From: Stenotrophomonas sp. ATCM1_4
Lineage (GTDB): Bacteria > Pseudomonadota > Gammaproteobacteria > Xanthomonadales > Xanthomonadaceae
NCBI RefSeq assembly: GCF_004348115.1
Contig: NZ_QPFB01000001.1
Span: 2,930,028 to 2,994,027 of the forward strand
Direction: 5' to 3'
DNA: 64,000 bases
A program made the position numbers and the translations under genes. This document shows, piece after piece, positions 1-64,000 of the stretch. Numbering within the stretch: position 1 is the stretch's first letter; each line of letters opens with the position of its first letter. The notes beneath the pieces were generated by a model. That model saw nothing but the letters and a program-made list of their open reading frames with translations, ran no database searches and had not been told where the DNA came from.

Positions 1-159
1 GACCCGCAGCACCGGCGCCGGCAACTGCTCGGGGCTGAAGTTGGTGATCTGGCCCTGCTCGATCACCTTGCCCGAAGGCAGCTTGACGACGTTGGGCATC
101 GCGCACGCCGTGCACAGCATCGCCAACAACGCCATCACCATCACTCTGCTCGTATTCAC
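1..159 (-). CDS. Partial small lipoprotein-like protein at window edge
   Basis: Only the first 53 codons are inside the window. The GTG start at 159 overlaps the TGA of the glycosyltransferase upstream (GTGA overlap at 156-159), which is why I prefer it to the in-frame ATGs at 141 and 135. The product has a short hydrophobic start (about residues 6-15) ending near Cys16 and Cys19. Cys19 sits in a poor lipobox, so a lipoprotein signal is possible but not clean. The rest is Lys-Leu-Pro-Ser-Gly-Lys and a short polar stretch with no recognisable domain. The tight coupling to the exopolysaccharide genes suggests a role in that pathway; function unknown. Confidence 0.6.
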   Translation of the reverse strand, partial: MNTSRVMVMALLAMLCTACAMPNVVKLPSGKVIEQGQITNFSPEQLPAPVLRV

Positions 160-1082
160 TGCTGCCTCCAGTAACCGGGGAACATGCTGACCCTGCGCTT
201 GACCGCCAATGGCAGCCTGCGTTCCAGGTGCCCCAATCGATAACCCAACAGTTTCGCGGCACTGCGTAACAGTGCGCCGGGAACCCGCATCCACTGCCGC
301 TCGCGCCGCAGCGCGGCCAGCTCCGACCTGACGAAGCGCCCACCCTCGCCGCCGGCGCGCCCGAAGCGCTCGGCGATCCAGCGCTCGCGCGAATAGAACA
401 CGCCGATGTCGAAGTAGCGGCGGAACTCCTCGGCGATGGAGTAGTCGTGCGAATGCCAGGCCTGCGCGTCGGCGACGTAGTTCACCGCATAGCCATCCAG
501 CAGCATGCGCCCGGCCACGTGCGCGTCCTCGCTGCCGATCACGTCCTGCGGAAAGCCGCCCACCGCGACGAGCGCGTCCATGCGGTAGGCGCAGAACGCA
601 TCGGAGGTGAAGCAGGTCTTGATGCCCAGCTCGCCGGCATCGGCCAGGCGCTTGATGCGCCCCTGCGCCGGGTAGTTGAACGCCCTTGCATGCCGCGCCA
701 GCACCCCGGCCTCCGGATGCGGCAGCTGGCGCCCGTAGGCCACGCCGATGTCATCGGCGGCATACAGGCCGGCGACCAGCCTGGCCAACGCATCCGGCGG
801 CACCGGGATCGCGTCCTGGGTCATGTAGATCAGCACGTCGGCGTCGACCAGCGTGGACGCCCAGCCGCGCGTACCACCGTGATTGAAGGTGGCCGCGTCG
901 ATCTCCACCACGCGTGCGCCGAACGCACGCCAGCGCGCCACGCTCTGGTCGCGCGAGGCGCTGTCGATGACCAGGATCTCGTCCGGCTGCAGGCTCTGTG
1001 CCTGCAGCGCCGGCAACATGCGCTCCAGGAACGGCTCGCCGTTGCGCACCGGGATCACCAGCACCACGCGCCGGGCGGCCAT
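156..1082 (-). CDS. GT2 family glycosyltransferase, rhamnosyltransferase-like
   Basis: A 308-residue GT-A fold transferase expected to move a nucleotide-activated sugar, probably dTDP-rhamnose, onto a lipid-linked polysaccharide intermediate at the inner face of the membrane. The N-terminus shows the family start (VVLVIPVRNGEPFLERML) and a VIDSASRD nucleotide-binding turn. The motif FNHGGTR near residue 66 and TQDAIP near 88 are typical of bacterial rhamnosyltransferases, where TQD replaces the classic DxD. The start ATG overlaps the stop of the initiating transferase by one base (TAATG-like TGATG), so the two are translationally coupled. The rhamnose assignment is inference from the motif; another deoxysugar is possible. 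Confidence 0.82.
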   Translation of the reverse strand: MAARRVVLVIPVRNGEPFLERMLPALQAQSLQPDEILVIDSASRDQSVARWRAFGARVVEIDAATFNHGGTRGWASTLVDADVLIYMTQDAIPVPPDALARLVAGLYAADDIGVAYGRQLPHPEAGVLARHARAFNYPAQGRIKRLADAGELGIKTCFTSDAFCAYRMDALVAVGGFPQDVIGSEDAHVAGRMLLDGYAVNYVADAQAWHSHDYSIAEEFRRYFDIGVFYSRERWIAERFGRAGGEGGRFVRSELAALRRERQWMRVPGALLRSAAKLLGYRLGHLERRLPLAVKRRVSMFPGYWRQQ

Positions 1083-2521
1083 CAGTACGCCGCCTTCATC
1101 GACAGGACCGCCGGCAGGGTGCGCAGCAGGATGAAGATGTCCAAGCCCAGCGACCAGTTCTCGATATAGGCCAGGTCGTACTCCACGCGCTTCTGGATCT
1201 TCTCCAGCGTGTCGGTCTCGCCGCGATAGCCATGCACCTGCGCCAACCCGGTGATGCCGGGCTTGACCTTGTGCCGGGCCACGTAATCGGCCACGGCCTC
1301 CTCGAACGGAATGTCGGCCGCCTTGGTCGCGGTGGCATGCGGGCGTGGGCCCACCATCGACATGCTGCCGGCCAGCACGTTGAACAGCTGCGGCAGCTCG
1401 TCGATGCTGCTCTTGCGGATGAAGCGTCCGACCCGGGTCACGCGCGGGTCGCCGGCGCGGGTCTGCACCGCGGCGTCCATGTCGCGCTGGTCGTGGTACA
1501 TCGAGCGGAACTTGTAGACCTCGATCAGCTGCTGGTTGTAGCCGTAGCGGCGCTGCCGGAACAGTACCGGCCCGCGCGAATCCAGCTTGATCAGCGCCGC
1601 CACCAGCACCATCAGCGGTGACAGCAACAGCAGCGCCAGCGACGCCAGCACCAGGTCCTCGGCACGCTTGTAGGCCGGCGCCCAGCCCTGCAGCGGCGGC
1701 TCGGACACCACCAGCATCGGCACGTCGGAGATCTCGGCCACGCGCGGCAGCGCGTAGTTGAAGGCCTGCATCTCCGGCACCAGGAACACCTCCACCGGCA
1801 TCTTGCGCAGCAGCGCGACGTAGTGGTGGTTGCGGCTTTCGGCGCTGGCCGGCAGCGCCATCAGCACCTGGTCGACCTCGTTGGCGCGGATCAGCTGCTC
1901 CAGCAACGCGAAGTTGCCGATCAGCTGCGGGCGCAGGCTGGAGTCGATGCGGTCCGGCGCGCGGTCATCGATGAAGCCCAGCAGGCCGGAGCTGATGTCC
2001 GCGTTCTGCTGCATGTGGCGGGCCAGGCGGCCACCGTTCTCGGTCGCACCGAGGATCACCGAACGGCCCACGAAGTGGCCCTGGCGTATCTGCCGCTGGA
2101 AGAAGATCAGCATCACCAGCCGCCCGGCCAGCAACAGCAGCAAGGTGGCTCCGTACCAGAGCACGGCCATCTTGATCGGCAGGTAGGCGATCACCCGGAA
2201 CAGCGTGTGCAGCAGCAACACCAGTCCGAAGCTGGCCGACCACGCCACCACCGTCGTGCGCAGCATCAGCTGGTTGCTGAACATCTCGCGCCCGTACAGG
2301 CCGAAGGCGCCAAACACCAGCACGGTGAGCAGGCCCGCGGCGGCGGCGAGCGCGAGATAGGTGCGGATCGCGCCACCGGCATGCACCTGCATCAACCACA
2401 GGATCAGCAGCGCCGGCGCCATCGCCGCACAGAAGTGGAACACGCGCGCCATCAATCGCGACCAACGCGTCACCGCGGGCCGAGTGTTCGCAAACAGTGC
2501 TTCTGAAAACGGTAAGCGCAT
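1082..2521 (-). CDS. Undecaprenyl-phosphate sugar phosphotransferase (GumD/WcaJ-like)
   Basis: A 479-residue polyprenyl-phosphate hexose-1-phosphate transferase that begins exopolysaccharide repeat-unit synthesis by loading a sugar phosphate, usually glucose, onto undecaprenyl phosphate. About residues 25-145 hold four to five membrane segments. A Rossmann-like CoA-binding-type domain follows ([17 protein letters not shown]). The C-terminal third is the bacterial sugar transferase domain with its membrane-associated helix ([19 protein letters not shown]), the KFRSM motif, the [13 protein letters not shown] stretch and GPRPH. The length matches GumD/WcaJ proteins. It heads the minus-strand group that continues off the left edge. 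The start at 2521 is the first Met of the membrane region; no strong Shine-Dalgarno is seen. Glucose as substrate is inference. Confidence 0.9.
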
Positions 2522-2819
2522 TACGAGGCTTGGCCTTCGTCGACGAATCCGAAAGACGGCCAGCCACCACCTGGCAATCCGGACCTGTCATGACAACCTG
2601 CACGACAAACGGCTCAACCACGCGGTAGCCCGCCTTCCCCCATTGGGCAAAACGGATCAGATCCCACTCCTGTGATCGATCAAACCGCATTGCCTGTCCC
2701 AATGGCAATACAATAGCGTGACGTCCTTCACGTTTGGAAGTCGGAATTTTCCTTACCGGCCTGCGTTCATTCGCAGGCCAGCTTTGTCCATGTCTTCGTC
2801 ACAAAGTGACGCCAGGCGC
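2522..2819 (-). promoter_or_regulatory. Intergenic region: EPS operon leader and inverted repeats behind pncB
   Basis: This 298-base gap lies between the end of pncB and the start of the GumD-like gene, both minus strand. Two perfect dyads lie just past the pncB stop: 2797-2811 (CGTCAC-AAA-GTGACG) and 2759-2778 (GCCTGCG-TTCATT-CGCAGGC). Neither is followed by a T-run on the minus strand, so they are weak terminators at best; the first also looks like an operator. The remaining ~230 bases would form the promoter and 5' leader of the exopolysaccharide genes. I could not pick a convincing -35/-10 pair. Confidence 0.45.
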
Positions 2820-3989
2820 TCACTTGAGCTCGAATACCTGGCGCAGGTAGGCCAGGTAACCCGGGTCATCACACATGCTCTTGCCCGGCGAATCACTGAG
2901 CTTGGCGACGGGTTGGCCATTGCAGCGGACCATCTTGATGACGATGTTCAGCGGGGTTGGGCCCAGGTCGTTGGTCAGGTGCGTGCCGACCCCGAATGCC
3001 ACCTGGCAGCGGCCACGGAAGTAATCGAACAGCTGCATCACCTTTTCGATGTTCAGGCCGTCGCTGAACACCAGGATCTTGCTGGTCGGGTCGGTGCGGT
3101 TGGCCTTGAAGTGGGCCAGCATGCGGTCGCCCCACGTGAACGGGTCGCCGGAATCATGGCGCACGCCGTCGAACAGCTTGCAGAAATAGGTGTCGAAGTC
3201 GCGCAGGAAGGCCTCCAGCCCAACCACGTCGGACAACGCGATGCCGAGGTCGCCGCGGTACTCGCGCGCCCACGACTCCAGCGCCGCCACCTGCGAATCA
3301 CGCAGGCGCGGCCCCAGCGCCTGGAACGCCTGCAGGTACTCGTGCGCCATCGTGCCGTGCGGGGTCATGCCGTACAGGCGCGCGAAGTGCACGTTGCTGG
3401 TGCCGACGAACTGCGGGCCGAGCGCATCGCGCAACATCGGCAGCATGGTGCCGTGCCATTGCCGCGAATAGCGGCGGCGCGAGCCGTAGTCGGCGATGCG
3501 GCAGTTCGCAAAGCCCGGCGTGTCGCGCAGCAGCGCGGTCTTGGCCTGCAGGCGACGCTCGCCTTCGGCGAAGTCGGGCGTGGTGGTGTTGCGGAACCAG
3601 ACTTCGTTGATGATCGCCAGCAGCGGCACCTCGAACATGATGGTGTGCAGCCATGGGCCGGTGATGTCCAGCTCGATCTCGCCCGGCACCGTGCTCGACG
3701 GACGCAGCGTGATGTACTTGCGGTCCAGGTGGAACAGGCCCAGGAAATCGACGAAGTCCGGCTTCACGAAACGCAGCCGGCGCATGTACTCCAGTTCCTC
3801 GGCGCTGAAGCGCAGGCTGCACAGGTGATCGATCTCGGCGTTGATCTGGTCGATGTAGCGGGCCAGGTCGATGCCCGGCGTGCGGCACTTGAACCGGTAC
3901 TGGACGATGGCGCCGGGGTACTGGTGCAGCACCGCCTGCATCATCGTGAACTTGTAGAGGTCGGTGTCGAGCAGGGATTGGATGATCAT
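2820..3989 (-). CDS. pncB: Nicotinate phosphoribosyltransferase
   Basis: A 389-residue cytoplasmic enzyme of the NAD salvage pathway: nicotinate + PRPP (with ATP) gives nicotinate mononucleotide. The N-terminus begins [19 protein letters not shown], the hallmark of PncB. Other family blocks are YRFKCR, the FVGTSN segment and [12 protein letters not shown], followed by ILVFSDGLN and [10 protein letters not shown]. The open frame runs upstream to 4685, but it then lies antiphase over the neighbouring glycosyltransferase; the ATG at 3989 gives the correct family start and length. It stands alone as a minus-strand gene between the T2SS-linked glycosyltransferases and the EPS genes. No regulatory site is evident. 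Confidence 0.96.
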
Positions 3990-4110
3990 GCCCACATTAT
4001 GCGCCGGGGCCGGTGGCAATCCGTGCAGCAGCCCGGACGACCCGTTCAGCCTGGCTTGCAGGCCGGACGTCCGTTCCGGTCCACGTGGCAATCCAACGCG
4101 GGCGGGATGC

Positions 4111-4144
4111 AATCCCGGCATGACCTGCCGGAAGCGCCGGGATT
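4111..4144. repeat. Inverted repeat in the gap before pncB
   Basis: AATCCCGGC (4111-4119) and GCCGGGATT (4136-4144) are perfect 9-base arms around a 16-base loop that itself contains CCGGCA-TGACC-TGCCGG. It lies downstream of the glycosyltransferase ending at 4187 and upstream of pncB, so it may be the end of the T2SS-GT transcript. No T-run follows. The rest of 3990-4186 shows nothing recognisable. Confidence 0.4.
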
Positions 4145-4186
4145 TCGTACCGGCGCCCGGGGCTGCGCGCGTTGCGTTGACCGGGC

Positions 4187-5020
4187 TCAGCGCAACAGCA
4201 GGCGCGGCACCTGCAGGGCCGCATGCGCCCAGATCACGCCCCACACACCCACCCGTACCGGCAGGCTGCGCCGCGGGGCCTCGAACTTGCGGAAGTAGCG
4301 CCACAGGCCACGGTGCTTGTGCCACTCCACGAAGAAAGGCCGCGCGCGGCTGGACACGCCGCGCACATGCAATACCTGCAGCGCGTTGGCGATGGCCACG
4401 GTCGCGCCCGCCTCTCGGGCGCGACGGCACAGGTCCAGGTCCTCGGCATGCAGCCGGTAGCCCTCGTCCCATCCGCCCAGGCGCTGGAACAGGCTGCGCG
4501 GCATCAACAGCAGGGCACCGGACAACGCCGGCACCACCTGCAGCGGCGCCGAGCGATCGGCGTCGATCGACAACCGCGCGCCAGCGCCCGGATGGCGCAG
4601 CATCGCGGCGAAATCCGGATCGCGACGGCGCACCGCCGCATCCGCCAGCCCCTGCTCGTCCACCTGTTCCACGCCCAGCAGGCAATCACCCAACGGCAGG
4701 CCGAGGTCGCGCAGGCGCGCCAGCGTGTCCGGCTCGACCATCAGGTCCGGGTTGACGAACGCCTGCCACGCCGCGTGGCATTCGGCCGCGCCCTGGTTGC
4801 AGGCGGTAGCGAAGCCGGGGTTGTCGGGGTTGGCGATGAAGCGCACGCGCGCATCGGCGAGCGCGTGGCGCTGGGCGATCTCCAGCGAGCCGTCGAACGA
4901 GGCGTTGTCGACCACGCGGATCTCGGTGACATCCTGCGCGGCGCGCAGTCGCGCCAGGCATTCGTCCAGGGTACTCGCGCTCTGGTAGCTGACGACGACA
5001 ACGGCAATCGACTGACTCAC
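4187..5020 (-). CDS. GT2 family glycosyltransferase behind the T2SS operon
   Basis: A 277-residue GT-A transferase. The start [19 protein letters not shown], the [12 protein letters not shown] nucleotide-sugar loop and the [14 protein letters not shown] block are typical of the WbbL/rhamnosyltransferase-like GT2 group. [10 protein letters not shown] stands where the metal-binding DxD-type motif lies, and [15 protein letters not shown] matches the ED-LC acceptor-side motif. The start overlaps the preceding gene by 4 bases (ATGA at 5017-5020). It is therefore the last gene of a translationally coupled chain that runs from the T2SS secretin. The substrate is unknown. A role in an envelope glycan or in glycosylating a secreted or secretion-system protein is possible but untested. 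Confidence 0.85.
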
Positions 5021-5880
5021 AACGGCTCCGCGCCTGGAAGGGAACCGCAGGCATCGAACAGGTCGCGCTGGGCTTGCGGCATTATCGCCTGCTCGACCAG
5101 CTGCTGCAGCAGCGCGCGATGGGCCTGCAGCGGGTCATCCATCAGGAAGCCGGCCAGCCGCGCGGTCCATGTCGGCCAGCGATTGGCCAGCACCTCCATG
5201 TCGCCATCGCCCGGCTGCCCTTCGCCGGCGCGGCCGACGAAGGCGTTGTCGCACAGCACGTTGCGCCAGCCCAGCCCGCTCATGCGCAGGCTCAGGTCGA
5301 CCAGCGCGGCGTACCACGAGCCATAGCTGTGGATGTCCAGGCCGCCGGCACGACGACGCGCACTGCCGCGTATCAACACCGCGTGGGTCACCGCCGACGG
5401 CAGTTCCGGATGCAGCAACGGCATCGCCGCCAGCGCCAACGCCATGCGTTGCGGGTCGATCGGCAGTGGATTGACCTCGCCGGCGCGCGGCCAGGACACG
5501 GTTTCGCCGGCGTTGCTCCAGGGCGTGGCGGTGGCGATGGCCGCATCGCGCGCGAAACACTCGCTGAGCTGCTGCAGCCAGCCACTGCCCGGCACCGCGT
5601 TGGGGGCCAGCACCGCCACGTCGGCATCGCCGCAAGCTTGCAGCATCTGGTCCAGATGCGCCGATTCACCGATCGGCCGCGGGCGCCGGGTGTATTCGGC
5701 CTGCAGGCGCGTATGCGCCAGCCAGTGCTCGATCACCGCCTGCCCGCGCGGACCGGACTGGCCATCGTCGGCCAGCCATACCGGCGTGCCGGCCGGCGTG
5801 GATGCTTCCAGCGCCGCCAGGCAGGCATCCAGGGCCGTGTCATCCACGCCTACCGGCAACAGGATGACGGGCAGGCCCAT
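5017..5880 (-). CDS. GT-A-fold glycosyltransferase-like protein, metal motif degenerate
   Basis: A 287-residue protein with the layout of a GT2 enzyme: a beta-strand start (GLPVILLPVGVDDTALDACLAAL), PVWLADDGQ in place of the usual nucleotide loop, and a DADVAVLAPNAVPGSGWLQQL segment where a DxD motif should be. That motif reads APNA, lacking the acidic pair. The middle section (THAVLIRGSARRRAGGLD) corresponds to the region that usually says 'not everyone reaches this: GGFDE'. It starts 2 bases after the xpsD stop and ends overlapping the next GT by 4 bases. It may be an inactive or metal-independent GT, perhaps a partner of the next one. I do not recognise a named family member. Confidence 0.65.
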   Translation of the reverse strand: MGLPVILLPVGVDDTALDACLAALEASTPAGTPVWLADDGQSGPRGQAVIEHWLAHTRLQAEYTRRPRPIGESAHLDQMLQACGDADVAVLAPNAVPGSGWLQQLSECFARDAAIATATPWSNAGETVSWPRAGEVNPLPIDPQRMALALAAMPLLHPELPSAVTHAVLIRGSARRRAGGLDIHSYGSWYAALVDLSLRMSGLGWRNVLCDNAFVGRAGEGQPGDGDMEVLANRWPTWTARLAGFLMDDPLQAHRALLQQLVEQAIMPQAQRDLFDACGSLPGAEPL

Positions 5881-5882
5881 GC

Positions 5883-8144
5883 TCAGTGGCCCGCCTTGGG
5901 CTTGTTGATCGGGTCCAGGGCGCGGAACTTGCTGCCGTATTCGTCGGTGAGGTTCCGTGCTTCCTGCGGATTGCGCACGATGGTCGGGGTCAGCAGCACG
6001 ATCACCTCGCTGCGGCGGCTGTTCTGGGTCTTGCGGCCGAACAGGCCACCAATCACCGGCAGCCGGCTCAACCCCGGCAAGCCCGAGGAGCCCTTGGTGG
6101 CGCTGTCCTCGATCAAGCCGCCCAACATGACGGTGTCACCGGCATTCACGGCGGCCTCGGTCTTCATGCGACGCGTGTTGATGCGCACGTTGCCGTTTTC
6201 ATCAGCCTTGCCTTCCGGCGAACTGACCTCCTGCACGATGTCCAGGAACACCATGCCATCGCGGGTCACGCGTGGCCGCACCTTGAGGATGGTGCCGGTT
6301 TCCAGGTACTGCACCTGCGCGTACTGGTTGTCGCTGATGCCCGATACCGACACCGAATACACCGGGATCTTGCTGCCCACGTTCAACGTGGCCACCGCGT
6401 TGTTGCGCACGAACACCGAGGGCGTCTGCAGCAGGCGTACGTCGGTGACCTGGTCCAGCGCGGTGATCACCGCGGCGGCGTTCTTGCCGAGGAAGGTCCA
6501 GCTCAGCCCTCCCGTCCCGTCGGTACTGCCAGGCACCAGCGACCCGGCGATATCGCCCCAGATGCCGCGACCCAGTGCCGACGGCAAACCGGCACCCCCT
6601 GACTCCTTGGAGGCATTGACCGCCTGCTCGAAATACCAGTTCACGCCGTAGCTCAACTCGCCGGTCAACGCGACTTCGGCCACCTGCGCCTCGATATGCA
6701 CCTGCATCGGCATCACGTCGAGCTTCTCGACCACCTCGCGGATCGAGCGCCACGCCTGGGGCGTGCTGCGCACCAGCAGCGTGTTGGTTTCCTCCACCGC
6801 CGAGACGCCGACGCGGTCGCCCTCCACTTCCAGCGTCACGCTGCCGTTGCCAGTGCCGCGCGAAGGCAGCGACAGGCTCTCGCCGCTGCCACCACCGCCG
6901 TTGCTGCCACTGCCACCGAGGCTGCCGCCATTGCCGCTGTCGGCGAAGCTGCTGCCGTCGCCGCCCGACAGCTTGCTGTCCGGGCCGGAGGACGGATCGT
7001 AGGTGCCGCCGCCCATCGACACCGCGCTGCCGCCCGGCGCCAGCGAGGGCCCACCATCGGACGCCCCCCGCGACCCACTGCCCGCGCCGAACACTTCGGC
7101 GAGGCGATCGGCCAGGTCCTTGGCCTTGATGTACTTCAGCTCGTAGGAGAACAACCGCGCGGTGCCGCCCGCGCTGTCGATGCGGTCCAGCCATTGCTGG
7201 ATCTGGTCCAGGTAGCGTGCCTGCGGGGTGATCACCAGCACGGCGTTGGCGTTGTCCAGCGGCATGAAACGGAACATGCCGGCGCTGGGCGTCTTGCTGC
7301 CCTCGCCGAACACCTTCTCCAGGTCACTGGCCACCTGCGAGGCGCGGCCGGACTGCAGCGGGAACACGCCCACCGACATGCCCGACAGCCAGTCCACGTC
7401 GAAGATCTCGACCGTGCGCAGGTAGTTCTCCAGCTCGGTGCGGGTGCCGCCCAGGGTGATGACGTTGCGCGAGCCGTCGATGCCGACGATGGCATTGGGC
7501 CGCGCGTAGGGCTTGAGCACCTTCTCCATCTCGCTGGCGGAGATGTACTGCAGCGGCACCACCCGTACTTCGTAGCCACGCGCGACCGAGGCCGGCGCGG
7601 TGCTTGGCGCGACGGTGCCCGCCAACGGCTGGTCGGCCGGCACCACGTTGTAGCGGCCGCCGCTGAACACCAGCCGGGCGTTGTTCCAGCCCAGCACCAT
7701 CTCCAGCAGGTTCAGCGCCTGCGCCGGCGACACCGGCTTGGGCGTGGCCAGCGTCACCGTGCCCTGCACGCCCGGCGCGATCACGTAGTTCTGGCCCAGC
7801 ATGTCGCCAAGGATGGCCTTGGTGACGGCCTGCACCGACTCGCCTTCGAAGTTGAACACCGCCGAACCATTGCCGGCCGCCGACAGGGACGGCGCCGGCG
7901 CCGAAGCCGCAGCGCGGTTGATCACCGTGCCATTGCCACGGCGGATCACGGCCCGGCTCTGGCCCTCCACTTCCTGCGGCGCGTCGGTGGGGGTCAACCC
8001 GCGCGTGGTGGCCGGTTCGCCGGCCTGTGGCGCGGCGATGTCGTTGCCCACCGCCGCGTTGCGCCGGATCTCGGGCACCGGCGTGGTGGCGCAACCGCTC
8101 AGGGCGCCGATCAGCAGGGTGATGGGGACTATGCGTGACGTCAT
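5883..8144 (-). CDS. xpsD: Type II secretion secretin (GspD family)
   Basis: The 753-residue outer-membrane channel of the T2SS. The signal peptide ends in a lipobox (LIGALSGC), so it is a lipoprotein, as in other Xps systems. After a linker the N0/N1-N3 periplasmic domains follow (FNFEGESVQAVTKAILGDML; then repeated secretin_N blocks such as VVPLQYISASEMEKVLKPYA). A Gly/Ser-rich insertion at about residues 350-425 sits in the N3 region. The secretin core is at the C-terminus, with VRNNAVATLNVGSKIPVYS and the signature LPGLSRLPVIGGLFG. It starts 9 bases after xpsN and is followed after 2 bases by the first glycosyltransferase-like gene. Confidence 0.96.
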   Translation of the reverse strand: MTSRIVPITLLIGALSGCATTPVPEIRRNAAVGNDIAAPQAGEPATTRGLTPTDAPQEVEGQSRAVIRRGNGTVINRAAASAPAPSLSAAGNGSAVFNFEGESVQAVTKAILGDMLGQNYVIAPGVQGTVTLATPKPVSPAQALNLLEMVLGWNNARLVFSGGRYNVVPADQPLAGTVAPSTAPASVARGYEVRVVPLQYISASEMEKVLKPYARPNAIVGIDGSRNVITLGGTRTELENYLRTVEIFDVDWLSGMSVGVFPLQSGRASQVASDLEKVFGEGSKTPSAGMFRFMPLDNANAVLVITPQARYLDQIQQWLDRIDSAGGTARLFSYELKYIKAKDLADRLAEVFGAGSGSRGASDGGPSLAPGGSAVSMGGGTYDPSSGPDSKLSGGDGSSFADSGNGGSLGGSGSNGGGGSGESLSLPSRGTGNGSVTLEVEGDRVGVSAVEETNTLLVRSTPQAWRSIREVVEKLDVMPMQVHIEAQVAEVALTGELSYGVNWYFEQAVNASKESGGAGLPSALGRGIWGDIAGSLVPGSTDGTGGLSWTFLGKNAAAVITALDQVTDVRLLQTPSVFVRNNAVATLNVGSKIPVYSVSVSGISDNQYAQVQYLETGTILKVRPRVTRDGMVFLDIVQEVSSPEGKADENGNVRINTRRMKTEAAVNAGDTVMLGGLIEDSATKGSSGLPGLSRLPVIGGLFGRKTQNSRRSEVIVLLTPTIVRNPQEARNLTDEYGSKFRALDPINKPKAGH

Positions 8145-8153
8145 GCGCTCACT

Positions 8154-8840
8154 CTACGGTTTCTGGCCGCCGGGGGCGCCGGCCTGTTGTTGTTGCGCCT
8201 GCCTGCGGCGGGCCTGGATGCGATCACGGATCGCCTGGATCTGTTCGGCGGTCGGCGCCGCCGGCTCGGCCGCGGCATTGGCCGGCGGCGGTGGCAGCGG
8301 TGGTGGCGGGACCTGCGGCGTGGGTGCGGTACCGGGCGGCGGCACGCCTTCCGGCTTGCCACTGCCACTGAACACCTGCAGCTCCAGGTTCAAGGTGCCC
8401 GACGGCCCGCTGACCACCGCCGCGCGTGGCTGCAGCGACAGCAGTTGCCACCCCGACTGCGCCTCGCCGCCCACCCGCAACCGCAGCGACTGGCCCTGTT
8501 CGGTGGTCAGCGTCGCCATTTCCATGCCCGGGGTGATCAGCACGCCGGTCAGGCGCACGCTGGCCACCGCCGCCGGCTCGCTGCCATCGCCCAGCACGAA
8601 CGGGTGCGGGCGCCGGTCGTTGGCGAACAAGGGCCGCGCCATGGCTTCGGCATTGTCGGTGGCCGTGGCACGCGGCGGGTCGGCCACCGGCACGGCTGGC
8701 AGTGCCGGCACCTCCAGCGTCGTGGCGGGATCGCCGATGCGGCCGCCCAGCCCGAACAGCGTGGCCGTCCACACCGCCAACGCCCAGCCGCCCAACGCGG
8801 CCAGCCACCAGGTCCGCAGGCCCGCCACGTCAGGGCGCAT
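8154..8840 (-). CDS. xpsN: T2SS inner-membrane protein N (GspC-role)
   Basis: A 228-residue bitopic protein with one membrane segment (about residues 12-32). A periplasmic region matches the homology-region fold used by GspC (MARPLFANDRRP, then VRLTGVLITPGMEMATL). The C-terminus is Pro-rich and then Gln-rich. In Xanthomonas this position carries XpsN, which binds the XpsL-XpsM platform and the secretin and does the job of GspC. No PDZ or coiled-coil ending is visible. The start overlaps xpsM by 11 bases. The name follows the conserved gene order and the shared domain. Confidence 0.85.
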   Translation of the reverse strand: MRPDVAGLRTWWLAALGGWALAVWTATLFGLGGRIGDPATTLEVPALPAVPVADPPRATATDNAEAMARPLFANDRRPHPFVLGDGSEPAAVASVRLTGVLITPGMEMATLTTEQGQSLRLRVGGEAQSGWQLLSLQPRAAVVSGPSGTLNLELQVFSGSGKPEGVPPPGTAPTPQVPPPPLPPPPANAAAEPAAPTAEQIQAIRDRIQARRRQAQQQQAGAPGGQKP

Positions 8841-9444
8841 TGGTCACCTCCGGGTTGGCGCCGGCCACCACGCCGGGCGGCAGGTAGCCGCTGAGTTCGA
8901 AACTGACATCCAGTCCGACGCTGCCTTCGCTGCCACCGGGAGAGGACAGGATGTCCAACCGGTCCACGCGCAGCTGCGGTGCGCCGGTTTCCAGCGCCTG
9001 CAGCACGGTCATCCATTCGGCCATGCCGCAGCGCAGGCGTGCCTGCACCGCCACCCGCACGAAGCGGCCGGTGGTATCGGCCGGCATCGGCGAACGGTCG
9101 CTGATCGCGCAGCTGCGGTTGTCGGGGCTGGCCTGGCGCGCGGCTTCCTCCAGCCGCTGCACCAGCCGCGAGGTGGCCAGCTCCACCGAGGTTTCCGGCA
9201 GGAAGCCGGGCTCGGTGGCCAACGCCTGCTGTGCCTGCTGCAGCCGCTGCGTCACCTGCGGCGCCTGCCGGATCTGGATGTCGATGCGCTGCCGGCGCTC
9301 AAGCAGCGCGTCGATCTGTTCGCCCACCGCCCGCATCGGCTGCGTCCACAACGGATGCACCAGCAGCAGGTAGGCCAGGCCGACCAGGCCGAGCAGCAGG
9401 CCCAGCGCCAGCCAACGGTCACGGGGTGCGGGTTGCGGCGCCAT
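8830..9444 (-). CDS. xpsM: T2SS inner-membrane protein M
   Basis: A 204-residue protein with one N-terminal membrane helix (about residues 12-30), a predicted coiled region rich in Gln and Arg (QIDALLERRQRIDIQIRQ), and a compact ferredoxin-like periplasmic domain. This is the layout of GspM proteins that pair with GspL in the inner-membrane platform. Two Cys lie in the periplasmic part (RSCAISD and ARLRCGMAEW) and could form a disulfide. It overlaps xpsL by 26 bases and xpsN by 11. The identification rests on order and topology more than on a strong sequence motif. Confidence 0.85.
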   Translation of the reverse strand: MAPQPAPRDRWLALGLLLGLVGLAYLLLVHPLWTQPMRAVGEQIDALLERRQRIDIQIRQAPQVTQRLQQAQQALATEPGFLPETSVELATSRLVQRLEEAARQASPDNRSCAISDRSPMPADTTGRFVRVAVQARLRCGMAEWMTVLQALETGAPQLRVDRLDILSSPGGSEGSVGLDVSFELSGYLPPGVVAGANPEVTNAP

Positions 9445-10546
9445 CGGCGGCCTCCTTCCGTGGCGCCAGCAGCTCGGCGGTCAGGGTGAAGCGTTCGCGC
9501 CGGTCGCCGCCGCCGGCCTGCAGCACGCCGGTCAACGAAGGCGTCTTCCACAGGCTGGAACCCTCCAGCCGGGACACCAGCGAGGAGGAACTGCGGCTCA
9601 TGCCGATCAGCTGCATGCGACCGGCTTCGATGGACAGCTTTTCCAGCGAGGTATCGTCGTCCAGGCGCTGGCTGAGTTCGTTGATCACTTCGGTGGCGGT
9701 GGGCTGGGCGGCCCGTTGCTGGGCGAAGAAGGCCTGGCCATCGACCAGGTCCTGCAGCTGCTGCCGCTGCGTGGCCACGGCGCGTGCACGCACCGAGGCC
9801 GCTTCCACCTGCGCGGCGAGCGTGGCCGCGGCCTGGCGACGGTTGTCCAGCAGTTGCCAACCGGCCAGGACCAGCAGCACCGCGCTGCCCAGCACCAGCA
9901 TGCGGTTGAGCCGGCGCATCGGGTCCTGGCGCTGCCGGCGCAGTGCCGCCGGCAACAGGTTCACGCCCAGCGGCTGGCCCTGGGCATCGGCCACGTCCAC
10001 GCCATCCAGCTGGCCCTGCCACGCCTCGCGTGGCTGCAGCAGGGTTTCCACCACGGTGCGCGGCGCCACCACCAGCTCGACGTCCAGCTGGCCATCGGCC
10101 TGCCGCCCCAGCAATCGCACGTCGAAGTACACCTGCTCGGCGGTGAAGGGGGTCTGCCGGTCGATCTCGAAGCGCAGCACGTCATGCAGGCGGCCGTCGG
10201 CGGCGGCCGGCAGGCGCATCGGCTTGCGCAACGCCTTGCCGGCCGGCAGCAGCGCGCAGCGCGGCAGCCGCGCATCGCGCGGCGACAATGCGGCCTCCAG
10301 TGCTTCCGGCAACAACGGCGCCTGCAGCGACTGCTGCAACAGCGCTTCGGCGCCCTGCGCCTGCAGCACATGTACCTGCCCGCCCTGCGGCGACAACAGC
10401 ACCCGCGCACCGGACACCCCCAGCAGCAGGCGCCAGCGCGCCGGCAACCACGACTGCAGCGAGGACACCCACCACGACCAGAAGCCCCCGGCCCCCGGCG
10501 CGATGCGCGTCCCCAGCTGTCCCAGTCTTTCCCGCAACGCCGTCAT
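9419..10546 (-). CDS. xpsL: T2SS inner-membrane protein L
   Basis: A 375-residue platform protein. The cytoplasmic N-terminal half is ASKHA/PilM-like and recruits the ATPase XpsE (LLLGVSGARVLLSP; FEIDRQTPFTAEQVYFDVRLL). A membrane helix follows (LVLGSAVLLVLAGW), then a periplasmic PilN/ferredoxin-like domain (VINELSQRLDDDTSLEKLSIEAGRMQL). I place the start at 10546 rather than at the upstream in-frame 10570, because the ATG at 10546 forms an ATGA overlap with the xpsK stop, the pattern used by its neighbours. Confidence 0.9.
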   Translation of the reverse strand: MTALRERLGQLGTRIAPGAGGFWSWWVSSLQSWLPARWRLLLGVSGARVLLSPQGGQVHVLQAQGAEALLQQSLQAPLLPEALEAALSPRDARLPRCALLPAGKALRKPMRLPAAADGRLHDVLRFEIDRQTPFTAEQVYFDVRLLGRQADGQLDVELVVAPRTVVETLLQPREAWQGQLDGVDVADAQGQPLGVNLLPAALRRQRQDPMRRLNRMLVLGSAVLLVLAGWQLLDNRRQAAATLAAQVEAASVRARAVATQRQQLQDLVDGQAFFAQQRAAQPTATEVINELSQRLDDDTSLEKLSIEAGRMQLIGMSRSSSSLVSRLEGSSLWKTPSLTGVLQAGGGDRRERFTLTAELLAPRKEAADGAATRTP

Positions 10547-11385
10547 CTCGATACCGCTCCCTGTTCCCACCGCACCATCGTATACGGCATGCCGGCGGCG
10601 CCTTCTGGCGCCAGCCGCACCACCGTGCGCAGCACCGCTTCGCGTTCGTCCCCCATCCGCACGCGGCTGTCGACACTATAAATGCCGCTGCCGCCTCCCA
10701 TCGCACCGCCACCCCCGGGGGTTTCGCGTTCACGCGCGGCGATGACCAGCGCCGCGTCCATGCCCATCGCGGTCAGTACCGGTGCCTGGGCCAAGCGCGC
10801 ATCCGGCCGCGCCTGGCCGTAGACCGTCACCAACGGGGCCAACTGCTCGTACAGGTCCGCGTCCATGCCGATCAGGCGTTGCAGTTCGCCGATGCTGTCG
10901 AAGCGGGCGTTCTTGGCCGGATAGGGATACCCCGCCGCGGCATAGTCGGCGCTTTCCGCGCCGCCGCTGGGCTGGCGCAGGTCGTCGACGTCGCGCCAGT
11001 CCAGCACCGCGCCGGCCACCTGCGTGGCGCGCGTGGCTTCCACCCCCAGCGCCCGCAGCAGGCCTTCGAGCAGGGGGCGGTCGGCCTGGTTCAGGTCGAC
11101 CTTGCCAGCCTCGTCGATGACGCGCAGCTCCACCGTGCGCCCATCGAACTGCCAGCGGTAGCGGCGGCCATCGGCGTGCCAGGCCGGTTGGGTCGGCGTG
11201 GCGCGCATGCGCGACAGCGCGTAGTCCACGCCGGCATGGGCGATCTCCTGGCCTGCGCCGAGGTCCGCCGTCACCTTGCCCTGCATGTATTCCACCCGCG
11301 CGCTCAACGCGAACGCGCCGATGGTGGCGGTCAGCAGCGCCACCAGCCACAGCACCAGCACCAGCGCCGCGCCGCGTGCCCTCAT
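10543..11385 (-). CDS. xpsK: T2SS minor pseudopilin K
   Basis: A 280-residue minor pseudopilin that caps the T2SS pseudopilus with XpsI and XpsJ. The prepilin-type N-terminus is MRARG|AALVLVLWLVALL, and the +5 Glu of major pilins is absent, as is normal for GspK. The large globular domain has the family segments IDEAGKVDLNQAD and LLRALGV, with an inserted helical domain and IDSIGELQRL-type sequence (FDSIGELQRLIG). The start at 11385 gives the correct short leader and an ATGA overlap with xpsJ; the longest frame would add 45 residues without a leader. Confidence 0.93.
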   Translation of the reverse strand: MRARGAALVLVLWLVALLTATIGAFALSARVEYMQGKVTADLGAGQEIAHAGVDYALSRMRATPTQPAWHADGRRYRWQFDGRTVELRVIDEAGKVDLNQADRPLLEGLLRALGVEATRATQVAGAVLDWRDVDDLRQPSGGAESADYAAAGYPYPAKNARFDSIGELQRLIGMDADLYEQLAPLVTVYGQARPDARLAQAPVLTAMGMDAALVIAARERETPGGGGAMGGGSGIYSVDSRVRMGDEREAVLRTVVRLAPEGAAGMPYTMVRWEQGAVSR

Positions 11386-12032
11386 CGCCAGCCTCCCGGG
11401 GTGGCGCCGTACTGCGGCACCGCCACCACCAGCGTCGGCCAGGCCGCACCTTCGGCCGGCACGATGTCGATGGCGACCAGGGCCGGCATCCGTCCCGGCA
11501 CGTTCCAGCGCTCCTGCCATGGCCCCATCGTCCCGCTCTGCGGGTCGATGCCGCGGTACTGCAGGCGAACCTGCCGGAGCCCGTCGACCAGCAGCTCGCT
11601 GCCGCGTGGTGGGTTCTCCGGCAACGGCTGGCCGTTCTGCAGCAGGGTCAGGTCGATGCGCAGCTGCTGCCTGGCGCCGTCGCCGCTGACCTGCAGGTCA
11701 TGCAGGTACGGACCGCCACGGCCCAGGTAGCCCGGCACGTCGGCGACGAAGCGCATCTGCTGTGGCTGGCCATCGAACATCACCGCCACGGCACTGAGCG
11801 AGCCAGGTTCAGCCGGCAACGGCTGGGTCAGCGTCGCCATCAAGCGCCGGCGCAGGAAACCCTCCACGCCACGCATGCGTTCGTTCTGGCTGGCGATCAG
11901 TTCACCGCGCGTGCTGATCGCCAGGGTCGAGCGCACGATGGCGAACGCCAACGCCATGCCAGCCGCCAGCAACGTGGTGGCCAGCAGCACTTCGATCAGG
12001 GTGAAGCCACGCGCGGGACGGCCCGGCCTCAT
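11382..12032 (-). CDS. xpsJ: T2SS minor pseudopilin J
   Basis: A 216-residue minor pseudopilin. The leader MRPGRPARG is followed by FTLIEVLLATTLLAAGM, the prepilin peptidase site with Glu at +5. The C-terminal domain carries the VRLQYRGID and VPAL-AIDI segments of GspJ. The start at 12032 overlaps the xpsI stop by ATGA, which decides it over the much longer in-frame extension. It would act at the tip of the pseudopilus with I and K. Confidence 0.94.
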   Translation of the reverse strand: MRPGRPARGFTLIEVLLATTLLAAGMALAFAIVRSTLAISTRGELIASQNERMRGVEGFLRRRLMATLTQPLPAEPGSLSAVAVMFDGQPQQMRFVADVPGYLGRGGPYLHDLQVSGDGARQQLRIDLTLLQNGQPLPENPPRGSELLVDGLRQVRLQYRGIDPQSGTMGPWQERWNVPGRMPALVAIDIVPAEGAAWPTLVVAVPQYGATPGGWR

Positions 12033-12418
12033 TGCGTGCCCTCCATGCCATTGGCGCGAAGCCGCAACGTGCGCCAGCGCAGTTGTTCGGCTGCGGCATC
12101 GCCCCAGCGCACCTGCAGGTCCAGCAGCCACAACCGCGATTGCGGTTGGCGCGGCTCGACGAATGGCGTCACCTGCAGGGTCCAGCGGTACCGCCCCTGC
12201 TCCCATTCGCCCTGGCGCACGCCCGCGGCCAGCGGTGCATCTATGCCGGCGCCGGCGAGCAGCGACTGCGCGTGCAGCGACGCACGGCCCTGGTGCTCGG
12301 CCATGCCGACCTGGCGCGCCGCACCGGAAAGACTGCCCAGCAGCAGGGTGGCGGCCAGCGCCATCAGCGCGAAGGCGACGATCACCTCGATCAACGAGAA
12401 CCCCCGCTGCCGCTTCAT
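12029..12418 (-). CDS. xpsI: T2SS minor pseudopilin I
   Basis: A 129-residue minor pseudopilin. MKRQRG is cleaved before FSLIEVIVAFALMALAATLLLG (Glu at +5). The C-terminal part (WRTLRLRA) is the usual GspI ending. The start at 12418 lies in an ATGA overlap with xpsH. GspI is thought to nucleate the pseudopilus tip, and its small size fits the family. Confidence 0.93.
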   Translation of the reverse strand: MKRQRGFSLIEVIVAFALMALAATLLLGSLSGAARQVGMAEHQGRASLHAQSLLAGAGIDAPLAAGVRQGEWEQGRYRWTLQVTPFVEPRQPQSRLWLLDLQVRWGDAAAEQLRWRTLRLRANGMEGTQ

Positions 12419-12921
12419 TGCGCTGCCCCCTGCAACAGGCCCGAACGCACCTCGCCGGTGATCCAGCCCACGTCGATGCGCCACACCGCCGAGCGCGCGC
12501 TCAACTCGATGCGCCCTCCGGTCGATGCGCCGTCCTCGAAGAACCGCACCACGCCCTCGTCGCCGCGCACCTGGGCCTGGCGCGCGCCGGTGTAACGCAC
12601 CGACAGCGTGTCGGGCAGTTCACCGTGGCGACCACCGGGGCCGGTCCAGCGGCGCGTGCGCACGTCCAGCGCGAACGCCTGCGGCCGGCCGGTGGCGATG
12701 GCGCGGGTACGTGCGTAGCGCAGTTCGGCGGCGACCTCCTTGCCGGCCGAGCGCAGCTTCATGCCTTCCAGCCCGCCGCTCATCGCCATCGCCGCGACCA
12801 GCGCGATGGCGGCCACCAGCGCCAGCACCAGCAGCATCTCCAGCAGCGACACGCCGGACATGCGCGCCCGCACGCCTGCGGGCAGGCGGCGCGGCCGGAA
12901 CGGGGCGGTCAGCGCAGGCAT
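12415..12921 (-). CDS. xpsH: T2SS minor pseudopilin H
   Basis: A 168-residue minor pseudopilin. The prepilin site is RARMSG|VSLLEMLLVLALVAAIAL, after a leader of about 23 residues if the ATG at 12921 is used. The globular domain keeps the GspH/FimT pattern (AAELRYARTRAIATGRPQAFALD). The start lies 7 bases after the xpsG stop. An internal Met at the MSG position would leave a very short leader, so the longer start is preferred. Confidence 0.9.
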   Translation of the reverse strand: MPALTAPFRPRRLPAGVRARMSGVSLLEMLLVLALVAAIALVAAMAMSGGLEGMKLRSAGKEVAAELRYARTRAIATGRPQAFALDVRTRRWTGPGGRHGELPDTLSVRYTGARQAQVRGDEGVVRFFEDGASTGGRIELSARSAVWRIDVGWITGEVRSGLLQGAAQ

Positions 12922-12927
12922 GGCCGC

Positions 12928-13356
12928 TTACTGGTTGCGGATGTCCGCGTTGTAGCTGTCGCCGCCCGGCTGGCCATCGGCGCCCAGGCTGATCAGGTCG
13001 AACGGCTGGCCTTCGCCCGGCGCGCGGTACTGCACCGGGTTGCCCCACGGGTCATTGAACTCGGCCGGCTTGGCATACGGGCCGAGCCAGCCACTGACAC
13101 CACCGGGCTGGGTGGCCAGGTCGTCGAGCTTGGCCGGCAGGCGGCCGGTATCGAGCTTGAAGTTCTCCACCTTGCCGCTGAGCGTCTGGATCTGGGTCTT
13201 GGCCAGGTTGGCCTTGCCGCGGTCGGCGCCGCCGAGCACGCGGCTGCCGACCAGGGTCAGCACCGCGCCGATCAGCACGATGACGATGATGATCTCCAGC
13301 AGGCTCATGCCGGCCTGGCGCGCGTGGAAGGACGGTTGTCGGATGGTTCGCTTCAT
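12928..13356 (-). CDS. xpsG: T2SS major pseudopilin G
   Basis: A 142-residue major subunit of the T2SS pseudopilus. The leader ends in ARQAG, followed by MSLLEIIIVIVLIGAVLTLVG with Glu at +5. The C-terminal domain has the GspG marks: KLDTGRLPAKLDDL, the NDPWGNPVQYRAPG block and GADGQPGGDSYNADI, the calcium-binding end loop. It starts 29 bases after the xpsF stop. Confidence 0.96.
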   Translation of the reverse strand: MKRTIRQPSFHARQAGMSLLEIIIVIVLIGAVLTLVGSRVLGGADRGKANLAKTQIQTLSGKVENFKLDTGRLPAKLDDLATQPGGVSGWLGPYAKPAEFNDPWGNPVQYRAPGEGQPFDLISLGADGQPGGDSYNADIRNQ

Positions 13357-13385
13357 GCAGGTTTCCTTGTCGGCGAGGTCGGGGG

Positions 13386-14603
13386 TCAGCCAATGGCGTT
13401 GGTCAGGTCGTACAGCGGCACCAGTACCGCGATGATCACCACGCCCACCACCGAGGCGAGCAGCAGGGTGATCACCGGCACCAGCGCGGCGAGCATGCGG
13501 TCGATGCTGCGGGCGGTTTCCACGTCGAAGGTGTCGGCGGTCCTGAGCAGCATGCTTTCCAGCGTGCCGGACTCCTCGCCCACCTGGATCATCTGCAGCG
13601 CCAGCCGCGGGAAGCGGCCGTTGCGCGACAGCGCGCCGGACAAGCCGGCACCGTTCTTCACCGCTTCGGCGGCCTCGGCCACGTCGCCGGCCAGGGCGCG
13701 GTTGCCCAGCACGTTGCGGGCGATGCCCAGCCCGGCCAGCAAGGGCACGCCGTTGCGCAGCAGCGTGCCCAGCGTGCGGCTGAGCCGAGCGGTCTCCAGC
13801 CGCGCCACCAGCGGCCCGACCACCGGCCGCTTCAGCAGCCAGGCATCGAAGGCCAGGCGGAACGCGGCATCACGGCGCTTGCGCTCCATCCACAGCAGCG
13901 CCAGCGCCGGCACCACGATGAACACGATCCAGCCCTGGCGCACCAACAGGCCGATCTCCAGCACCGCGCGGGTGAACCAGGGCAGGGTCACGTCCAGGCT
14001 TTCGTACATCTGCGCGAACTGCGGCACCACGTAGCCCAGCAGGAACAGCAGCGCGCCACCGACCACCACCAGCAGGATGGCCGGGTAGATCATCGCGTTG
14101 ATCACCCTGCCCTTCAGCTCCTGGCTGCGCTCCAGGTAATCGGCCAGGCGCTGCAGGGTTTCATGCAGGCTGCCGCCGGCTTCGCCGGCGCGCACCATGT
14201 TCACGTACAGCCGCGAGAACAGCCCATGCTGGCGTTCCAGCGCCTGCGACAGCGGGGCACCGCCACGCACGGTGTCGCGGATGTCGGCGATGACGCGGCG
14301 CGAACGCGCGTCCTCCGGCGCTTCCAGCAGGATGCCCAGCGCACGGTCCAAGGGCTGGCCGGCACCCAGCAGCGTGGCCAGCTGCTGGGTGAACTGCACC
14401 AGCATGGCGCCGGCGAACGGGCGTTGCCGCCACTGCTTCCAGCTGGCGCCCTCGAACGCCGAACCGGTCGCCAGCTTCGCCTCGACCGGCATGTGGCCCT
14501 GCTCCTGCAGGCGCGCGATCACGTCCGCATCGCTGGCCGCCTCCATCTGCCCGTCCAGCAGTTCGCCATGGGCATCCAGTGCCTTGTAGCGGTACAACGG
14601 CAT
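13386..14603 (-). CDS. xpsF: T2SS inner-membrane platform protein F
   Basis: A 405-residue polytopic protein with two repeated GspF domains and three membrane helices near residues 170-200, 220-245 and 375-400. Family motifs include FTQQLATLLGAGQPLDRAL in the first repeat and RTLGTLLRNGVPLLAGL in the second, plus the IQVGEESGTLESML block. It docks with the ATPase XpsE and XpsL. The gaps to xpsE (31 bases) and xpsG (29 bases) are the largest inside the operon. Confidence 0.95.
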   Translation of the reverse strand: MPLYRYKALDAHGELLDGQMEAASDADVIARLQEQGHMPVEAKLATGSAFEGASWKQWRQRPFAGAMLVQFTQQLATLLGAGQPLDRALGILLEAPEDARSRRVIADIRDTVRGGAPLSQALERQHGLFSRLYVNMVRAGEAGGSLHETLQRLADYLERSQELKGRVINAMIYPAILLVVVGGALLFLLGYVVPQFAQMYESLDVTLPWFTRAVLEIGLLVRQGWIVFIVVPALALLWMERKRRDAAFRLAFDAWLLKRPVVGPLVARLETARLSRTLGTLLRNGVPLLAGLGIARNVLGNRALAGDVAEAAEAVKNGAGLSGALSRNGRFPRLALQMIQVGEESGTLESMLLRTADTFDVETARSIDRMLAALVPVITLLLASVVGVVIIAVLVPLYDLTNAIG

Positions 14604-14634
14604 CAGGACGACCGCTCCACGTGCAGCAGGAGGT

Positions 14635-16362
14635 TCATGCGTCCTCCGTCACGCGCAGGACTTCTTCCAGCGTGGTCTGGCCACGCAGGGCCTTGATGAT
14701 GCCATCCTCGTACATGGTGCGCATGCCGGCGGCACGCGCGATCTGCTCGATCTCGCCCATCCCGGCCTTGCGCATCACCGCGTTGCGCAGCGCATCGTCC
14801 ATCACCAGGAATTCGACGATGGTGGTGCGGCCCTTGTAGCCGGTGGGCGCAACGGCCGATGGCTGCGGCCGGTACAGGTGGATCTGCCCATGCGGCTGGT
14901 AACGGCGCAGGTTGAAGCGTTCGATCTCCTCGGCCGAGGCCGGGTAGCGCTGTGCATGCGTGGGCTCCAGCCGGCGCACCAGGCGCTGGGCGAGGATGCC
15001 GTTGATGGTGGAGGTGAGCAGGTAGTCCTCCACGCCCATGTCGAGCAGGCGGGTGATGCCGCCGGCGGCGTTGTTGGTATGCAGCGTGGACAGCACCAGG
15101 TGGCCGGTGAGCGCGGACTGGATGGCGATGCGCGCGGTTTCCAGGTCGCGCATTTCGCCGATCATGATGATGTCCGGGTCCTGGCGGACGATGCCGCGCA
15201 GCGCGCTGGCGAAGTCCAGCCCGATCTGCGGCTTGGCCTGGATCTGGTTGATGCCTTCGAGCTGGTACTCGACCGGGTCCTCGACGGTGATGATCTTGAC
15301 CTTGTCGGTGTTGAGCTGGCTCAGCGCGGTGTACAGCGTGGTGGTCTTGCCCGAACCGGTCGGGCCGGTGACCAGCAGGATGCCATGCGGCTGCGCCAGC
15401 ACGCGGCTGAACTGTGGCATGAATGCATCGTCGAAGCCGAGCCGCTGGAAGTCGAACACCACCGCCTCGCGGTCGAGCAGGCGCATCACCACGCTCTCGC
15501 CATGCGCGGTGGGCATGGTGCTCACGCGCAGGTCCAGCTCCTTGCCCTGCACGCGCAGCATGATGCGGCCGTCCTGCGGCAGGCGGCGCTCGGCGATGTT
15601 GAGCTTGGCCATGATCTTGATGCGGCTGATCACCGCGGCGGTCAGGTTGACCGGCGGGCTTTCGCCATCGACCAGCACGCCGTCGACGCGGTAGCGCACC
15701 TTCAGCCGGTTCTCGAACGGCTCGACGTGGATGTCCGAGGCGCGCAGTTCCACCGCACGCTGGATCAGCAGGTTGACCAGGCGGATCACCGGCGCCTCGG
15801 AGGCCAGGTCGCGCAGGTGCTCGATGTCATCCAGCGGCGCGGCCTCGCCATCGGCCGACTCCAGGATGGTGCCCATCGCACTGCGGCCCTGCCCGTGCCA
15901 GCGCTCGATCACCTCGTCCACTTCACTGCGCAGGCCGACCACCGGGGCGATGTCGCAGCCGGTGGCAAGTCGCATCGCGTCGATGGCATAGCCGTCCTGC
16001 GGGTCGGCCATCCACACGCGCACGCGGCCCTGCTGTTCGCCCAGCGGCAACACCAGGAACTGCTTGAGGAAGCGCAGCGGCACCGGCTCGGCCCCTTCCA
16101 CCAGCTCGGGCGGGTGCTCGGGGACGTCACGCGCGGCCAGCAGGCGCAGGCCCAGCACCCGCGCGCAGGCCTCGGCATGGTCGCGCTCGGACACCAGCCC
16201 CAGCCGCGCCAGCAGCACCAGCAGGTCGCCGCCGGACTCGCGCTGCAACTGCCGCGCACGCTGCAGGTCGGCGTCCTTCAGCCGGCCCTGCGCGAGCAGC
16301 TCCTGGACGATGCGTTCGGCAGGCGTGGCCGCAACATTGGCGTCATGGACTACCGCGTTCAC
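14635..16362 (-). CDS. xpsE: T2SS ATPase E
   Basis: A 575-residue cytoplasmic ATPase that powers pseudopilus assembly. An N1E-type region (about residues 15-160) binds XpsL. The Walker A motif GPTGSGKT is at 333-340, followed by the Asp box ITVEDPVEYQLEGINQ, Walker B (DPDIIMIGEMRD) and the His box (GHLVLSTLHTN). The tetracysteine zinc segment that most GspE proteins have after RLVRR-L is missing: the stretch to GYKGRTTIVEFL contains no Cys. The GTG at 16362 is chosen because AGGAGGAG lies 4-6 bases upstream; the longer frame to 16539 lacks this. First gene of the operon. Confidence 0.95.
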   Translation of the reverse strand: MNAVVHDANVAATPAERIVQELLAQGRLKDADLQRARQLQRESGGDLLVLLARLGLVSERDHAEACARVLGLRLLAARDVPEHPPELVEGAEPVPLRFLKQFLVLPLGEQQGRVRVWMADPQDGYAIDAMRLATGCDIAPVVGLRSEVDEVIERWHGQGRSAMGTILESADGEAAPLDDIEHLRDLASEAPVIRLVNLLIQRAVELRASDIHVEPFENRLKVRYRVDGVLVDGESPPVNLTAAVISRIKIMAKLNIAERRLPQDGRIMLRVQGKELDLRVSTMPTAHGESVVMRLLDREAVVFDFQRLGFDDAFMPQFSRVLAQPHGILLVTGPTGSGKTTTLYTALSQLNTDKVKIITVEDPVEYQLEGINQIQAKPQIGLDFASALRGIVRQDPDIIMIGEMRDLETARIAIQSALTGHLVLSTLHTNNAAGGITRLLDMGVEDYLLTSTINGILAQRLVRRLEPTHAQRYPASAEEIERFNLRRYQPHGQIHLYRPQPSAVAPTGYKGRTTIVEFLVMDDALRNAVMRKAGMGEIEQIARAAGMRTMYEDGIIKALRGQTTLEEVLRVTEDA

Positions 16363-16498
16363 GCACTCCTCCTCTGTTGACCGGACTTTAGCAGCTCGCC
16401 GCGTCGTTCCATACGCATGAACAGGCGTAATTCCCGCTTCCAGCGTGATTGGCATCCACGTCAGCGCGATTACGCCGGCCCGCCCACCCGGCATGGCC
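16363..16498 (-). promoter_or_regulatory. Promoter region of the T2SS operon
   Basis: The gap between the protease terminator and xpsE. A possible -10 (TAAAGT, minus) lies at 16385-16390; its -35 is poor. A perfect 8-base inverted repeat GGCGTAAT (16424-16431) / ATTACGCC (16469-16476) lies upstream, with a related GCGTGATT between. It could be an operator of an activator. The Shine-Dalgarno AGGAGGAG sits at about 16366-16373. Confidence 0.4.
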
Positions 16499-16529
16499 AA
16501 AAAAAAAGAACCCCGGCAAGCCGGGGTTC
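16499..16529 (-). terminator. Rho-independent terminator of the protease gene
   Basis: GAACCCCGGC (16508-16517) pairs with GCCGGGGTTC (16520-16529). On the minus strand the stem is followed by nine T (16499-16507). It lies 23 bases past the protease stop and separates protease from T2SS transcription. Confidence 0.9.
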
Positions 16530-16551
16530 CAAGGACCACAGGAGGAAACGC

Positions 16552-18423
16552 TTACTGGCGCGCGACCAGGCTCACGCCGCTGAAGCTGCCCGCACCGACC
16601 AGCTTGACGTAGTAGGTGCCGGCCTTCGGGGCGGTGAAGCGAATGGTCTCGCTGTTGCCCGGGCGGGTGGAGCTGGCATCGGCCGCGCTGGCCGACGGCT
16701 CCTTGTCGAAGCTGGCGTACAGCGAGACGTTGCCGCTGCCACCGTAGCTCATGAAGGTCAGCACCTTGCCGGCCTCGGCCTGGAAGCTGTACAGCACCTC
16801 GTTGCCACTGTTGCCGGCCAGGCCGGTCACCGCGACCTTGTTGACCAGCGGCGTGGCCACCGGGCCGCATTCCTCCACGGCCGGGTCGCACGGCGGCGTG
16901 GTTGCCTTGAGCAGGGCCGCCTCGATGTTGAGGATGCCGGCGCCGATCGGCGTGGACGCCGGGATGCTCACCGGGAACGGCTTGACCGTGGAGGTCAGCA
17001 GGTCACGCATCTGCGTCCAGGTCAGCGGCGTGTCGACCACGCTCTGCACCATCGCCACCGCGGCGGCCACGTGCGGCGACGCCATCGAGGTACCCACCAT
17101 GCCCAGCGGCGCCCAGTCCGCGGTCGGCCCCTGCGTGCCTTCGTTGATCACCTGGAAGATCCAGCCGTTGTTGTTCTGCTCGGCGTTGCCGCCCGGCGCG
17201 GACAGGTCCACGCGCGGCCCGTAGTTGGAGTAGTACGTGCGCCCGCCGTTGAAACCGGTGGCGCCCACCGAGATCACGTTGTTGCACGAGGACATCGTGT
17301 AGCTGCCGGCATTGGCGTTGTCGTTGCCCGCGGCCACCACGATGATGCTGCCGAGGCTGATCGCCTCGTCGATGGCGTCCTGGTAGATGGTCGGACAGCT
17401 CGACGGCGCACCGCTGCCCAGGCTCATGTTGATGACTTCCGCCGGGTTCGGGTTGGCCGGCAGGCCCGGCACGGTACCGCCGGCCGCCCAGATGATGCCG
17501 TCGGAGATGTCGCTGCCGAAGCCGCCGCAGGAACCGAGCACGCGCACCGGCATCACCTTGGCCTTGAACGCCAGGCCGGCCAGGTTGACGCCGTTGTTGG
17601 TCTCCTGCGCGACGGTGCCGGCGACATGGCTGCCATGCCAGGAACTGACGTCGGCCGCGTGCGGGTCGTTGGTCGCCCAGCCGGTGCAGTAGTTCTGCTC
17701 GACCCAGTCACCGATGTCCCAGCCGCCGGCGACGCGGTCATCGCTGTCGCGGCGCGAGACGCGCTTGTCGCTGATCATGTCGTAGCCGGGAATCACGTTG
17801 TTCTGCAGATCCGGGTTGCCCTGCGCGATGCCGGTGTCGATCACCGCCACCACCACGCCCTCGCCCTGCGAGATGTCCCAGGCCTGGGTGGCATTCACGC
17901 CGCTCTGGGCGTTGTAGAAGTTCCACTGCGCCGAGGTCTGCGGGTCGTTGGGCGCGAAGTTCGGGCTCACCTGGGTTGCCAGGCGCTGGTACATCCGGTC
18001 GATTTCCACCCGCTCCACCGCGGGATTGGCCTTCAGCTCGCGGATGAAGTTGGCCGCTTCCTGGCCGTCCAGCTCACGCGAGGCCTTCACCACCGCCCAG
18101 CCCGGGCTGCCCATGCGGCGCAGCAGCGCGGCACTGGCGGCCGGACGTGCGGCCGACTTGGCCGAAGCGGCGGTCGCCCGGCTCAGCCCGGCGCGCGAGG
18201 CCGCGGCATTAATGCCCCGGTTGGCCACGCCTGAATCACGCAGCTCGCTGCTGCCGGCACGGTACTTGACGATGAATCGGTATCCGCCTTCACCGGCGGC
18301 CGGCCCACTGTTGAGCGGGCGTGTCGGCAGGCTGCCGGTGTTGGCCGCCAATGCGGCCGGCACGCCCATCGAAACCATCAACACGACACCGGCAACTGCC
18401 ACTCCAAGCTTGGTCTTCTTCAT
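16552..18423 (-). CDS. Secreted subtilisin-like serine protease (S8)
   Basis: A 623-residue pre-pro-protease. The signal peptide is about residues 1-26 (MKKTKLGVAVAG ... VPAALA). An I9-like pro-region runs to about residue 150. The S8 domain has the complete triad: Asp196 in VAVIDTGI, His263 in WHGSHVAGT, Ser446 in GTSMASPH. Cys residues in YCTGW, GSCGG, SSCPT and SSCNN suggest disulfides. A C-terminal pre-peptidase (PPC) domain lies at about 540-623. Its length and domains match Stenotrophomonas StmPr-type extracellular proteases, which use the Xps T2SS; adjacency to xpsE fits that. Start 18423 was chosen for the signal peptide. Confidence 0.92.
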   Translation of the reverse strand: MKKTKLGVAVAGVVLMVSMGVPAALAANTGSLPTRPLNSGPAAGEGGYRFIVKYRAGSSELRDSGVANRGINAAASRAGLSRATAASAKSAARPAASAALLRRMGSPGWAVVKASRELDGQEAANFIRELKANPAVERVEIDRMYQRLATQVSPNFAPNDPQTSAQWNFYNAQSGVNATQAWDISQGEGVVVAVIDTGIAQGNPDLQNNVIPGYDMISDKRVSRRDSDDRVAGGWDIGDWVEQNYCTGWATNDPHAADVSSWHGSHVAGTVAQETNNGVNLAGLAFKAKVMPVRVLGSCGGFGSDISDGIIWAAGGTVPGLPANPNPAEVINMSLGSGAPSSCPTIYQDAIDEAISLGSIIVVAAGNDNANAGSYTMSSCNNVISVGATGFNGGRTYYSNYGPRVDLSAPGGNAEQNNNGWIFQVINEGTQGPTADWAPLGMVGTSMASPHVAAAVAMVQSVVDTPLTWTQMRDLLTSTVKPFPVSIPASTPIGAGILNIEAALLKATTPPCDPAVEECGPVATPLVNKVAVTGLAGNSGNEVLYSFQAEAGKVLTFMSYGGSGNVSLYASFDKEPSASAADASSTRPGNSETIRFTAPKAGTYYVKLVGAGSFSGVSLVARQ

Positions 18424-18543
18424 GTTCGATCTCTCGTCTGCTGGAACAGGGATGGAACTCCATTGCTGCATTGCCTTGCCTTCCCGACCCTCGCTCCACC
18501 GGCTGCGGGGGCAGCCGGCGGCGGGGCCGCGAACCTTGCTGCA

Positions 18544-18569
18544 GGCGCCCGCCGGTGAGGGCGGGCGCC
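18544..18569. terminator. GC-rich hairpin after the adhesin gene
   Basis: GGCGCCCGCC (18544-18553) and GGCGGGCGCC (18560-18569) form a perfect 10-base stem with a 6-base loop, 16 bases past the adhesin stop. There is no T-run on the minus strand, so it may be a weak or factor-assisted terminator. The remaining 18424-18543 would hold the protease promoter; I could not define it. Confidence 0.55.
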
Positions 18570-18585
18570 GCTGTCACCGACGTGC

Positions 18586-21500
18586 CTACCAGCCGAAGCC
18601 GGCGCCCACGCCCACCGAGCTGTCATCGCTGCTGAAGGCACCGCCCAGGGTGACCGTGGCGCGATCGCTGATCGCACGCTGGTAGCCGATGGACAGGGCC
18701 GATTCACCGCTCTGGAAGCCCACGCCCACGCCCACGCGGTTCGGCGTGCGTACGCCGGCCGCGCTGGTGGCCATGTTCAACATCGCCGCGTTCATCGCGC
18801 CCTGGCGATCAATGCGGCGGTCGATATGCCGCAGGCGGTTGTCCATGTCGTTGCGCAGGCCGGTGAAGCTGTCGGTGAGGCTGCCGAACTTGGTGTCGGT
18901 ATAGCTGTTGGCCGAGGCGACGCCCTGGTCCAGCTGTCCCTTGTTGACCGCGTCGGTGGCCTGGGTGCCGGCAGCGACATTGGTGATCTGCCGCTCCTGC
19001 CCGGCACTGCCCACCGACACGGTGTTGGCACGGTCGGCCACCGAACCCTGGCCCAACGCCACGGCCCCCTGCGCGGTGACGCTCGCGCCCTGCCCCACCG
19101 CGGTCCCGGAGGCGGCACTCACGCTGGCGCTTTCACCCACCGCAACGGCATTGGTGGCCGCCGCGGTGATGTGGGTGTTGGCCCCCACCGCGGTGCTGCC
19201 GTCGGCGTCAACGCGGGCGTTGCTGCCCAGCGCGGTGTCGTTCGGGCCATGCGCGTAGCTGCTGTTGCCCACCGCGGTGCCGGCGGTGTTGTTGGCCTTG
19301 GCCTGGTCGCCCAGTGCGACGCCGCCGGTACTGGCGGTGGTGTCGACGCTGGCGGTACGGGGACCATTGCCATTGCCATTGCCATTACCGTTGCCGTTGC
19401 CGTTGCCATTTCCATGGCCGTTCCCGTTCCCGTTCCCGTTCCCGTTGCCATTCCCTGCCAGGCGGCCGTTGATCGAGGTGACCTGGTTGTCCAGTGCCGT
19501 CAACGCCGCACCGACGTTGTTGTAGCTGCTGCCCTGGATCACGTAGGTCGGCGCGACGAACACGCCCTGCATGCCGATGCCGGCACCACCGCCGAGGAAG
19601 CTGGCCATGTTGCCCAGCGACTGGAACAGCTGGCCCCCGTTGACCGCCTGCATGCTGCCGGCGGCGATGTTGCCGGCGGCCACATTGTCCAGCGTGGTTC
19701 CCTTCACGCCGGCCAGGGTCATCGTGTCGCGGCTGCTGTCATCGTAGGTCACGGCGTTGGCGGTGACGTTCTCCACCGTGCCGATGCGGCCATCGATGTC
19801 GTCCACGCGCGTCTCCACCGCACCGACCCGCTGGTTGGTGACGTACAACTGGCCACCGGTCACCGCATCGGTGCTGTTCTGGGCGACGCGGCCGTTGGCG
19901 ACGTTGACGATGCGGCGCGTGGCCGGGCCGTCGGTACCATTGCCACCGCCCACCGAGACCACGTTTGCCTCGGTCGCACGCGAACCGGCACCCAGCGCAA
20001 CCGAGTTGGCGCCGGACACCCCGGCACCGGCGCCGATGGCGACGCTGTTGACCCCGTTGCTGGCGAACGCGCCATAGCCGATCGCCACGCCGTTGGTCGC
20101 GGTGATCGAAGTCTGCCGGCCCAGCGCGGTGCTGTTGGTGCCACGCGCCGATGCATCCGCGCCGACCGCCGTTGCACCGGTGGCGTTGGCGGTGCTGGCC
20201 GTGCCCAACGCCGTGGAACGGTTGGCGCTGGCGTTGGCACCCGAACCGGCGGCCAGTGCGTCCGTGCCGCCCGCGCTCGCCGCCGCACTGCCCGTGGCCT
20301 GGAAGTACTTGCTGGTCTGGCCGGCGCTGGTTGCCACCGCATCCAACTGCGACTTGTTCACCGCATCGGTGGCCTCGGTACCGGCGGCCACGTTGGTGAT
20401 CTGGCGCTCATTGCCGGCACTGCCCACCGACACCGTACCGGCGCGGTCGGCAACCGAGCCGGCACCCAGGGCCACCGAACCGGTGCCACTGGCCTCCGCC
20501 CCCATGCCCAGCGCGGTGCTCTGCTGGCCCACCGCCCAGGCATTGGCGCCCACCGCGGTGGCGTCATCGCCGAAGGCCCAGCTGGCGCTGCCGATCGCCA
20601 CCGCATTGGTCGAACCAATGCCGAACAGGCCGAAGCCGGTCTCGGCACCATCACCGATCGCCAGGCTGCCTTCGCCCAGTGCCGAGGCATTGCGGCCCAC
20701 GGCCACGTTGCCATCCTCGTAGGCCGCCGCATTGAAGCCCACCGCGGTCGTGCCCGCACCTTCGGCGTAGCTCTGCGAACCGGTCGCGGTGCTGTAGTCA
20801 CCCAGGGCGTTGGCAACCGCGCCATTGGCGGTGGACTGGTCGCCACGTGCCAACGCGCCCACGCCGCTCGCCGTGGCGGCGAAGCCTTCGGCATTGGCGC
20901 TGGCACCCAGCGCGGTGCCGCCGACGCCGGCGCTGGTCGCACCGGTATCCACCGGCACGCCACCGACGTTGATCAGCGCATCGCCGTTCTCGTCCACCGC
21001 GTTGCCGCCGACGGCCACCGCACCCGGGCCCATCGCCTGCGCGTTCTGGCCGAACGCGGCGGCGTTCTGGCCGCTGGCCAGGGCGTTCATGCCGACCGCG
21101 GTCGCCCCGTCGGACAGGGCATTGGCACCACTGCCGTAAGCCGAGGCACCGTTGCCGTAGGCATTGGCCGCCTCGCCGGCGGCCACCGCGTTATCACCCT
21201 CGACGTAGGCACCGACATCACTGTCGGCACTGCCGCTGGCCTTGAAGTACTTCGCGGTTATCTGCCCTTCCTCGGCAACGGCGGCCACGTCGTCCAGCTG
21301 TGCCTTGTTCACCGCGTCGGTGTCCTCGGTGCCGGCGGCCACGTTGGTGATCTGCCGTTCGCTGCCGACATCGCCCACCGACACCGTGTTGTCGCGGCCC
21401 GCCACCGATCCGGCACCCAGCGCCACCGAGTTCTCGGCGCCCGCCTGCGCGCCCGCACCCACGGCGGTGCTGCGCTGGTCGAAGGCCCAGGCATTGGCAC

Positions 21501-24500
21501 CCACCGCGGTAGCGTCATCGCCGAAGGCCCAGCTGCCGCTGCCGATCGCCACTGCGTTGGCCGCACCGATGCCGAACAGGCCGAAGCCGGTCTCGGCACC
21601 ATCACCGATCGCCAGGCTGCCTTCACCCAGTGCCGAGGCATTGCGGCCCACGGCCACGTTGCCGTCCTCGTAGGCCGCCGCATTGAAGCCCACTGCGGTC
21701 GTGCCCGCGCCTTCGGCATAGCTCTGCGAACCGGTCGCGGTGCTGTAGTCGCCCAGGGCGTTGGCAACCGCGCCATTGGCGGTGGACTGGTCGCCACGTG
21801 CCAACGCGCCCACGCCGCTTGCCGTGGCGGCGAAGCCTTCGGCATTGGCGCTGGCACCCAGCGCGGTGCCACCGACGCCGGCGCTGGTCGCGCCGGTATC
21901 CACCGGCACGCCACCGACGTTGATCAGCGCATCGCCGTTCTCGTCCACCGCGTTGCCACCGACGGCCACCGCACCCGGGCCCATCGCCTGCGCGTTCTGG
22001 CCGAACGCGGCGGCGTTCTGGCCGCTGGCCAGGGCGTTCATGCCGACCGCGGTCGCCCCGTCGGACAGGGCATTGGCACCGCTGCCATAGGCCGAGGCGC
22101 CGTTGCCGTAGGCATTGGCCGCCTCGCCGGCGGCCACCGCGTTATCACCCTCGACATAGGCACCGACATCACTGTCGGCACTGCCACTGGCCTTGAAGTA
22201 CTTGCTGGTGGTGTCGGCCACAGCGGCCACTTCGTCCAGCTGCGCCTTGTTCACCGCATCGGTGTCCTCGGTGCCGGCGGCCACGTTGGTGATCTGCCGC
22301 TCGTTGCCGACATCGCCCACCGAGACCGTGTTGTCACGCTCGGCCAGCGAATCGGCACCCAGCGCCACGCTGTTTGCTCCCTGCGCGATGGCCGCGTTGC
22401 CCAGCGCCGTGCTGTTGGTACCCGGCGACCACGCACCACCGCCCACGGCGGTGGAGTAGTCACCCGAGGCCTCGGCCGGCAGCAGGCCGAACAGCGACCC
22501 GCCCACCGCGACGCTGTTGTAGCCGGTCGCCAGCGCGCCCTGGCCGGCGGCCAGGCTGTCTTCGCCACTGGCCACCGCATCGGCGCCAACGGCCACATCG
22601 TTGCTGCCGCTGGCCGTACTGCTGTTGCCCAGCGCGGTGCTGTTGAAGCCCGCCGCCTGTGCATAGCCACCCACCGCCGTGGCGTAGCTGGCCGTGGCCT
22701 GCGCGGCGAAGCCCTGCGCGCTGGCCGTGGTGCCACTGGCCACGCTCTCCGCGCCCAGTGCGGTCGCCCCGCTGCCTTCGGCGCTGCTGTAGTAGCCCAC
22801 CGCGGTGGACTCGATGCCATCGGCTTCGGCCAGCACGCCCATCGCCGTGGCGCCATCCCCCGAGGCCGCCGAGGCCGCACCGAAGGCCGCGCTCTGCTCG
22901 CCGCTGGCCACGCTTTCCGAACCCACCGCCGTGGCGTACTCGCCGCTGGCGATCACGCTGTCACCGGCGGCGAAGCTGCTGCCACCACTGGCGATGCTGT
23001 TGCTGCCCACCGCCGTGGCGTTGTCGCCATCGACGAAGTTGGCGAAGCCGAACGCGCTGCTGTTCTGCCCATCGACCTGGTTGAAGTTGCCCACCGCCGA
23101 GCTGTTGGTGCCGTTGGCGGTGTTCACGTAGCCCACCGCACTGGCGTAGTCGCCCGCCGCGCTGTTGTAGCTGCCCACCGCGATGCTCTCCGCACCGCTG
23201 GCCACCGAGCCCACGCCCGCCGCCGTGGCACCGTCACCGCTGGCCACCGCGTCATCGCTGCCGTCACCGGCACCGTTGGCCTTGAAGTAGCGGCCCGCCA
23301 GCAGCGCGCCTTCGGCCGCTGCATTGAGCTGGTCCACGTTCACCGCGTCGGTGCCTTCGGTACCGGCGGCGACGTTGGTGATCTGCCGGTCGATGGCGGC
23401 GTGGGTCACGCCGGCCGCATCGGTCCATTCCTGCGCGGCACCCACCGACACCGTGTTTGCCCGGTCGGCCAGCGAACCGGCGCCCAACACCACGCTGTTC
23501 TGCGCGTCCTTGGTGGTCCACGCATTGGAGCCCAGCACGGTTGCGTTCTGCGCCTGCGCGTAGCTGTTGTAACCGACGACAGTGGCGCCGTCCTCGGTCG
23601 CCCATGCCTCGGCACCGAGCGCGGTGGTCTGCTTGCCCTCGGTTTCGCTGTAGGCATCCTGCCCGGCCAGTGCATTGGTGCCGACCGCCACGCCCATTTC
23701 ACCGGTGGCGGCGTTGTTGCCAACTGCCACGCCACCCTGCCCGGCGCGCGTCTGCACGCCGAAGGCGGCACCGGCGATGTCGGCGATGGCGTTCTGGCCC
23801 ACCGCGGTGGCGACCTCGGCGGCCTGCGCCTGGGTGCCCACGGCGGTACCGAAGAACGTCGCATATGCGCCCGAACCGACCGACACCGCCTGCCAGGCAT
23901 CGGCGGTCGCGCCGAAGCCGATGGCCGTGGACTCACGCCCGGTGGCCCATGCCGCGTTGCCGATGGCGGTCGCGGCCAGGCCCGAGGCCTGCGCGTCCGC
24001 GCCGATGGCCGCGGCGAACAGGCCATTGGCGCTGCTGTCCGCGCCGATGGCCAGCTGCCCGCCCTGCGCGGTGCTGGCATTGGTACCGATGGCGATGTTG
24101 TCCTGCGCCGATGCATTGGCGTTCAAGCCCACGGCGATCGCGCCCTCGCCGGTCGCCAGCGCGCTGGTACCCAGCGCGGTCGCGTTGTCGGCCAGTGCAT
24201 TGGCACCGTTGCCGTAGGCCGAAGCACCATTGCCGATGGCGTTGCTGGCCTCGCCGGCCGCCGTCGCGTTCTGGCCCTCGGCCAGCGCACCGGCATCGCT
24301 GTCGTCGCCACCGGTCGCCTTGAAGTACTTGTCGGTGTTGGAGGCGACGGCGGCGACATCGTCGAGCTGCGCCTTGTTCACCGCATCGGTGGCCTCGGTG
24401 CCGGCCGCCACGTGGGTGACCTGCCGTTCGGCACCATCGCTGCCGACCGACACGGTGTCGTCGCGATCGGCTACCGAGTTGGCACCCAGCGCGACGCTGT

Positions 24501-26937
24501 TCACGCCACTGGCCTCGGCCAGGAAGCCCACGGCGGTGGCGTTCTCGGCATTGGCGTAGCTGCCGCCGCCGATCGCGGTGGCGCCGTCACCGGCGGCCGC
24601 GGCCAACGTGCCCAGCGTGGTCGCCTGCACCCCTTCGGCGGTCGCCGCGGTGCCCACGGCGGTCGCGCCCAGGTCAGTCGCCTGCGCGCCGTTGCCCAAG
24701 GCGGTGGATGCAACGCCACTGGCCTCGGTCGCCTGGGTGATGAAGCCCGGGAAGCCGTACAGCAGGTCGCCGATGTCGGCCACGCCGCCCACCGCGGTGC
24801 TGTAGTCGCCGCTGCTCACCGCCGCGAAGCCCACCGCGGTGGCGTAGGTGGCCGTGGATTCACTGCCATAGCCCAGCGCCGTGCTGCGTGCGCCGCTGGC
24901 ATCGGCAAAGCTGCCGTTGGCGGTGGAATAGGCCCCGCCAGCGCTGCTGCGGTAGCCGGTGGTGGTGGATTGCGCGCCCTCGGCCGTCGCGCCGGCACCA
25001 TTCGCCGTCGAGAACACCCCGGTCGCCACCGCGCCGGCGCCAAAGGCCGATGCGCCCACGCCGGACGCCGTGGTGGTCTGGTCCAGCACGACGTTGCCGT
25101 CGGCATCCTCGAAGTACAGGCGGCCACCGTTGGCGGTGCTGGAATCCCCTTCGGCCACCGCGTTGTAACCGGTGGACGTGGCGTACTGGCCGGTGGCGAC
25201 CGCGCCGCTGCCGATGGCCGACGCCCCCAGCGCCAGTGCCGAACTGGAAGAACCCAGCGCGGTGGCGTAGTCCCCCTGCGCCATCGCGTTGCTGCCCGAT
25301 GCAGTCGCCTCCTCGCCTTCGGCGATGGCGCCGTTCTCGCCGGTGGCAACGAAGTACTTGCTGTTGGCGGTGGCTTCGTCCAGCTGCGCCTTGTTCACCG
25401 CATCGGTGTCCTCGGTGCCGGCGGCCACGTTGGTGATCTGCCGCTCGTTGCCGACATCGCCCACCGAGACGGTGTTGTCACGCTCGGCCAGCGAGTCGGC
25501 ACCCAGCGCCACGCTGTTTGCTCCCTGCGCGATGGCCGCGTTGCCCAGCGCCGTGCTGTTGGTACCCGGCGACCACGCACCACCGCCCACGGCGGTGGAG
25601 TAGTCACCCGAGGCCTCGGCCGGCAGCAGGCCGAACAGCGACCCGCCCACCGCGACGCTGTTGTAGCCGGTCGCCAGCGCGCCCTGGCCGGCGGCCAGGC
25701 TGTCTTCGCCACTGGCCACCGCATCGGCGCCAACGGCCACATCGTTGCTGCCGCTGGCCGTGCTGCTGTTGCCCAGCGCGGTGCTGTTGAAGCCCGCCGC
25801 CTGTGCATAGCCACCCACCGCCGTGGCGTAGCTGGCCGTGGCCTGCGCGGCGAAGCCCTGCGCGCTGGCCGTGGTGCCACTGGCCACGCTCTCCGCGCCC
25901 AGTGCGGTCGCCCCGCTGCCTTCGGCGCTGCTGTAGTAGCCCACCGCGGTGGACTCGATGCCATCGGCTTCGGCCAGCACGCCCACCGCCGTGGCGCCAT
26001 CCCCCGAGGCCGCCGAGGCCGCACCGAAGGCCGCGCTCTGCTCGCCGCTGGCCACGCTTTCCGAACCCACCGCCGTGGCGTACTCGCCGCTGGCGATCAC
26101 GCTGTCACCGGCGGCGAAGCTGCTGCCACCACTGGCGATGCTGTTGCTGCCCACCGCCGTGGCGTTGTCGCCATCGACGAAGTTGGCGAAGCCGAACGCG
26201 CTGCTGTTCTGCCCATCGACCTGGTTGAAGTTGCCCACCGCCGAGCTGTTGGTGCCGTTGGCGGTGTTCACGTAGCCCACCGCACTGGCGTAGTCGCCCG
26301 CCGCGCTGTTGTAGCTGCCCACCGCGATGCTCTCCGCACCGCTGGCCACCGAGCCCACGCCTGCCGCCGTGGCACCGTCGCCGCTGGCCACCGCGTCATC
26401 GCTGCCGTCACCGGCACCGTTGGCCTTGAAGTAGCGCTGCACGTTCTCGCCGGCGGCCGCCACGGCATCCAGCTGCGCCTTGTTCACCGCATCGGTGGCC
26501 TCGGTGCCGGCGGCCACGTGGGTGACCTGCCGCTCGCTGCCCGACGTGCCCACCGAAATGCTGTTGGCGCGGTCGGCGACCGAGCCGGCACCCAGTGCCA
26601 CGCTGCCGTCGGCCGAGGCGACCGTGCCGGCGCCAATGGCCACCGCGTTGCTGCCCGTGGCCTGCGCGTCACCGGACGTCGCGCAATCCACCAGGGTCGC
26701 GCTGCCCAGCACCATGCACTGCCCGCTGCCGCCCACTTCGACCGATTGCGCCTGTACGGCGGTAACCGTTCCTGCGCCCAGTCCCAGGGCGATGGCCAGG
26801 GACAAGGCCTGCAGCCGATGGCTGCCGGCGCGTCGCTCATCGACGACGACGCCCGACGCGTTGGAAGTGGCCAACTCCGATGCCACGACCAGCTGCCCCA
26901 ATGCCTTGTTCCACACCTTGCGATAAATCCGATTCAT
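18586..26937 (-). CDS. Giant trimeric autotransporter adhesin (YadA/Hia type, type Vc)
   Basis: A 2783-residue surface adhesin. It starts with an extended signal peptide region (MNRIYRKVWNKALGQLVVA), a hydrophobic core at 43-61 and a likely cut after VQA63. Most of the passenger is YadA-like head made of 14-16-residue S-x-A-x-G-x-x-A repeats, interrupted by neck motifs of the form ERQITNVAAGTE-TDAVNKAQLD (eight near-consensus copies plus two divergent ones). A short stalk and the 4-strand YadA anchor (SIGYQRAISDRATVTLGG, ending in Trp) follow. The ATG at 26937 has AGGAG 8 bases upstream; the GTG at 26943 is too close to it. It would trimerise and mediate attachment or biofilm growth; the ligand is unknown. 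Contains large internal duplications and a Gly-Asn linker. Confidence 0.96.
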   Translation of the reverse strand: MNRIYRKVWNKALGQLVVASELATSNASGVVVDERRAGSHRLQALSLAIALGLGAGTVTAVQAQSVEVGGSGQCMVLGSATLVDCATSGDAQATGSNAVAIGAGTVASADGSVALGAGSVADRANSISVGTSGSERQVTHVAAGTEATDAVNKAQLDAVAAAGENVQRYFKANGAGDGSDDAVASGDGATAAGVGSVASGAESIAVGSYNSAAGDYASAVGYVNTANGTNSSAVGNFNQVDGQNSSAFGFANFVDGDNATAVGSNSIASGGSSFAAGDSVIASGEYATAVGSESVASGEQSAAFGAASAASGDGATAVGVLAEADGIESTAVGYYSSAEGSGATALGAESVASGTTASAQGFAAQATASYATAVGGYAQAAGFNSTALGNSSTASGSNDVAVGADAVASGEDSLAAGQGALATGYNSVAVGGSLFGLLPAEASGDYSTAVGGGAWSPGTNSTALGNAAIAQGANSVALGADSLAERDNTVSVGDVGNERQITNVAAGTEDTDAVNKAQLDEATANSKYFVATGENGAIAEGEEATASGSNAMAQGDYATALGSSSSALALGASAIGSGAVATGQYATSTGYNAVAEGDSSTANGGRLYFEDADGNVVLDQTTTASGVGASAFGAGAVATGVFSTANGAGATAEGAQSTTTGYRSSAGGAYSTANGSFADASGARSTALGYGSESTATYATAVGFAAVSSGDYSTAVGGVADIGDLLYGFPGFITQATEASGVASTALGNGAQATDLGATAVGTAATAEGVQATTLGTLAAAAGDGATAIGGGSYANAENATAVGFLAEASGVNSVALGANSVADRDDTVSVGSDGAERQVTHVAAGTEATDAVNKAQLDDVAAVASNTDKYFKATGGDDSDAGALAEGQNATAAGEASNAIGNGASAYGNGANALADNATALGTSALATGEGAIAVGLNANASAQDNIAIGTNASTAQGGQLAIGADSSANGLFAAAIGADAQASGLAATAIGNAAWATGRESTAIGFGATADAWQAVSVGSGAYATFFGTAVGTQAQAAEVATAVGQNAIADIAGAAFGVQTRAGQGGVAVGNNAATGEMGVAVGTNALAGQDAYSETEGKQTTALGAEAWATEDGATVVGYNSYAQAQNATVLGSNAWTTKDAQNSVVLGAGSLADRANTVSVGAAQEWTDAAGVTHAAIDRQITNVAAGTEGTDAVNVDQLNAAAEGALLAGRYFKANGAGDGSDDAVASGDGATAAGVGSVASGAESIAVGSYNSAAGDYASAVGYVNTANGTNSSAVGNFNQVDGQNSSAFGFANFVDGDNATAVGSNSIASGGSSFAAGDSVIASGEYATAVGSESVASGEQSAAFGAASAASGDGATAMGVLAEADGIESTAVGYYSSAEGSGATALGAESVASGTTASAQGFAAQATASYATAVGGYAQAAGFNSTALGNSSTASGSNDVAVGADAVASGEDSLAAGQGALATGYNSVAVGGSLFGLLPAEASGDYSTAVGGGAWSPGTNSTALGNAAIAQGANSVALGADSLAERDNTVSVGDVGNERQITNVAAGTEDTDAVNKAQLDEVAAVADTTSKYFKASGSADSDVGAYVEGDNAVAAGEAANAYGNGASAYGSGANALSDGATAVGMNALASGQNAAAFGQNAQAMGPGAVAVGGNAVDENGDALINVGGVPVDTGATSAGVGGTALGASANAEGFAATASGVGALARGDQSTANGAVANALGDYSTATGSQSYAEGAGTTAVGFNAAAYEDGNVAVGRNASALGEGSLAIGDGAETGFGLFGIGAANAVAIGSGSWAFGDDATAVGANAWAFDQRSTAVGAGAQAGAENSVALGAGSVAGRDNTVSVGDVGSERQITNVAAGTEDTDAVNKAQLDDVAAVAEEGQITAKYFKASGSADSDVGAYVEGDNAVAAGEAANAYGNGASAYGSGANALSDGATAVGMNALASGQNAAAFGQNAQAMGPGAVAVGGNAVDENGDALINVGGVPVDTGATSAGVGGTALGASANAEGFAATASGVGALARGDQSTANGAVANALGDYSTATGSQSYAEGAGTTAVGFNAAAYEDGNVAVGRNASALGEGSLAIGDGAETGFGLFGIGSTNAVAIGSASWAFGDDATAVGANAWAVGQQSTALGMGAEASGTGSVALGAGSVADRAGTVSVGSAGNERQITNVAAGTEATDAVNKSQLDAVATSAGQTSKYFQATGSAAASAGGTDALAAGSGANASANRSTALGTASTANATGATAVGADASARGTNSTALGRQTSITATNGVAIGYGAFASNGVNSVAIGAGAGVSGANSVALGAGSRATEANVVSVGGGNGTDGPATRRIVNVANGRVAQNSTDAVTGGQLYVTNQRVGAVETRVDDIDGRIGTVENVTANAVTYDDSSRDTMTLAGVKGTTLDNVAAGNIAAGSMQAVNGGQLFQSLGNMASFLGGGAGIGMQGVFVAPTYVIQGSSYNNVGAALTALDNQVTSINGRLAGNGNGNGNGNGNGHGNGNGNGNGNGNGNGNGPRTASVDTTASTGGVALGDQAKANNTAGTAVGNSSYAHGPNDTALGSNARVDADGSTAVGANTHITAAATNAVAVGESASVSAASGTAVGQGASVTAQGAVALGQGSVADRANTVSVGSAGQERQITNVAAGTQATDAVNKGQLDQGVASANSYTDTKFGSLTDSFTGLRNDMDNRLRHIDRRIDRQGAMNAAMLNMATSAAGVRTPNRVGVGVGFQSGESALSIGYQRAISDRATVTLGGAFSSDDSSVGVGAGFGW
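19364..19453 (-). repeat. Hexanucleotide repeat coding Gly-Asn linker in the adhesin
   Basis: Fifteen consecutive 6-base units of the form CCRTTN on the plus strand (runs of CCATTG, CCGTTG and CCGTTC, with one CCATGG) encode alternating Gly-Asn with one His. The unit is a multiple of three, so gain or loss of units changes linker length without a frameshift. It lies between the last stalk-like section and a final short head segment before the anchor. Confidence 0.9.
20560..21247 (-). repeat. Tandem duplication B, copy 2 (adhesin head)
   Basis: Codes for a block beginning KYFKASGSADSDVGAYVEG that is almost identical to the block at 21511-22198, 951 bases (317 codons) away. After about 230 residues the two copies diverge (FGIGSTNAVAIGS against FGIGAANAVAIGS and beyond). 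Endpoints are approximate, judged by eye. Confidence 0.85.
21511..22198 (-). repeat. Tandem duplication B, copy 1 (adhesin head)
   Basis: First (N-terminal) copy of the 317-codon-period tandem unit; see the copy at 20560-21247. Codes for YVEGDNAVAAGEAANAYG and the following head repeats, including the loop VGGNAVDENGDALINVGG. Confidence 0.85.
22240..23290 (-). repeat. Dispersed duplication A, copy 2 (adhesin head)
   Basis: About 350 codons from RYFKANGAGDGSDDAVASG to the next neck motif, nearly identical at base level to 25384-26434, exactly 3144 bases (1048 codons) away. A Val-to-Met change (ATAVGV to ATAMGV) is the clearest protein difference; a few silent changes are visible. Endpoints are by eye. 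Confidence 0.88.
25384..26434 (-). repeat. Dispersed duplication A, copy 1 (adhesin head)
   Basis: N-terminal copy of the ~1.05-kb duplicated head segment; partner at 22240-23290. Starts right after the first neck motif and ends at the second, so the duplicated unit respects head-neck module borders. Confidence 0.88.
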
Positions 26938-27090
26938 CGTCACAGCTCCTCAAGTGGGGTGGTTTATTCCGCTTGCAGAAACGGCCATCGCTGGACTGAA
27001 CGCGTCCAACGATCCCCCTGAGGTGTTGTGGATCCTGTCTCCCGGACAACCGGGCACGCGAGGCTCACGCCTGCCGTGGCGGCTCTCGCC

Positions 27091-27120
27091 CGTACGGATG
27101 TGTAACCACGGTTCCGTACG
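27091..27120. repeat. Nested dyad in the adhesin leader
   Basis: CGTACGGA (27091-27098) and TCCGTACG (27113-27120) are perfect 8-base arms. The 14-base loop itself contains AACC/GGTT arms (27104-27113 region). It lies between the predicted promoter and the adhesin start and could be an operator or an mRNA hairpin. Confidence 0.6.
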
Positions 27121-27130
27121 TGTCGAGGCG

Positions 27131-27208
27131 CTACAGGATGGTTCGAGTGTTAATCGACGATTTATCTAGCGTCAAGTTTCCGGCTGCATAACGATTTTTG
27201 AGATGCAT
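27131..27208 (-). CDS. Possible 25-residue leader peptide upstream of the adhesin
   Basis: A short frame from the ATG at 27208 to the TAG at 27131, coding MHLKNRYAAGNLTLDKSS and seven more residues. A strong Shine-Dalgarno-like AAAGGAGAT lies 8 bases before the ATG and is the right arm of the 27216-27235 palindrome read on the minus strand. The frame spans the predicted adhesin promoter, so if it is translated a second upstream promoter is required. No family resemblance. It may be chance. Confidence 0.25.
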   Translation of the reverse strand: MHLKNRYAAGNLTLDKSSINTRTIL

Positions 27209-27215
27209 CGCACAA

Positions 27216-27235
27216 ATCTCCTTTCCAAAGGAGAT
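27216..27235. repeat. Perfect 20-base palindrome upstream of the adhesin promoter
   Basis: ATCTCCTTT-CC-AAAGGAGAT: 9-base perfect arms with a 2-base centre, in AT-rich DNA about 45 bases upstream of the predicted -35. It is short and symmetrical, like a dimeric repressor or activator site. It also presents AAAGGAG on both strands. Confidence 0.55.
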
Positions 27236-27555
27236 GATTTTTGGGAAATTTCTTATGAAACAAACGGATGCGTGTGTTGTCCCCAAGCCATCGCCGCACG
27301 CTCTGCAGGCATGACAGGCCCGGCCGGCGGCCAGCCCCGGGCCTTGTCCTACGGGCGTTTCCAGCCAATCTTCCGTCGGGGAACCCAATCCCGATGGCGA
27401 CACGTGTTCAGGGCGGCTTTTTTTGCGCTGCAGGAATGACCACAGCGCCGGACGCGCGCCAAACCGTCCCGGGCAGCCTGCCACCGCCACCGGATACCCC
27501 GACGACACCTGAACCCCCACATCCGGGACCTGCCCGCCACCGGCCTGTCCCCCCC

Positions 27556-27616
27556 AAAAAAAAACCCGCGGCAGCGGCCACGGGCTTTCCCGGACGGCCC
27601 CGACAGGGTCGGGGCC
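27556..27616 (-). terminator. Double terminator after purL
   Basis: On the minus strand purL is followed by a tight stem, GGCCCCGAC/GTCGGGGCC (27596-27616). A second stem, CCCGCGGC with GCCACGGG (27565-27584, one mismatch), runs straight into nine T (27556-27564). The second is a classic Rho-independent terminator. Confidence 0.88.
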
Positions 27617-27631
27617 ATTTCCCAGCGTTAC

Positions 27632-30600
27632 TCAGCCACACCACACGCGGGCATTGCGGAACATCCGCAGCCACGGCGAGTCCTCGCCCCAACTGCGCGG
27701 CGCCCAGCTCAGGTTGACCGTGCGCGGGGTGCGTTCCGGGTGCGGCATCAGGATGGTGACGCGGCCATCGCTGGTGGTCAGGCCGGTGATGCCGTCCGGC
27801 GAACCGTTCGGGTTCAGCGGGTACTGCTCGGCCACCCGGCCATCGCCGTCGACGTAACGCAACGCGATGTTGGCGGCGGCCTGGTCCACGGCGTTGTCGA
27901 ACTCGGCGCGGCCTTCACCATGCGCCACGGCCACCGGCAGGCGCGAGCCGGCCATGCCACGCAGCAGGATCGACGGCGACTCCTGCACTTCCAGCAACGC
28001 GGTGCGGGCTTCGAACTGCTCGCTGCGGTTGCGCTGGAACACCGGCCAGTGCTCGGCACCGGGGATGATGGCCTTGAGCTGGCTGATCATCTGGCAGCCG
28101 TTGCACACGCCCAGCGCGAAGGTGTCCGGACGCGCGAAGAAGGCGGCGAATGCCTCGCGCAGCGCCGGGCGCTCCAGGATCGAGGTCGCCCAGCCACGGC
28201 CGGCACCGAGCACGTCGCCGTAGCTGAAGCCGCCACAGGCAGCCAGGCCACGGAAATCGGACAGCTGCACGCGGCCTTCGATCAGGTCGCTCATGTGCAC
28301 GTCGTAGGCGTCAAAGCCCACGCGCTCGAAGATGTTGGCCATCTCGATCTGGCCGTTGACGCCCTGCTCGCGCAGGATCGCGACCTTCGGCCGCGCACCG
28401 CTGGCGATGAACGGCGCGGCCACGTCCTCGGCCGGATCGAAGCTCAGCTTCGGCTTCAGGCCCGGCGCGTTGAAGTTGCGGGCCAGCGCGCGCTCCTGGT
28501 CGGCCGCTTCCGGGTTGTCACGCAGCTTCTGCATGGCGTGGGTCACCGACCACCAGGCGTCGAACAGCTCTTCCCAACGCCATTCCACCAGGCTCTCGCC
28601 GCCCAGCTGCACGCGCACCACCGGTGCGGTGCTCGGGCGCGCGATGCGCTGCGCGCATTCGGTCAACGCATGCCGCTCGACCAGGTCGGCGAACGCGGCG
28701 CGGTCCTCCTTGGCGATCTGCACCACGGCGCCGAGTTCTTCGTTGAACAGGCTGCGGAACGGGTCATCGCCCCAGGCATCGAGCACGATGTCCAGGCCCA
28801 GGCGCGAGGCGAAGGACATCTCGCACAGCGCGGCGAACGCACCACCGTCGCTGCGGTCGTGGTAGGCCAGCAGCAGACCGGCCTCACGTGCATCGCGGAT
28901 CAGTTCGAAGAACCCACGCAGGCGCTCGGGGTCGTCAAGGTCCGGCACTTCACCGGCAAACGCCGGCAAGGCACTGTGGTCGGCCTGGGTCTGGGCCAGG
29001 ATCGAACCACCCAGACGCTGCTTGCCCGCACCCAGGCCGATCAGCCACAACTCACTTTCGGCTTCACGGTCGAGCAGCGGGGTCAGCTGCTGGCGCGCAT
29101 CGACCACCGGCGCGAACGCCGAGATCACCAGCGACACCGGCGACACCGATTTCTCGGCCTTGCCGTCAGCCTGCCACTGCGCCTGCATCGACAGCGAGTC
29201 CTTGCCCACCGGGATGCTGATGTCCAGCTGCGGGCACAGCTCCATGCCCACCGCCTTGACCGCGTCGTACAGCAGCGCGTCTTCGCCGTCGTGGCCGCAG
29301 GCGGCCATCCAGTTGGCCGACAGCTTGACCGTATCCAGCGACAGCACCGGTGCGGCACACAGGTTGGTGATCGCTTCGCCCACCGCCATGCGCGCCGAGG
29401 CGGCGGCGTTGAGCAGGGCCAGCGGGGTACGCTCGCCCAGCGACATCGCTTCACCGGCGTAGGTGTCGAAACCGGCCAGGGTGATGGCGACATCGGCCAT
29501 CGGCAGCTGCCACGGGCCGATCATCTGCTCGCGTGCGGTCAGGCCGCCGACGCTGCGGTCACCGATGGTGACCAGGAAGCTCTTGGAAGCAACGGTCGGA
29601 TGCGCCAACACGCGCAGGCCGGCTTCATGCAGGTTGATGCCGGCGGTCTTGAGCTGCGGCCAACGCGGTGCAGCCGGATGCGTGGTGTCGCGATGCATCT
29701 TCGGCGCCTTGCCGAACAGCACGTCCATCGGCAGATCAATCGGTGCATCGGCCGGAATGTTGCCCGGCGTAGCGCCGTAAGCGACAACCAGGCGTTCCTC
29801 GGCGGTGGCGATGCCGACCGCGGCGAACGGACAACGCTCGCGTGCGCAGATGTCGGTGAACTCGGCCAGGCGCCCGGCCGGGATGCCCAGCACGTAGCGT
29901 TCCTGCGATTCGTTGCACCACAGTTCCAGCGGCGACAGCGACGGATCGTCGGTGGGCACCTTGCCCATATCGATCACGCCACCCACGCCGGAGTCGTGCA
30001 GCAGTTCCGGGATGGCATTGGACAGGCCACCGGCGCCGACGTCATGGAAGAACTTGATCGGGTTGTCGGTGCCCATGGCCACGCAACGGTCGATCACTTC
30101 CTGGCAGCGGCGCTCCATTTCCGGGTTGTCGCGCTGCACGCTGGCGAAATCCAGGTCCTCGGCGCTCTCGCCGGAGGCCACCGACGAGGCGGCACCGCCG
30201 CCCAGGCCGATCAGCATCGCCGGGCCGCCGAGCACGATGACGATGTCACCGTCCTGCAGGCGCAGCTTGTCCACCTGCACGCGGTCGATCGCGCCCAGGC
30301 CACCGGCCAGCATGATCGGCTTGTCATAGGCGCGGGTGATCTCGCCTTCCGGCAGTTCGAAGCTGCGGAAGTAACCCAGCAGGTTCGGACGGCCGAACTC
30401 GTTGTTGAACGCGGCGCCGCCGAGCGGGCCGTCGAGCATGATGTCCAGCGCCGGTGCCATGCGCGGGTTCAGCGCGCGCGGCGCTTCCCACGGCTGCGGC
30501 AGGGTCGGGATGCGCAGGTGCGAGACCGAGAAACCGGTCAGGCCCGCCTTGGGCTTGCCGCCGCGGCCGGTCGCGCCTTCGTCGCGGATTTCGCCACCGG

Positions 30601-31513
30601 CACCGGTCGATGCGCCCGGGAACGGGGCGATCGCGGTCGGATGGTTGTGGGTTTCCACCTTGATCTGGAAGGCGCTGGGCACCACCGCTTCGCTGCGGTA
30701 CTTGCCGCTGGCCGGGTCCGGGCGGTAACGCGCGGCCGGCTCACCCTCGATCACCGCGGCGTTGTCGCTGTACGCGCTCAACGTGTGCTGCGGGGTCTGC
30801 TGGTGGGTGTTCTTGATCATCTTGAACAGCGAGCGGTCCTGCGCCTGCCCATCGATGGTCCAGCTGGCGTTGAAGATCTTGTGGCGGCAGTGCTCGGAAT
30901 TGGCCTGCGCGAACATCATCAGCTCGACGTCGGACGGATCGCGGCCCAGCTCGGTGTAGCGCTGGCGCAGGTACTCGATCTCGTCCTCGGCCAGGGCCAG
31001 GCCCAGGCGCTTGTTGGCGCTTTCCAGGTCGGCCAGCGCGATGCGCTCCAGCTGGCCGCGGGCCAGGCTGGTGAACAGTGCCTGCGCCTGCCCGATGTCG
31101 GTCAGCAGCGACTGCGTCATCGGGTCGTGCAGCAGCTTGGCCACCGCGGCCTGCTGGGCCGGGTCGGCCGGCCAGCCGCTCAGGTCGATGCGGGTACCGC
31201 GCTCCACGCGCTGGATCGCCAGGCCGGCGCCACGCACCAGCTCGGTGGCCTTGCTCGACCACGGCGACAGCGTGCCCAGGCGGGGCACCACGTAGCGCGA
31301 CACCGCGCCGTCGGCGCGTTCGGCCGCCTGCGGCTGGCCCTGCACGATGCGGCCCAGCGTGGTCAGGTCGACCGCGCCGGCATCGGCAGCTTGGGTGAAA
31401 TAGACATGCCAGGCACCGGTGATACGCAGGTCGGCGGCGATGGACTGCAGGCGGGATTCAAGACGTTCGCGACGGAACGGCGAAAGGGCAGCTGCGCCCT
31501 CGAGGACGATCAT
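27632..31513 (-). CDS. purL: Phosphoribosylformylglycinamidine synthase (large, single-chain)
   Basis: A 1293-residue cytoplasmic enzyme of purine synthesis: FGAR + glutamine + ATP gives FGAM. Order: an N-terminal PurS-like domain ([18 protein letters not shown]), a linker with DIEYLRQ-type helix ([18 protein letters not shown]), two AIRS-like ATP domains ([42 protein letters not shown] region; GNGGAS-type loops), and a C-terminal glutaminase with nucleophile Cys in [13 protein letters not shown] and HGEGRAEF. The start at 31513 is the family start; the in-frame ATG at 31549 overlaps a TACAAT -10-like box (31548-31553). Monocistronic, ended by a double terminator. Confidence 0.97.
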
Positions 31514-31820
31514 GTCCGGGAAACCATGGTTAGGAATCGGGCCCGGCATTGTACCGGAGTCCGCCGCCGCTCCCCTGATTTCCGGTTCAGCGCGGGCAGG
31601 CGCTGGCCGGGCGCCAGCGGCAATCGCCCGGTGTGGAGGGAAAGCGGGGTTACGGTTCCCCCCTCGCTATGCTCATTCAGCCGGTGGCGCTGCCCCGGCC
31701 CGTCCGCCCGCCTTACCGCTCGCCAACGGAACTACCCCAACCCGGCCCCGGCCAGGCGCTTGATGCGCGGGCCATGCCGAAGGCATGCCCCGCGCCGGCC
31801 ACCCCCAAAGGAGATTGACC
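31514..31820. promoter_or_regulatory. Divergent region purL / chitinase
   Basis: 307 bases. For purL, TACAAT on the minus strand at 31548-31553 is a plausible -10, 29 bases before the start. For the chitinase the leader carries a strong hairpin (31765-31795) and the Shine-Dalgarno AAAGGAGA (31807-31814). A weak -10 (TATGCT) lies near 31668. No clear -35 was found for either gene. Confidence 0.45.
31765..31795 (+). promoter_or_regulatory. Stable hairpin in the chitinase mRNA leader
   Basis: GCGCGGGCCATGCC (31765-31778) pairs with GGCATGCCCCGCGC (31782-31795) around a GAA loop: 14 positions with one mismatch. It ends 11 bases before the Shine-Dalgarno of the chitinase. There is no T-run, so mRNA protection or a protein site is more likely than termination. 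Confidence 0.6.
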
Positions 31821-33923
31821 ATGACGGATCATCCCAACCACCGCCCGCCCCACCGGCGCCGTCGCACCCGCACCGGCCTCCTCCTGGCCACGGTGATGGG
31901 CCTGGCCGCGCTGCCAGCGGCCCAGGCCGCCGATTGCACCGGCGTGAAGCCCTGGATCGCCACCACGATCTACTCGCCCGGGCAGACCCTGCAGAAGGAC
32001 GGAGTCCTCTACCAGGTCCAGCAACAGATCTGGAACGCCGCGCCGGACCATCCCGCCGGCCGGCGCTACTACCGCTCCCTTGGCCGTTGCGGGAGCGGCG
32101 CCGGTAATCCGCCACCGCCTTCCCCGCCGCCGGCCAACCAGGCGCCGCAGGTCCGGCTGACCGCTCCTTCGGCCGGCAGCCGTTTTGCCGCCGGCAGCAC
32201 GGTCACGCTCCGCGCCGATGCCTCCGATCGCGATGGCAGTATCCGCAAGGTCGAGTTCTTCCATGACGGCAGGTCGCTGGGCGTGGCCCCCCAGGCCCCG
32301 TACACCCTGCAATGGCAAGCGGTTCCAGCCGGCACCCATGTGCTCAGCGCCCTGGCCACCGACGACCGCAATGCGAGCACGCGCTCGGCCACGGTCACCC
32401 TCATCGTCCCCCCCGCTCCCCACGAGGACAGGGATACCACCGCACCCACCGTCCCCGCCGCAATGTCGGCCCAGGCGTTGGACCCGAACCGCGTCCAGCT
32501 GCGCTGGAATCCGTCCAGCGACAATCCCGGTGGCAGCGGGCTGGCCGACTACGACCTGTACCGCGATGACCGCCTGGTCGCCTCGCCCTCCACCCCCTCC
32601 TACCTGGACAGCGGCCTGGCACCTGACACCGCCTACCGCTACGCCGTGCGGGCCCGCGACGTGGCCGGGAATGCTTCGGCCCGCAGCACACCGGTGGGCG
32701 TGCGCACCCCGTCTGCCGACACCGACGGCGACGGCCCGGGCGCCAGGCGGCTCATCGGCTACTTCACCCAGTGGGGCATCTACGGCCGCAACTACAAGGT
32801 CAAACAGATCGACAGCAGCGGCTCGGCGGCCAAGCTGACCCACATCAACTATGCCTTCGGCAACGTGCGCAACAACCGCTGCGAGGTCGGCATCACCCAG
32901 GCCGCGAACCCGGGCACCGGCAGCGGTGGCGATGCCTATGCCGACTACACGCGCAGCTTCGGTGCGGCCGAGAGCGTCAGCGGCCGTGGCGATACCTGGA
33001 ACCAGCCGCTGCGCGGCAACTGGAACCAGCTGCGCCAGCTCAAGGCCAAGCACCCACACCTGAAGGTGCTGATCTCGCTCGGTGGCTGGACCTGGTCACG
33101 CGGCTTCTCCAGCGCCGCGCAGCCGGAGAACCGCGCCGCATTCGTGGCCTCGTGCATCGATGCCTACATCAAGGGCAACCTGCCGTTCACCGACAACGCG
33201 GGTGGGCCGGGCGTGGCCGCGGGCATCTTCGACGGCATCGACGTGGACTGGGAGTACCCGGCCGACCGGCAGAATTTCACCGCACTGCTGGCCGAGTTCC
33301 GCCGCCAGCTCGATGCGGTCCGCCCCGGCATGCTGCTGACCGTGGCGGTGGGTGCCGGCATCGACAAGATCCGCGTGACCGACCCCGGGGAGTACCACCG
33401 CTACTTGGATTTCATCAACGTGATGACCTACGACTTCCACGGTGCCTGGGCACCACGTACCAACCACCATTCGGCACTGTTCGATTCGCCGGCCGACCCG
33501 TCCAGCGGGGACGAGCGCCTGTACAACAGCAATGACGCGATCGAGGCCTACCTTGCCCGCGGCGTGCCGGCCCACAAGTTGAACCTGGGCGTGGGCTTCT
33601 ACGGCCGCGGCTGGACCAACGTGGCACCGACCAACAACGGCCTGTACCAGCCTGGCCGCCCGGCGGCTGGCAGATACGAAGCCGGCATCGAGGACTGGAA
33701 AGTGCTCAAGGACCTGGGCTGGCCGGCCTACCGCGACCCGGCCGCCAAGGCCGCGTGGATCTACAACAGCACAACCTTCTGGAGCTTCGATACCCCGGAG
33801 ATGCTCATCGAGAAGATGGCCTACGTGAAGGCCCAGGGCCTGGGCGGCGCGTTCTTCTGGGAGTTCAGCGGTGACGATGCGCAGGGCACGATGGTCAACG
33901 CGCTGGACCGCGGCCTGAAGTAA
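31821..33923 (+). CDS. Secreted multidomain GH18 chitinase
   Basis: A 700-residue enzyme that hydrolyses chitin outside the cell. The signal peptide has a long basic start (HRRRRTRTG) and is cut near ALPAAQA|AD (about residue 37). A CBM5/12-type chitin-binding module follows (WIATTIYSPGQTLQKDGVLYQVQ), then a Pro-rich linker, an Ig-like domain (PQVRLTAPSAGSRFAAGSTV), a fibronectin III domain (about 220-310) and the GH18 barrel from about 320. The catalytic motif is DGIDVDWEYP with acid Glu478; SLGGWTWS and MTYDFHGAW are the other barrel signatures. Start 31821 has AAAGGAGA 7-10 bases upstream. A T2SS substrate by analogy with other gammaproteobacterial chitinases. Confidence 0.95.
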   Translation: MTDHPNHRPPHRRRRTRTGLLLATVMGLAALPAAQAADCTGVKPWIATTIYSPGQTLQKDGVLYQVQQQIWNAAPDHPAGRRYYRSLGRCGSGAGNPPPPSPPPANQAPQVRLTAPSAGSRFAAGSTVTLRADASDRDGSIRKVEFFHDGRSLGVAPQAPYTLQWQAVPAGTHVLSALATDDRNASTRSATVTLIVPPAPHEDRDTTAPTVPAAMSAQALDPNRVQLRWNPSSDNPGGSGLADYDLYRDDRLVASPSTPSYLDSGLAPDTAYRYAVRARDVAGNASARSTPVGVRTPSADTDGDGPGARRLIGYFTQWGIYGRNYKVKQIDSSGSAAKLTHINYAFGNVRNNRCEVGITQAANPGTGSGGDAYADYTRSFGAAESVSGRGDTWNQPLRGNWNQLRQLKAKHPHLKVLISLGGWTWSRGFSSAAQPENRAAFVASCIDAYIKGNLPFTDNAGGPGVAAGIFDGIDVDWEYPADRQNFTALLAEFRRQLDAVRPGMLLTVAVGAGIDKIRVTDPGEYHRYLDFINVMTYDFHGAWAPRTNHHSALFDSPADPSSGDERLYNSNDAIEAYLARGVPAHKLNLGVGFYGRGWTNVAPTNNGLYQPGRPAAGRYEAGIEDWKVLKDLGWPAYRDPAAKAAWIYNSTTFWSFDTPEMLIEKMAYVKAQGLGGAFFWEFSGDDAQGTMVNALDRGLK

Positions 33924-33935
33924 GCGGCGCGCCCG

Positions 33936-33966
33936 CAAACAAAAAGCCCCTCCATTGGAGGGGCTT
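33936..33966 (-). terminator. Terminator between chitinase and dsbC-like gene
   Basis: AAGCCCCTCC (33944-33953), loop ATT, GGAGGGGCTT (33957-33966). On the minus strand the stem is followed by a T-rich tract (TTTTTGTTT), so it mainly ends the dsbC-like gene. It may also serve the convergent chitinase. Confidence 0.88.
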
Positions 33967-34002
33967 CCGGTATCACGTGCAGCCGATCAGCCGGCGAATG
34001 GA

Positions 34003-34779
34003 TCAGCGACCGCCGCCGGCGGCGTCGATGCGCTCCAGCGCGGCCTTGAGCTGTGCCGGCGGCAGGTAGCCACCGAGCTGGCTGCCATCGGCGGCGAAGA
34101 TCGCCGGGGTACCGTTGATGCCCAGCTGCTGGCCGAGGTTGTACTGCATGGCGACCGGGTTGGTGCAGGTCTTCGGGGACACCGGCTGGCCGGACTTGGC
34201 CGCAGTCAGCGCGGCCTTGCGGTCGCTGGCGCACCAGACCGAGATCATGTCGGTGTAGTCCTTGCTGCCCAGGCCCATGCGCGGGAACGCCAGGTACTCG
34301 ACCGCGATGCCGTTGCGGTTGAGCTCGGCGATGTCCTGATGCAGCTTGCGGCAGTAACCACACTCGATGTCGGTGAACACGCTGATGGTGTACTTGGCAT
34401 TCGGCGGGGCGAACACGATGCGGTCCGCGTGCGGCAGGGTCGCCAGCAACCCGCGGCGGTACTGCAGCAGCCCGGCGCTGGTGGCCATGGCCTTCTTCTG
34501 GATGTCATACGGCTGCGACTGCATCAGGTAGCGGCCATCGTCGGTGACGTACAGCACCTGGCCGGACACGATCACCTCACGGAAACCCGGGAACGGCGCG
34601 GCACCGATGTAGTCGGGGCTGAAGTTCGGGTCGAGCTGCTTGAGCGCATCGCGCACGGTCTGCTCGACCGGGCCTTCGGCGACCTGTGGCGCAGGGGCGG
34701 CGGCGGTCGGCGAGGCCTGCTGCGCACAGGCGGTAAGGCTGATCGCGCCCAGCAGCGCGGCAATGGCAATTCGGTACAT
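34003..34779 (-). CDS. dsbC: DsbC-like thiol:disulfide isomerase, predicted lipoprotein
   Basis: A 258-residue periplasmic disulfide isomerase that would reshuffle wrong disulfides in exported proteins. The start at 34779 gives a short signal peptide ending in the lipobox SLTAC, so it is probably lipid-anchored rather than soluble as in E. coli. An N-terminal dimerisation domain (about 45-105) precedes the thioredoxin domain with the active site CGYC at 140-143 (FTDIECGYCRKLH), a structural Cys pair (SVWCASD and PKTCTNP) and the cis-Pro loop GINGTPAIF. Clients could include the Cys-containing protease nearby. The longer frame to 34869 has no leader. Confidence 0.92.
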   Translation of the reverse strand: MYRIAIAALLGAISLTACAQQASPTAAAPAPQVAEGPVEQTVRDALKQLDPNFSPDYIGAAPFPGFREVIVSGQVLYVTDDGRYLMQSQPYDIQKKAMATSAGLLQYRRGLLATLPHADRIVFAPPNAKYTISVFTDIECGYCRKLHQDIAELNRNGIAVEYLAFPRMGLGSKDYTDMISVWCASDRKAALTAAKSGQPVSPKTCTNPVAMQYNLGQQLGINGTPAIFAADGSQLGGYLPPAQLKAALERIDAAGGGR

Positions 34780-34925
34780 CGGCAACCCGTGGGAAGAAAT
34801 ATCCGACCGATTCTCGCATACGCCCCTGCAACGCGCCGTGCGGGCAGCCGGCAACCTGCCACGGGACATCTGGACAAATATTCACCAGCCACCGGAAACG
34901 CCGGCGGGGCAAGGGGTACCGGCAT

Positions 34926-34971
34926 TTATCCACAGCTTGTGCGGCCACTGCCGCACACCCGTTGTGGAAAA
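34926..34971. promoter_or_regulatory. Two DnaA-box-like sites between xerD and dsbC
   Basis: TTATCCACA on the plus strand (34926-34934) is identical to the E. coli consensus DnaA box. TTTTCCACA on the minus strand (34963-34971) fits TTWTNCACA. They face each other, 28 bases apart, and the second ends 5 bases from the xerD stop. Confidence 0.55.
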
Positions 34972-34975
34972 CCCC

Positions 34976-35953
34976 TCAACCGCGCGGGTGATGCCTGCGG
35001 TGCAGCTTCTGCAGGTGCTCGCGCGCCACCAGCGTGTAGATCTGGGTGGTGGACAGCGAGCTGTGGCCCAGCAGCATCTGCAGCGCGCGCAGGTCCGCAC
35101 CGTGGTTGAGCAGGTGGGTGGCGAAGCTGTGGCGCAGGCCGTGCGGGCTGATCTTGCCCGGGTCGATGCCCGCGACCGCTGCACTGGCCTTCACCAAGGC
35201 CCAGAACTGCTGCCGGCTCAAGGGCTTGCGCTCGTTGCCGACGAACAACGGCACCTGCCCGTCCGGCGTGGCCTGCACCGCCTTGCCGCCGGTCAACTGC
35301 GGGCGCGCCTGCGCCAGGTAGCGCTCCAGCCAGTGCTGGGACTCCTCGCCCAATGGCACCAGCCGCTCCTTGCTGCCCTTGCCGGTCACCCGCAGCACGC
35401 CCTGGCGCAGGTTGACCGCATTGGCCGGCAGGTTGACCAGTTCGCTCACGCGCAGGCCGGCGGCGTACATCAGCTCCAGCATCGCGCGGTCGCGCAGGCC
35501 TTCGGCGGTCTCCACGTCCGGCGTGGCCAGCAGCGCATCGATCTGGCTTTCGGCCAAGGCCTTGGGCAGCGAGCGCGGCAGCTTGGGCGGCTCCAGCAGG
35601 GCGGACGGATCGTCATGCCGCTCACCGCGCTTGAGGCCATATCCGAAGAACGCCCGCAACGCCGACAGCAGCCGTGCATTGCTGCGGGCCGTCCAGCCAT
35701 GCCGGGTACGCCAGGCCAGGTAATCGAACAGGCCCGCGCGATCGATGCCAGCCAGGCCATCGCCGGCGCCGTCACGCCACCGCGCCAGCCCTTCCAGATC
35801 ACGGCGGTAGCTGTCCAGCGATGCCCGGGCCAGGCCCTGCTCGGCCCAGATCGCATCCAGGAAACGCTGGATCAGGCGGGCATCGGCATCGCGCAGCGGC
35901 GGCAGCTGCTGCACCATCTGGCGGCGTTCGGCGGGCGTCAATGCGGCGGACAT
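34976..35953 (-). CDS. xerD: Site-specific tyrosine recombinase XerD
   Basis: A 325-residue tyrosine recombinase that with XerC resolves chromosome dimers at dif. An N-terminal SAM-like core-binding domain ([26 protein letters not shown]) precedes the catalytic domain. The residues are present: Arg in AAGLRVSEL, Lys in [35 protein letters not shown] with nucleophile Tyr306. XerD rather than XerC because the other copy in this window sits in the dapF-DUF484-xerC cluster. Start 35953 ([12 protein letters not shown]) was chosen over the nearby 35965; neither has a good Shine-Dalgarno. Divergent from the RDD gene. Confidence 0.93.
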
Positions 35954-36024
35954 CGGCACAAGCATAGGGGCTGGCCGTGCCGCTGCCCATGCATCGTCGC
36001 CGTCCCAGCCCGTATGCTCGGCAC

Positions 36025-36495
36025 ATGACGATCGCCGCCGACGCTCCTCCCGCCCGCCCTTCCGCCCTGCTGCCACGTCGGCTGGCGGCACTGTTCTACG
36101 ACTTCTGGCCGGCATTGGCGTTGTGGATGCTGGTCTCGGCGGTATTCACCGTCGGCTACACCCTGGCCGGCCATGCCGCACGCGAGAACATCCATCCCTT
36201 CAGCGGCCTGCAATGGCTGCTGTGGCTGTGCTGCTGGATCGTGGCTGGCATCTACGCCACCGCCAGCTGGAAACGCGGTGGGCAGACCCTGGGCATGCGC
36301 CCGTGGCACCTGCACCTGCGCGCGATCGATGGCGGCCCGATCGGCACCGGCGCGCTGTGGGTGCGTTACGCGGTCGGCACGTTGTCGCTGCTGTGTGGCG
36401 GCCTTGGGTTCTGGTGGGCGCTGGTGGATCGCCAGCGCCTGACCTGGCATGACCGTGCCAGCGGCACGCGCCTGGTGAAGCTGCCGAAGCCGTGA
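36025..36495 (+). CDS. RDD family membrane protein
   Basis: A 156-residue inner-membrane protein of the RDD family, whose function is mostly unknown, though some members transport ions. It has the conserved Arg and Asp in the first membrane helix region ([22 protein letters not shown]), a second helix ([21 protein letters not shown]), the [14 protein letters not shown] loop and a last helix followed by [13 protein letters not shown], where the second conserved Asp lies. The start at 36025 leaves a short cytoplasmic tail. Single gene, divergent from xerD with a 71-base gap. Confidence 0.88.
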
Positions 36496-36640
36496 TCGCC
36501 CGACGCGGATACGTGCCGGGAGTCGCTGCGCGGACTCCCCGCCTGCCGGCAGGCGAGCACGCTCACGCAGGTTGGGAAGCCATCCCGGCCTTGGATCAAT
36601 GGCCGCGTCACGGGTACAGGCTTGGCGGCCAAGGCCGTTC
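36496..36640. repeat. Convergent gap with hairpins and a REP-like element
   Basis: A 145-base gap between the RDD gene and lptG. GGGAGTCGC/GCGGACTCCC (36518-36539, one bulge) can form a hairpin for the RDD transcript. GCCTGCCGGCAGGC (36541-36554) is a perfect palindrome. At 36621-36644 is CTTGGCGGCCAAGGCCGTTCCTA, one of four similar intergenic elements in this window (others near 50991, 51109 and 52943). Confidence 0.6.
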
Positions 36641-37747
36641 CTAGCCGACCCGTCGTCGTGACAGCCAGCCGGAGATGGCCAGCATCATGATCGGCGGCAG
36701 CGCATAGGCGATGCGGTAATCGATCTTCAACGCGCCGGCCATACGGCCGAAGAACATCTGCAGCAGCAGGAAGCCCAGCGCGAACAGCATGCCCAGGAAC
36801 AGGCGCTTGCCCATGCCGCCACTGCGCAGCGAACCGAACGCGAACGGCACCGCGGCCAGGCACAGCGCCAGCACGTTCAACGGGTAGAACCAGCGGCTCC
36901 AGTACGTGTCCTCGTAGTCCCGCGCGTCCAGCCCGTTGCGCTTGCGGTAGTCGATGCTGGTCTTGAGCTCGCCCGCGCTGAGGTTACGCGGGCGCGCCAG
37001 GCCCGACGCCAGCGCCGCGGCGTCCAGGTTCGACTCCCAGACTTCGCTCTCGGCGGTTTCGCGGGTCACCGAACGGTCGCCGAACACGTCGCGGCGGACC
37101 TTGCCCAGTACCCAGCCATTCTGGTCATGGGTGGCGGTCACCGCATAGGTCAGCGTTGCCAGCCGGCCGGCATCGTCGAGGGTGTACAGCCGGACCTCGT
37201 TCAGCACCAGGCGGCTGCGCCCCTCGTCGTCGAGCAGTTCCTCGCCATTCTGTGCGTTGAGGAAGGTGTCGCCCTCGCGCGCCCACAACCCGTAATAGCG
37301 GGCCATGGTCATGTCGGTGTTGTACTTGGCGCTGGTCTTGAGCGCATCGGCACGGTTCTGCGACCACGGTGCCAGCGTCTCGCCGTTGACCACCATCAGC
37401 ACGGTCAGCAGCGACAAGGCGATCGCCACCGACCCGGCGATCCGCCGCCGCGACACGCCCACCGCGCGCAGCGCGGTCAGCTCGGAGGTCGCTGCCAGCT
37501 GGCCCAGGCCCATCAGCGCACCGATCACCGCGGCCATCGGGAACAGCGTGTAGGCACGGCGCGGGACGGTGTAGGCGGTCCAGGCCAGCGCATGGCCGAA
37601 GGTATAGCTGCCCACGCCGATGTTCTTGGCCTCGCCGGACAGCGCCAGGATGGCGTCCAGCCCCAACAGCACCAGCCAGACCAGCAGCACGGTCGCCAGC
37701 ACGTTGCGGCCGACGTAGATGTCATGGATGCGCGGGGTCAGCCTCAT
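36641..37747 (-). CDS. lptG: LPS export permease LptG
   Basis: A 368-residue inner-membrane permease that pairs with LptF and the ATPase LptB to pull LPS out of the membrane and pass it to LptC. Six membrane helices: three near residues 13-35, 60-85 and 100-120, a large periplasmic beta-jellyroll (about 130-265), then three more (SRWFYPLNVLALCLAAVPFAFG onward). The coupling-helix region carries TSELTALRAVGVSRRRI. Its start overlaps the lptF stop by 4 bases (ATGA). Confidence 0.95.
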   Translation of the reverse strand: MRLTPRIHDIYVGRNVLATVLLVWLVLLGLDAILALSGEAKNIGVGSYTFGHALAWTAYTVPRRAYTLFPMAAVIGALMGLGQLAATSELTALRAVGVSRRRIAGSVAIALSLLTVLMVVNGETLAPWSQNRADALKTSAKYNTDMTMARYYGLWAREGDTFLNAQNGEELLDDEGRSRLVLNEVRLYTLDDAGRLATLTYAVTATHDQNGWVLGKVRRDVFGDRSVTRETAESEVWESNLDAAALASGLARPRNLSAGELKTSIDYRKRNGLDARDYEDTYWSRWFYPLNVLALCLAAVPFAFGSLRSGGMGKRLFLGMLFALGFLLLQMFFGRMAGALKIDYRIAYALPPIMMLAISGWLSRRRVG

Positions 37748-38829
37748 GCCGTTGCTCCTGCGCGCGGGCGACCCAGCCGGCCATCACGGAAATACAGCCA
37801 GAGCGCCAGCGCCAGCAGCGGCACGGTCAGCCACCACATGCCCAGCCCGGCCGGGATGTCGCCCTTGGCCAGCCACTGCCGGCCGAGGATGCTCAGCTGC
37901 ACGCCCACCATGTAGGCCAGGAACGCCATCATGATCCGGCCATAGCGCTGCTGGCGCGGCGCGCTGCGCGCCAGTGGCAGGGTCAGCAGGGCGAAGGCCA
38001 GCGCCAGCAGCGGCGGGGTGATGCGCCAGTGCAGCTGGGCCTTGGCCTCCGGCCGCGGGTCCGCGAGCAGTTGCCCGGTGGTCATCATTTCCGGGTCGTC
38101 CTTGTCGCGCGTCTCGTCGCGGTCGGGCAAGGCGATCTCGTTGCTGGCGTAGCGCATCAGGCGATAGTCCAGTGCCCCGTTCTCCGGGCCCTCGACCCGG
38201 TAGCCGTCCTCCAGGCGCAGGAACCGCTGGCGCTCGCCCTCGAAGAACATCGAGCCCTGCTTGGCCGACACCACGTCGATCCGGCCATCGCGGGTGCGCT
38301 GCATGAAGACCTTGCCCATCCGGGTGCCGTCCTCGTTGAGCGAGGACAGGTAGATGATGCCGCCGCCGGACACCTGGGTGAACTTGCCCGGCTCCAGCCC
38401 GGCCACCACGACGCTGCGGCTGGCGTCCTCGATCATCTGCTCGGAGGTGCGGTCGGCCCAGGGGCCCAGCCACACCGAGCACAGCGCCACCAGTGCCACG
38501 ACCGGCGCCACCAGCAGCAGGATCGGCTTGAGCAGGCGCCGCGGGCCGACGCCCACGCCGGTCAGCACCGCCATTTCCGAGTCGCGGTAGAGCCGGGCGA
38601 TGGCCAGCGCCAGGCCCAGCATCAGGGCCAGCGGCACGATGATCGGCAGGTAGACCACGAACTGCAGGCCCAGCTGGGACAGCAGCAGCCCGGCGGGCAT
38701 GCGCCCGTCGGCGATGCGGCCGAGGATGTCGACCAGCACGCCGCCGACACTCACCACCAGCAGGACGATCAAAGTGGCCAGAAAGCTCTGGAGGAAGTCG
38801 CTCAGCAGGTAGCGGTCAAGCTTCGCCAT
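37744..38829 (-). CDS. lptF: LPS export permease LptF
   Basis: A 361-residue partner of LptG with the same six-helix plus jellyroll layout. The N-terminus (LDRYLLSDFLQSFLATLIVLLVVSVGGVL) and the coupling helix (YRDSEMAVLTGVGVGPRRLLKP) are family marks. A C-terminal pair of helices ends in a basic tail. First gene of a two-gene operon whose promoter faces pepA. Both genes are essential in most Gram-negative bacteria. Confidence 0.95.
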   Translation of the reverse strand: MAKLDRYLLSDFLQSFLATLIVLLVVSVGGVLVDILGRIADGRMPAGLLLSQLGLQFVVYLPIIVPLALMLGLALAIARLYRDSEMAVLTGVGVGPRRLLKPILLLVAPVVALVALCSVWLGPWADRTSEQMIEDASRSVVVAGLEPGKFTQVSGGGIIYLSSLNEDGTRMGKVFMQRTRDGRIDVVSAKQGSMFFEGERQRFLRLEDGYRVEGPENGALDYRLMRYASNEIALPDRDETRDKDDPEMMTTGQLLADPRPEAKAQLHWRITPPLLALAFALLTLPLARSAPRQQRYGRIMMAFLAYMVGVQLSILGRQWLAKGDIPAGLGMWWLTVPLLALALWLYFRDGRLGRPRAGATA

Positions 38830-38933
38830 AGGGTCGGTGGTTTAAACTCTCGGTTTCGTCCGCGGCACGCCGGTCCATGGGACCGTACGTAAACAGCCTG
38901 CGATTGTACGGATTTGGCAACGGAATCTGATCA
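38830..38933. promoter_or_regulatory. Divergent promoter region lptF / pepA with dyads
   Basis: 104 bases hold two perfect dyads: CGGTCC-ATG-GGACCG (38871-38885) and CCGTAC (38883-38888) with GTACGG (38906-38911). A TACAAT on the minus strand (38903-38908) is a possible lptF -10, and GTTTAAAC lies near 38840. The layout would allow a protein at the dyads to act on both genes. The same lptF-pepA divergence is common in proteobacteria. Confidence 0.45.
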
Positions 38934-40406
38934 ATGTCTCTGGAATTCACCCTGAACCACGCCGCCCCGGCCTCCGCCGGCTTCGATTGCATCATCGTCG
39001 GCGCCTTCGCCGACAAGTCGCTGAGCCCGGCCGCCCAGGCCCTGGACGCCGCCAGCGGCGGCCGTCTCACGGCCCTGGTCGAGCGTGGCGATGTCGGCGG
39101 CAAGACCGGCAATACCACCGTGCTGCACGACCTGCCCGGCGTCACCGCGCCGCGCGTGCTGGTGGTCGGGCTGGGCGAACCAGCCAAGTTCGGTGTGCCC
39201 CAGTACATCAAGGCGGTCGGCGACGCCGGCCGCGCCCTGAAGAGCGGCGTCACCCGCAGCGCCCTGTTCACCCTGTCCGAACTGGCCGTAAGCGGCCGTG
39301 ATGCCGCCTGGAACATCCGCCAGGCCGTGATCGCCGCCAACCACGCCAGCTACCGCTACACCGCCACCCTGGGCAAGAAGAAGCCCGACGCCCCGGGCCT
39401 GGAGACGCTGGCCATCCTCGGACAGGACGACACCGCGCTGCTGCAGGGCCAGGCCATCGCCGCCGGCGTGGAGTACGCCCGCGAGCTGGGCAACCTGCCG
39501 CCGAACCTGTGCACCCCGGCCTACCTGGCCGAATCCTCGGTCGCCTTCGCCGCCGGGCACGACGGCGCCGAAGCCGAGATCCTGGACGAGCAGCAGATGG
39601 AAGCGCTGGGCATGGGCTCGCTGCTGGCCGTGGCCCGCGGCTCGGCCAACCGCCCCAGGCTGGTGGTGCTGAAGTGGAACAACGGCGGTGACGCCAAGCC
39701 CTACGTGCTGGTCGGCAAGGGCATCACCTTCGATACCGGCGGCGTCAACCTGAAGACCCAGGGCGGCATCGAGGAGATGAAGTACGACATGTGCGGCGGC
39801 GCCAACGTCATCGGCACCTTCGTGGCCACGGTCAAGGCCAGGCTGCCGCTGAACCTGGTGGTGGTGGTGCCGGCGGTGGAGAACGCCATCGACGGCAATG
39901 CCTACCGCCCGTCCGACGTGATCACCTCGATGTCCGGCAAGACCATCGAAGTGGGCAACACCGACGCCGAAGGCCGCCTGATCCTGTGCGACGCCCTGAC
40001 CTACGCGCAGCGCTTCGAACCGGCCGCGCTGGTCGACGTGGCCACCCTCACCGGTGCCTGCATGGTCGCCCTGGGCCACCAGACCGCCGGCCTGATGAGC
40101 AAGCACGACGACCTGGCCAATGAGCTGGTCGCCGCCGGCGAGCACGTGTTCGACCGCGCCTGGCGCCTGCCGCTGTGGGACGAGTACCAGGGCATGCTGG
40201 ATTCGACCTTCGCCGACGTCTACAACATCGGCGGCCGCTGGGCCGGCGCCATCACCGCCGGCTGCTTCCTGTCGCGCTTCACCGAAGGCCAGCGCTGGGC
40301 GCACCTGGACATCGCCGGCGTGGCCAGCGACGAAGGCAAGCGCGGCATGGCCACCGGCCGTCCGGTGGGCCTGCTGACCCAGTGGCTGCTGGACCGGGTG
40401 GCCTGA
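38934..40406 (+). CDS. pepA: Leucyl aminopeptidase (M17)
   Basis: A 490-residue hexameric cytosolic metallo-aminopeptidase that removes N-terminal Leu and other residues from peptides. The N-terminal macro-like domain runs to about 165. The catalytic domain has [15 protein letters not shown] (metal Lys and Asp), [11 protein letters not shown], and the M17 signature NTDAEGRL at 342-349. In E. coli PepA also binds DNA as a cofactor of XerCD recombination at plasmid cer sites; whether that applies here is unknown. Start ATG at 38934. A ~106-base gap leads to holC. Confidence 0.97.
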
Positions 40407-40512
40407 GGCAGGTAACGGGGAGCCGGCAACCGGGCATGCGAATGCCCCGCGCCGGTTCCCCACGCCGCCTTCCGCACCGTCCTTCCCCGTTCCCCTTCCC
40501 CGGTTCCCCGCC

Positions 40513-40941
40513 TTGACCATCCGCGCCGACTTCTACCTGATCGCCAAGCCGCGTTTCCTCGCCGAACCGCTGAAGCTGGTGTGCGAGCTGGCCCGCAAGG
40601 CCAACGACGGCGGGCTGTACACGCTCGTACTGGCGCGCGATGCCGCCCAGGCCGAGGAACTGGACGAGCTGCTGTGGTCGTTCGACCCGGATGCCTACAT
40701 CCCGCACCAGATCGTGGGCGAGGACGTGGACGAGGAGGAAGCCATCGTGCTGATCGCCGTGCCCGGTGCCGATGCGCCGGAACGCCCGCTGGTGATCAAC
40801 CTGCGCGACGAACCCTGGCTGGGCGCCTGCGAGCGCGTGCTGGAAGTGGTGCCGGCCGACCCGGAAGCCCGCGAACCGCTGCGCGAGCGCTGGCGCCAGT
40901 ACAAGGCCGCCGGCTACGCGCTCAACAAACACGACATGTAA
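40513..40941 (+). CDS. holC: DNA polymerase III chi subunit
   Basis: A 142-residue clamp-loader accessory protein that links the polymerase to SSB. The N-terminus (RADFYLIAKPRFLAEPLKLVCELARKA) and the block WSFDPDAYIPHQIVGED match HolC. The pepA-holC-valS order is the standard one in gammaproteobacteria. The only start that fits the family is TTG at 40513; no in-frame ATG lies nearby upstream. There is no clear Shine-Dalgarno either. It ends 9 bases before yqaE. Confidence 0.92.
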   Translation: MTIRADFYLIAKPRFLAEPLKLVCELARKANDGGLYTLVLARDAAQAEELDELLWSFDPDAYIPHQIVGEDVDEEEAIVLIAVPGADAPERPLVINLRDEPWLGACERVLEVVPADPEAREPLRERWRQYKAAGYALNKHDM

Positions 40942-40950
40942 GGAACGACC

Positions 40951-41142
40951 ATGCGCCTGCTCATCGCCATCCTCCTGCCCTGGCTGGCCTTCTTTACCAT
41001 CGGTCGTCCCATTTCCGGCATTGTCTGTCTGATCCTGCAGATCACCTTGATCGGCTGGCTGCCCGGCGCCATCTGGGCTGCATACGCGGTCAGCCAGTAC
41101 CACACCGACCAGAAGATCAAGCGCGCGCTCGGCGCCCGCTGA
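40951..41142 (+). CDS. yqaE: YqaE/Pmp3 family small membrane protein
   Basis: A 63-residue proteolipid-like protein with two membrane helices (about 3-22 and 26-48), joined by the short RPISG turn and ending in a polar tail (HTDQKIKRALGAR). Pmp3/YqaE proteins are linked with membrane potential and stress tolerance, but the bacterial role is unclear. It lies between holC and valS with short gaps (9 and 33 bases) and an AAGGAACG Shine-Dalgarno, so it is probably cotranscribed. Confidence 0.88.
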   Translation: MRLLIAILLPWLAFFTIGRPISGIVCLILQITLIGWLPGAIWAAYAVSQYHTDQKIKRALGAR

Positions 41143-41175
41143 TCCCCTTTTCACGCTTCGACCCGGTTTCCCCGC

Positions 41176-44001
<2,826 letters not shown>

Positions 44002-44023
44002 GCGCCTGCGATACGTTGGACAT

Positions 44024-44051
44024 GAAAACGCCGCCTCCGGGCGGCGTTTTC
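44024..44051. terminator. Bidirectional terminator valS / HAD gene
   Basis: GAAAACGCCGCC (44024-44035), loop TCCG, GGCGGCGTTTTC (44040-44051): 12 perfect pairs with A/T ends on both sides. It lies between the convergent valS and HAD genes, and T-runs are within the stem on either strand. Confidence 0.9.
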
Positions 44052-44074
44052 ATTTCACTGCAAGCGCGGCGGCA

Positions 44075-44698
44075 TCACGCCACCGGCACCGCGAGCGCAG
44101 CGTGCCACTGCTGCAGCAGCTCGGCGCAATCGCGCACCTGCCAGTGCGCCATGCCCGGCCACGGGTCACCGGGCTGGTTGACCAGCACGCCCGGCACGCC
44201 CGCAGCCTGCGCGGTGGCCAGGTCGTAGTAGTGGTCACCGACCATCCGCATCGCTGCCGGTGCCACCGCCCAGCGTTGCGCGAAGTACTGCAGGCCGGCC
44301 GGGGACGGCTTGGGCGTGACCTCGTCACGCCCCAGGATATCTTCCGGCGCGAAACAATCGACCACGCCGATCGCCGCCAGGGTCACCTGTGCCAACGCGC
44401 GCGCATTGCGGGTCAGGATGCCCAGCCGGCAGCCCTCGGCGTGCAGGGTCCGCACCAGGTCCACCGCGCCCGGCGCGGGCGTGGCGGCAACCGCCAATGC
44501 ATGCTCGTGCTCCATCAGCCAGGCATGGCCTTCGGCGGCACGCGGCGGCGGCAACGCCGCCAGGTGCTGCAGGATGTCGGCCTCGGCCGGGATATCCAGC
44601 GCGCGCCGGATCAGCGCGAAATCATGCACCGGCTCGGTGAGGGTCCCGTCCATGTCGAACACCCAGTGACGCGACTGGGCCAGCGCCTGCGCTGCCAT
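44075..44698 (-). CDS. HAD family phosphatase (phosphoglycolate phosphatase-like)
   Basis: A 207-residue HAD hydrolase. Motif I is FDMDGTLTEP, with the nucleophile Asp and acid Asp; motif II is LTRNA in LGILTRNARAL; motif III Lys is in DEVTPKPSP; motif IV is MVGDHYYD. A helical cap lies between residues 20 and 85. It resembles Gph, but the DHYYD tail and the substrate are not diagnostic. The ATG at 44698 lies 14 bases after the preceding lipoprotein gene, so the two are probably cotranscribed. Confidence 0.88.
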   Translation of the reverse strand: MAAQALAQSRHWVFDMDGTLTEPVHDFALIRRALDIPAEADILQHLAALPPPRAAEGHAWLMEHEHALAVAATPAPGAVDLVRTLHAEGCRLGILTRNARALAQVTLAAIGVVDCFAPEDILGRDEVTPKPSPAGLQYFAQRWAVAPAAMRMVGDHYYDLATAQAAGVPGVLVNQPGDPWPGMAHWQVRDCAELLQQWHAALAVPVA

Positions 44699-44712
44699 GC
44701 CCTGCCCCACGC

Positions 44713-45447
44713 TCAATCCCAGTTCGGCATCTGGCTGCCATCCAGGCCGCCGACCTCGAAGACCGCCTTGCGGGTGCCGCCGGCCTTCACCGGGAAGTCG
44801 ATCTCGACCACCTTGGCCTTGCGCAACTGGCGCCACAGGCCACGGTTGTCATTGATGAACATGGCGATGGCTTCATCGGTATCCGGGCGGTTCGCGGCCA
44901 TGCTGCGCGGCGCGGCACCGTCCACGCTCACCGTGACCTGGCAGCTGCGGTAGCAGGCGCGCGCGAAGTCGCTGGCCTGCAGCACCAGATAGGCGTGCCG
45001 CTTCCATTCCGGGTGGTCGCGGAACACCAGCTGCACCGGCTTGGTCCCCGTGCCATCCACGTCGACGCGGTCCTTGCTGTAGATCGCCGCCGAACGCTGG
45101 GTGCCCCCCTTCACCGCCACCTGGTTGTAGTTCCACAGGCCCTGCATGCGGCGCAGTTCGCGTGCTGCGTCGGCCTTCTCCCTCACCTCGGCCAAGCCCG
45201 GCTCGATGCGTTTGGCCGCCTCCGAATCGGGGAACTGGTCCAGCAGCGCGGCACCGTGGATCTTCGCCTTCTCCCAGTCGGTGCCGGTCACCGCTGCGTC
45301 GTACAGCTTTGCAATGCCCTCGGCGTCGGCCTCGCGCTTGGCGCGCTCCTGCGCGGCGGCGGCTTCCTGTTGCTGGCGCTCGGCTTCCGGGTCGCGACAG
45401 CCGGCCAGTGCAACGACGCACAGCACGCCAAGGATCAAGGGTTTCAT
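44713..45447 (-). CDS. Uncharacterised lipoprotein
   Basis: A 244-residue protein with a lipoprotein signal (LCVVALAGC, Cys17), then a charged Gln/Ala/Glu-rich coiled stretch (about 20-45) and a globular domain. The helical segment 45-105 (KLYDAAVTGTDWEKAKIHGAALLDQFP) resembles a TPR-like pair. The C-terminal half (GLWNYNQVAVKGGTQRSAAIYS ... AYLVLQASDFARACYRSCQ) looks like a small beta domain with two close Cys. I do not recognise a named family. It precedes the HAD gene on the same strand. Confidence 0.82.
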   Translation of the reverse strand: MKPLILGVLCVVALAGCRDPEAERQQQEAAAAQERAKREADAEGIAKLYDAAVTGTDWEKAKIHGAALLDQFPDSEAAKRIEPGLAEVREKADAARELRRMQGLWNYNQVAVKGGTQRSAAIYSKDRVDVDGTGTKPVQLVFRDHPEWKRHAYLVLQASDFARACYRSCQVTVSVDGAAPRSMAANRPDTDEAIAMFINDNRGLWRQLRKAKVVEIDFPVKAGGTRKAVFEVGGLDGSQMPNWD

Positions 45448-45560
45448 CAGGCAGCTCCAGGGAAACAGGGCGCGGCACCTGGCCGCGCGACGCCGCCCAC
45501 TTTAAACATCCACGCCAGTGATTGCTCGCCCTGCGCCCTGCCCGCTGCACATGCGTGGGC

Positions 45561-46670
45561 TCACTCGGCCGGCAGGGGCAGCGCGGCTTCCCCGCGCCAC
45601 CAGTGCGTGGACGGGGCCGGTGCCCCCAGGTCCAGGCGCTCGCCCATCCGCGGTGCGGTCAGGGCCACGCCCTGCTGCTGCGCCAGCGCGGTGATGCGCT
45701 CGAACGGCTCGGTCCACGGATGCAACGCGAGGTCGAAGGTGCCGTTGTGGATGGGCATCAGCACCTTGCCACGCACATCCAGGTGCGCCTGCAGGCTCTG
45801 CTCGGGCTGCATGTGCACGTCGGGCCAGTCCGCGTCGTAGGCACCGGTCTCGACCATGGCCAGGTCGAACGGCCCATACCGTTCACCAATGCGGGCGAAG
45901 CCATCGAAGTAGCCACTGTCGCCGCTGAAGAACAGGCGCAGCCGGCCGCTGTCGATCACCCACGATGCCCACAGCGTGCGGTTGCCATCGGAGAGCCCGC
46001 GCCCGGAGAAGTGCTGCGCCGGGGTGGCGACGATCTTCAGCCCCTCCACCCGCGTCTCCTGCCACCAGTCCAGCTGCGTCACCTGCGAGGCCGGCACGCC
46101 CCAGCCGATCAGCCGGTCGCCCACGCCCAGCGGCGTCACGAAATGGCGCACCTTCGGTGCCAGCGCCAACACCGCGGCATGGTCGAGGTGGTCGTAGTGG
46201 TCGTGGGAGATGATCACGCCGGTGATCGGCGGCAGCGCCTCGATCGACAACGGCGGCGCGTGGAAGCGCTTGGGGCCCATGAACGACATCGGCGAGGCCC
46301 GTTCGGAGAACACCGGGTCGGTCAGCCAGAAGTGGCCGTCCAGCTTGAGCAGCATGGTCGAGTGCCCAAGCCGCCACAGGCTGTCATCAGGCGCGTCCAG
46401 CAGCGCCTGGCGGGTCAGCGCCTGCACCGGGATCGGGGCCTGCGGCGTGGCATCGGCCGGCTTGTCGAACAGGAACCGCCACAGCACGCCGAGCGTGCGG
46501 GCCGCGCCCAGCGAGGTCTTCTTCGCCGCCGCGTTGTGGAAGCGGCCATCGCCGTATTGCGGCGACTGGTCATAGGAAGCGGCCGGGTGCGCGCCGCAGG
46601 TCAACAGGCCAATGGACATGGCAGTCAGTACCGTGATCAGGAGGAGGAAACGGGGCAGGCGACGCTTCAT
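45561..46670 (-). CDS. RomA-like metallo-beta-lactamase-fold hydrolase
   Basis: A 369-residue MBL-fold protein. An N-terminal signal or membrane helix (PRFLLLITVLTAMSIGLLTC) ends in a possible lipobox-like TC. The fold has the first strand LWRLGHSTMLLKLDGHFWLTDPVF, the metal motif SHDHYDH (HxHxDH), the later His in ATPAQHFSGRG, the Asp in FFSGDSGY and the final His in MPIHNGTFDLALHPW. This is the RomA/NAPE-PLD-like group. RomA-type genes are often beside efflux regulators, as with the divergent TetR here. Substrate unknown; start 46670 chosen for the signal helix. Confidence 0.88.
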   Translation of the reverse strand: MKRRLPRFLLLITVLTAMSIGLLTCGAHPAASYDQSPQYGDGRFHNAAAKKTSLGAARTLGVLWRFLFDKPADATPQAPIPVQALTRQALLDAPDDSLWRLGHSTMLLKLDGHFWLTDPVFSERASPMSFMGPKRFHAPPLSIEALPPITGVIISHDHYDHLDHAAVLALAPKVRHFVTPLGVGDRLIGWGVPASQVTQLDWWQETRVEGLKIVATPAQHFSGRGLSDGNRTLWASWVIDSGRLRLFFSGDSGYFDGFARIGERYGPFDLAMVETGAYDADWPDVHMQPEQSLQAHLDVRGKVLMPIHNGTFDLALHPWTEPFERITALAQQQGVALTAPRMGERLDLGAPAPSTHWWRGEAALPLPAE

Positions 46671-46685
46671 CGGGGCTTGCCATGG

Positions 46686-46743
46686 AAAGTACACCGGCGA
46701 GTCTACTTCCAATTTCCAGAAAGTAAACTGAACGGTGTAAAAT
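46686..46743. promoter_or_regulatory. Operator region between romA-like and tetR genes
   Basis: AGTCTACTT (46700-46708) and AAGTAAACT (46721-46729) form a dyad with one mismatch. A third related AAAGTACAC lies at 46686-46694. TAAAAT preceded by TG (46736-46743) is a likely -10 for the tetR gene, and its start would then be almost at the start codon. The repeated ARAGTANAC element is the natural candidate for the TetR site. Confidence 0.55.
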
Positions 46744-46750
46744 CGACGGC

Positions 46751-47377
46751 ATGACCACCAGCAACCGCCCTCCCCGGCTCACCGACCGCAAGCGCGCCGC
46801 CATCCTGCAGGCGGCCGTGGCCGAGTTCCGCGCGTTCGGGTTCGCCGGCACCAGCATGGATCGCATCGCCGCGACCGCCGATGTCTCCAAGCGCACGGTC
46901 TACAACCACTTCAGCAGCAAGGACGAGTTGTTCGTCGCGATCCTGTTGCAGCTGTGGGAGGCCAGCCGCGCGCTTGAAGGGGTGGCGTACGACCCGGTCC
47001 GCCCGCTGCGCGACCAGTTGCTGGCATTCCTGGCGCAGAAGCTGCGCCTGCTGGCCGACCCGGGGTTCATCGACCTCTCGCGCGTGGCCATCGCCGAACT
47101 GGTGCACGCGCCGGAACGCGCACGCGTGGTGATGGACAAGCTCGCCGAGAAGGAGGAAGGCATGACCACCTGGATGCGCGCCGCACAGGCCGATGGCCGG
47201 CTGCGCGCGGACATCGCGCCCGCCGAGGCGGCCCACCAGTTGCAGGGCATGGTCAAGGCCTTCGCGTTCTGGCCGCAGATCACGCTGGGCCAGCCGCCCC
47301 TGGACCCGGCCGCGCAGCAGCGCCTGATGGAAGACTGCGTGGACATGTTCCTGGCGCTGCGTGCGCTCAAGCCCTGA
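46751..47377 (+). CDS. TetR family regulator, divergent from the romA-like gene
   Basis: A 208-residue repressor. The HTH is in the first 60 residues (FAGTSMDRIAATADVSKRTVYNHFSSKDELF), and the ligand domain ends in an AefR-like C-terminal region (LVHAPERARVVMD ... QLQGMVKAFAFWPQ). It probably represses itself and the divergent MBL-fold gene through the repeats at 46686-46729. The inducer is unknown. No Shine-Dalgarno is visible, which fits the possible leaderless mRNA suggested by the -10 position. Confidence 0.9.
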   Translation: MTTSNRPPRLTDRKRAAILQAAVAEFRAFGFAGTSMDRIAATADVSKRTVYNHFSSKDELFVAILLQLWEASRALEGVAYDPVRPLRDQLLAFLAQKLRLLADPGFIDLSRVAIAELVHAPERARVVMDKLAEKEEGMTTWMRAAQADGRLRADIAPAEAAHQLQGMVKAFAFWPQITLGQPPLDPAAQQRLMEDCVDMFLALRALKP

Positions 47378-47539
47378 GTGCGGCCCGGGCCGGTATCGGT
47401 CACCAGCGGCCACAGTCCTGGCCCGGCTTCACGGCGGCCGACCTGACTACACGTGTCGTTACGTTTGACACTGCGACGGCAGCATCGCCATTCGTACACT
47501 CCGCGAACACGCCCGCCGGGCCCTACGCGGACACGCATC

Positions 47540-48862
47540 GTGCGCACCTGCCTGAAATGGTCTTCGCTGTTGTTGTCCGCATTTCCGCTCGCCGCCCTGG
47601 CCAGCGATCAATGGATCCTGGCCACCGATCTATGGGGCAACAGCGCCAGGCAGACGTTGAATCTGGACGTCCAGGGCTCGCGTGTCAGCGGAACGCTGGG
47701 CGGCGACCCGATCAAAGGCACGTTGAACGGCGCGCAGCTGAAGTTCACCGCCACCGGCAGCGACGGCCAGGTTTACCACTACGATGGCCAGATCGATGGC
47801 AACCGCATGCGGGGCCGCAGCGACGAGCCGGACACCAACAATCGCAATGCCCGTGCAGCGCATGATTTCAGCGCATGGCGGGTGCCGTCACGACCAGGGG
47901 ATATCCCGCGTCTGCACGACTTCACGCCGAGCGACTACGCCAATACCTTCAGCGCAGAGCGCGCCCCGGCGCTGGTGATCTGGCCCGGTGATTCCGTGCA
48001 GACCAGGACCCTGGATTCCGGCGGTGTCGACGAGCACGGCGTCACCCGCGCCTTGTTCGGCAACCCACAGGTCGGGCCGTTCTTCGTCGCCGGTGCCGAG
48101 CCTGGCGACACGCTGGCAATCACCATCCGTTCGCTGAAACTCAACCGCGATTACGCCGACAGCCTCGACGGCATCGTCGGCCGCCTGAAGACCCCGCGCA
48201 TCGCCACCGAAACGGCGACGTTGGGAAAGCCGGTGCGCTGGGAACTGGACCGCGTACGTGGCACGGCTCGCCCACAGGGCGCCAATGGCGCATTGGAACA
48301 CTTCCAGATCCCGGTCAAACCGATGCTCGGCGGCCTCGCCGTCGCCCCGGGCTTCGGTTACCCCGCGTTCTCCACCGGCGACGCCGGCGATTTCGGCGGC
48401 AACATGGATTTCAATGCTGTGGTCGAAGGCAACACCGTCTACCTTCAGGTCCAGCAACCCGGCGCGTTGCTGTATGTCGGCGATGGCCACGCCCTGCAGG
48501 GCGATGGCGAGACCAGCCAATGGGCGCTGGAGACATCACTGGACGTGGTACTGAAAGTGGAACTGATCAAGAAACAGTCCATCGCCACGCCACGCGTTGA
48601 ATCACCGACGCAGATCATGACCCTGGGGCAGGCAGGCTCCAGCGACGATGCGCTGCGGCTGGCGACGTCGGGGATGTTGCAGTGGTTGCGCCAGTCCCAT
48701 GGACTGGATATGTCGCAGGCCACCCAGGTACTCGGCGTGGCAGTGCAGTACAGCGTGGTCAATCTTGCCGGCCGCAGTGTGGGTGTGGCCGCGAAGATCG
48801 ACAAGTCGGTGTTGAAAGGCTTGCCGGGGGCCACGCTGAAGACTCCCACCCCAACGCCGTGA
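47540..48862 (+). CDS. Exported acetamidase/formamidase-family protein
   Basis: A 440-residue protein. The start is uncertain: GTG at 47540 gives a clean signal peptide (CLKWSSLLLSAFPLAALA|SDQW), while GTG at 47453 would add 29 basic residues. A TTGACA box at 47465-47470 favours the shorter one. An ~80-residue beta-rich N-terminal domain (GQVYHYDGQIDGNRMRGRSD) precedes the FmdA_AmdA domain, marked by LFGNPQVGPFFVAGAEPGD, GDAGDFGGNMD and GDGHALQGDGE. The family hydrolyses small amides; export from the cytoplasm is unusual. Substrate unknown. Confidence 0.85.
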   Translation: MRTCLKWSSLLLSAFPLAALASDQWILATDLWGNSARQTLNLDVQGSRVSGTLGGDPIKGTLNGAQLKFTATGSDGQVYHYDGQIDGNRMRGRSDEPDTNNRNARAAHDFSAWRVPSRPGDIPRLHDFTPSDYANTFSAERAPALVIWPGDSVQTRTLDSGGVDEHGVTRALFGNPQVGPFFVAGAEPGDTLAITIRSLKLNRDYADSLDGIVGRLKTPRIATETATLGKPVRWELDRVRGTARPQGANGALEHFQIPVKPMLGGLAVAPGFGYPAFSTGDAGDFGGNMDFNAVVEGNTVYLQVQQPGALLYVGDGHALQGDGETSQWALETSLDVVLKVELIKKQSIATPRVESPTQIMTLGQAGSSDDALRLATSGMLQWLRQSHGLDMSQATQVLGVAVQYSVVNLAGRSVGVAAKIDKSVLKGLPGATLKTPTPTP

Positions 48863-48914
48863 TCGATGTTGGAGGCGGGCATGCACAGCCCGCAAGCCAA
48901 CAGCGGCACAAGAA

Positions 48915-48942
48915 CAAACGGCGAGCCGAAGCTCGCCGTTTG
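48915..48942. terminator. Bidirectional terminator amidase / M1 peptidase
   Basis: CAAACGGCGAGC (48915-48926), loop CGAA, GCTCGCCGTTTG (48931-48942). A perfect 12-base stem lies between two convergent genes. Confidence 0.85.
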
Positions 48943-48964
48943 CCTTGAAACCTGCCGAGGCCGA

Positions 48965-50917
48965 TTACGGCTTGGGCGCAGCTTGCTGCGTCGATGCAGC
49001 TTCCGCCTTGGCGATCATGTCTTCCACCGAGGCGGTGGTGATCGGGTGGTAGCCCGGCTTGGCCTTGGCGAACACGTCCTTGGCGAAGGCCAGGCCTTCC
49101 GGGGTCTTCAGCAGCTCGGCGTAGATCGGCAGCACCAGCTTGCGACGGCCCACCTTCTGGATGAACTCACCGGCCGCCGGCAGCGCTTCGTTGTAGCCGC
49201 TGCGGATGGCCAGCGGGTACCAGCGCATGGCGATCTCGCCATTGGCGGTGCCGGTGAAATGGTAGGCCTTGTCCAGCTGTGCCAGCTTCTCCACCGGCTG
49301 CTTCTCGCCCAGCCCGTCGATGAAGCGCACCCACTCCTGCGTGCCCCACGCACCGGTGACCTGGTTGCTCGGCACGGTGTCGCTGCCCAGGTAGGCGATG
49401 CGGGCGGTATCGACCACGGCGAAGTTGCGCGAACGGGCGCGAGTGGCGAAGGCCGGGATGCCCGGCTCCTCCAGCCATGCCTTCAGTTCGGCATCGGTGA
49501 CCGCCGAGGGATTCTTCGGCAGCAGGTTCTTCTTCATGTACTCGACGAACTGGTCGGTGTTCGCGCTCTGGAAGGCATGGTCGTTGAACCAGCCACGCAG
49601 GAACGGATCGAACACCTCGCGGCCGAAGCGCTGTTCCAGGAACTGCAGGAACCAGGCGCCCTTGACGTAGGCAACGTTGCTCAGCGCTTCGTCCGGGTCG
49701 CGCTCGTTGAGCGGCGGCAGCGCCAGTGCCTGGTCGGCCGGGCTCATGTCCTTCACTTCGTTGAGCAGGTCGGTCTGGTCGATCTCGCGCTCCATCTCGG
49801 CCATTTCCTGGCCGTACAGCGCCTCGGTGATGCGTGCCTGCACGTAGGTGGTGAAGCCTTCGTTGAGCCAGATGTCCTTCCAGCTCGCGTTGGTCACCAG
49901 GTTGCCCGACCAGCTGTGCGCCAGTTCGTGGGCCACCAGCGAAACCAGCGACTTGTCGCCGACGATCACGGTCGGGGTGGCGAAAGTCAGGCGCGGGTTC
50001 TCCATGCCGCCGAACGGGAACGACGGCGGCAGCACCAGCATGTCGTAGCGGCCCCAGCGGTATTCGCCGTACAGGTTCTCGGCGGCACCGATCATCTTCT
50101 CGGTGTCCTCGAACTCCTTGGTCGCCTTGCCAACCATGGTCGGCTCGGCCCACACGCCCGAACGCTCGGAGATCGGCTGGAACACCAGGTCACCGGCGGC
50201 GATGGCCAGCAGGTAGGACGGGATCGGCTGCGGCATCTTGAAGGCGTAATCGCCATCACGCGCGGCCTTCGGGTCGTTGTCGGCGCTCATCAGCACCATC
50301 ACGTCCGGGCGGCTGGTCACGTGCGCGCTGTAGGTGAAGCGCACGCTCGGGGTGTCCTGCAGCGGTACCCACGAACGGGCGTGGATGGCCTGCGACTGGC
50401 TGAACATGAAGGGCAGCTTCTTGCCCTCGGTCATCGACGGCTCCAGCCACTGCAGGCCCGAGGCGGTCGGTGCGGTGTGGTAGGTGATGCGCACGCTGGC
50501 CGGCTGGTCCGGGGTCTCGATGCTCAGCTTGCTGCCGAACACCTTGTCGGCCGGAGCCAGGGCGAACTGCAGCGGCGAGGCGGCACCGTCGGCGCCGATC
50601 GCCTCGACCTTCTCCACGGTCAGCTCGCGGGTGTCCAGCACCAGCTGCTTGGCGGCCTTGTCCTTCCACTCCAGCGTGTAGGTGGCGGTGCCACCGATCT
50701 GCTTGGCGTCGAAATCGACCTTCAGGTCCAGCGCCAGGTCCTTGATGACGACCTTGTCCGGCTCGGCATAGGAGCTTTCATCGTGGCTGCGGCTGACGGT
50801 ATTCACGGCGGCGGCGGGCTTCTGGGCGACGGGGTCGGCGGTGGGGGCGGCAGGTTCCTTGGCACAGCCGGCGACAAGCGCCACGGCCAGGGGCAGCATC
50901 AGCAGGGAAGAACGCAT
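48965..50917 (-). CDS. M1 family metallo-aminopeptidase lipoprotein
   Basis: A 650-residue zinc peptidase. The signal peptide ends in a lipobox (AVALVAGC, Cys18), so it is probably anchored in the periplasmic face of a membrane. The N-terminal beta domain precedes the exopeptidase motif FGGMENP and the zinc site HELAH at 330-334, with Glu353 as third ligand (HExxH-18-E). The C-terminal helical domain is of the leukotriene A4 hydrolase type. It would trim periplasmic peptides taken up as nutrients. Single minus-strand gene. Confidence 0.94.
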   Translation of the reverse strand: MRSSLLMLPLAVALVAGCAKEPAAPTADPVAQKPAAAVNTVSRSHDESSYAEPDKVVIKDLALDLKVDFDAKQIGGTATYTLEWKDKAAKQLVLDTRELTVEKVEAIGADGAASPLQFALAPADKVFGSKLSIETPDQPASVRITYHTAPTASGLQWLEPSMTEGKKLPFMFSQSQAIHARSWVPLQDTPSVRFTYSAHVTSRPDVMVLMSADNDPKAARDGDYAFKMPQPIPSYLLAIAAGDLVFQPISERSGVWAEPTMVGKATKEFEDTEKMIGAAENLYGEYRWGRYDMLVLPPSFPFGGMENPRLTFATPTVIVGDKSLVSLVAHELAHSWSGNLVTNASWKDIWLNEGFTTYVQARITEALYGQEMAEMEREIDQTDLLNEVKDMSPADQALALPPLNERDPDEALSNVAYVKGAWFLQFLEQRFGREVFDPFLRGWFNDHAFQSANTDQFVEYMKKNLLPKNPSAVTDAELKAWLEEPGIPAFATRARSRNFAVVDTARIAYLGSDTVPSNQVTGAWGTQEWVRFIDGLGEKQPVEKLAQLDKAYHFTGTANGEIAMRWYPLAIRSGYNEALPAAGEFIQKVGRRKLVLPIYAELLKTPEGLAFAKDVFAKAKPGYHPITTASVEDMIAKAEAASTQQAAPKP

Positions 50918-50990
50918 CTGAAGAGAACCGGTTCAGGGAACAGCCGTCGATTTTAAACCCGAACCGCCTTGCCGGATGCGGCGGTGCACC

Positions 50991-51131
50991 GTAGGAACGA
51001 CCTTGGCCGCTGCTGCCGTGTCCATGCCGGGGATCGCCCCCTCCCTTTGGCGAAGCCAAGGGGAGGGTTGGGGAGGGGTTGGCTTTTCGCGCACAAGTGA
51101 TGCGCCTGCTTCGCGGCCAAGGCCGCTCCTG
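50991..51131. repeat. Intergenic repeat mosaic before the M1 gene
   Basis: The 276-base gap 50918-51193 carries two REP-like units of opposite orientation (50991-51010 and 51109-51131; core GCGGCCAAGGCCGC plus TCCTA/G). They flank a 13-base-pair hairpin at 51039-51067 (CCCTCCCTTTGGC-GAA-GCCAAGGGGAGGG with one G-U pair). These look like two dispersed element families placed side by side. The M1 promoter must lie here but was not identified. Confidence 0.6.
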
Positions 51132-51148
51132 CCGCCTTGCGGCCATGA

Positions 51149-51173
51149 AAAAGGCGGCCCTTGGCCGCCTTTT
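51149..51173 (-). terminator. Terminator of ubiE
   Basis: AAAAGGCGGCC (51149-51159), loop CTT, GGCCGCCTTTT (51163-51173), 21 bases past the ubiE stop. On the minus strand the stem ends in a T-run. Confidence 0.9.
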
Positions 51174-51193
51174 CCCTGCATCCTGAACCCGCC

Positions 51194-51958
51194 TCAGAGC
51201 TTGTAGCCGGAATGGATCGACACGATGCCGGCACTGAGGTTCTTGTAATGGCAGCGGCCGAACCCGGCCTCGGTCATCATCCCCTTCAGCTCCTCCTGCG
51301 GCGGGTGCTTGCGGATGCTCTCGGCCAGGTACTGGTAGCTGTCAGCATCGCCACGCGCGAACAACTTGCCCAGCTTCGGCAGCACCTTGAACGAATGGAA
51401 ATCGTAGATCGGCTTGAACCAGTCCACGGTCACCTCGGAGAACTCCAGCACACGCGCCTGGCCACCGACCTTGAGCACGCGGTACATCTCGCGCAGCGCG
51501 GCGTCCTTGTCGGTGACGTTGCGCAGGCCGAAGGAGATGGTCACCAGGTCGAAGCTCTGGTCCGGGAACGGCAGTGCCTCGGCGTTGAGCTGCACCCATT
51601 CGAAGCCGGACACGTGGCCGCGGTTGGTCAGGCGGTCACGCCCCACCGACAGCATGCCGGCGTTGATGTCGCCCAGCACCACGCTGCCCTCCGGCCCCAG
51701 TCGCTCCTTCAGCAGCACGGCGATGTCCCCGGTGCCACCGGCCAGGTCGAGCACGCGGTCACCCGGCTTCACCTGCGCGGTGGCCACGAAGTAGCGCTTC
51801 CACAAGCGATGGATGCCCAGGCTCATCAGGTCATTCATCAGGTCGTAGTTGTCGGCCACGGAGGTGAACACCTGGCCGACAAGCTTCTGCTTGTCCTTGG
51901 CCGGTACGTCGCGGAAGCCGAAGTGGGTGGTGCCGGTCTTGTAGGGGGATTCGCTCAT
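51194..51958 (-). CDS. ubiE: Ubiquinone/menaquinone C-methyltransferase
   Basis: A 254-residue SAM-dependent methyltransferase of quinone synthesis, methylating the ring carbon of demethylated quinone precursors. Motif I is RVLDLAGGTGDIAVLL; the family signatures are FGFRDV, YDLMNDLMSLGIHRLWKR, ISFGLRNVTD and the C-terminal YHSGYKL-type end (SIHSGYKL). The ATG at 51958 is preferred to the GTG at 51964. It stands alone, divergent from the deaminase, and is closed by a strong terminator. Confidence 0.96.
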   Translation of the reverse strand: MSESPYKTGTTHFGFRDVPAKDKQKLVGQVFTSVADNYDLMNDLMSLGIHRLWKRYFVATAQVKPGDRVLDLAGGTGDIAVLLKERLGPEGSVVLGDINAGMLSVGRDRLTNRGHVSGFEWVQLNAEALPFPDQSFDLVTISFGLRNVTDKDAALREMYRVLKVGGQARVLEFSEVTVDWFKPIYDFHSFKVLPKLGKLFARGDADSYQYLAESIRKHPPQEELKGMMTEAGFGRCHYKNLSAGIVSIHSGYKL

Positions 51959-52058
51959 GAGCACGATTATCGCACCGCCGGCGCGCTTGCGGCGGCAGGC
52001 GCCTGAATCACGCCGCTATCATGGCCGCACCGGCGCCCGCGCGCCTTGAGGACCCCGC

Positions 52059-52511
52059 ATGATCACCACCCCCGACTACCGCGCCCTGCTCGAAACCGCC
52101 ATCGCCGAAGCCCGCCAGGGCCTGGCCGAGGGTGGCATCCCGATCGGCGCGGCGCTGTACCACAACGACGGCCGCCTGCTCGGCTGCGGCCACAACCGCC
52201 GCATCCAGGAAGGCGATCCGTCCATCCACGGCGAAACCGATGCCTTCCGCAAGGCCGGCCGCCAACGTGGCTACCGCGACACCATCATGGTCACCACCCT
52301 GGCCCCGTGCTGGTACTGCAGCGGGCTGGTCCGCCAGTTCAACATCGGCACCGTGGTGGTCGGCGAATCGGTCAGCTTCGGCGGCGGCATCGACTGGCTG
52401 CGCGAGAACGGGGTCAAGGTCATCGACCTGAACGACGCCGGCTGCATCGAGATGATGGGCCGCTACATCACCGATCATCCGGAGATCTGGTACGAAGACA
52501 TCGGCGAGTAA
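52059..52511 (+). CDS. Cytosine deaminase-like nucleoside deaminase
   Basis: A 150-residue zinc deaminase of the cytidine-deaminase fold. Zinc ligands are His57 in HGET (Glu59 is the proton shuttle) and Cys84/Cys87 in APCWYC. The CWYCSGLV version and the EDIGE-type C-terminus (PEIWYEDIGE) resemble fungal cytosine deaminase more than bacterial tRNA deaminase TadA, so the likely reaction is cytosine to uracil. A related base or nucleoside is possible. Single gene, divergent from ubiE. Confidence 0.88.
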   Translation: MITTPDYRALLETAIAEARQGLAEGGIPIGAALYHNDGRLLGCGHNRRIQEGDPSIHGETDAFRKAGRQRGYRDTIMVTTLAPCWYCSGLVRQFNIGTVVVGESVSFGGGIDWLRENGVKVIDLNDAGCIEMMGRYITDHPEIWYEDIGE

Positions 52512-52627
52512 GCCAGCTGACTGCGGCATGACTGGTATCACGCCAATGTGAGACAGTGAAACCCAATCGTAAGAGTTGGCAGCGTAAGCTGCGCGGACAG
52601 GGGCACTGCCATTGACGAGGTGAAGCG

Positions 52628-52879
52628 ATGTTCATCGCGCCCATCCAAGCCAGCAGTCGCCGTTCTCTGCAACAGGCTGGGGAACGGCTACGCCAGCATT
52701 ACCAGCGTTACCGTAGTTCGGCCCCGTTCTGGGATGCCTACCAGCAGGTCCAGCGCGAGCTGGTCGCGGCCTACCCCGAGCACCAGGCCGAGTTGTGCAA
52801 CCGGTTGGCGGTCTTCGCGCAACGGCTGGGCGCGGTTGAAAAGGCCCAGTTGCTGGAAACCGCCGAGTTCGAGCATTGA
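52628..52879 (+). CDS. Small uncharacterised protein
   Basis: An 83-residue, mostly helical, charged protein (SRRSLQQAGERLRQHYQRY ... KAQLLETAEFEH), with no signal peptide or membrane helix. A Shine-Dalgarno-like GAGGTGAAG lies a few bases before the ATG, and a perfect terminator follows 6 bases after the stop, which supports a real gene. The preceding 116 bases could hold its promoter. I do not recognise a family. Confidence 0.65.
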   Translation: MFIAPIQASSRRSLQQAGERLRQHYQRYRSSAPFWDAYQQVQRELVAAYPEHQAELCNRLAVFAQRLGAVEKAQLLETAEFEH

Positions 52880-52884
52880 AACAG

Positions 52885-52909
52885 GAACACCGGGCATTGC
52901 CCGGTGTTC
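52885..52909 (+). terminator. Terminator of the small unknown gene
   Basis: GAACACCGGGC (52885-52895), loop ATT, GCCCGGTGTTC (52899-52909), then TTGT. Its core CCGGGCATTGCCCGG is repeated in the next terminator. Confidence 0.88.
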
Positions 52910-52942
52910 TTGTCTGCGACGTTTGCCTTCATCCGTTGCCAG

Positions 52943-52965
52943 CTTCGCGGCCAACGCCGCTCCTA
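52943..52965. repeat. REP-like element between two terminators
   Basis: CTTCGCGGCCAACGCCGCTCCTA, closely related to the elements at 36621 and 51109 with one change in the central palindrome. It lies exactly between the two convergent terminators. Confidence 0.55.
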
Positions 52966-52966
52966 T

Positions 52967-52995
52967 AAAAAAACGCCGGGCATTGCCCGGCGTTT
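52967..52995 (-). terminator. Terminator of the RND efflux operon
   Basis: AAACGCCGGGC (52971-52981), loop ATT, GCCCGGCGTTT (52985-52995); on the minus strand a T7 tract follows (52967-52973). Confidence 0.9.
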
Positions 52996-53016
52996 TCCGT
53001 TTCACCACGTGGTCGC

Positions 53017-56000
53017 TCAGTGCGCCGCGTCTTCAGGCTTGTCGCGCAGCTTGCGGTTGAACAGGCGCTGCACCACCACGAAGAACAACGGGATGAAAAA
53101 CAGGCCCAGCAAGGTGCCCACCACCATGCCGCCGAGCACGCCGGTACCAATGGCGCGCTGTGCACCGGAACCGGCGCCGGAAGCGATGGCCAGCGGCAAC
53201 ACACCCAGGCCGAACGCCAGCGAAGTCATGATGATCGGGCGCAGGCGGTCACGGACCGCATGCATCGTCGCTTCGATCACGCCGGCGCCCTTCTCCAGGT
53301 GCTCCTTGGCGAACTCCACGATCAGGATCGCGTTCTTCGAGGTCAGGCCGACCGTGGTCAGCATCGCCACCTGGAAGTACACGTCACGCTCCATGCCACG
53401 TATGGTGTTGGCCAGCACCGCGCCGAGGATGCCCAGCGGCGCCACCAGCAGCACCGCGGTCGGCACGCTCCAGCTCTCGTACAGCGCGGCAAGGCACAGG
53501 AACACGATCAGCAGCGACAGCGTGTACAGCAGCGGCGTCTGCGAACCGGCCTCGCGCTCCTGGTAGGACACCGCGGTCCATTCGATGCTGAAGCCCGGCG
53601 GCAGTTCCTTGGCCAGGCGCTCCACTTCCAGCATCGCGTCGCCGGAGGCCACGCCCGGTGCGGCTTCACCCTGGATTTCCAGCGCCGAGACGCCGTTGTA
53701 ACGCTCCAGGCGCGGCGAACCGTAGTCCCAACGCTGGCTGGCGAAGGCCGAGAACGGCACCATCTCGCCGGCGTTGTTCTTCACCGTCCACAGGCTGAAG
53801 TCCTCCGGGTTCATGCGGAAGCCGTCATCGGCCTGCACGTACACGCGCTTGACGCGGCCACGGTCGATGAAGTCATCGATGTAGCTCGAGCCCCAGGCCG
53901 TTGCCAGCGTGCTGTTGATGGTGTCCAGCGACAGGCCATGCGCACCGGCCTTGGCCACGTCGATGTCCAGGCGCAGCTGCGGGGTGTCATCCAGGCCGTT
54001 CGGGCGCACGTTGGCCAGCTTCGGGCTCTTCCCGGCCAGGCCGAGCAGCTGGTTGCGGGCGTTGACCAACGCTTCATGGCCCTGCCCGGAGTTGTCCTTC
54101 AGGAAGAAGGTGTAACCCGAGGCGATGCCCAGCTCCGGCATGGCCGGCGGCGGGAAGGCGAAGATGAAGGCGTCCTTGACCTGGCCCAGCGCCATCATCG
54201 CGCGGCCGGTGATCGGGCCCACGCCCTGGTCGGCCGAGCGCTCGCCCCAGTCCTTGAGCTTGACGAAGGCCATGCCCGAGTTCTGGCCCATGCCCGAGAA
54301 GCTGAAGCCCTGCACCGAGAACACCGATTCGACCGCGTCCTTCTCGTTGTTGAGGAAGTGGTCTTCCAGCTTGTAGATCGACTCCAGCGTGCGCTCCTGG
54401 GTGGCGCCGACCGGTGCCTGCACCAGCGCCATCAGGATGCCCTGGTCTTCATTGGGCAGGAACGAGCTGGGCAGGCGTGCGAACAGCAGGCCCATCACCA
54501 CCGCCAGCGCCAGGAACACCGCCATGAACCGGCCCGGGCGAAGCAGGATGCCCTTCACCCCGCGCTGGTAGGTACCACTGGTGCGATCGAAACCGTTGTT
54601 GAAGCCATTGAAGAAGCGGCCCAGCAGGCCGGTGTGGGCAACATGGTGCTCGCCCTTCTTCAGCGGCTTGAGCATGGTCGCGCATAGCGCCGGGGTCAGC
54701 ACGATCGCCACCAGCACCGACAGCGCCATCGCCGAGACGATGGTGGCCGAGAACTGGCGGTAGATCACGCCGGTGGAGCCGCTCATGAAGGCCATCGGCA
54801 CGAACACCGCCGACAGCACCAGGCCGATGCCGACCAGCGCGCCGGTGATCTGGCTCATCGACTTGCGGGTGGCTTCCAGCGGCGACAGGCCCTCCTCGGA
54901 CATGATGCGCTCGACGTTCTCCACCACCACGATGGCATCGTCCACCAGCAGGCCGATGGCCAGCACCATCGCGAACATGGTCAGCATGTTGATCGAGAAG
55001 CCCAGCACCGCGAGGATGCCGAACGTACCCAGCAGCACCACCGGCACGGCGATCGTCGGGATCAGCGTGGCGCGGAAGTTCTGCAGGAACAGGTACATCA
55101 CCACGAACACCAGCACGATGGCTTCCAGCAGCGTCTTGACCACGCCCTTGATCGACACGCGCACGAACGGCGTGGTGTCGTAGGGGATCACCGCCTTCAT
55201 GCCGGCCGGGAAGTTGGCCTTGAGCTCATCCAGCGTGCGGCTCACACCCTCGGAGGTCTCCAGTGCGTTGGCGCCGGTGGCCAGGGTCACGGCCAGGCCG
55301 GAGGCCGGCTTGCCATTGAAGCGGGTGACGAAGTCGTAGGTTTCCGCGCCCAGTTCGACGCGGGCCACGTCACCGAGTTTCAGCGCCGAGCCGTCGGCTT
55401 CGGTGCGCACCACGATGTTGCGGAACTGCTCCGGCGTCTGCAGCCGGTCCTGCGCGTTGATGGTGGCGTTGAGCTGCTGGCCCTTCACCGCCGGCGCACC
55501 GCCGAGCTGGCCCACCGCGACCTGCGCGTTCTGCGCCTTCACCGCGGCGGTGACCTCGTCAACGGAGACCTTGTAGGTCTGCAGCTTGGTCGGGTCCAGC
55601 CAGATGCGCATGGCGTACTTGCCGCCGAACACCTGGATCGAACCCACGCCCGGCACGCGGCTGAGCGGGTCGACGACGTTGGAGCCGACGTAGTCGGAGA
55701 TGTCGTTCTCGTCCATGCTGCCGTCCTCGGACACGAAGCCGATGACGTTGAGGAAGCCGGAGCTGGACTTGGCGACGTTGATGCCCTGGCGCTGCACTTC
55801 CTGCGGCAGCAACGGCATGGCCAGCTGCAGCTTGTTCTGCACCTGCACCTGCGCGATGTCCGAGTTGGTGCCGCTCTCGAAGGTCAGGGTGATGCTGGCC
55901 TGGCCATTGGAGGAGCTGTTGGACGAGAAGTACATCAGCCCGTCCAGGCCCTTCATGTTCTGCTCGATGATCTGCGTCACCGAGTCCTCGACCACCTTGG

Positions 56001-56160
56001 CCGACGCGCCCGGGTAGCTGGCCGAGATGGACACCGCAGGCGGTGCCACTTCCGGATACATCGAGATCGGCAGCTTGAGCATGGCGAGGGCGCCAGCCAG
56101 CATGATGATGATGGCGATGACCCACGCGAAGATGGGTCGGTCGATAAAGAAGCGTGCCAT
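53017..56160 (-). CDS. RND efflux pump, inner-membrane transporter (AcrB/MexB class)
   Basis: A 1047-residue HAE1-type drug:proton antiporter with 12 membrane helices and two large periplasmic loops. The proton-relay residues are at the AcrB positions: Asp407-Asp408 ([14 protein letters not shown]) and Lys942 ([15 protein letters not shown]). The N-terminus ([16 protein letters not shown]) and [14 protein letters not shown] are class signatures. It lies 12 bases after the adaptor gene. No outer-membrane factor gene follows: a terminator comes right after the stop. It should therefore use a TolC-like channel coded elsewhere. Closest in type to Stenotrophomonas/Xanthomonas AcrAB-like pumps; I do not assign a specific Sme name. 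Confidence 0.95.
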
Positions 56161-56172
56161 GGAGTTCTCCGC

Positions 56173-57357
56173 TTACTGCTTGGCCGCCGGCGCCGTCGCG
56201 TCGGGCGCGGCGGCGGGCTTGGCGGCTTGGGCACCCTTCTCGGCGGCCTGCACCGGCATGCCCGGGCCGATCTTCTGCAGGCCTTCGACGATGACCTTGT
56301 CACCGGCCTTCAGCCCGCTCTCGACCAGCCACTTGTCACCGATGGTGCGGCTGACGGTGACCGGACGCACGGCGACCTTGCCTTCGCCATCGACCACCAT
56401 CGCGCTGGTGTCGCCCTTGGCATCGCGGGCGATGCCCTGCATCGGCACCAGCAGGCCGTTCGGCCGCACGCCGCTGCCCAGCACCGCGCGCACGAACATG
56501 CCCGGCATCAGCACGTGGTCGGGGTTTTCCACCCGCACGCGCAGGCCGTAGCTGCCGGTGGACGGGTCGACGTTGACCTCGGAGAACTCCAGCGTGCCCT
56601 TGTGGGCGAACGGGGTGCCGTCTTCCAGCACGATGTCCACCGGCAGCTCGGAGGCGCCTTCCAGGCGGCCTTCGGCCAGTTCGCGGCGCAGCTGCAGCAG
56701 CTCGGCCGAGGACTGGGTGACATCGATGTAGATCGGGTCGAGCTGGTTGATGGTCGCCAGCGCCGCGGCCTGGCCCGCGCTGACCAGCGCGCCCTGGGTG
56801 ACGCTGGACTTGCCGATCTGGCCGCTGATCGGCGCGGTGATGCGGGCATAGCCCAGCGTCACGTTGGCCGCGTCCAGCGAGGCGCGCGCGGCGCCCACGT
56901 CAGCCTCGGCCTGCTTCCAGGCGGCCTGTGCGTTCTCATCGTCCTGCACGCTGATCACCTTGCTCCGAACCAGCTCGCTGCTGCGGCGCGCCGCCAGCCG
57001 TGCGGCGCTGGCGGTGGCTTCGGCGCGGGCCAGCTGCGCGCGGGCGCTGTTGGCCTGGGCGCGGTAGGCCGCATCGTCCAGCTGGTAGAGCGCCTGGCCT
57101 TCCTTGACGAAGCTGCCTTCGGTGAACAGGCGCTTGGCCACGATGCCGCTGACCTGCGGGCGCACCTCGGCCACCTGGTAGCCATTGGCGCGGCCGACCA
57201 GTTCGCGGGTCAGGGTGACCGGCTCGGTCTTGAGGGTGACGACCGTGACCTGGCCCGGGCCGCCCTGCGGCGGCGCTTCCCCGCCCTTGCAAGCGGCCAG
57301 TGCAACGGAAAGGGCAAGAGAAAGCGCGACGACGCGATAGCTGCGGATTCGAGACAT
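56173..57357 (-). CDS. RND efflux periplasmic adaptor (AcrA/MexA class)
   Basis: A 394-residue membrane fusion protein, a lipoprotein by its lipobox (VALAAC, near residue 21). Order: beta-barrel/lipoyl halves (EVRPQVSGIVAKRLF ... ARITAPISGQIGKSSV) flanking a helical hairpin (about 95-165), then the beta-barrel domain and a membrane-proximal domain ending in an Ala/Lys/Pro-rich tail. It bridges the pump to the outer-membrane channel. First gene of the operon, transcribed from the promoter overlapped by the TetR operator. Confidence 0.94.
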   Translation of the reverse strand: MSRIRSYRVVALSLALSVALAACKGGEAPPQGGPGQVTVVTLKTEPVTLTRELVGRANGYQVAEVRPQVSGIVAKRLFTEGSFVKEGQALYQLDDAAYRAQANSARAQLARAEATASAARLAARRSSELVRSKVISVQDDENAQAAWKQAEADVGAARASLDAANVTLGYARITAPISGQIGKSSVTQGALVSAGQAAALATINQLDPIYIDVTQSSAELLQLRRELAEGRLEGASELPVDIVLEDGTPFAHKGTLEFSEVNVDPSTGSYGLRVRVENPDHVLMPGMFVRAVLGSGVRPNGLLVPMQGIARDAKGDTSAMVVDGEGKVAVRPVTVSRTIGDKWLVESGLKAGDKVIVEGLQKIGPGMPVQAAEKGAQAAKPAAAPDATAPAAKQ

Positions 57358-57506
57358 GTGGAAGACTCAATGGGAAAGGTGGCGCTCGCGGACCTGCGCC
57401 GGCCCCGAAGGGCCCGGCACGCACGGTGTGCATAACTTACGTGGAGGCCCGTGAGAACCGCCACCACAAATGCACAGCAGTGCCATCCTGCGAAGCAAGC
57501 CGGCGA

Positions 57507-57546
57507 AATATACATACATGCACGCATGTTTGTAAACGGCTACAAT
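57507..57546. promoter_or_regulatory. TetR operator overlapping divergent pump and regulator promoters
   Basis: TACATACATGC (57511-57521) and GCATGTTTGTA (57524-57534) are 11-base arms with one mismatch and a 2-base centre. On the minus strand TTTACA (57531-57536) and TATATT (57507-57512), 18 bases apart, form the pump promoter exactly across this dyad. For the regulator TACAAT lies at 57541-57546. From memory, the sequence resembles the operators of SmeT and TtgR. Confidence 0.8.
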
Positions 57547-57580
57547 TCAGCCCGGTTTCATCCAGCAACGGCGCAGTGCC

Positions 57581-58258
57581 ATGGCCAGAAAGACCAAAGA
57601 AGAAGCCCAGGCCACCCGCGAAGGCATCCTTGATGCCGCCCTGGCCTGCTTCCATGAGAACGGCGTCGCCAACACCTCGCTGGCGGCGATCGGTGAGCGT
57701 GCCGGCTATTCGCGCGGCGCGGTGTACTGGCACTTCAAGAACAAGACCGAAGTGCTCGAAGCGATGATCAACCGCGAGCGCGTCCCCTTCATCAAGCGCC
57801 TGCGCCGCACCTACTCGCCCCACCGCAACACGCCGATCCTGGACCTGCGCTCGGCGATGCTGGTCTCGCTGAGCGAACTGGCCACCGAGCCACACCTGCG
57901 CGACATGATGGAGATCATGCTGCGCAACGACCTCAGCGCCGAAAGCCAGGCAATGCAGCAGTTGCAGCACGACAGCATCGAGGAGGAGATGGCGATCTTC
58001 CGCCGCGCCTTCGAACGCGCCCGCGAGCTGGGCCAGTTGCGCGAGGGTGTCGACACGGCCGTGGTCTCGCGCATCCTGCATGCGGGCATGACCGGCGTGC
58101 TGTACAGCGCGATGCTCGAACCCCGCCAGTTCGAGCTGCAGCGCGACAGCCGCGAGGTGATGGATGCGCTGCTGTCCTACTACGTCAAACCCGGCGTCAT
58201 CACCCCGGGGGCCGATCCCCTGCCCTTGCCGCCGGCCGACCCGGACGAGCACGACTGA
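57581..58258 (+). CDS. TetR/AcrR family repressor of the RND pump
   Basis: A 225-residue regulator. The HTH start (ARKTKEEAQATREGILDAAL ... AGYSRGAVYWHFKNKTEVLEAM) is that of AcrR/TtgR/SmeT-type multidrug repressors. The large helical domain (about 60-205) should bind pump substrates, which would release it from the operator between the two genes. It ends in a Pro/Asp-rich tail. Divergent from the pump operon with a shared operator, so repression of both is expected. Confidence 0.93.
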   Translation: MARKTKEEAQATREGILDAALACFHENGVANTSLAAIGERAGYSRGAVYWHFKNKTEVLEAMINRERVPFIKRLRRTYSPHRNTPILDLRSAMLVSLSELATEPHLRDMMEIMLRNDLSAESQAMQQLQHDSIEEEMAIFRRAFERARELGQLREGVDTAVVSRILHAGMTGVLYSAMLEPRQFELQRDSREVMDALLSYYVKPGVITPGADPLPLPPADPDEHD

Positions 58259-58351
58259 AACGCGCGGGTGCAGCGCGGTGAGCCCATCCCCGCTGCATGG
58301 GCGGGGATGCAACCCCAGCGCCAAGCCCAGCCACGAATCCCCAACGAAAAA

Positions 58352-58373
58352 CGGCAGCACTGGCGTGCTGCCG
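58352..58373 (-). terminator. Terminator of hslVU
   Basis: CGGCAGCAC (58352-58360), loop TGGC, GTGCTGCCG (58365-58373). On the minus strand the stem is followed by TTTTTCG, 27 bases past the hslU stop. Confidence 0.85.
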
Positions 58374-58399
58374 CTTCCTCGAACACCGGAGCGATTCGC

Positions 58400-59773
58400 T
58401 TACAGGATGTAGCGGCTCAGGTCCGGATCCTGCACCAGTTCGCCCAGGTGCTTGTTCACGTAGTCACTGTCGATCGCGATGGCCTCGCCGTCACGGTCCG
58501 GCGCCTCGTAGCTGAGCGAATCGAGCAGCCGCTCCAGCACCGTGTGCAGGCGGCGTGCACCGATGTTCTCCTGGCGCTCGTTGACCTGGAAGGCGATCTC
58601 GGCCAGGCGATCCACCGCGTCCGGGGTGAAGTTGACCGTGACGCCCTCGGTCGCCAGCAGCGCTTCGTACTGCTTGGTCAGCGCGGCCTTCGGCTCGGTG
58701 AGGATACGCACGAAATCCTGCTTGCTCAGCGCACCCAGCTCCACGCGGATCGGGAAACGGCCCTGCAGTTCCGGGATCAGGTCACTGGGCTTGGCCAGGT
58801 GGAACGCACCGGAGGCGATGAACAGGATGTGGTCGGTCTTCACCGTGCCGTACTTGGTGGAAACGTTGGAACCTTCCACCAGCGGCAGCAGGTCACGCTG
58901 CACGCCCTCGCGCGAGACATCGCCGCCACCGACGTTGTCACCGCGCTTGGCGACCTTGTCGATCTCGTCGATGAACACGATGCCGTGCTGCTCGCAGGCC
59001 TCGATGGCGGCGGTGCGGATGTCGTCCTCGTTGACCAGCTTGCCGGCCTCTTCCTCGACCAGCAGCGGACGTGCGGCCTTGATCGTCAGCGTGCGCTTGT
59101 TCGACTTGCTGCCGCCCAGGTTGGCGAACATCGACTTCAGCTGCTGGCCCATTTCCTCCATGCCCGGCGGGGTCATGATGTCCATGCTGACGTTGGCCGC
59201 CACTTCCAGCTCGATCTCGCGCTCATCCAGCTCGCCGGCACGCAGCATGCGGCGGAACTTGATGCGGGTTTCGTTGTCGGCGGCCGACGGCTCGTTGCGC
59301 GCGGCCTCGGCATCGAAGCCGATGCCGACGCTGCGACGCGGCAGCAGCGCATCCAGGATACGGTCCTCGGCGCGCTCCTCGGCCTGGGTGCGCACGCGCA
59401 CCTTGGCCTGTTCGCGGTACAGCTTGACCGCGGTGTCGGCCAGGTCACGGATGATCTGCTCCACGTCCTTGCCGACGTAGCCGACCTCGGTGAAGCGGGT
59501 GGCTTCCACCTTCACGAACGGCGCGTTGGCCAGCGTGGCCAGGCGGCGCGCGATTTCGGTCTTGCCGACACCGGTCGGGCCGATCATCAGGATGTTCTTC
59601 GGCATCACCTCGTTACGCAGGTCGGCCGGCAGCTGCATGCGGCGCCAGCGATTGCGCAGGGCGATGGCGACCGCACGCTTGGCGTCATGCTGGCCGACGA
59701 TGTGCCGGTCCAGCTCCTGCACGATCTCGCGCGGGGTCATGGTGGCGGAAGAGACTTCGATCTTGTGGTTCAT
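58400..59773 (-). CDS. hslU: ATP-dependent protease ATPase subunit HslU
   Basis: A 457-residue AAA+ unfoldase that feeds substrates to HslV. Walker A is GPTGVGKT at 65-72; Walker B is IVFIDEIDK. The intermediate domain (about 110-240) and the [22 protein letters not shown] sensor-2 region fit the family. The C-terminus SRYIL is the docking tail that inserts into HslV. It lies 29 bases after hslV. Confidence 0.97.
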
Positions 59774-59802
59774 GGGGTACTCGCAGTCGTTGGCCGAAGC
59801 GC

Positions 59803-60354
59803 TCAGAGCTCTTCAACCACCACGTTGGTGTTGGTGTAGATGCAGATGCCACCGGCGATGTTGATGGCCTCCATGGCAACCGACTTCGCATCCATCCCGG
59901 TGTGCGCGAGCAGCGCGCGCGCGGCGCTCAGCGCGTAGGAGCCGCCGGAGCCGATGGCGATGATGCCGTCTTCCGGTTCGATGACGTCACCGGTGCCGCT
60001 GATGATCAGCGAGGTTTCCCTATCGGCCACCGCCAGCAGCGCCTCGAGCTTTCCGTAGCGGCGGTCGGTGCGCCAGTCCTTGGCCAGTTCCACCGCGGCA
60101 CGGGTCAACTGGCCATGCTTCTCGAGCTTGGCTTCGAACAGTTCGAACAGGGTGAACGCATCGGCCGCCGCACCGGCGAAACCGGCCAGCACCTGGCCAT
60201 CGCGGCCCAGTCGACGCACCTTGCGGGCATTGCCCTTCATCACCGTGTGGCCCAGCGTGACCTGGCCATCACCTGCGATCGCCACGTGCTCGCCGCGACG
60301 CACGCAGCAGATGGTGGTGGCGTGGAAAACATTGGGGTTCTGACTGGGGTCCAT
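59803..60354 (-). CDS. hslV: ATP-dependent protease peptidase subunit HslV
   Basis: A 183-residue proteasome-like threonine peptidase. The mature N-terminus is Thr in [21 protein letters not shown], preceded by a 12-residue propeptide ([12 protein letters not shown]) that the enzyme must cut off; E. coli HslV has only the Met. [13 protein letters not shown] is a further family block. RBS GGAGG lies about 5 bases before the ATG. It starts 27 bases behind a heat-shock-type promoter. Confidence 0.97.
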
Positions 60355-60707
60355 GTGGCCTCCGGGATACTGTCCAACCGAAGTGGGGCCAGACGCGCGG
60401 CGATCAAGCCTGCCCCCTCCCCCACCGGCGACAGCCGGCGTTCAGCAAAACGGCCAGGTCCGGAGGCGTCGGCCGCACCCACGCAGCACCATCCCGGCTC
60501 CCAGGGCACCAGCCGGGCCAGATTCGGGCGATCCGGTTCCGGCTCGATGCCCCACGCCACGTACCAGTCCTCGCCCTGCGTCTCGATCGGATGCAGGGTG
60601 CGGCCCGAGCCGTTGCCACAGGCCAGCGCGTCGCTCGCGCGATAGCGGTCGTATCCCCAGCAGATGCGCTCGGGATGACGGGGTTCGAGCGGGAACGGTT
60701 TCGCCAT
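60240..60707 (-). pseudogene. Degenerate DUF3079-like gene running into hslV
   Basis: The first ~60 residues (MAKPFPLEPRHPERICWG and on through ACGNGSGRTLHPIE and GEDWYVAWGIEP) match my recollection of DUF3079, a small protein of about 70 residues with several conserved Cys. Two of those Cys appear replaced: CWGYDRYRASD where CWGCD-YCPAD is expected. The frame has also lost its normal stop and reads on through the hslV promoter and 115 bases into hslV, to 155 residues. Loss of Cys and stop suggests decay; a real long protein is less likely. The identification is from memory. Confidence 0.5.
60381..60408 (-). promoter_or_regulatory. Sigma-32-type heat-shock promoter of hslVU
   Basis: On the minus strand CTTGATC (60402-60408), a 13-base spacer, then CCCCACTT (60381-60388). 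This fits the RpoH consensus CTTGAAA-N11-16-CCCCATNT at most positions. Transcription would start near 60374, about 20 bases before hslV. Confidence 0.75.
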
Positions 60708-60826
60708 CTTCGGCAACGCCACGACCATCCGTGGCGCAGTGTGCGCTGCGGGCGTGCGGCTGGCCCTGACGCAGATCAATCCCCGGCCTGATCGTGCGCC
60801 GGGCTTCCGTGCGCCTGGCGCGGGCT

Positions 60827-61309
60827 TCACGCGCGGTCGGCGCGGCAGGAATAGCAACCGTAGCGGGCATGGTGGACATGCACGTAATCCACCGCAGGGT
60901 CATCGAAGCGGGCCTGCAGCCAGGCCGCGACCGCGGTCCCTTCGCAGACCTCGGCGGCGATGATCCGATGCGCATGATCGTAGGCGCGCACGGACAGCAG
61001 CCGCCGCAGCATCGTCGCCGGCACCTCGTCCGTCCCGAGCACGGCGCTGCGTGCGCCGCGCCGCACGAAGATCGGCCCGCTGGCGCGGTATGGCGATTCG
61101 GCGGGCTGGTGCTGGTAGGGCAACAGCAGCACCTGTTCGCCCGGCTGGGCATCGACCAGGCTGATCCGGCAGGGAAATCCCGTCGTCGCCGTATCGGGAA
61201 CCGTCAGCCGCTGCATCTGCCGTGCGCTGAGCACGACATCAGGGAGCAGGAACAACGGAGCAAACGTATCGGGGGCCAGGCCCCGCAGGATGAAGGACGC
61301 CATCTGCAT
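60827..61309 (-). CDS. DUF1203 family protein
   Basis: A 160-residue cytoplasmic protein. The pattern FILRGLAPDTFAPLFLLPD, TGFPCRISLVDAQPGEQVLLLPYQHQPAESPYRAS, LLSVRAYD and the end VHVHHARYGCYSCRADRA match the DUF1203 family, whose function is unknown. Conserved Cys, His and Tyr residues suggest an active or binding site. Start at 61309 or 61303 cannot be decided. It lies between xerC and the degenerate DUF3079 gene, with 100-base gaps on each side that show nothing recognisable. Confidence 0.85.
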   Translation of the reverse strand: MQMASFILRGLAPDTFAPLFLLPDVVLSARQMQRLTVPDTATTGFPCRISLVDAQPGEQVLLLPYQHQPAESPYRASGPIFVRRGARSAVLGTDEVPATMLRRLLSVRAYDHAHRIIAAEVCEGTAVAAWLQARFDDPAVDYVHVHHARYGCYSCRADRA

Positions 61310-61410
61310 GCACCAGGAATGGGGAGCTGCAGCATGGCGATCGGCGCCGCGACGTGCTCGCCGTATCCGGACACCACAATCATGGCGACGCCGCGCCTTG
61401 ACCGACCAGC

Positions 61411-62289
61411 TCAGCGCTTGCGCTTGGCGCGCGGGTGCGCCGCGTCGTAGACCTTGGCCAGGTGCTGGAAATCCAGGTGCGTGTAGATCTGGGTGGTGGC
61501 GATGTCCGAATGCCCGAGCAGTTCCTGCACGCCACGCAGGTCGCCGGAGGACTCCAGGATGTGGCTGGCGAAACTGTGCCGCAGCATGTGCGGGTGCACG
61601 TTCTTGAACAGCCCTTGCCGCTGCGCCAGCTGCTTGATGCGGATCTGCACCGCCCGCTGGCTCAACGGGCCGCCGGCGCGCCCCGGGAACACCGGCTTGT
61701 CGCCGCTGCCCGCGCTGTCCCTGCGCCAGTCCTGCAGTGCGTTCAACGCATGCGTACCCACCGGCACGCTGCGCTCGCGGTTGCCCTTGCCATGCACCAG
61801 CACCAGGCCGCTGGCCATGTCCAGGTCACGCCAGCGCAGTGCGCACAGCTCGCTCAGGCGCAGGCCGGAGGAATAGAACAGTTCCAGCAGTGCGCGGTCG
61901 CGCAGGCCCAGCGGTGCATCCGTGGGCAGCTCGACCAGTTGCACCGCTTCATCGGCATCGAGCACCTGCGGCAACTTGCGCGGCGCCTTGGGCGCGCGCA
62001 GGCCGGCGGCAGGGCTGGTGTCGATGGCGTTGTTCTTGAGCAGCCACGCATAGAAGCTGCGGCAGGCCGACAGGCGGCGCTGCAGGCTCTTGGCCGCCAG
62101 CCCGCGGCGGTGCTCGGCGGCGATGAACTCACGCAACTGGTCGGTGGCCAGCGCCTGCGGGTCGTCGATGCCATGGGCCTGGCACCATTGCGACAATGCG
62201 GCGAGGTCACGCTGGTAGGCATCGAGCGTATGCGCGGACATGCGCCGCTCGACCTGCAGGTAGGACAGGAACGCCGGGACGGCGCTCAT
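61411..62289 (-). CDS. xerC: Site-specific tyrosine recombinase XerC
   Basis: A 292-residue tyrosine recombinase, partner of XerD at dif. N-terminal domain FLSYLQVERRMSAHTLDAYQRDL; catalytic residues in SSGLRLSELCAL, GKGNRERSVPV, HMLRHSFASHIL and LGHSDIATTQIY with nucleophile Tyr269. It follows the DUF484 gene after 16 bases, the standard dapF-DUF484-xerC arrangement, which supports XerC rather than XerD. Confidence 0.95.
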   Translation of the reverse strand: MSAVPAFLSYLQVERRMSAHTLDAYQRDLAALSQWCQAHGIDDPQALATDQLREFIAAEHRRGLAAKSLQRRLSACRSFYAWLLKNNAIDTSPAAGLRAPKAPRKLPQVLDADEAVQLVELPTDAPLGLRDRALLELFYSSGLRLSELCALRWRDLDMASGLVLVHGKGNRERSVPVGTHALNALQDWRRDSAGSGDKPVFPGRAGGPLSQRAVQIRIKQLAQRQGLFKNVHPHMLRHSFASHILESSGDLRGVQELLGHSDIATTQIYTHLDFQHLAKVYDAAHPRAKRKR

Positions 62290-62305
62290 CGCCGCACGCC
62301 CCCGC

Positions 62306-62983
62306 TCACGCCGCGTTGAAACGCTGCAGCCCGACCACCAGCGACTCGCCCATCATGCGCAGGAACAGCGTGCCCATGCCCGGGTAGAAACGGTTCGGGT
62401 CATGGCTGCCGACCGCGATCAGGCCTACGCCCGGCAACGGCAGCAACGCGGTGGATGCCACTTCGTCGACCCGTTCGCCGTAGAGCACGTCGTTCTTCTC
62501 CGACTGCAGCCGGCCGCAGATCGGCTCGCCATCCTGCAGGCAGTCGTGGAACGGCGCCAGGCGCGGGCTGTCGGCGGCGATGACCTGCAGCCACGGCGCC
62601 TGCTCAAGCCCTTCGACCGGCTGCAGGCTGATGATGCGAACCAGGTCACCGGCGAAGTCTTCCTCCAGCGAGGCCGCCATCGCCCGCAACGTGTCCGCTG
62701 CCGACGCCTGGCGCATCAACGCCAGGGTCAGCTGGTGCGTGCGCACTGCCAGCCGTTCGTTGATCTGGGCGTTGACGCCCAGGTCGGACAGCCGCCGTGC
62801 GAGCTCGCGGTTCTTGTCGCGCAACACTTCCAGCTGGTAGCTGGCCAGCGACGCGGTCGGGCCATCGTCGCGGGGCACCACCATGGTCAGGGCCAGGTCG
62901 GGGAACTGCTTGAGGAAGGTCGGGTGTCGGCGCAGCCAAGCGGCCACCTCGTGTGCCCCGATCTTTTCGGCCGTGTCGTTCAT
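62306..62983 (-). CDS. DUF484 family protein
   Basis: A 225-residue protein found between dapF and xerC in many gammaproteobacteria. The N-terminal helical part has [19 protein letters not shown] and a coiled coil (about 45-75). A GAF-like domain follows ([42 protein letters not shown]), where the Asp-Pro-Arg/Asn-FYPGMGT segment is a clear family mark. Function unknown. The ATG at 62983 overlaps the dapF stop by 4 bases, which decides the start. Confidence 0.93.
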
Positions 62984-63831
62984 CCTGTCCACTCTCCGTC
63001 GAATACGAATGCCGCCGGACCGGACATGACGATTTCCGCCGCATCGTCCGGCCACTGGATACGCAGGTCGCCACCGGGCAGTGACAACACCGCATCGCGC
63101 CGCAGCCGCCCCCGCTGCATCAACACCACGGCCGCCGCGCAGGCGCCGCTGCCGCAGGCCAGGGTCTCGCCGACACCGCGCTCGAACACGCGCAGCCGGG
63201 CGTGGCCGCTGTCCAACACCTGGGCGAAGCCGACATTGACCGATTCCGGGAACGAGGCATGCTGCTGCAGCAACGGACCGACCCGCTCCACCGGCGCGGC
63301 ATCGGCCGAGCCGACCTCCAGCACCGCGTGCGGGTTGCCCATCGACACCGCGCCAAACCGCACGTTCTCGCCCTGCAGCGACACCGCGTATTCCTCGCGC
63401 GCGCGCGGGAAGCCGACCAACGGGATCCGCTCCGGCTCGAACTCCGGCTTGCCCATGGCCACGGCGTAGTGATCCCCGCCCAACCGCTGCACGGCATGCG
63501 TGCGCAACGGGCTGTCGATCAGGAAGTGCTCGCCCTGGGCGGCGCCATCGCGCACCAGCCAGGCCGCCACGCAGCGCGCGCCGTTGCCGCACTGCTGGGA
63601 AGTGGACCCATCGGAGTTCCAGATCCGGTAGGACGCCACGGAGGCTTCCGAGCGCGGTGGCTCGATGGTCAGGATCTGGTCACAACCCACGCCGCGGTGG
63701 CGGTCGGCCAGGCGCGCGGCAAGGTCCGCGTCCGGCGGGGCCATGCCGGCGCGCAGGTCCAGCACCACGAAATCATTGCCGGCGCCGTGCATCTTGGTGA
63801 ACGGCAGGCGCCCTGAAACGGACATGCTCAT
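62980..63831 (-). CDS. dapF: Diaminopimelate epimerase
   Basis: A 283-residue cofactor-free epimerase: LL- to meso-diaminopimelate for peptidoglycan and lysine. The two catalytic Cys are in [12 protein letters not shown] and [13 protein letters not shown]; the N-terminus is [15 protein letters not shown]. The ATG at 63831 overlaps the lptM stop (TAATG). Followed by a DUF484 gene overlapping by 4 bases. Confidence 0.97.
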
Positions 63832-64000
63832 TACGGCTGGGTACCCTCGGCCGGCTTCCTGGCCTGCGCAGGCTCAGTGCCGTCGGTCGGCGGGACAGCG
63901 GCGGCATCGTCGGCAGCCGGTGCGTCTTCCGGCACCACCTCCTGCTCTTCGACCGGCACCGGCTTCTGCGGCATCACCAGCGGGCCTTTGTTGCCGCAGG
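63831..64000 (-). CDS. lptM: LptM-like small lipoprotein (partial, 5' end outside)
   Basis: Only the last 55 codons are inside. The first visible residue is the lipobox Cys ([13 protein letters not shown]), which matches the start of mature LptM/YifL, followed by a Pro/Ala/Glu-rich tail. In E. coli LptM helps LptDE maturation in LPS export. It lies directly before dapF in many proteobacteria, as here, with the stop TAA overlapping the dapF ATG by one base. Confidence 0.82.

Follow-up and report, generated by a model that had tools for sequence, protein, structure and literature searches.

Probable recent copying of a head-plus-neck cassette within a predicted XadA-type adhesin gene of Stenotrophomonas sp. 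ATCM1_4

In the parts of the literature that we drew on, adhesin genes built from repeated modules have been described as changing by recombination. For BadA of Bartonella henselae, domain duplications and length variation between strains are reported and recombination is suggested as the cause (PMC8859334, in the part consulted), while for adhesin genes of the Brucellaceae recombination as well as duplication have been described (PMC7688925, likewise consulted in part). For the XadA homologues of Xanthomonas, the consulted part of PMC12448352 places an S8 protease after the adhesin gene and the xps cluster downstream. A search by title and start of abstract, in which the broadest topic was sampled in small part, found no literature on module copying in Stenotrophomonas adhesins.

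The window analysed here is a stretch of 64,000 nucleotides from Stenotrophomonas sp. ATCM1_4, and handles beginning with G denote genomes. On its minus strand lies an open reading frame at 18586-26943. With the GTG at 26943 as start it comprises 2,785 codons, but an ATG at 26937 is the start suggested by the ESPR signal peptide (MNRIYRK...). The product is a predicted XadA-type (YadA-like) trimeric autotransporter adhesin (type Vc), a type that was assigned from domains, gene neighbours and literature passages on XadA loci. Pfam found 22 YadA_head and 9 YadA_stalk stretches, which represent the heads and the stalk or neck parts, and the extended signal peptide was recognized as ESPR (PF13018, E = 1.7e-11). 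YadA_anchor (PF03895) was not listed in the whole-protein Pfam scan at E 0.001, and was found when the last 132 residues were scanned alone (E = 8.3e-10, 39 bits versus a cut-off of 22.7). This membrane anchor region (18586-18927, minus strand) is conserved across species, with DNA identities of 80-87% in the 12 best matches listed and of 77-78% to G003 and G094.

The gene upstream of the adhesin gene (27632-31549, minus strand) we take to be purL, a name given from its sequence; its best named match is purL of Stenotrophomonas sp. Iso1 (94%). Downstream of the adhesin gene lie an S8 subtilase (16552-18471), GspE (14635-16539) and a T2SSF protein (13386-14603). The S8 peptidase and the type II secretion proteins were identified by Pfam and GspE also scored above its NCBIfam cut-off, so that the order of an XadA-type locus is present. 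A plus-strand frame at 18826-27021 (2,731 amino acids, nearly the length of the adhesin) was also considered as a gene; it is probably a shadow frame, because the Pfam domains sit on the minus-strand reading. Of the genes compared, the one most similar to the second head of the adhesin (24361-25377, minus strand, residues 523-861) comes from Luteimonas (L080), with a DNA identity of about 70%, a hint of either an import or a gap in sampling.

A preliminary description of this DNA had reported two near-identical segments of 1.05 kb at an exact spacing of 3144 bases in this gene. This was borne out, as the 1,051-base segments differ at 6 positions and their offset is exactly 3,144 bases. The full copies at 25374-26436 and 22230-23292 are 1,063 bp each, and when they were aligned and the differences counted, as had been proposed, there were again 6, 5 of them synonymous (5 silent differences in 354 codons) and the sixth a Val/Met exchange. 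As the gene is on the minus strand, 25374-26436 is the N-terminal copy (residues ~170-524) and 22230-23292 the interior copy (residues ~1218-1572). Beyond the copies, the flanks compared at the same offset share ~20-45% identity per 100 bases, with the exception of 71% in the 100 bases that contain the upstream neck. The pair is not in tandem, as two unlike heads lie between the copies.

The copied block opens with the first head residue (RYF), which follows the preceding neck's QL at a distance of 11 residues, and it stops about 2 residues beyond the QL in the closing neck. The earlier statement that the segments begin and end at necks is therefore correct for the end, which lies just past the closing neck, and incorrect for the start. 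Both closing necks are inside the block: that of the N-terminal copy is found at 25381-25482 (minus strand, residues 488-521; RDNTVSVGDVGNERQITNVAAGTEDTDAVNKAQL) and that of the interior copy at 22237-22338 (minus strand), with the same protein sequence and one silent DNA difference. The linkers, on the other hand, are outside the block. They are 11 residues each and unlike, DAVAAAGENVQ before the N-terminal copy (26437-26469, minus strand, codons 159-169) and NAAAEGALLAG before the interior copy (23293-23325, minus strand), with all 11 codons but one differing, and the sequences beyond the blocks are unlike too. Since identity runs from the head start, which follows the linker, to just beyond the closing neck, we conclude that a head-plus-neck cassette was copied, in agreement with the earlier view that a whole head-neck module had been involved. 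A crossover between the two copies would shorten or lengthen the protein by 1,048 residues in frame; this consequence had been pointed out before and its arithmetic is right (3,144/3 = 1,048 codons). The gene also contains an older duplicated cassette that the preliminary description had passed over (21293-22203 and 20342-21252, both minus strand), with 92.4% identity over 911 bases at an offset of 951, and this pair spans head start to neck as well.

To date the copying, substitution rates between the copies (dN 0.0013, dS 0.019) were set against those of the older pair (dN 0.042, dS 0.20) and against the divergence from G004, whose purL protein was the most similar (97%) among the 40 relatives ranked. 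Between our genome and G004, dS was 0.154 for purL, 0.396 for GspF, 0.453 for GspE, 0.476 for the S8 protease and 0.57 for the anchor (113 codons). The dS of 0.019 between the copies versus 0.154-0.57 for these genes upholds the recent duplication that had been proposed; if rates are alike, the split from G004 would be 8 to 30 times older than the copying. In the same comparison the distance to G004 is far smaller for purL than for the S8 protease, GspE, GspF and the anchor (dS 0.40-0.57), a pattern that an exchange of purL would produce.

We also searched for the source of the copied head. Our own genome yielded 461 first-look candidates, of which 40 were scored; among these 40 the two copies were the only near-full-length matches, so that no donor was found elsewhere in the genome at this depth. 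Some match to the copied segment was present in 89 of 91 genomes of the genus, our own included. Among the matches listed outside our genome (4-5 candidates scored per genome), the longest was 818 bases at 75% in G024; stretches of 300-450 bases at the head start reached 83%, and 87% was reached by short neck matches only. No close donor was thus seen among the matches listed for the 91 genomes, nor when the segment was compared in 200-base tiles with 78 other genes. This tile comparison did indicate a mosaic. Tiles up to base 320 were nearest to heads in G077, G104, G095, G075 and G004 (82-84%), tiles 361 to 800 to G024 (74-78%) and tiles 721 to 1040 to heads of, for instance, G006, G099, G011 and G096 (82-84%). 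The mosaic head was not seen in the other genomes compared, and both copies have the same make-up; most likely, therefore, it formed once and was then copied.

Evidence on the direction of copying came from the linkers. Fifteen heads of other genomes start like the copied head (identity of at least 0.78 over 110 residues). They are preceded by the exact linker of the interior copy in 5 cases, by a linker one residue off in 4, by one of looser likeness in 3 and by other sequences in 3, all from G094, while the linker of the N-terminal copy was found before none of the 15. With the interior linker, exact or one residue off, before 9/15 related heads and the N-terminal linker before 0/15, the interior copy is the likelier donor. 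In AU tests on 318 bases, trees that kept each copy with the heads occupying the corresponding position in G075, G077, G095 and G104 were rejected (p 0.0008 and 0.001). When both copies were held with either position group, p was ~0.06 each way, so that the direction was not settled by the tree. All these p values are weakened by the fact that the groups were named after the head tree had been seen; in addition, G075 and G077 contribute the second of two tandem genes.

To see how common such copying is, the genus was compared with one genome per species, using the longest neck-bearing frame of each genome. Of 91 genomes 81 were counted; G016, G041, G048, G049, G050, G074, G088, G098 and G100 were left out, as was G007, whose contig ends 1,067 bases past purL. 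A neck-bearing frame was present in 79/81 genomes, in 77 of them not cut by a contig end, and none was found in the 20 kb after purL in G012 (L120) and G020 (L139). In G020 the purL match is broken into three parts and includes one internal stop. G077 (L225, L221, L223) and G075 (L226, L222, L224) have two large neck-bearing adhesin genes after purL, of which the second was used. Among the 77 genes, adhesin lengths ranged from 1,209 to 3,138 residues and 21 were at 2,415-2,425, where short lengths may reflect broken genes, since G064 has several shorter neck-bearing frames at the locus and the D457 record (L112) has its gene split in two frames. Adhesin length differs between species by whole modules in places, and the genes of 2,730-2,732 residues in G021, G053 and G085 contain a 924-base tandem repeat. 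Internal blocks of at least 500 bases were found at 99% identity or more in 2 of the 77 genes (our own and G024), at 95% or more in 6, at 90% or more in 12 and at 80% or more in 25, counts that may be low because draft assemblies may lose recent repeats. The pair in G024 (L140) is 99.2% identical over 1,028 bases and covers adhesin residues 345-687 and 971-1313. The adhesin of our genome (2,785 residues) is nearly as long as that of G004 (2,784), although the heads are arranged differently. This speaks against easy length change of the kind anticipated in the preliminary description, possible though ongoing change may be, and suggests that copying may often replace rather than add a head.

A first tree comprised 30 heads of one broad type, drawn from 9 genomes. 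In it, supported groups of heads from the same genome were formed by 2 heads of our genome, 3 of G004, 2 each of G095, G104 and G024 and 3 of G003. The heads of G075 and G077 did not cluster by genome, and several heads grouped across species by type. A second tree with 18 heads of the copied type again grouped our two copies (99/97), and the G094 heads grouped too, while those of G075, G077, G095 and G104 were not grouped by genome. The presence of within-genome groups in some genomes and not in others indicates that recent copying has been repeated but is not universal. We then looked at the borders of 19 blocks (at least 90% identity, at least 500 bases) relative to a linker zone, which reaches from 4 residues before the QL end to 4 residues past the head start. 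Seven of 19 starts and 9 of 19 ends were in this zone, against an expectation of ~1.0 for each from sliding the blocks along the gene; in 20,000 draws the observed number was reached in a fraction of 5e-5 for starts and in none for ends. Borders outside the zone made up the other 12 starts and 10 ends, including both ends of all three G003 blocks. As several blocks come from one genome and conserved necks draw block ends, the excess of borders at linkers is suggestive, not proof.

Taken together, we favour a recent copy of one head-plus-neck cassette within the XadA-type adhesin gene, transferred by homologous recombination or gene conversion inside the gene with the interior copy as the likelier donor, and give this a probability of about 0.8. 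The exchange could have occurred within the gene or between sister chromosomes, with the conserved necks and head starts probably providing the homology. The interior cassette would have been donated to the N-terminal place, and the head resident there was probably overwritten. Judged from one genome, a possible though less probable account is an insertional duplication, whereby the cassette came in as an additional module and lengthened the adhesin. Whole-module additions do seem to occur in the genus, as the 924-base tandem repeat genes compared with the 21/77 at the common length suggest. The pair described here is not tandem, however, with its two unlike heads in between, the gene is as long as that of G004, and 6 of the 7 other genomes with typed heads, G024 being the exception, already have this broad type as their first typed head (for G075 and G077 the second tandem gene was typed). 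The copying might also be one instance of a cassette array, in which head-plus-neck units move whole between fixed linkers and overwrite each other, so that head content changes while module number and fibre length stay about constant. Identical heads behind unlike linkers and the excess of borders at linkers fit such an array, but the numerous borders away from linkers and the genes with an added module do not, and we consider it doubtful.

A separate import of both copies by horizontal transfer, from another strain or gene, is unlikely. Parts of the mosaic head resemble heads of different species, so that transfer may belong to the history of the head, but neither a close donor among the genus matches listed nor a further near-full-length copy among the 40 candidates scored of 461 in our genome was found, and a single origin followed by one copying step is more likely than the same mosaic having been imported twice. 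That a single copy was placed twice by the assembly is very unlikely, even though the repeat is longer than short reads. The copies differ at six positions and end at module borders, their linkers and neighbours are not the same, and the frame is open throughout; all this speaks against it, as does the like case in G024; moreover, assemblers more often merge or break such repeats. Least credible of all is an old duplication whose copies have remained similar because of selection at the protein level. The function of the head could be constrained, but the silent sites, almost as alike as the rest, contradict this reading, and for heads of the same type elsewhere, protein identity in the first 110 residues does not exceed 84%.

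By sequence, the copied segment matched solved heads, namely 1p9h ('Invasin', presumably YadA; E 7.4e-16), 7o23 (BpaC; 2e-38) and 3s6l ('Hep_Hag family'; 4e-17), each match covering parts of the segment. Two antibody chains appeared in the same list (E 4e-5 and 2e-4), and little trust can therefore be placed in weak matches of a segment this repetitive.

Silent sites and the 77-gene comparison together indicate that the head modules of XadA-type adhesins undergo turnover through within-gene copying, and that mosaic heads, too, can be copied. They also pinpoint sites at which size or head switching could be sought, and call for caution with short-read assemblies of such adhesin genes. Domains and kinds of neighbours (S8 protease, type II secretion) are the same as for XadA of Xanthomonas, whereas the head content differs, and two XadA homologues adjoin there according to the consulted part of PMC12448352, while the other neck-bearing places of our genome, an assembly of 8 contigs, are far from the adhesin locus. 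With BadA, as far as the consulted part of PMC8859334 goes, the gene shares neck-delimited modules that are multiplied, deleted and reordered within the gene, and copying of such modules within one gene was found here. In that work it is the neck/stalk region that varies, an island carries badA pseudogenes and strains of one species are compared, whereas we compared head cassettes of one gene between species. Given the similar reshuffling described there for BadA, we regard the copied cassette as a new case of a known phenomenon.
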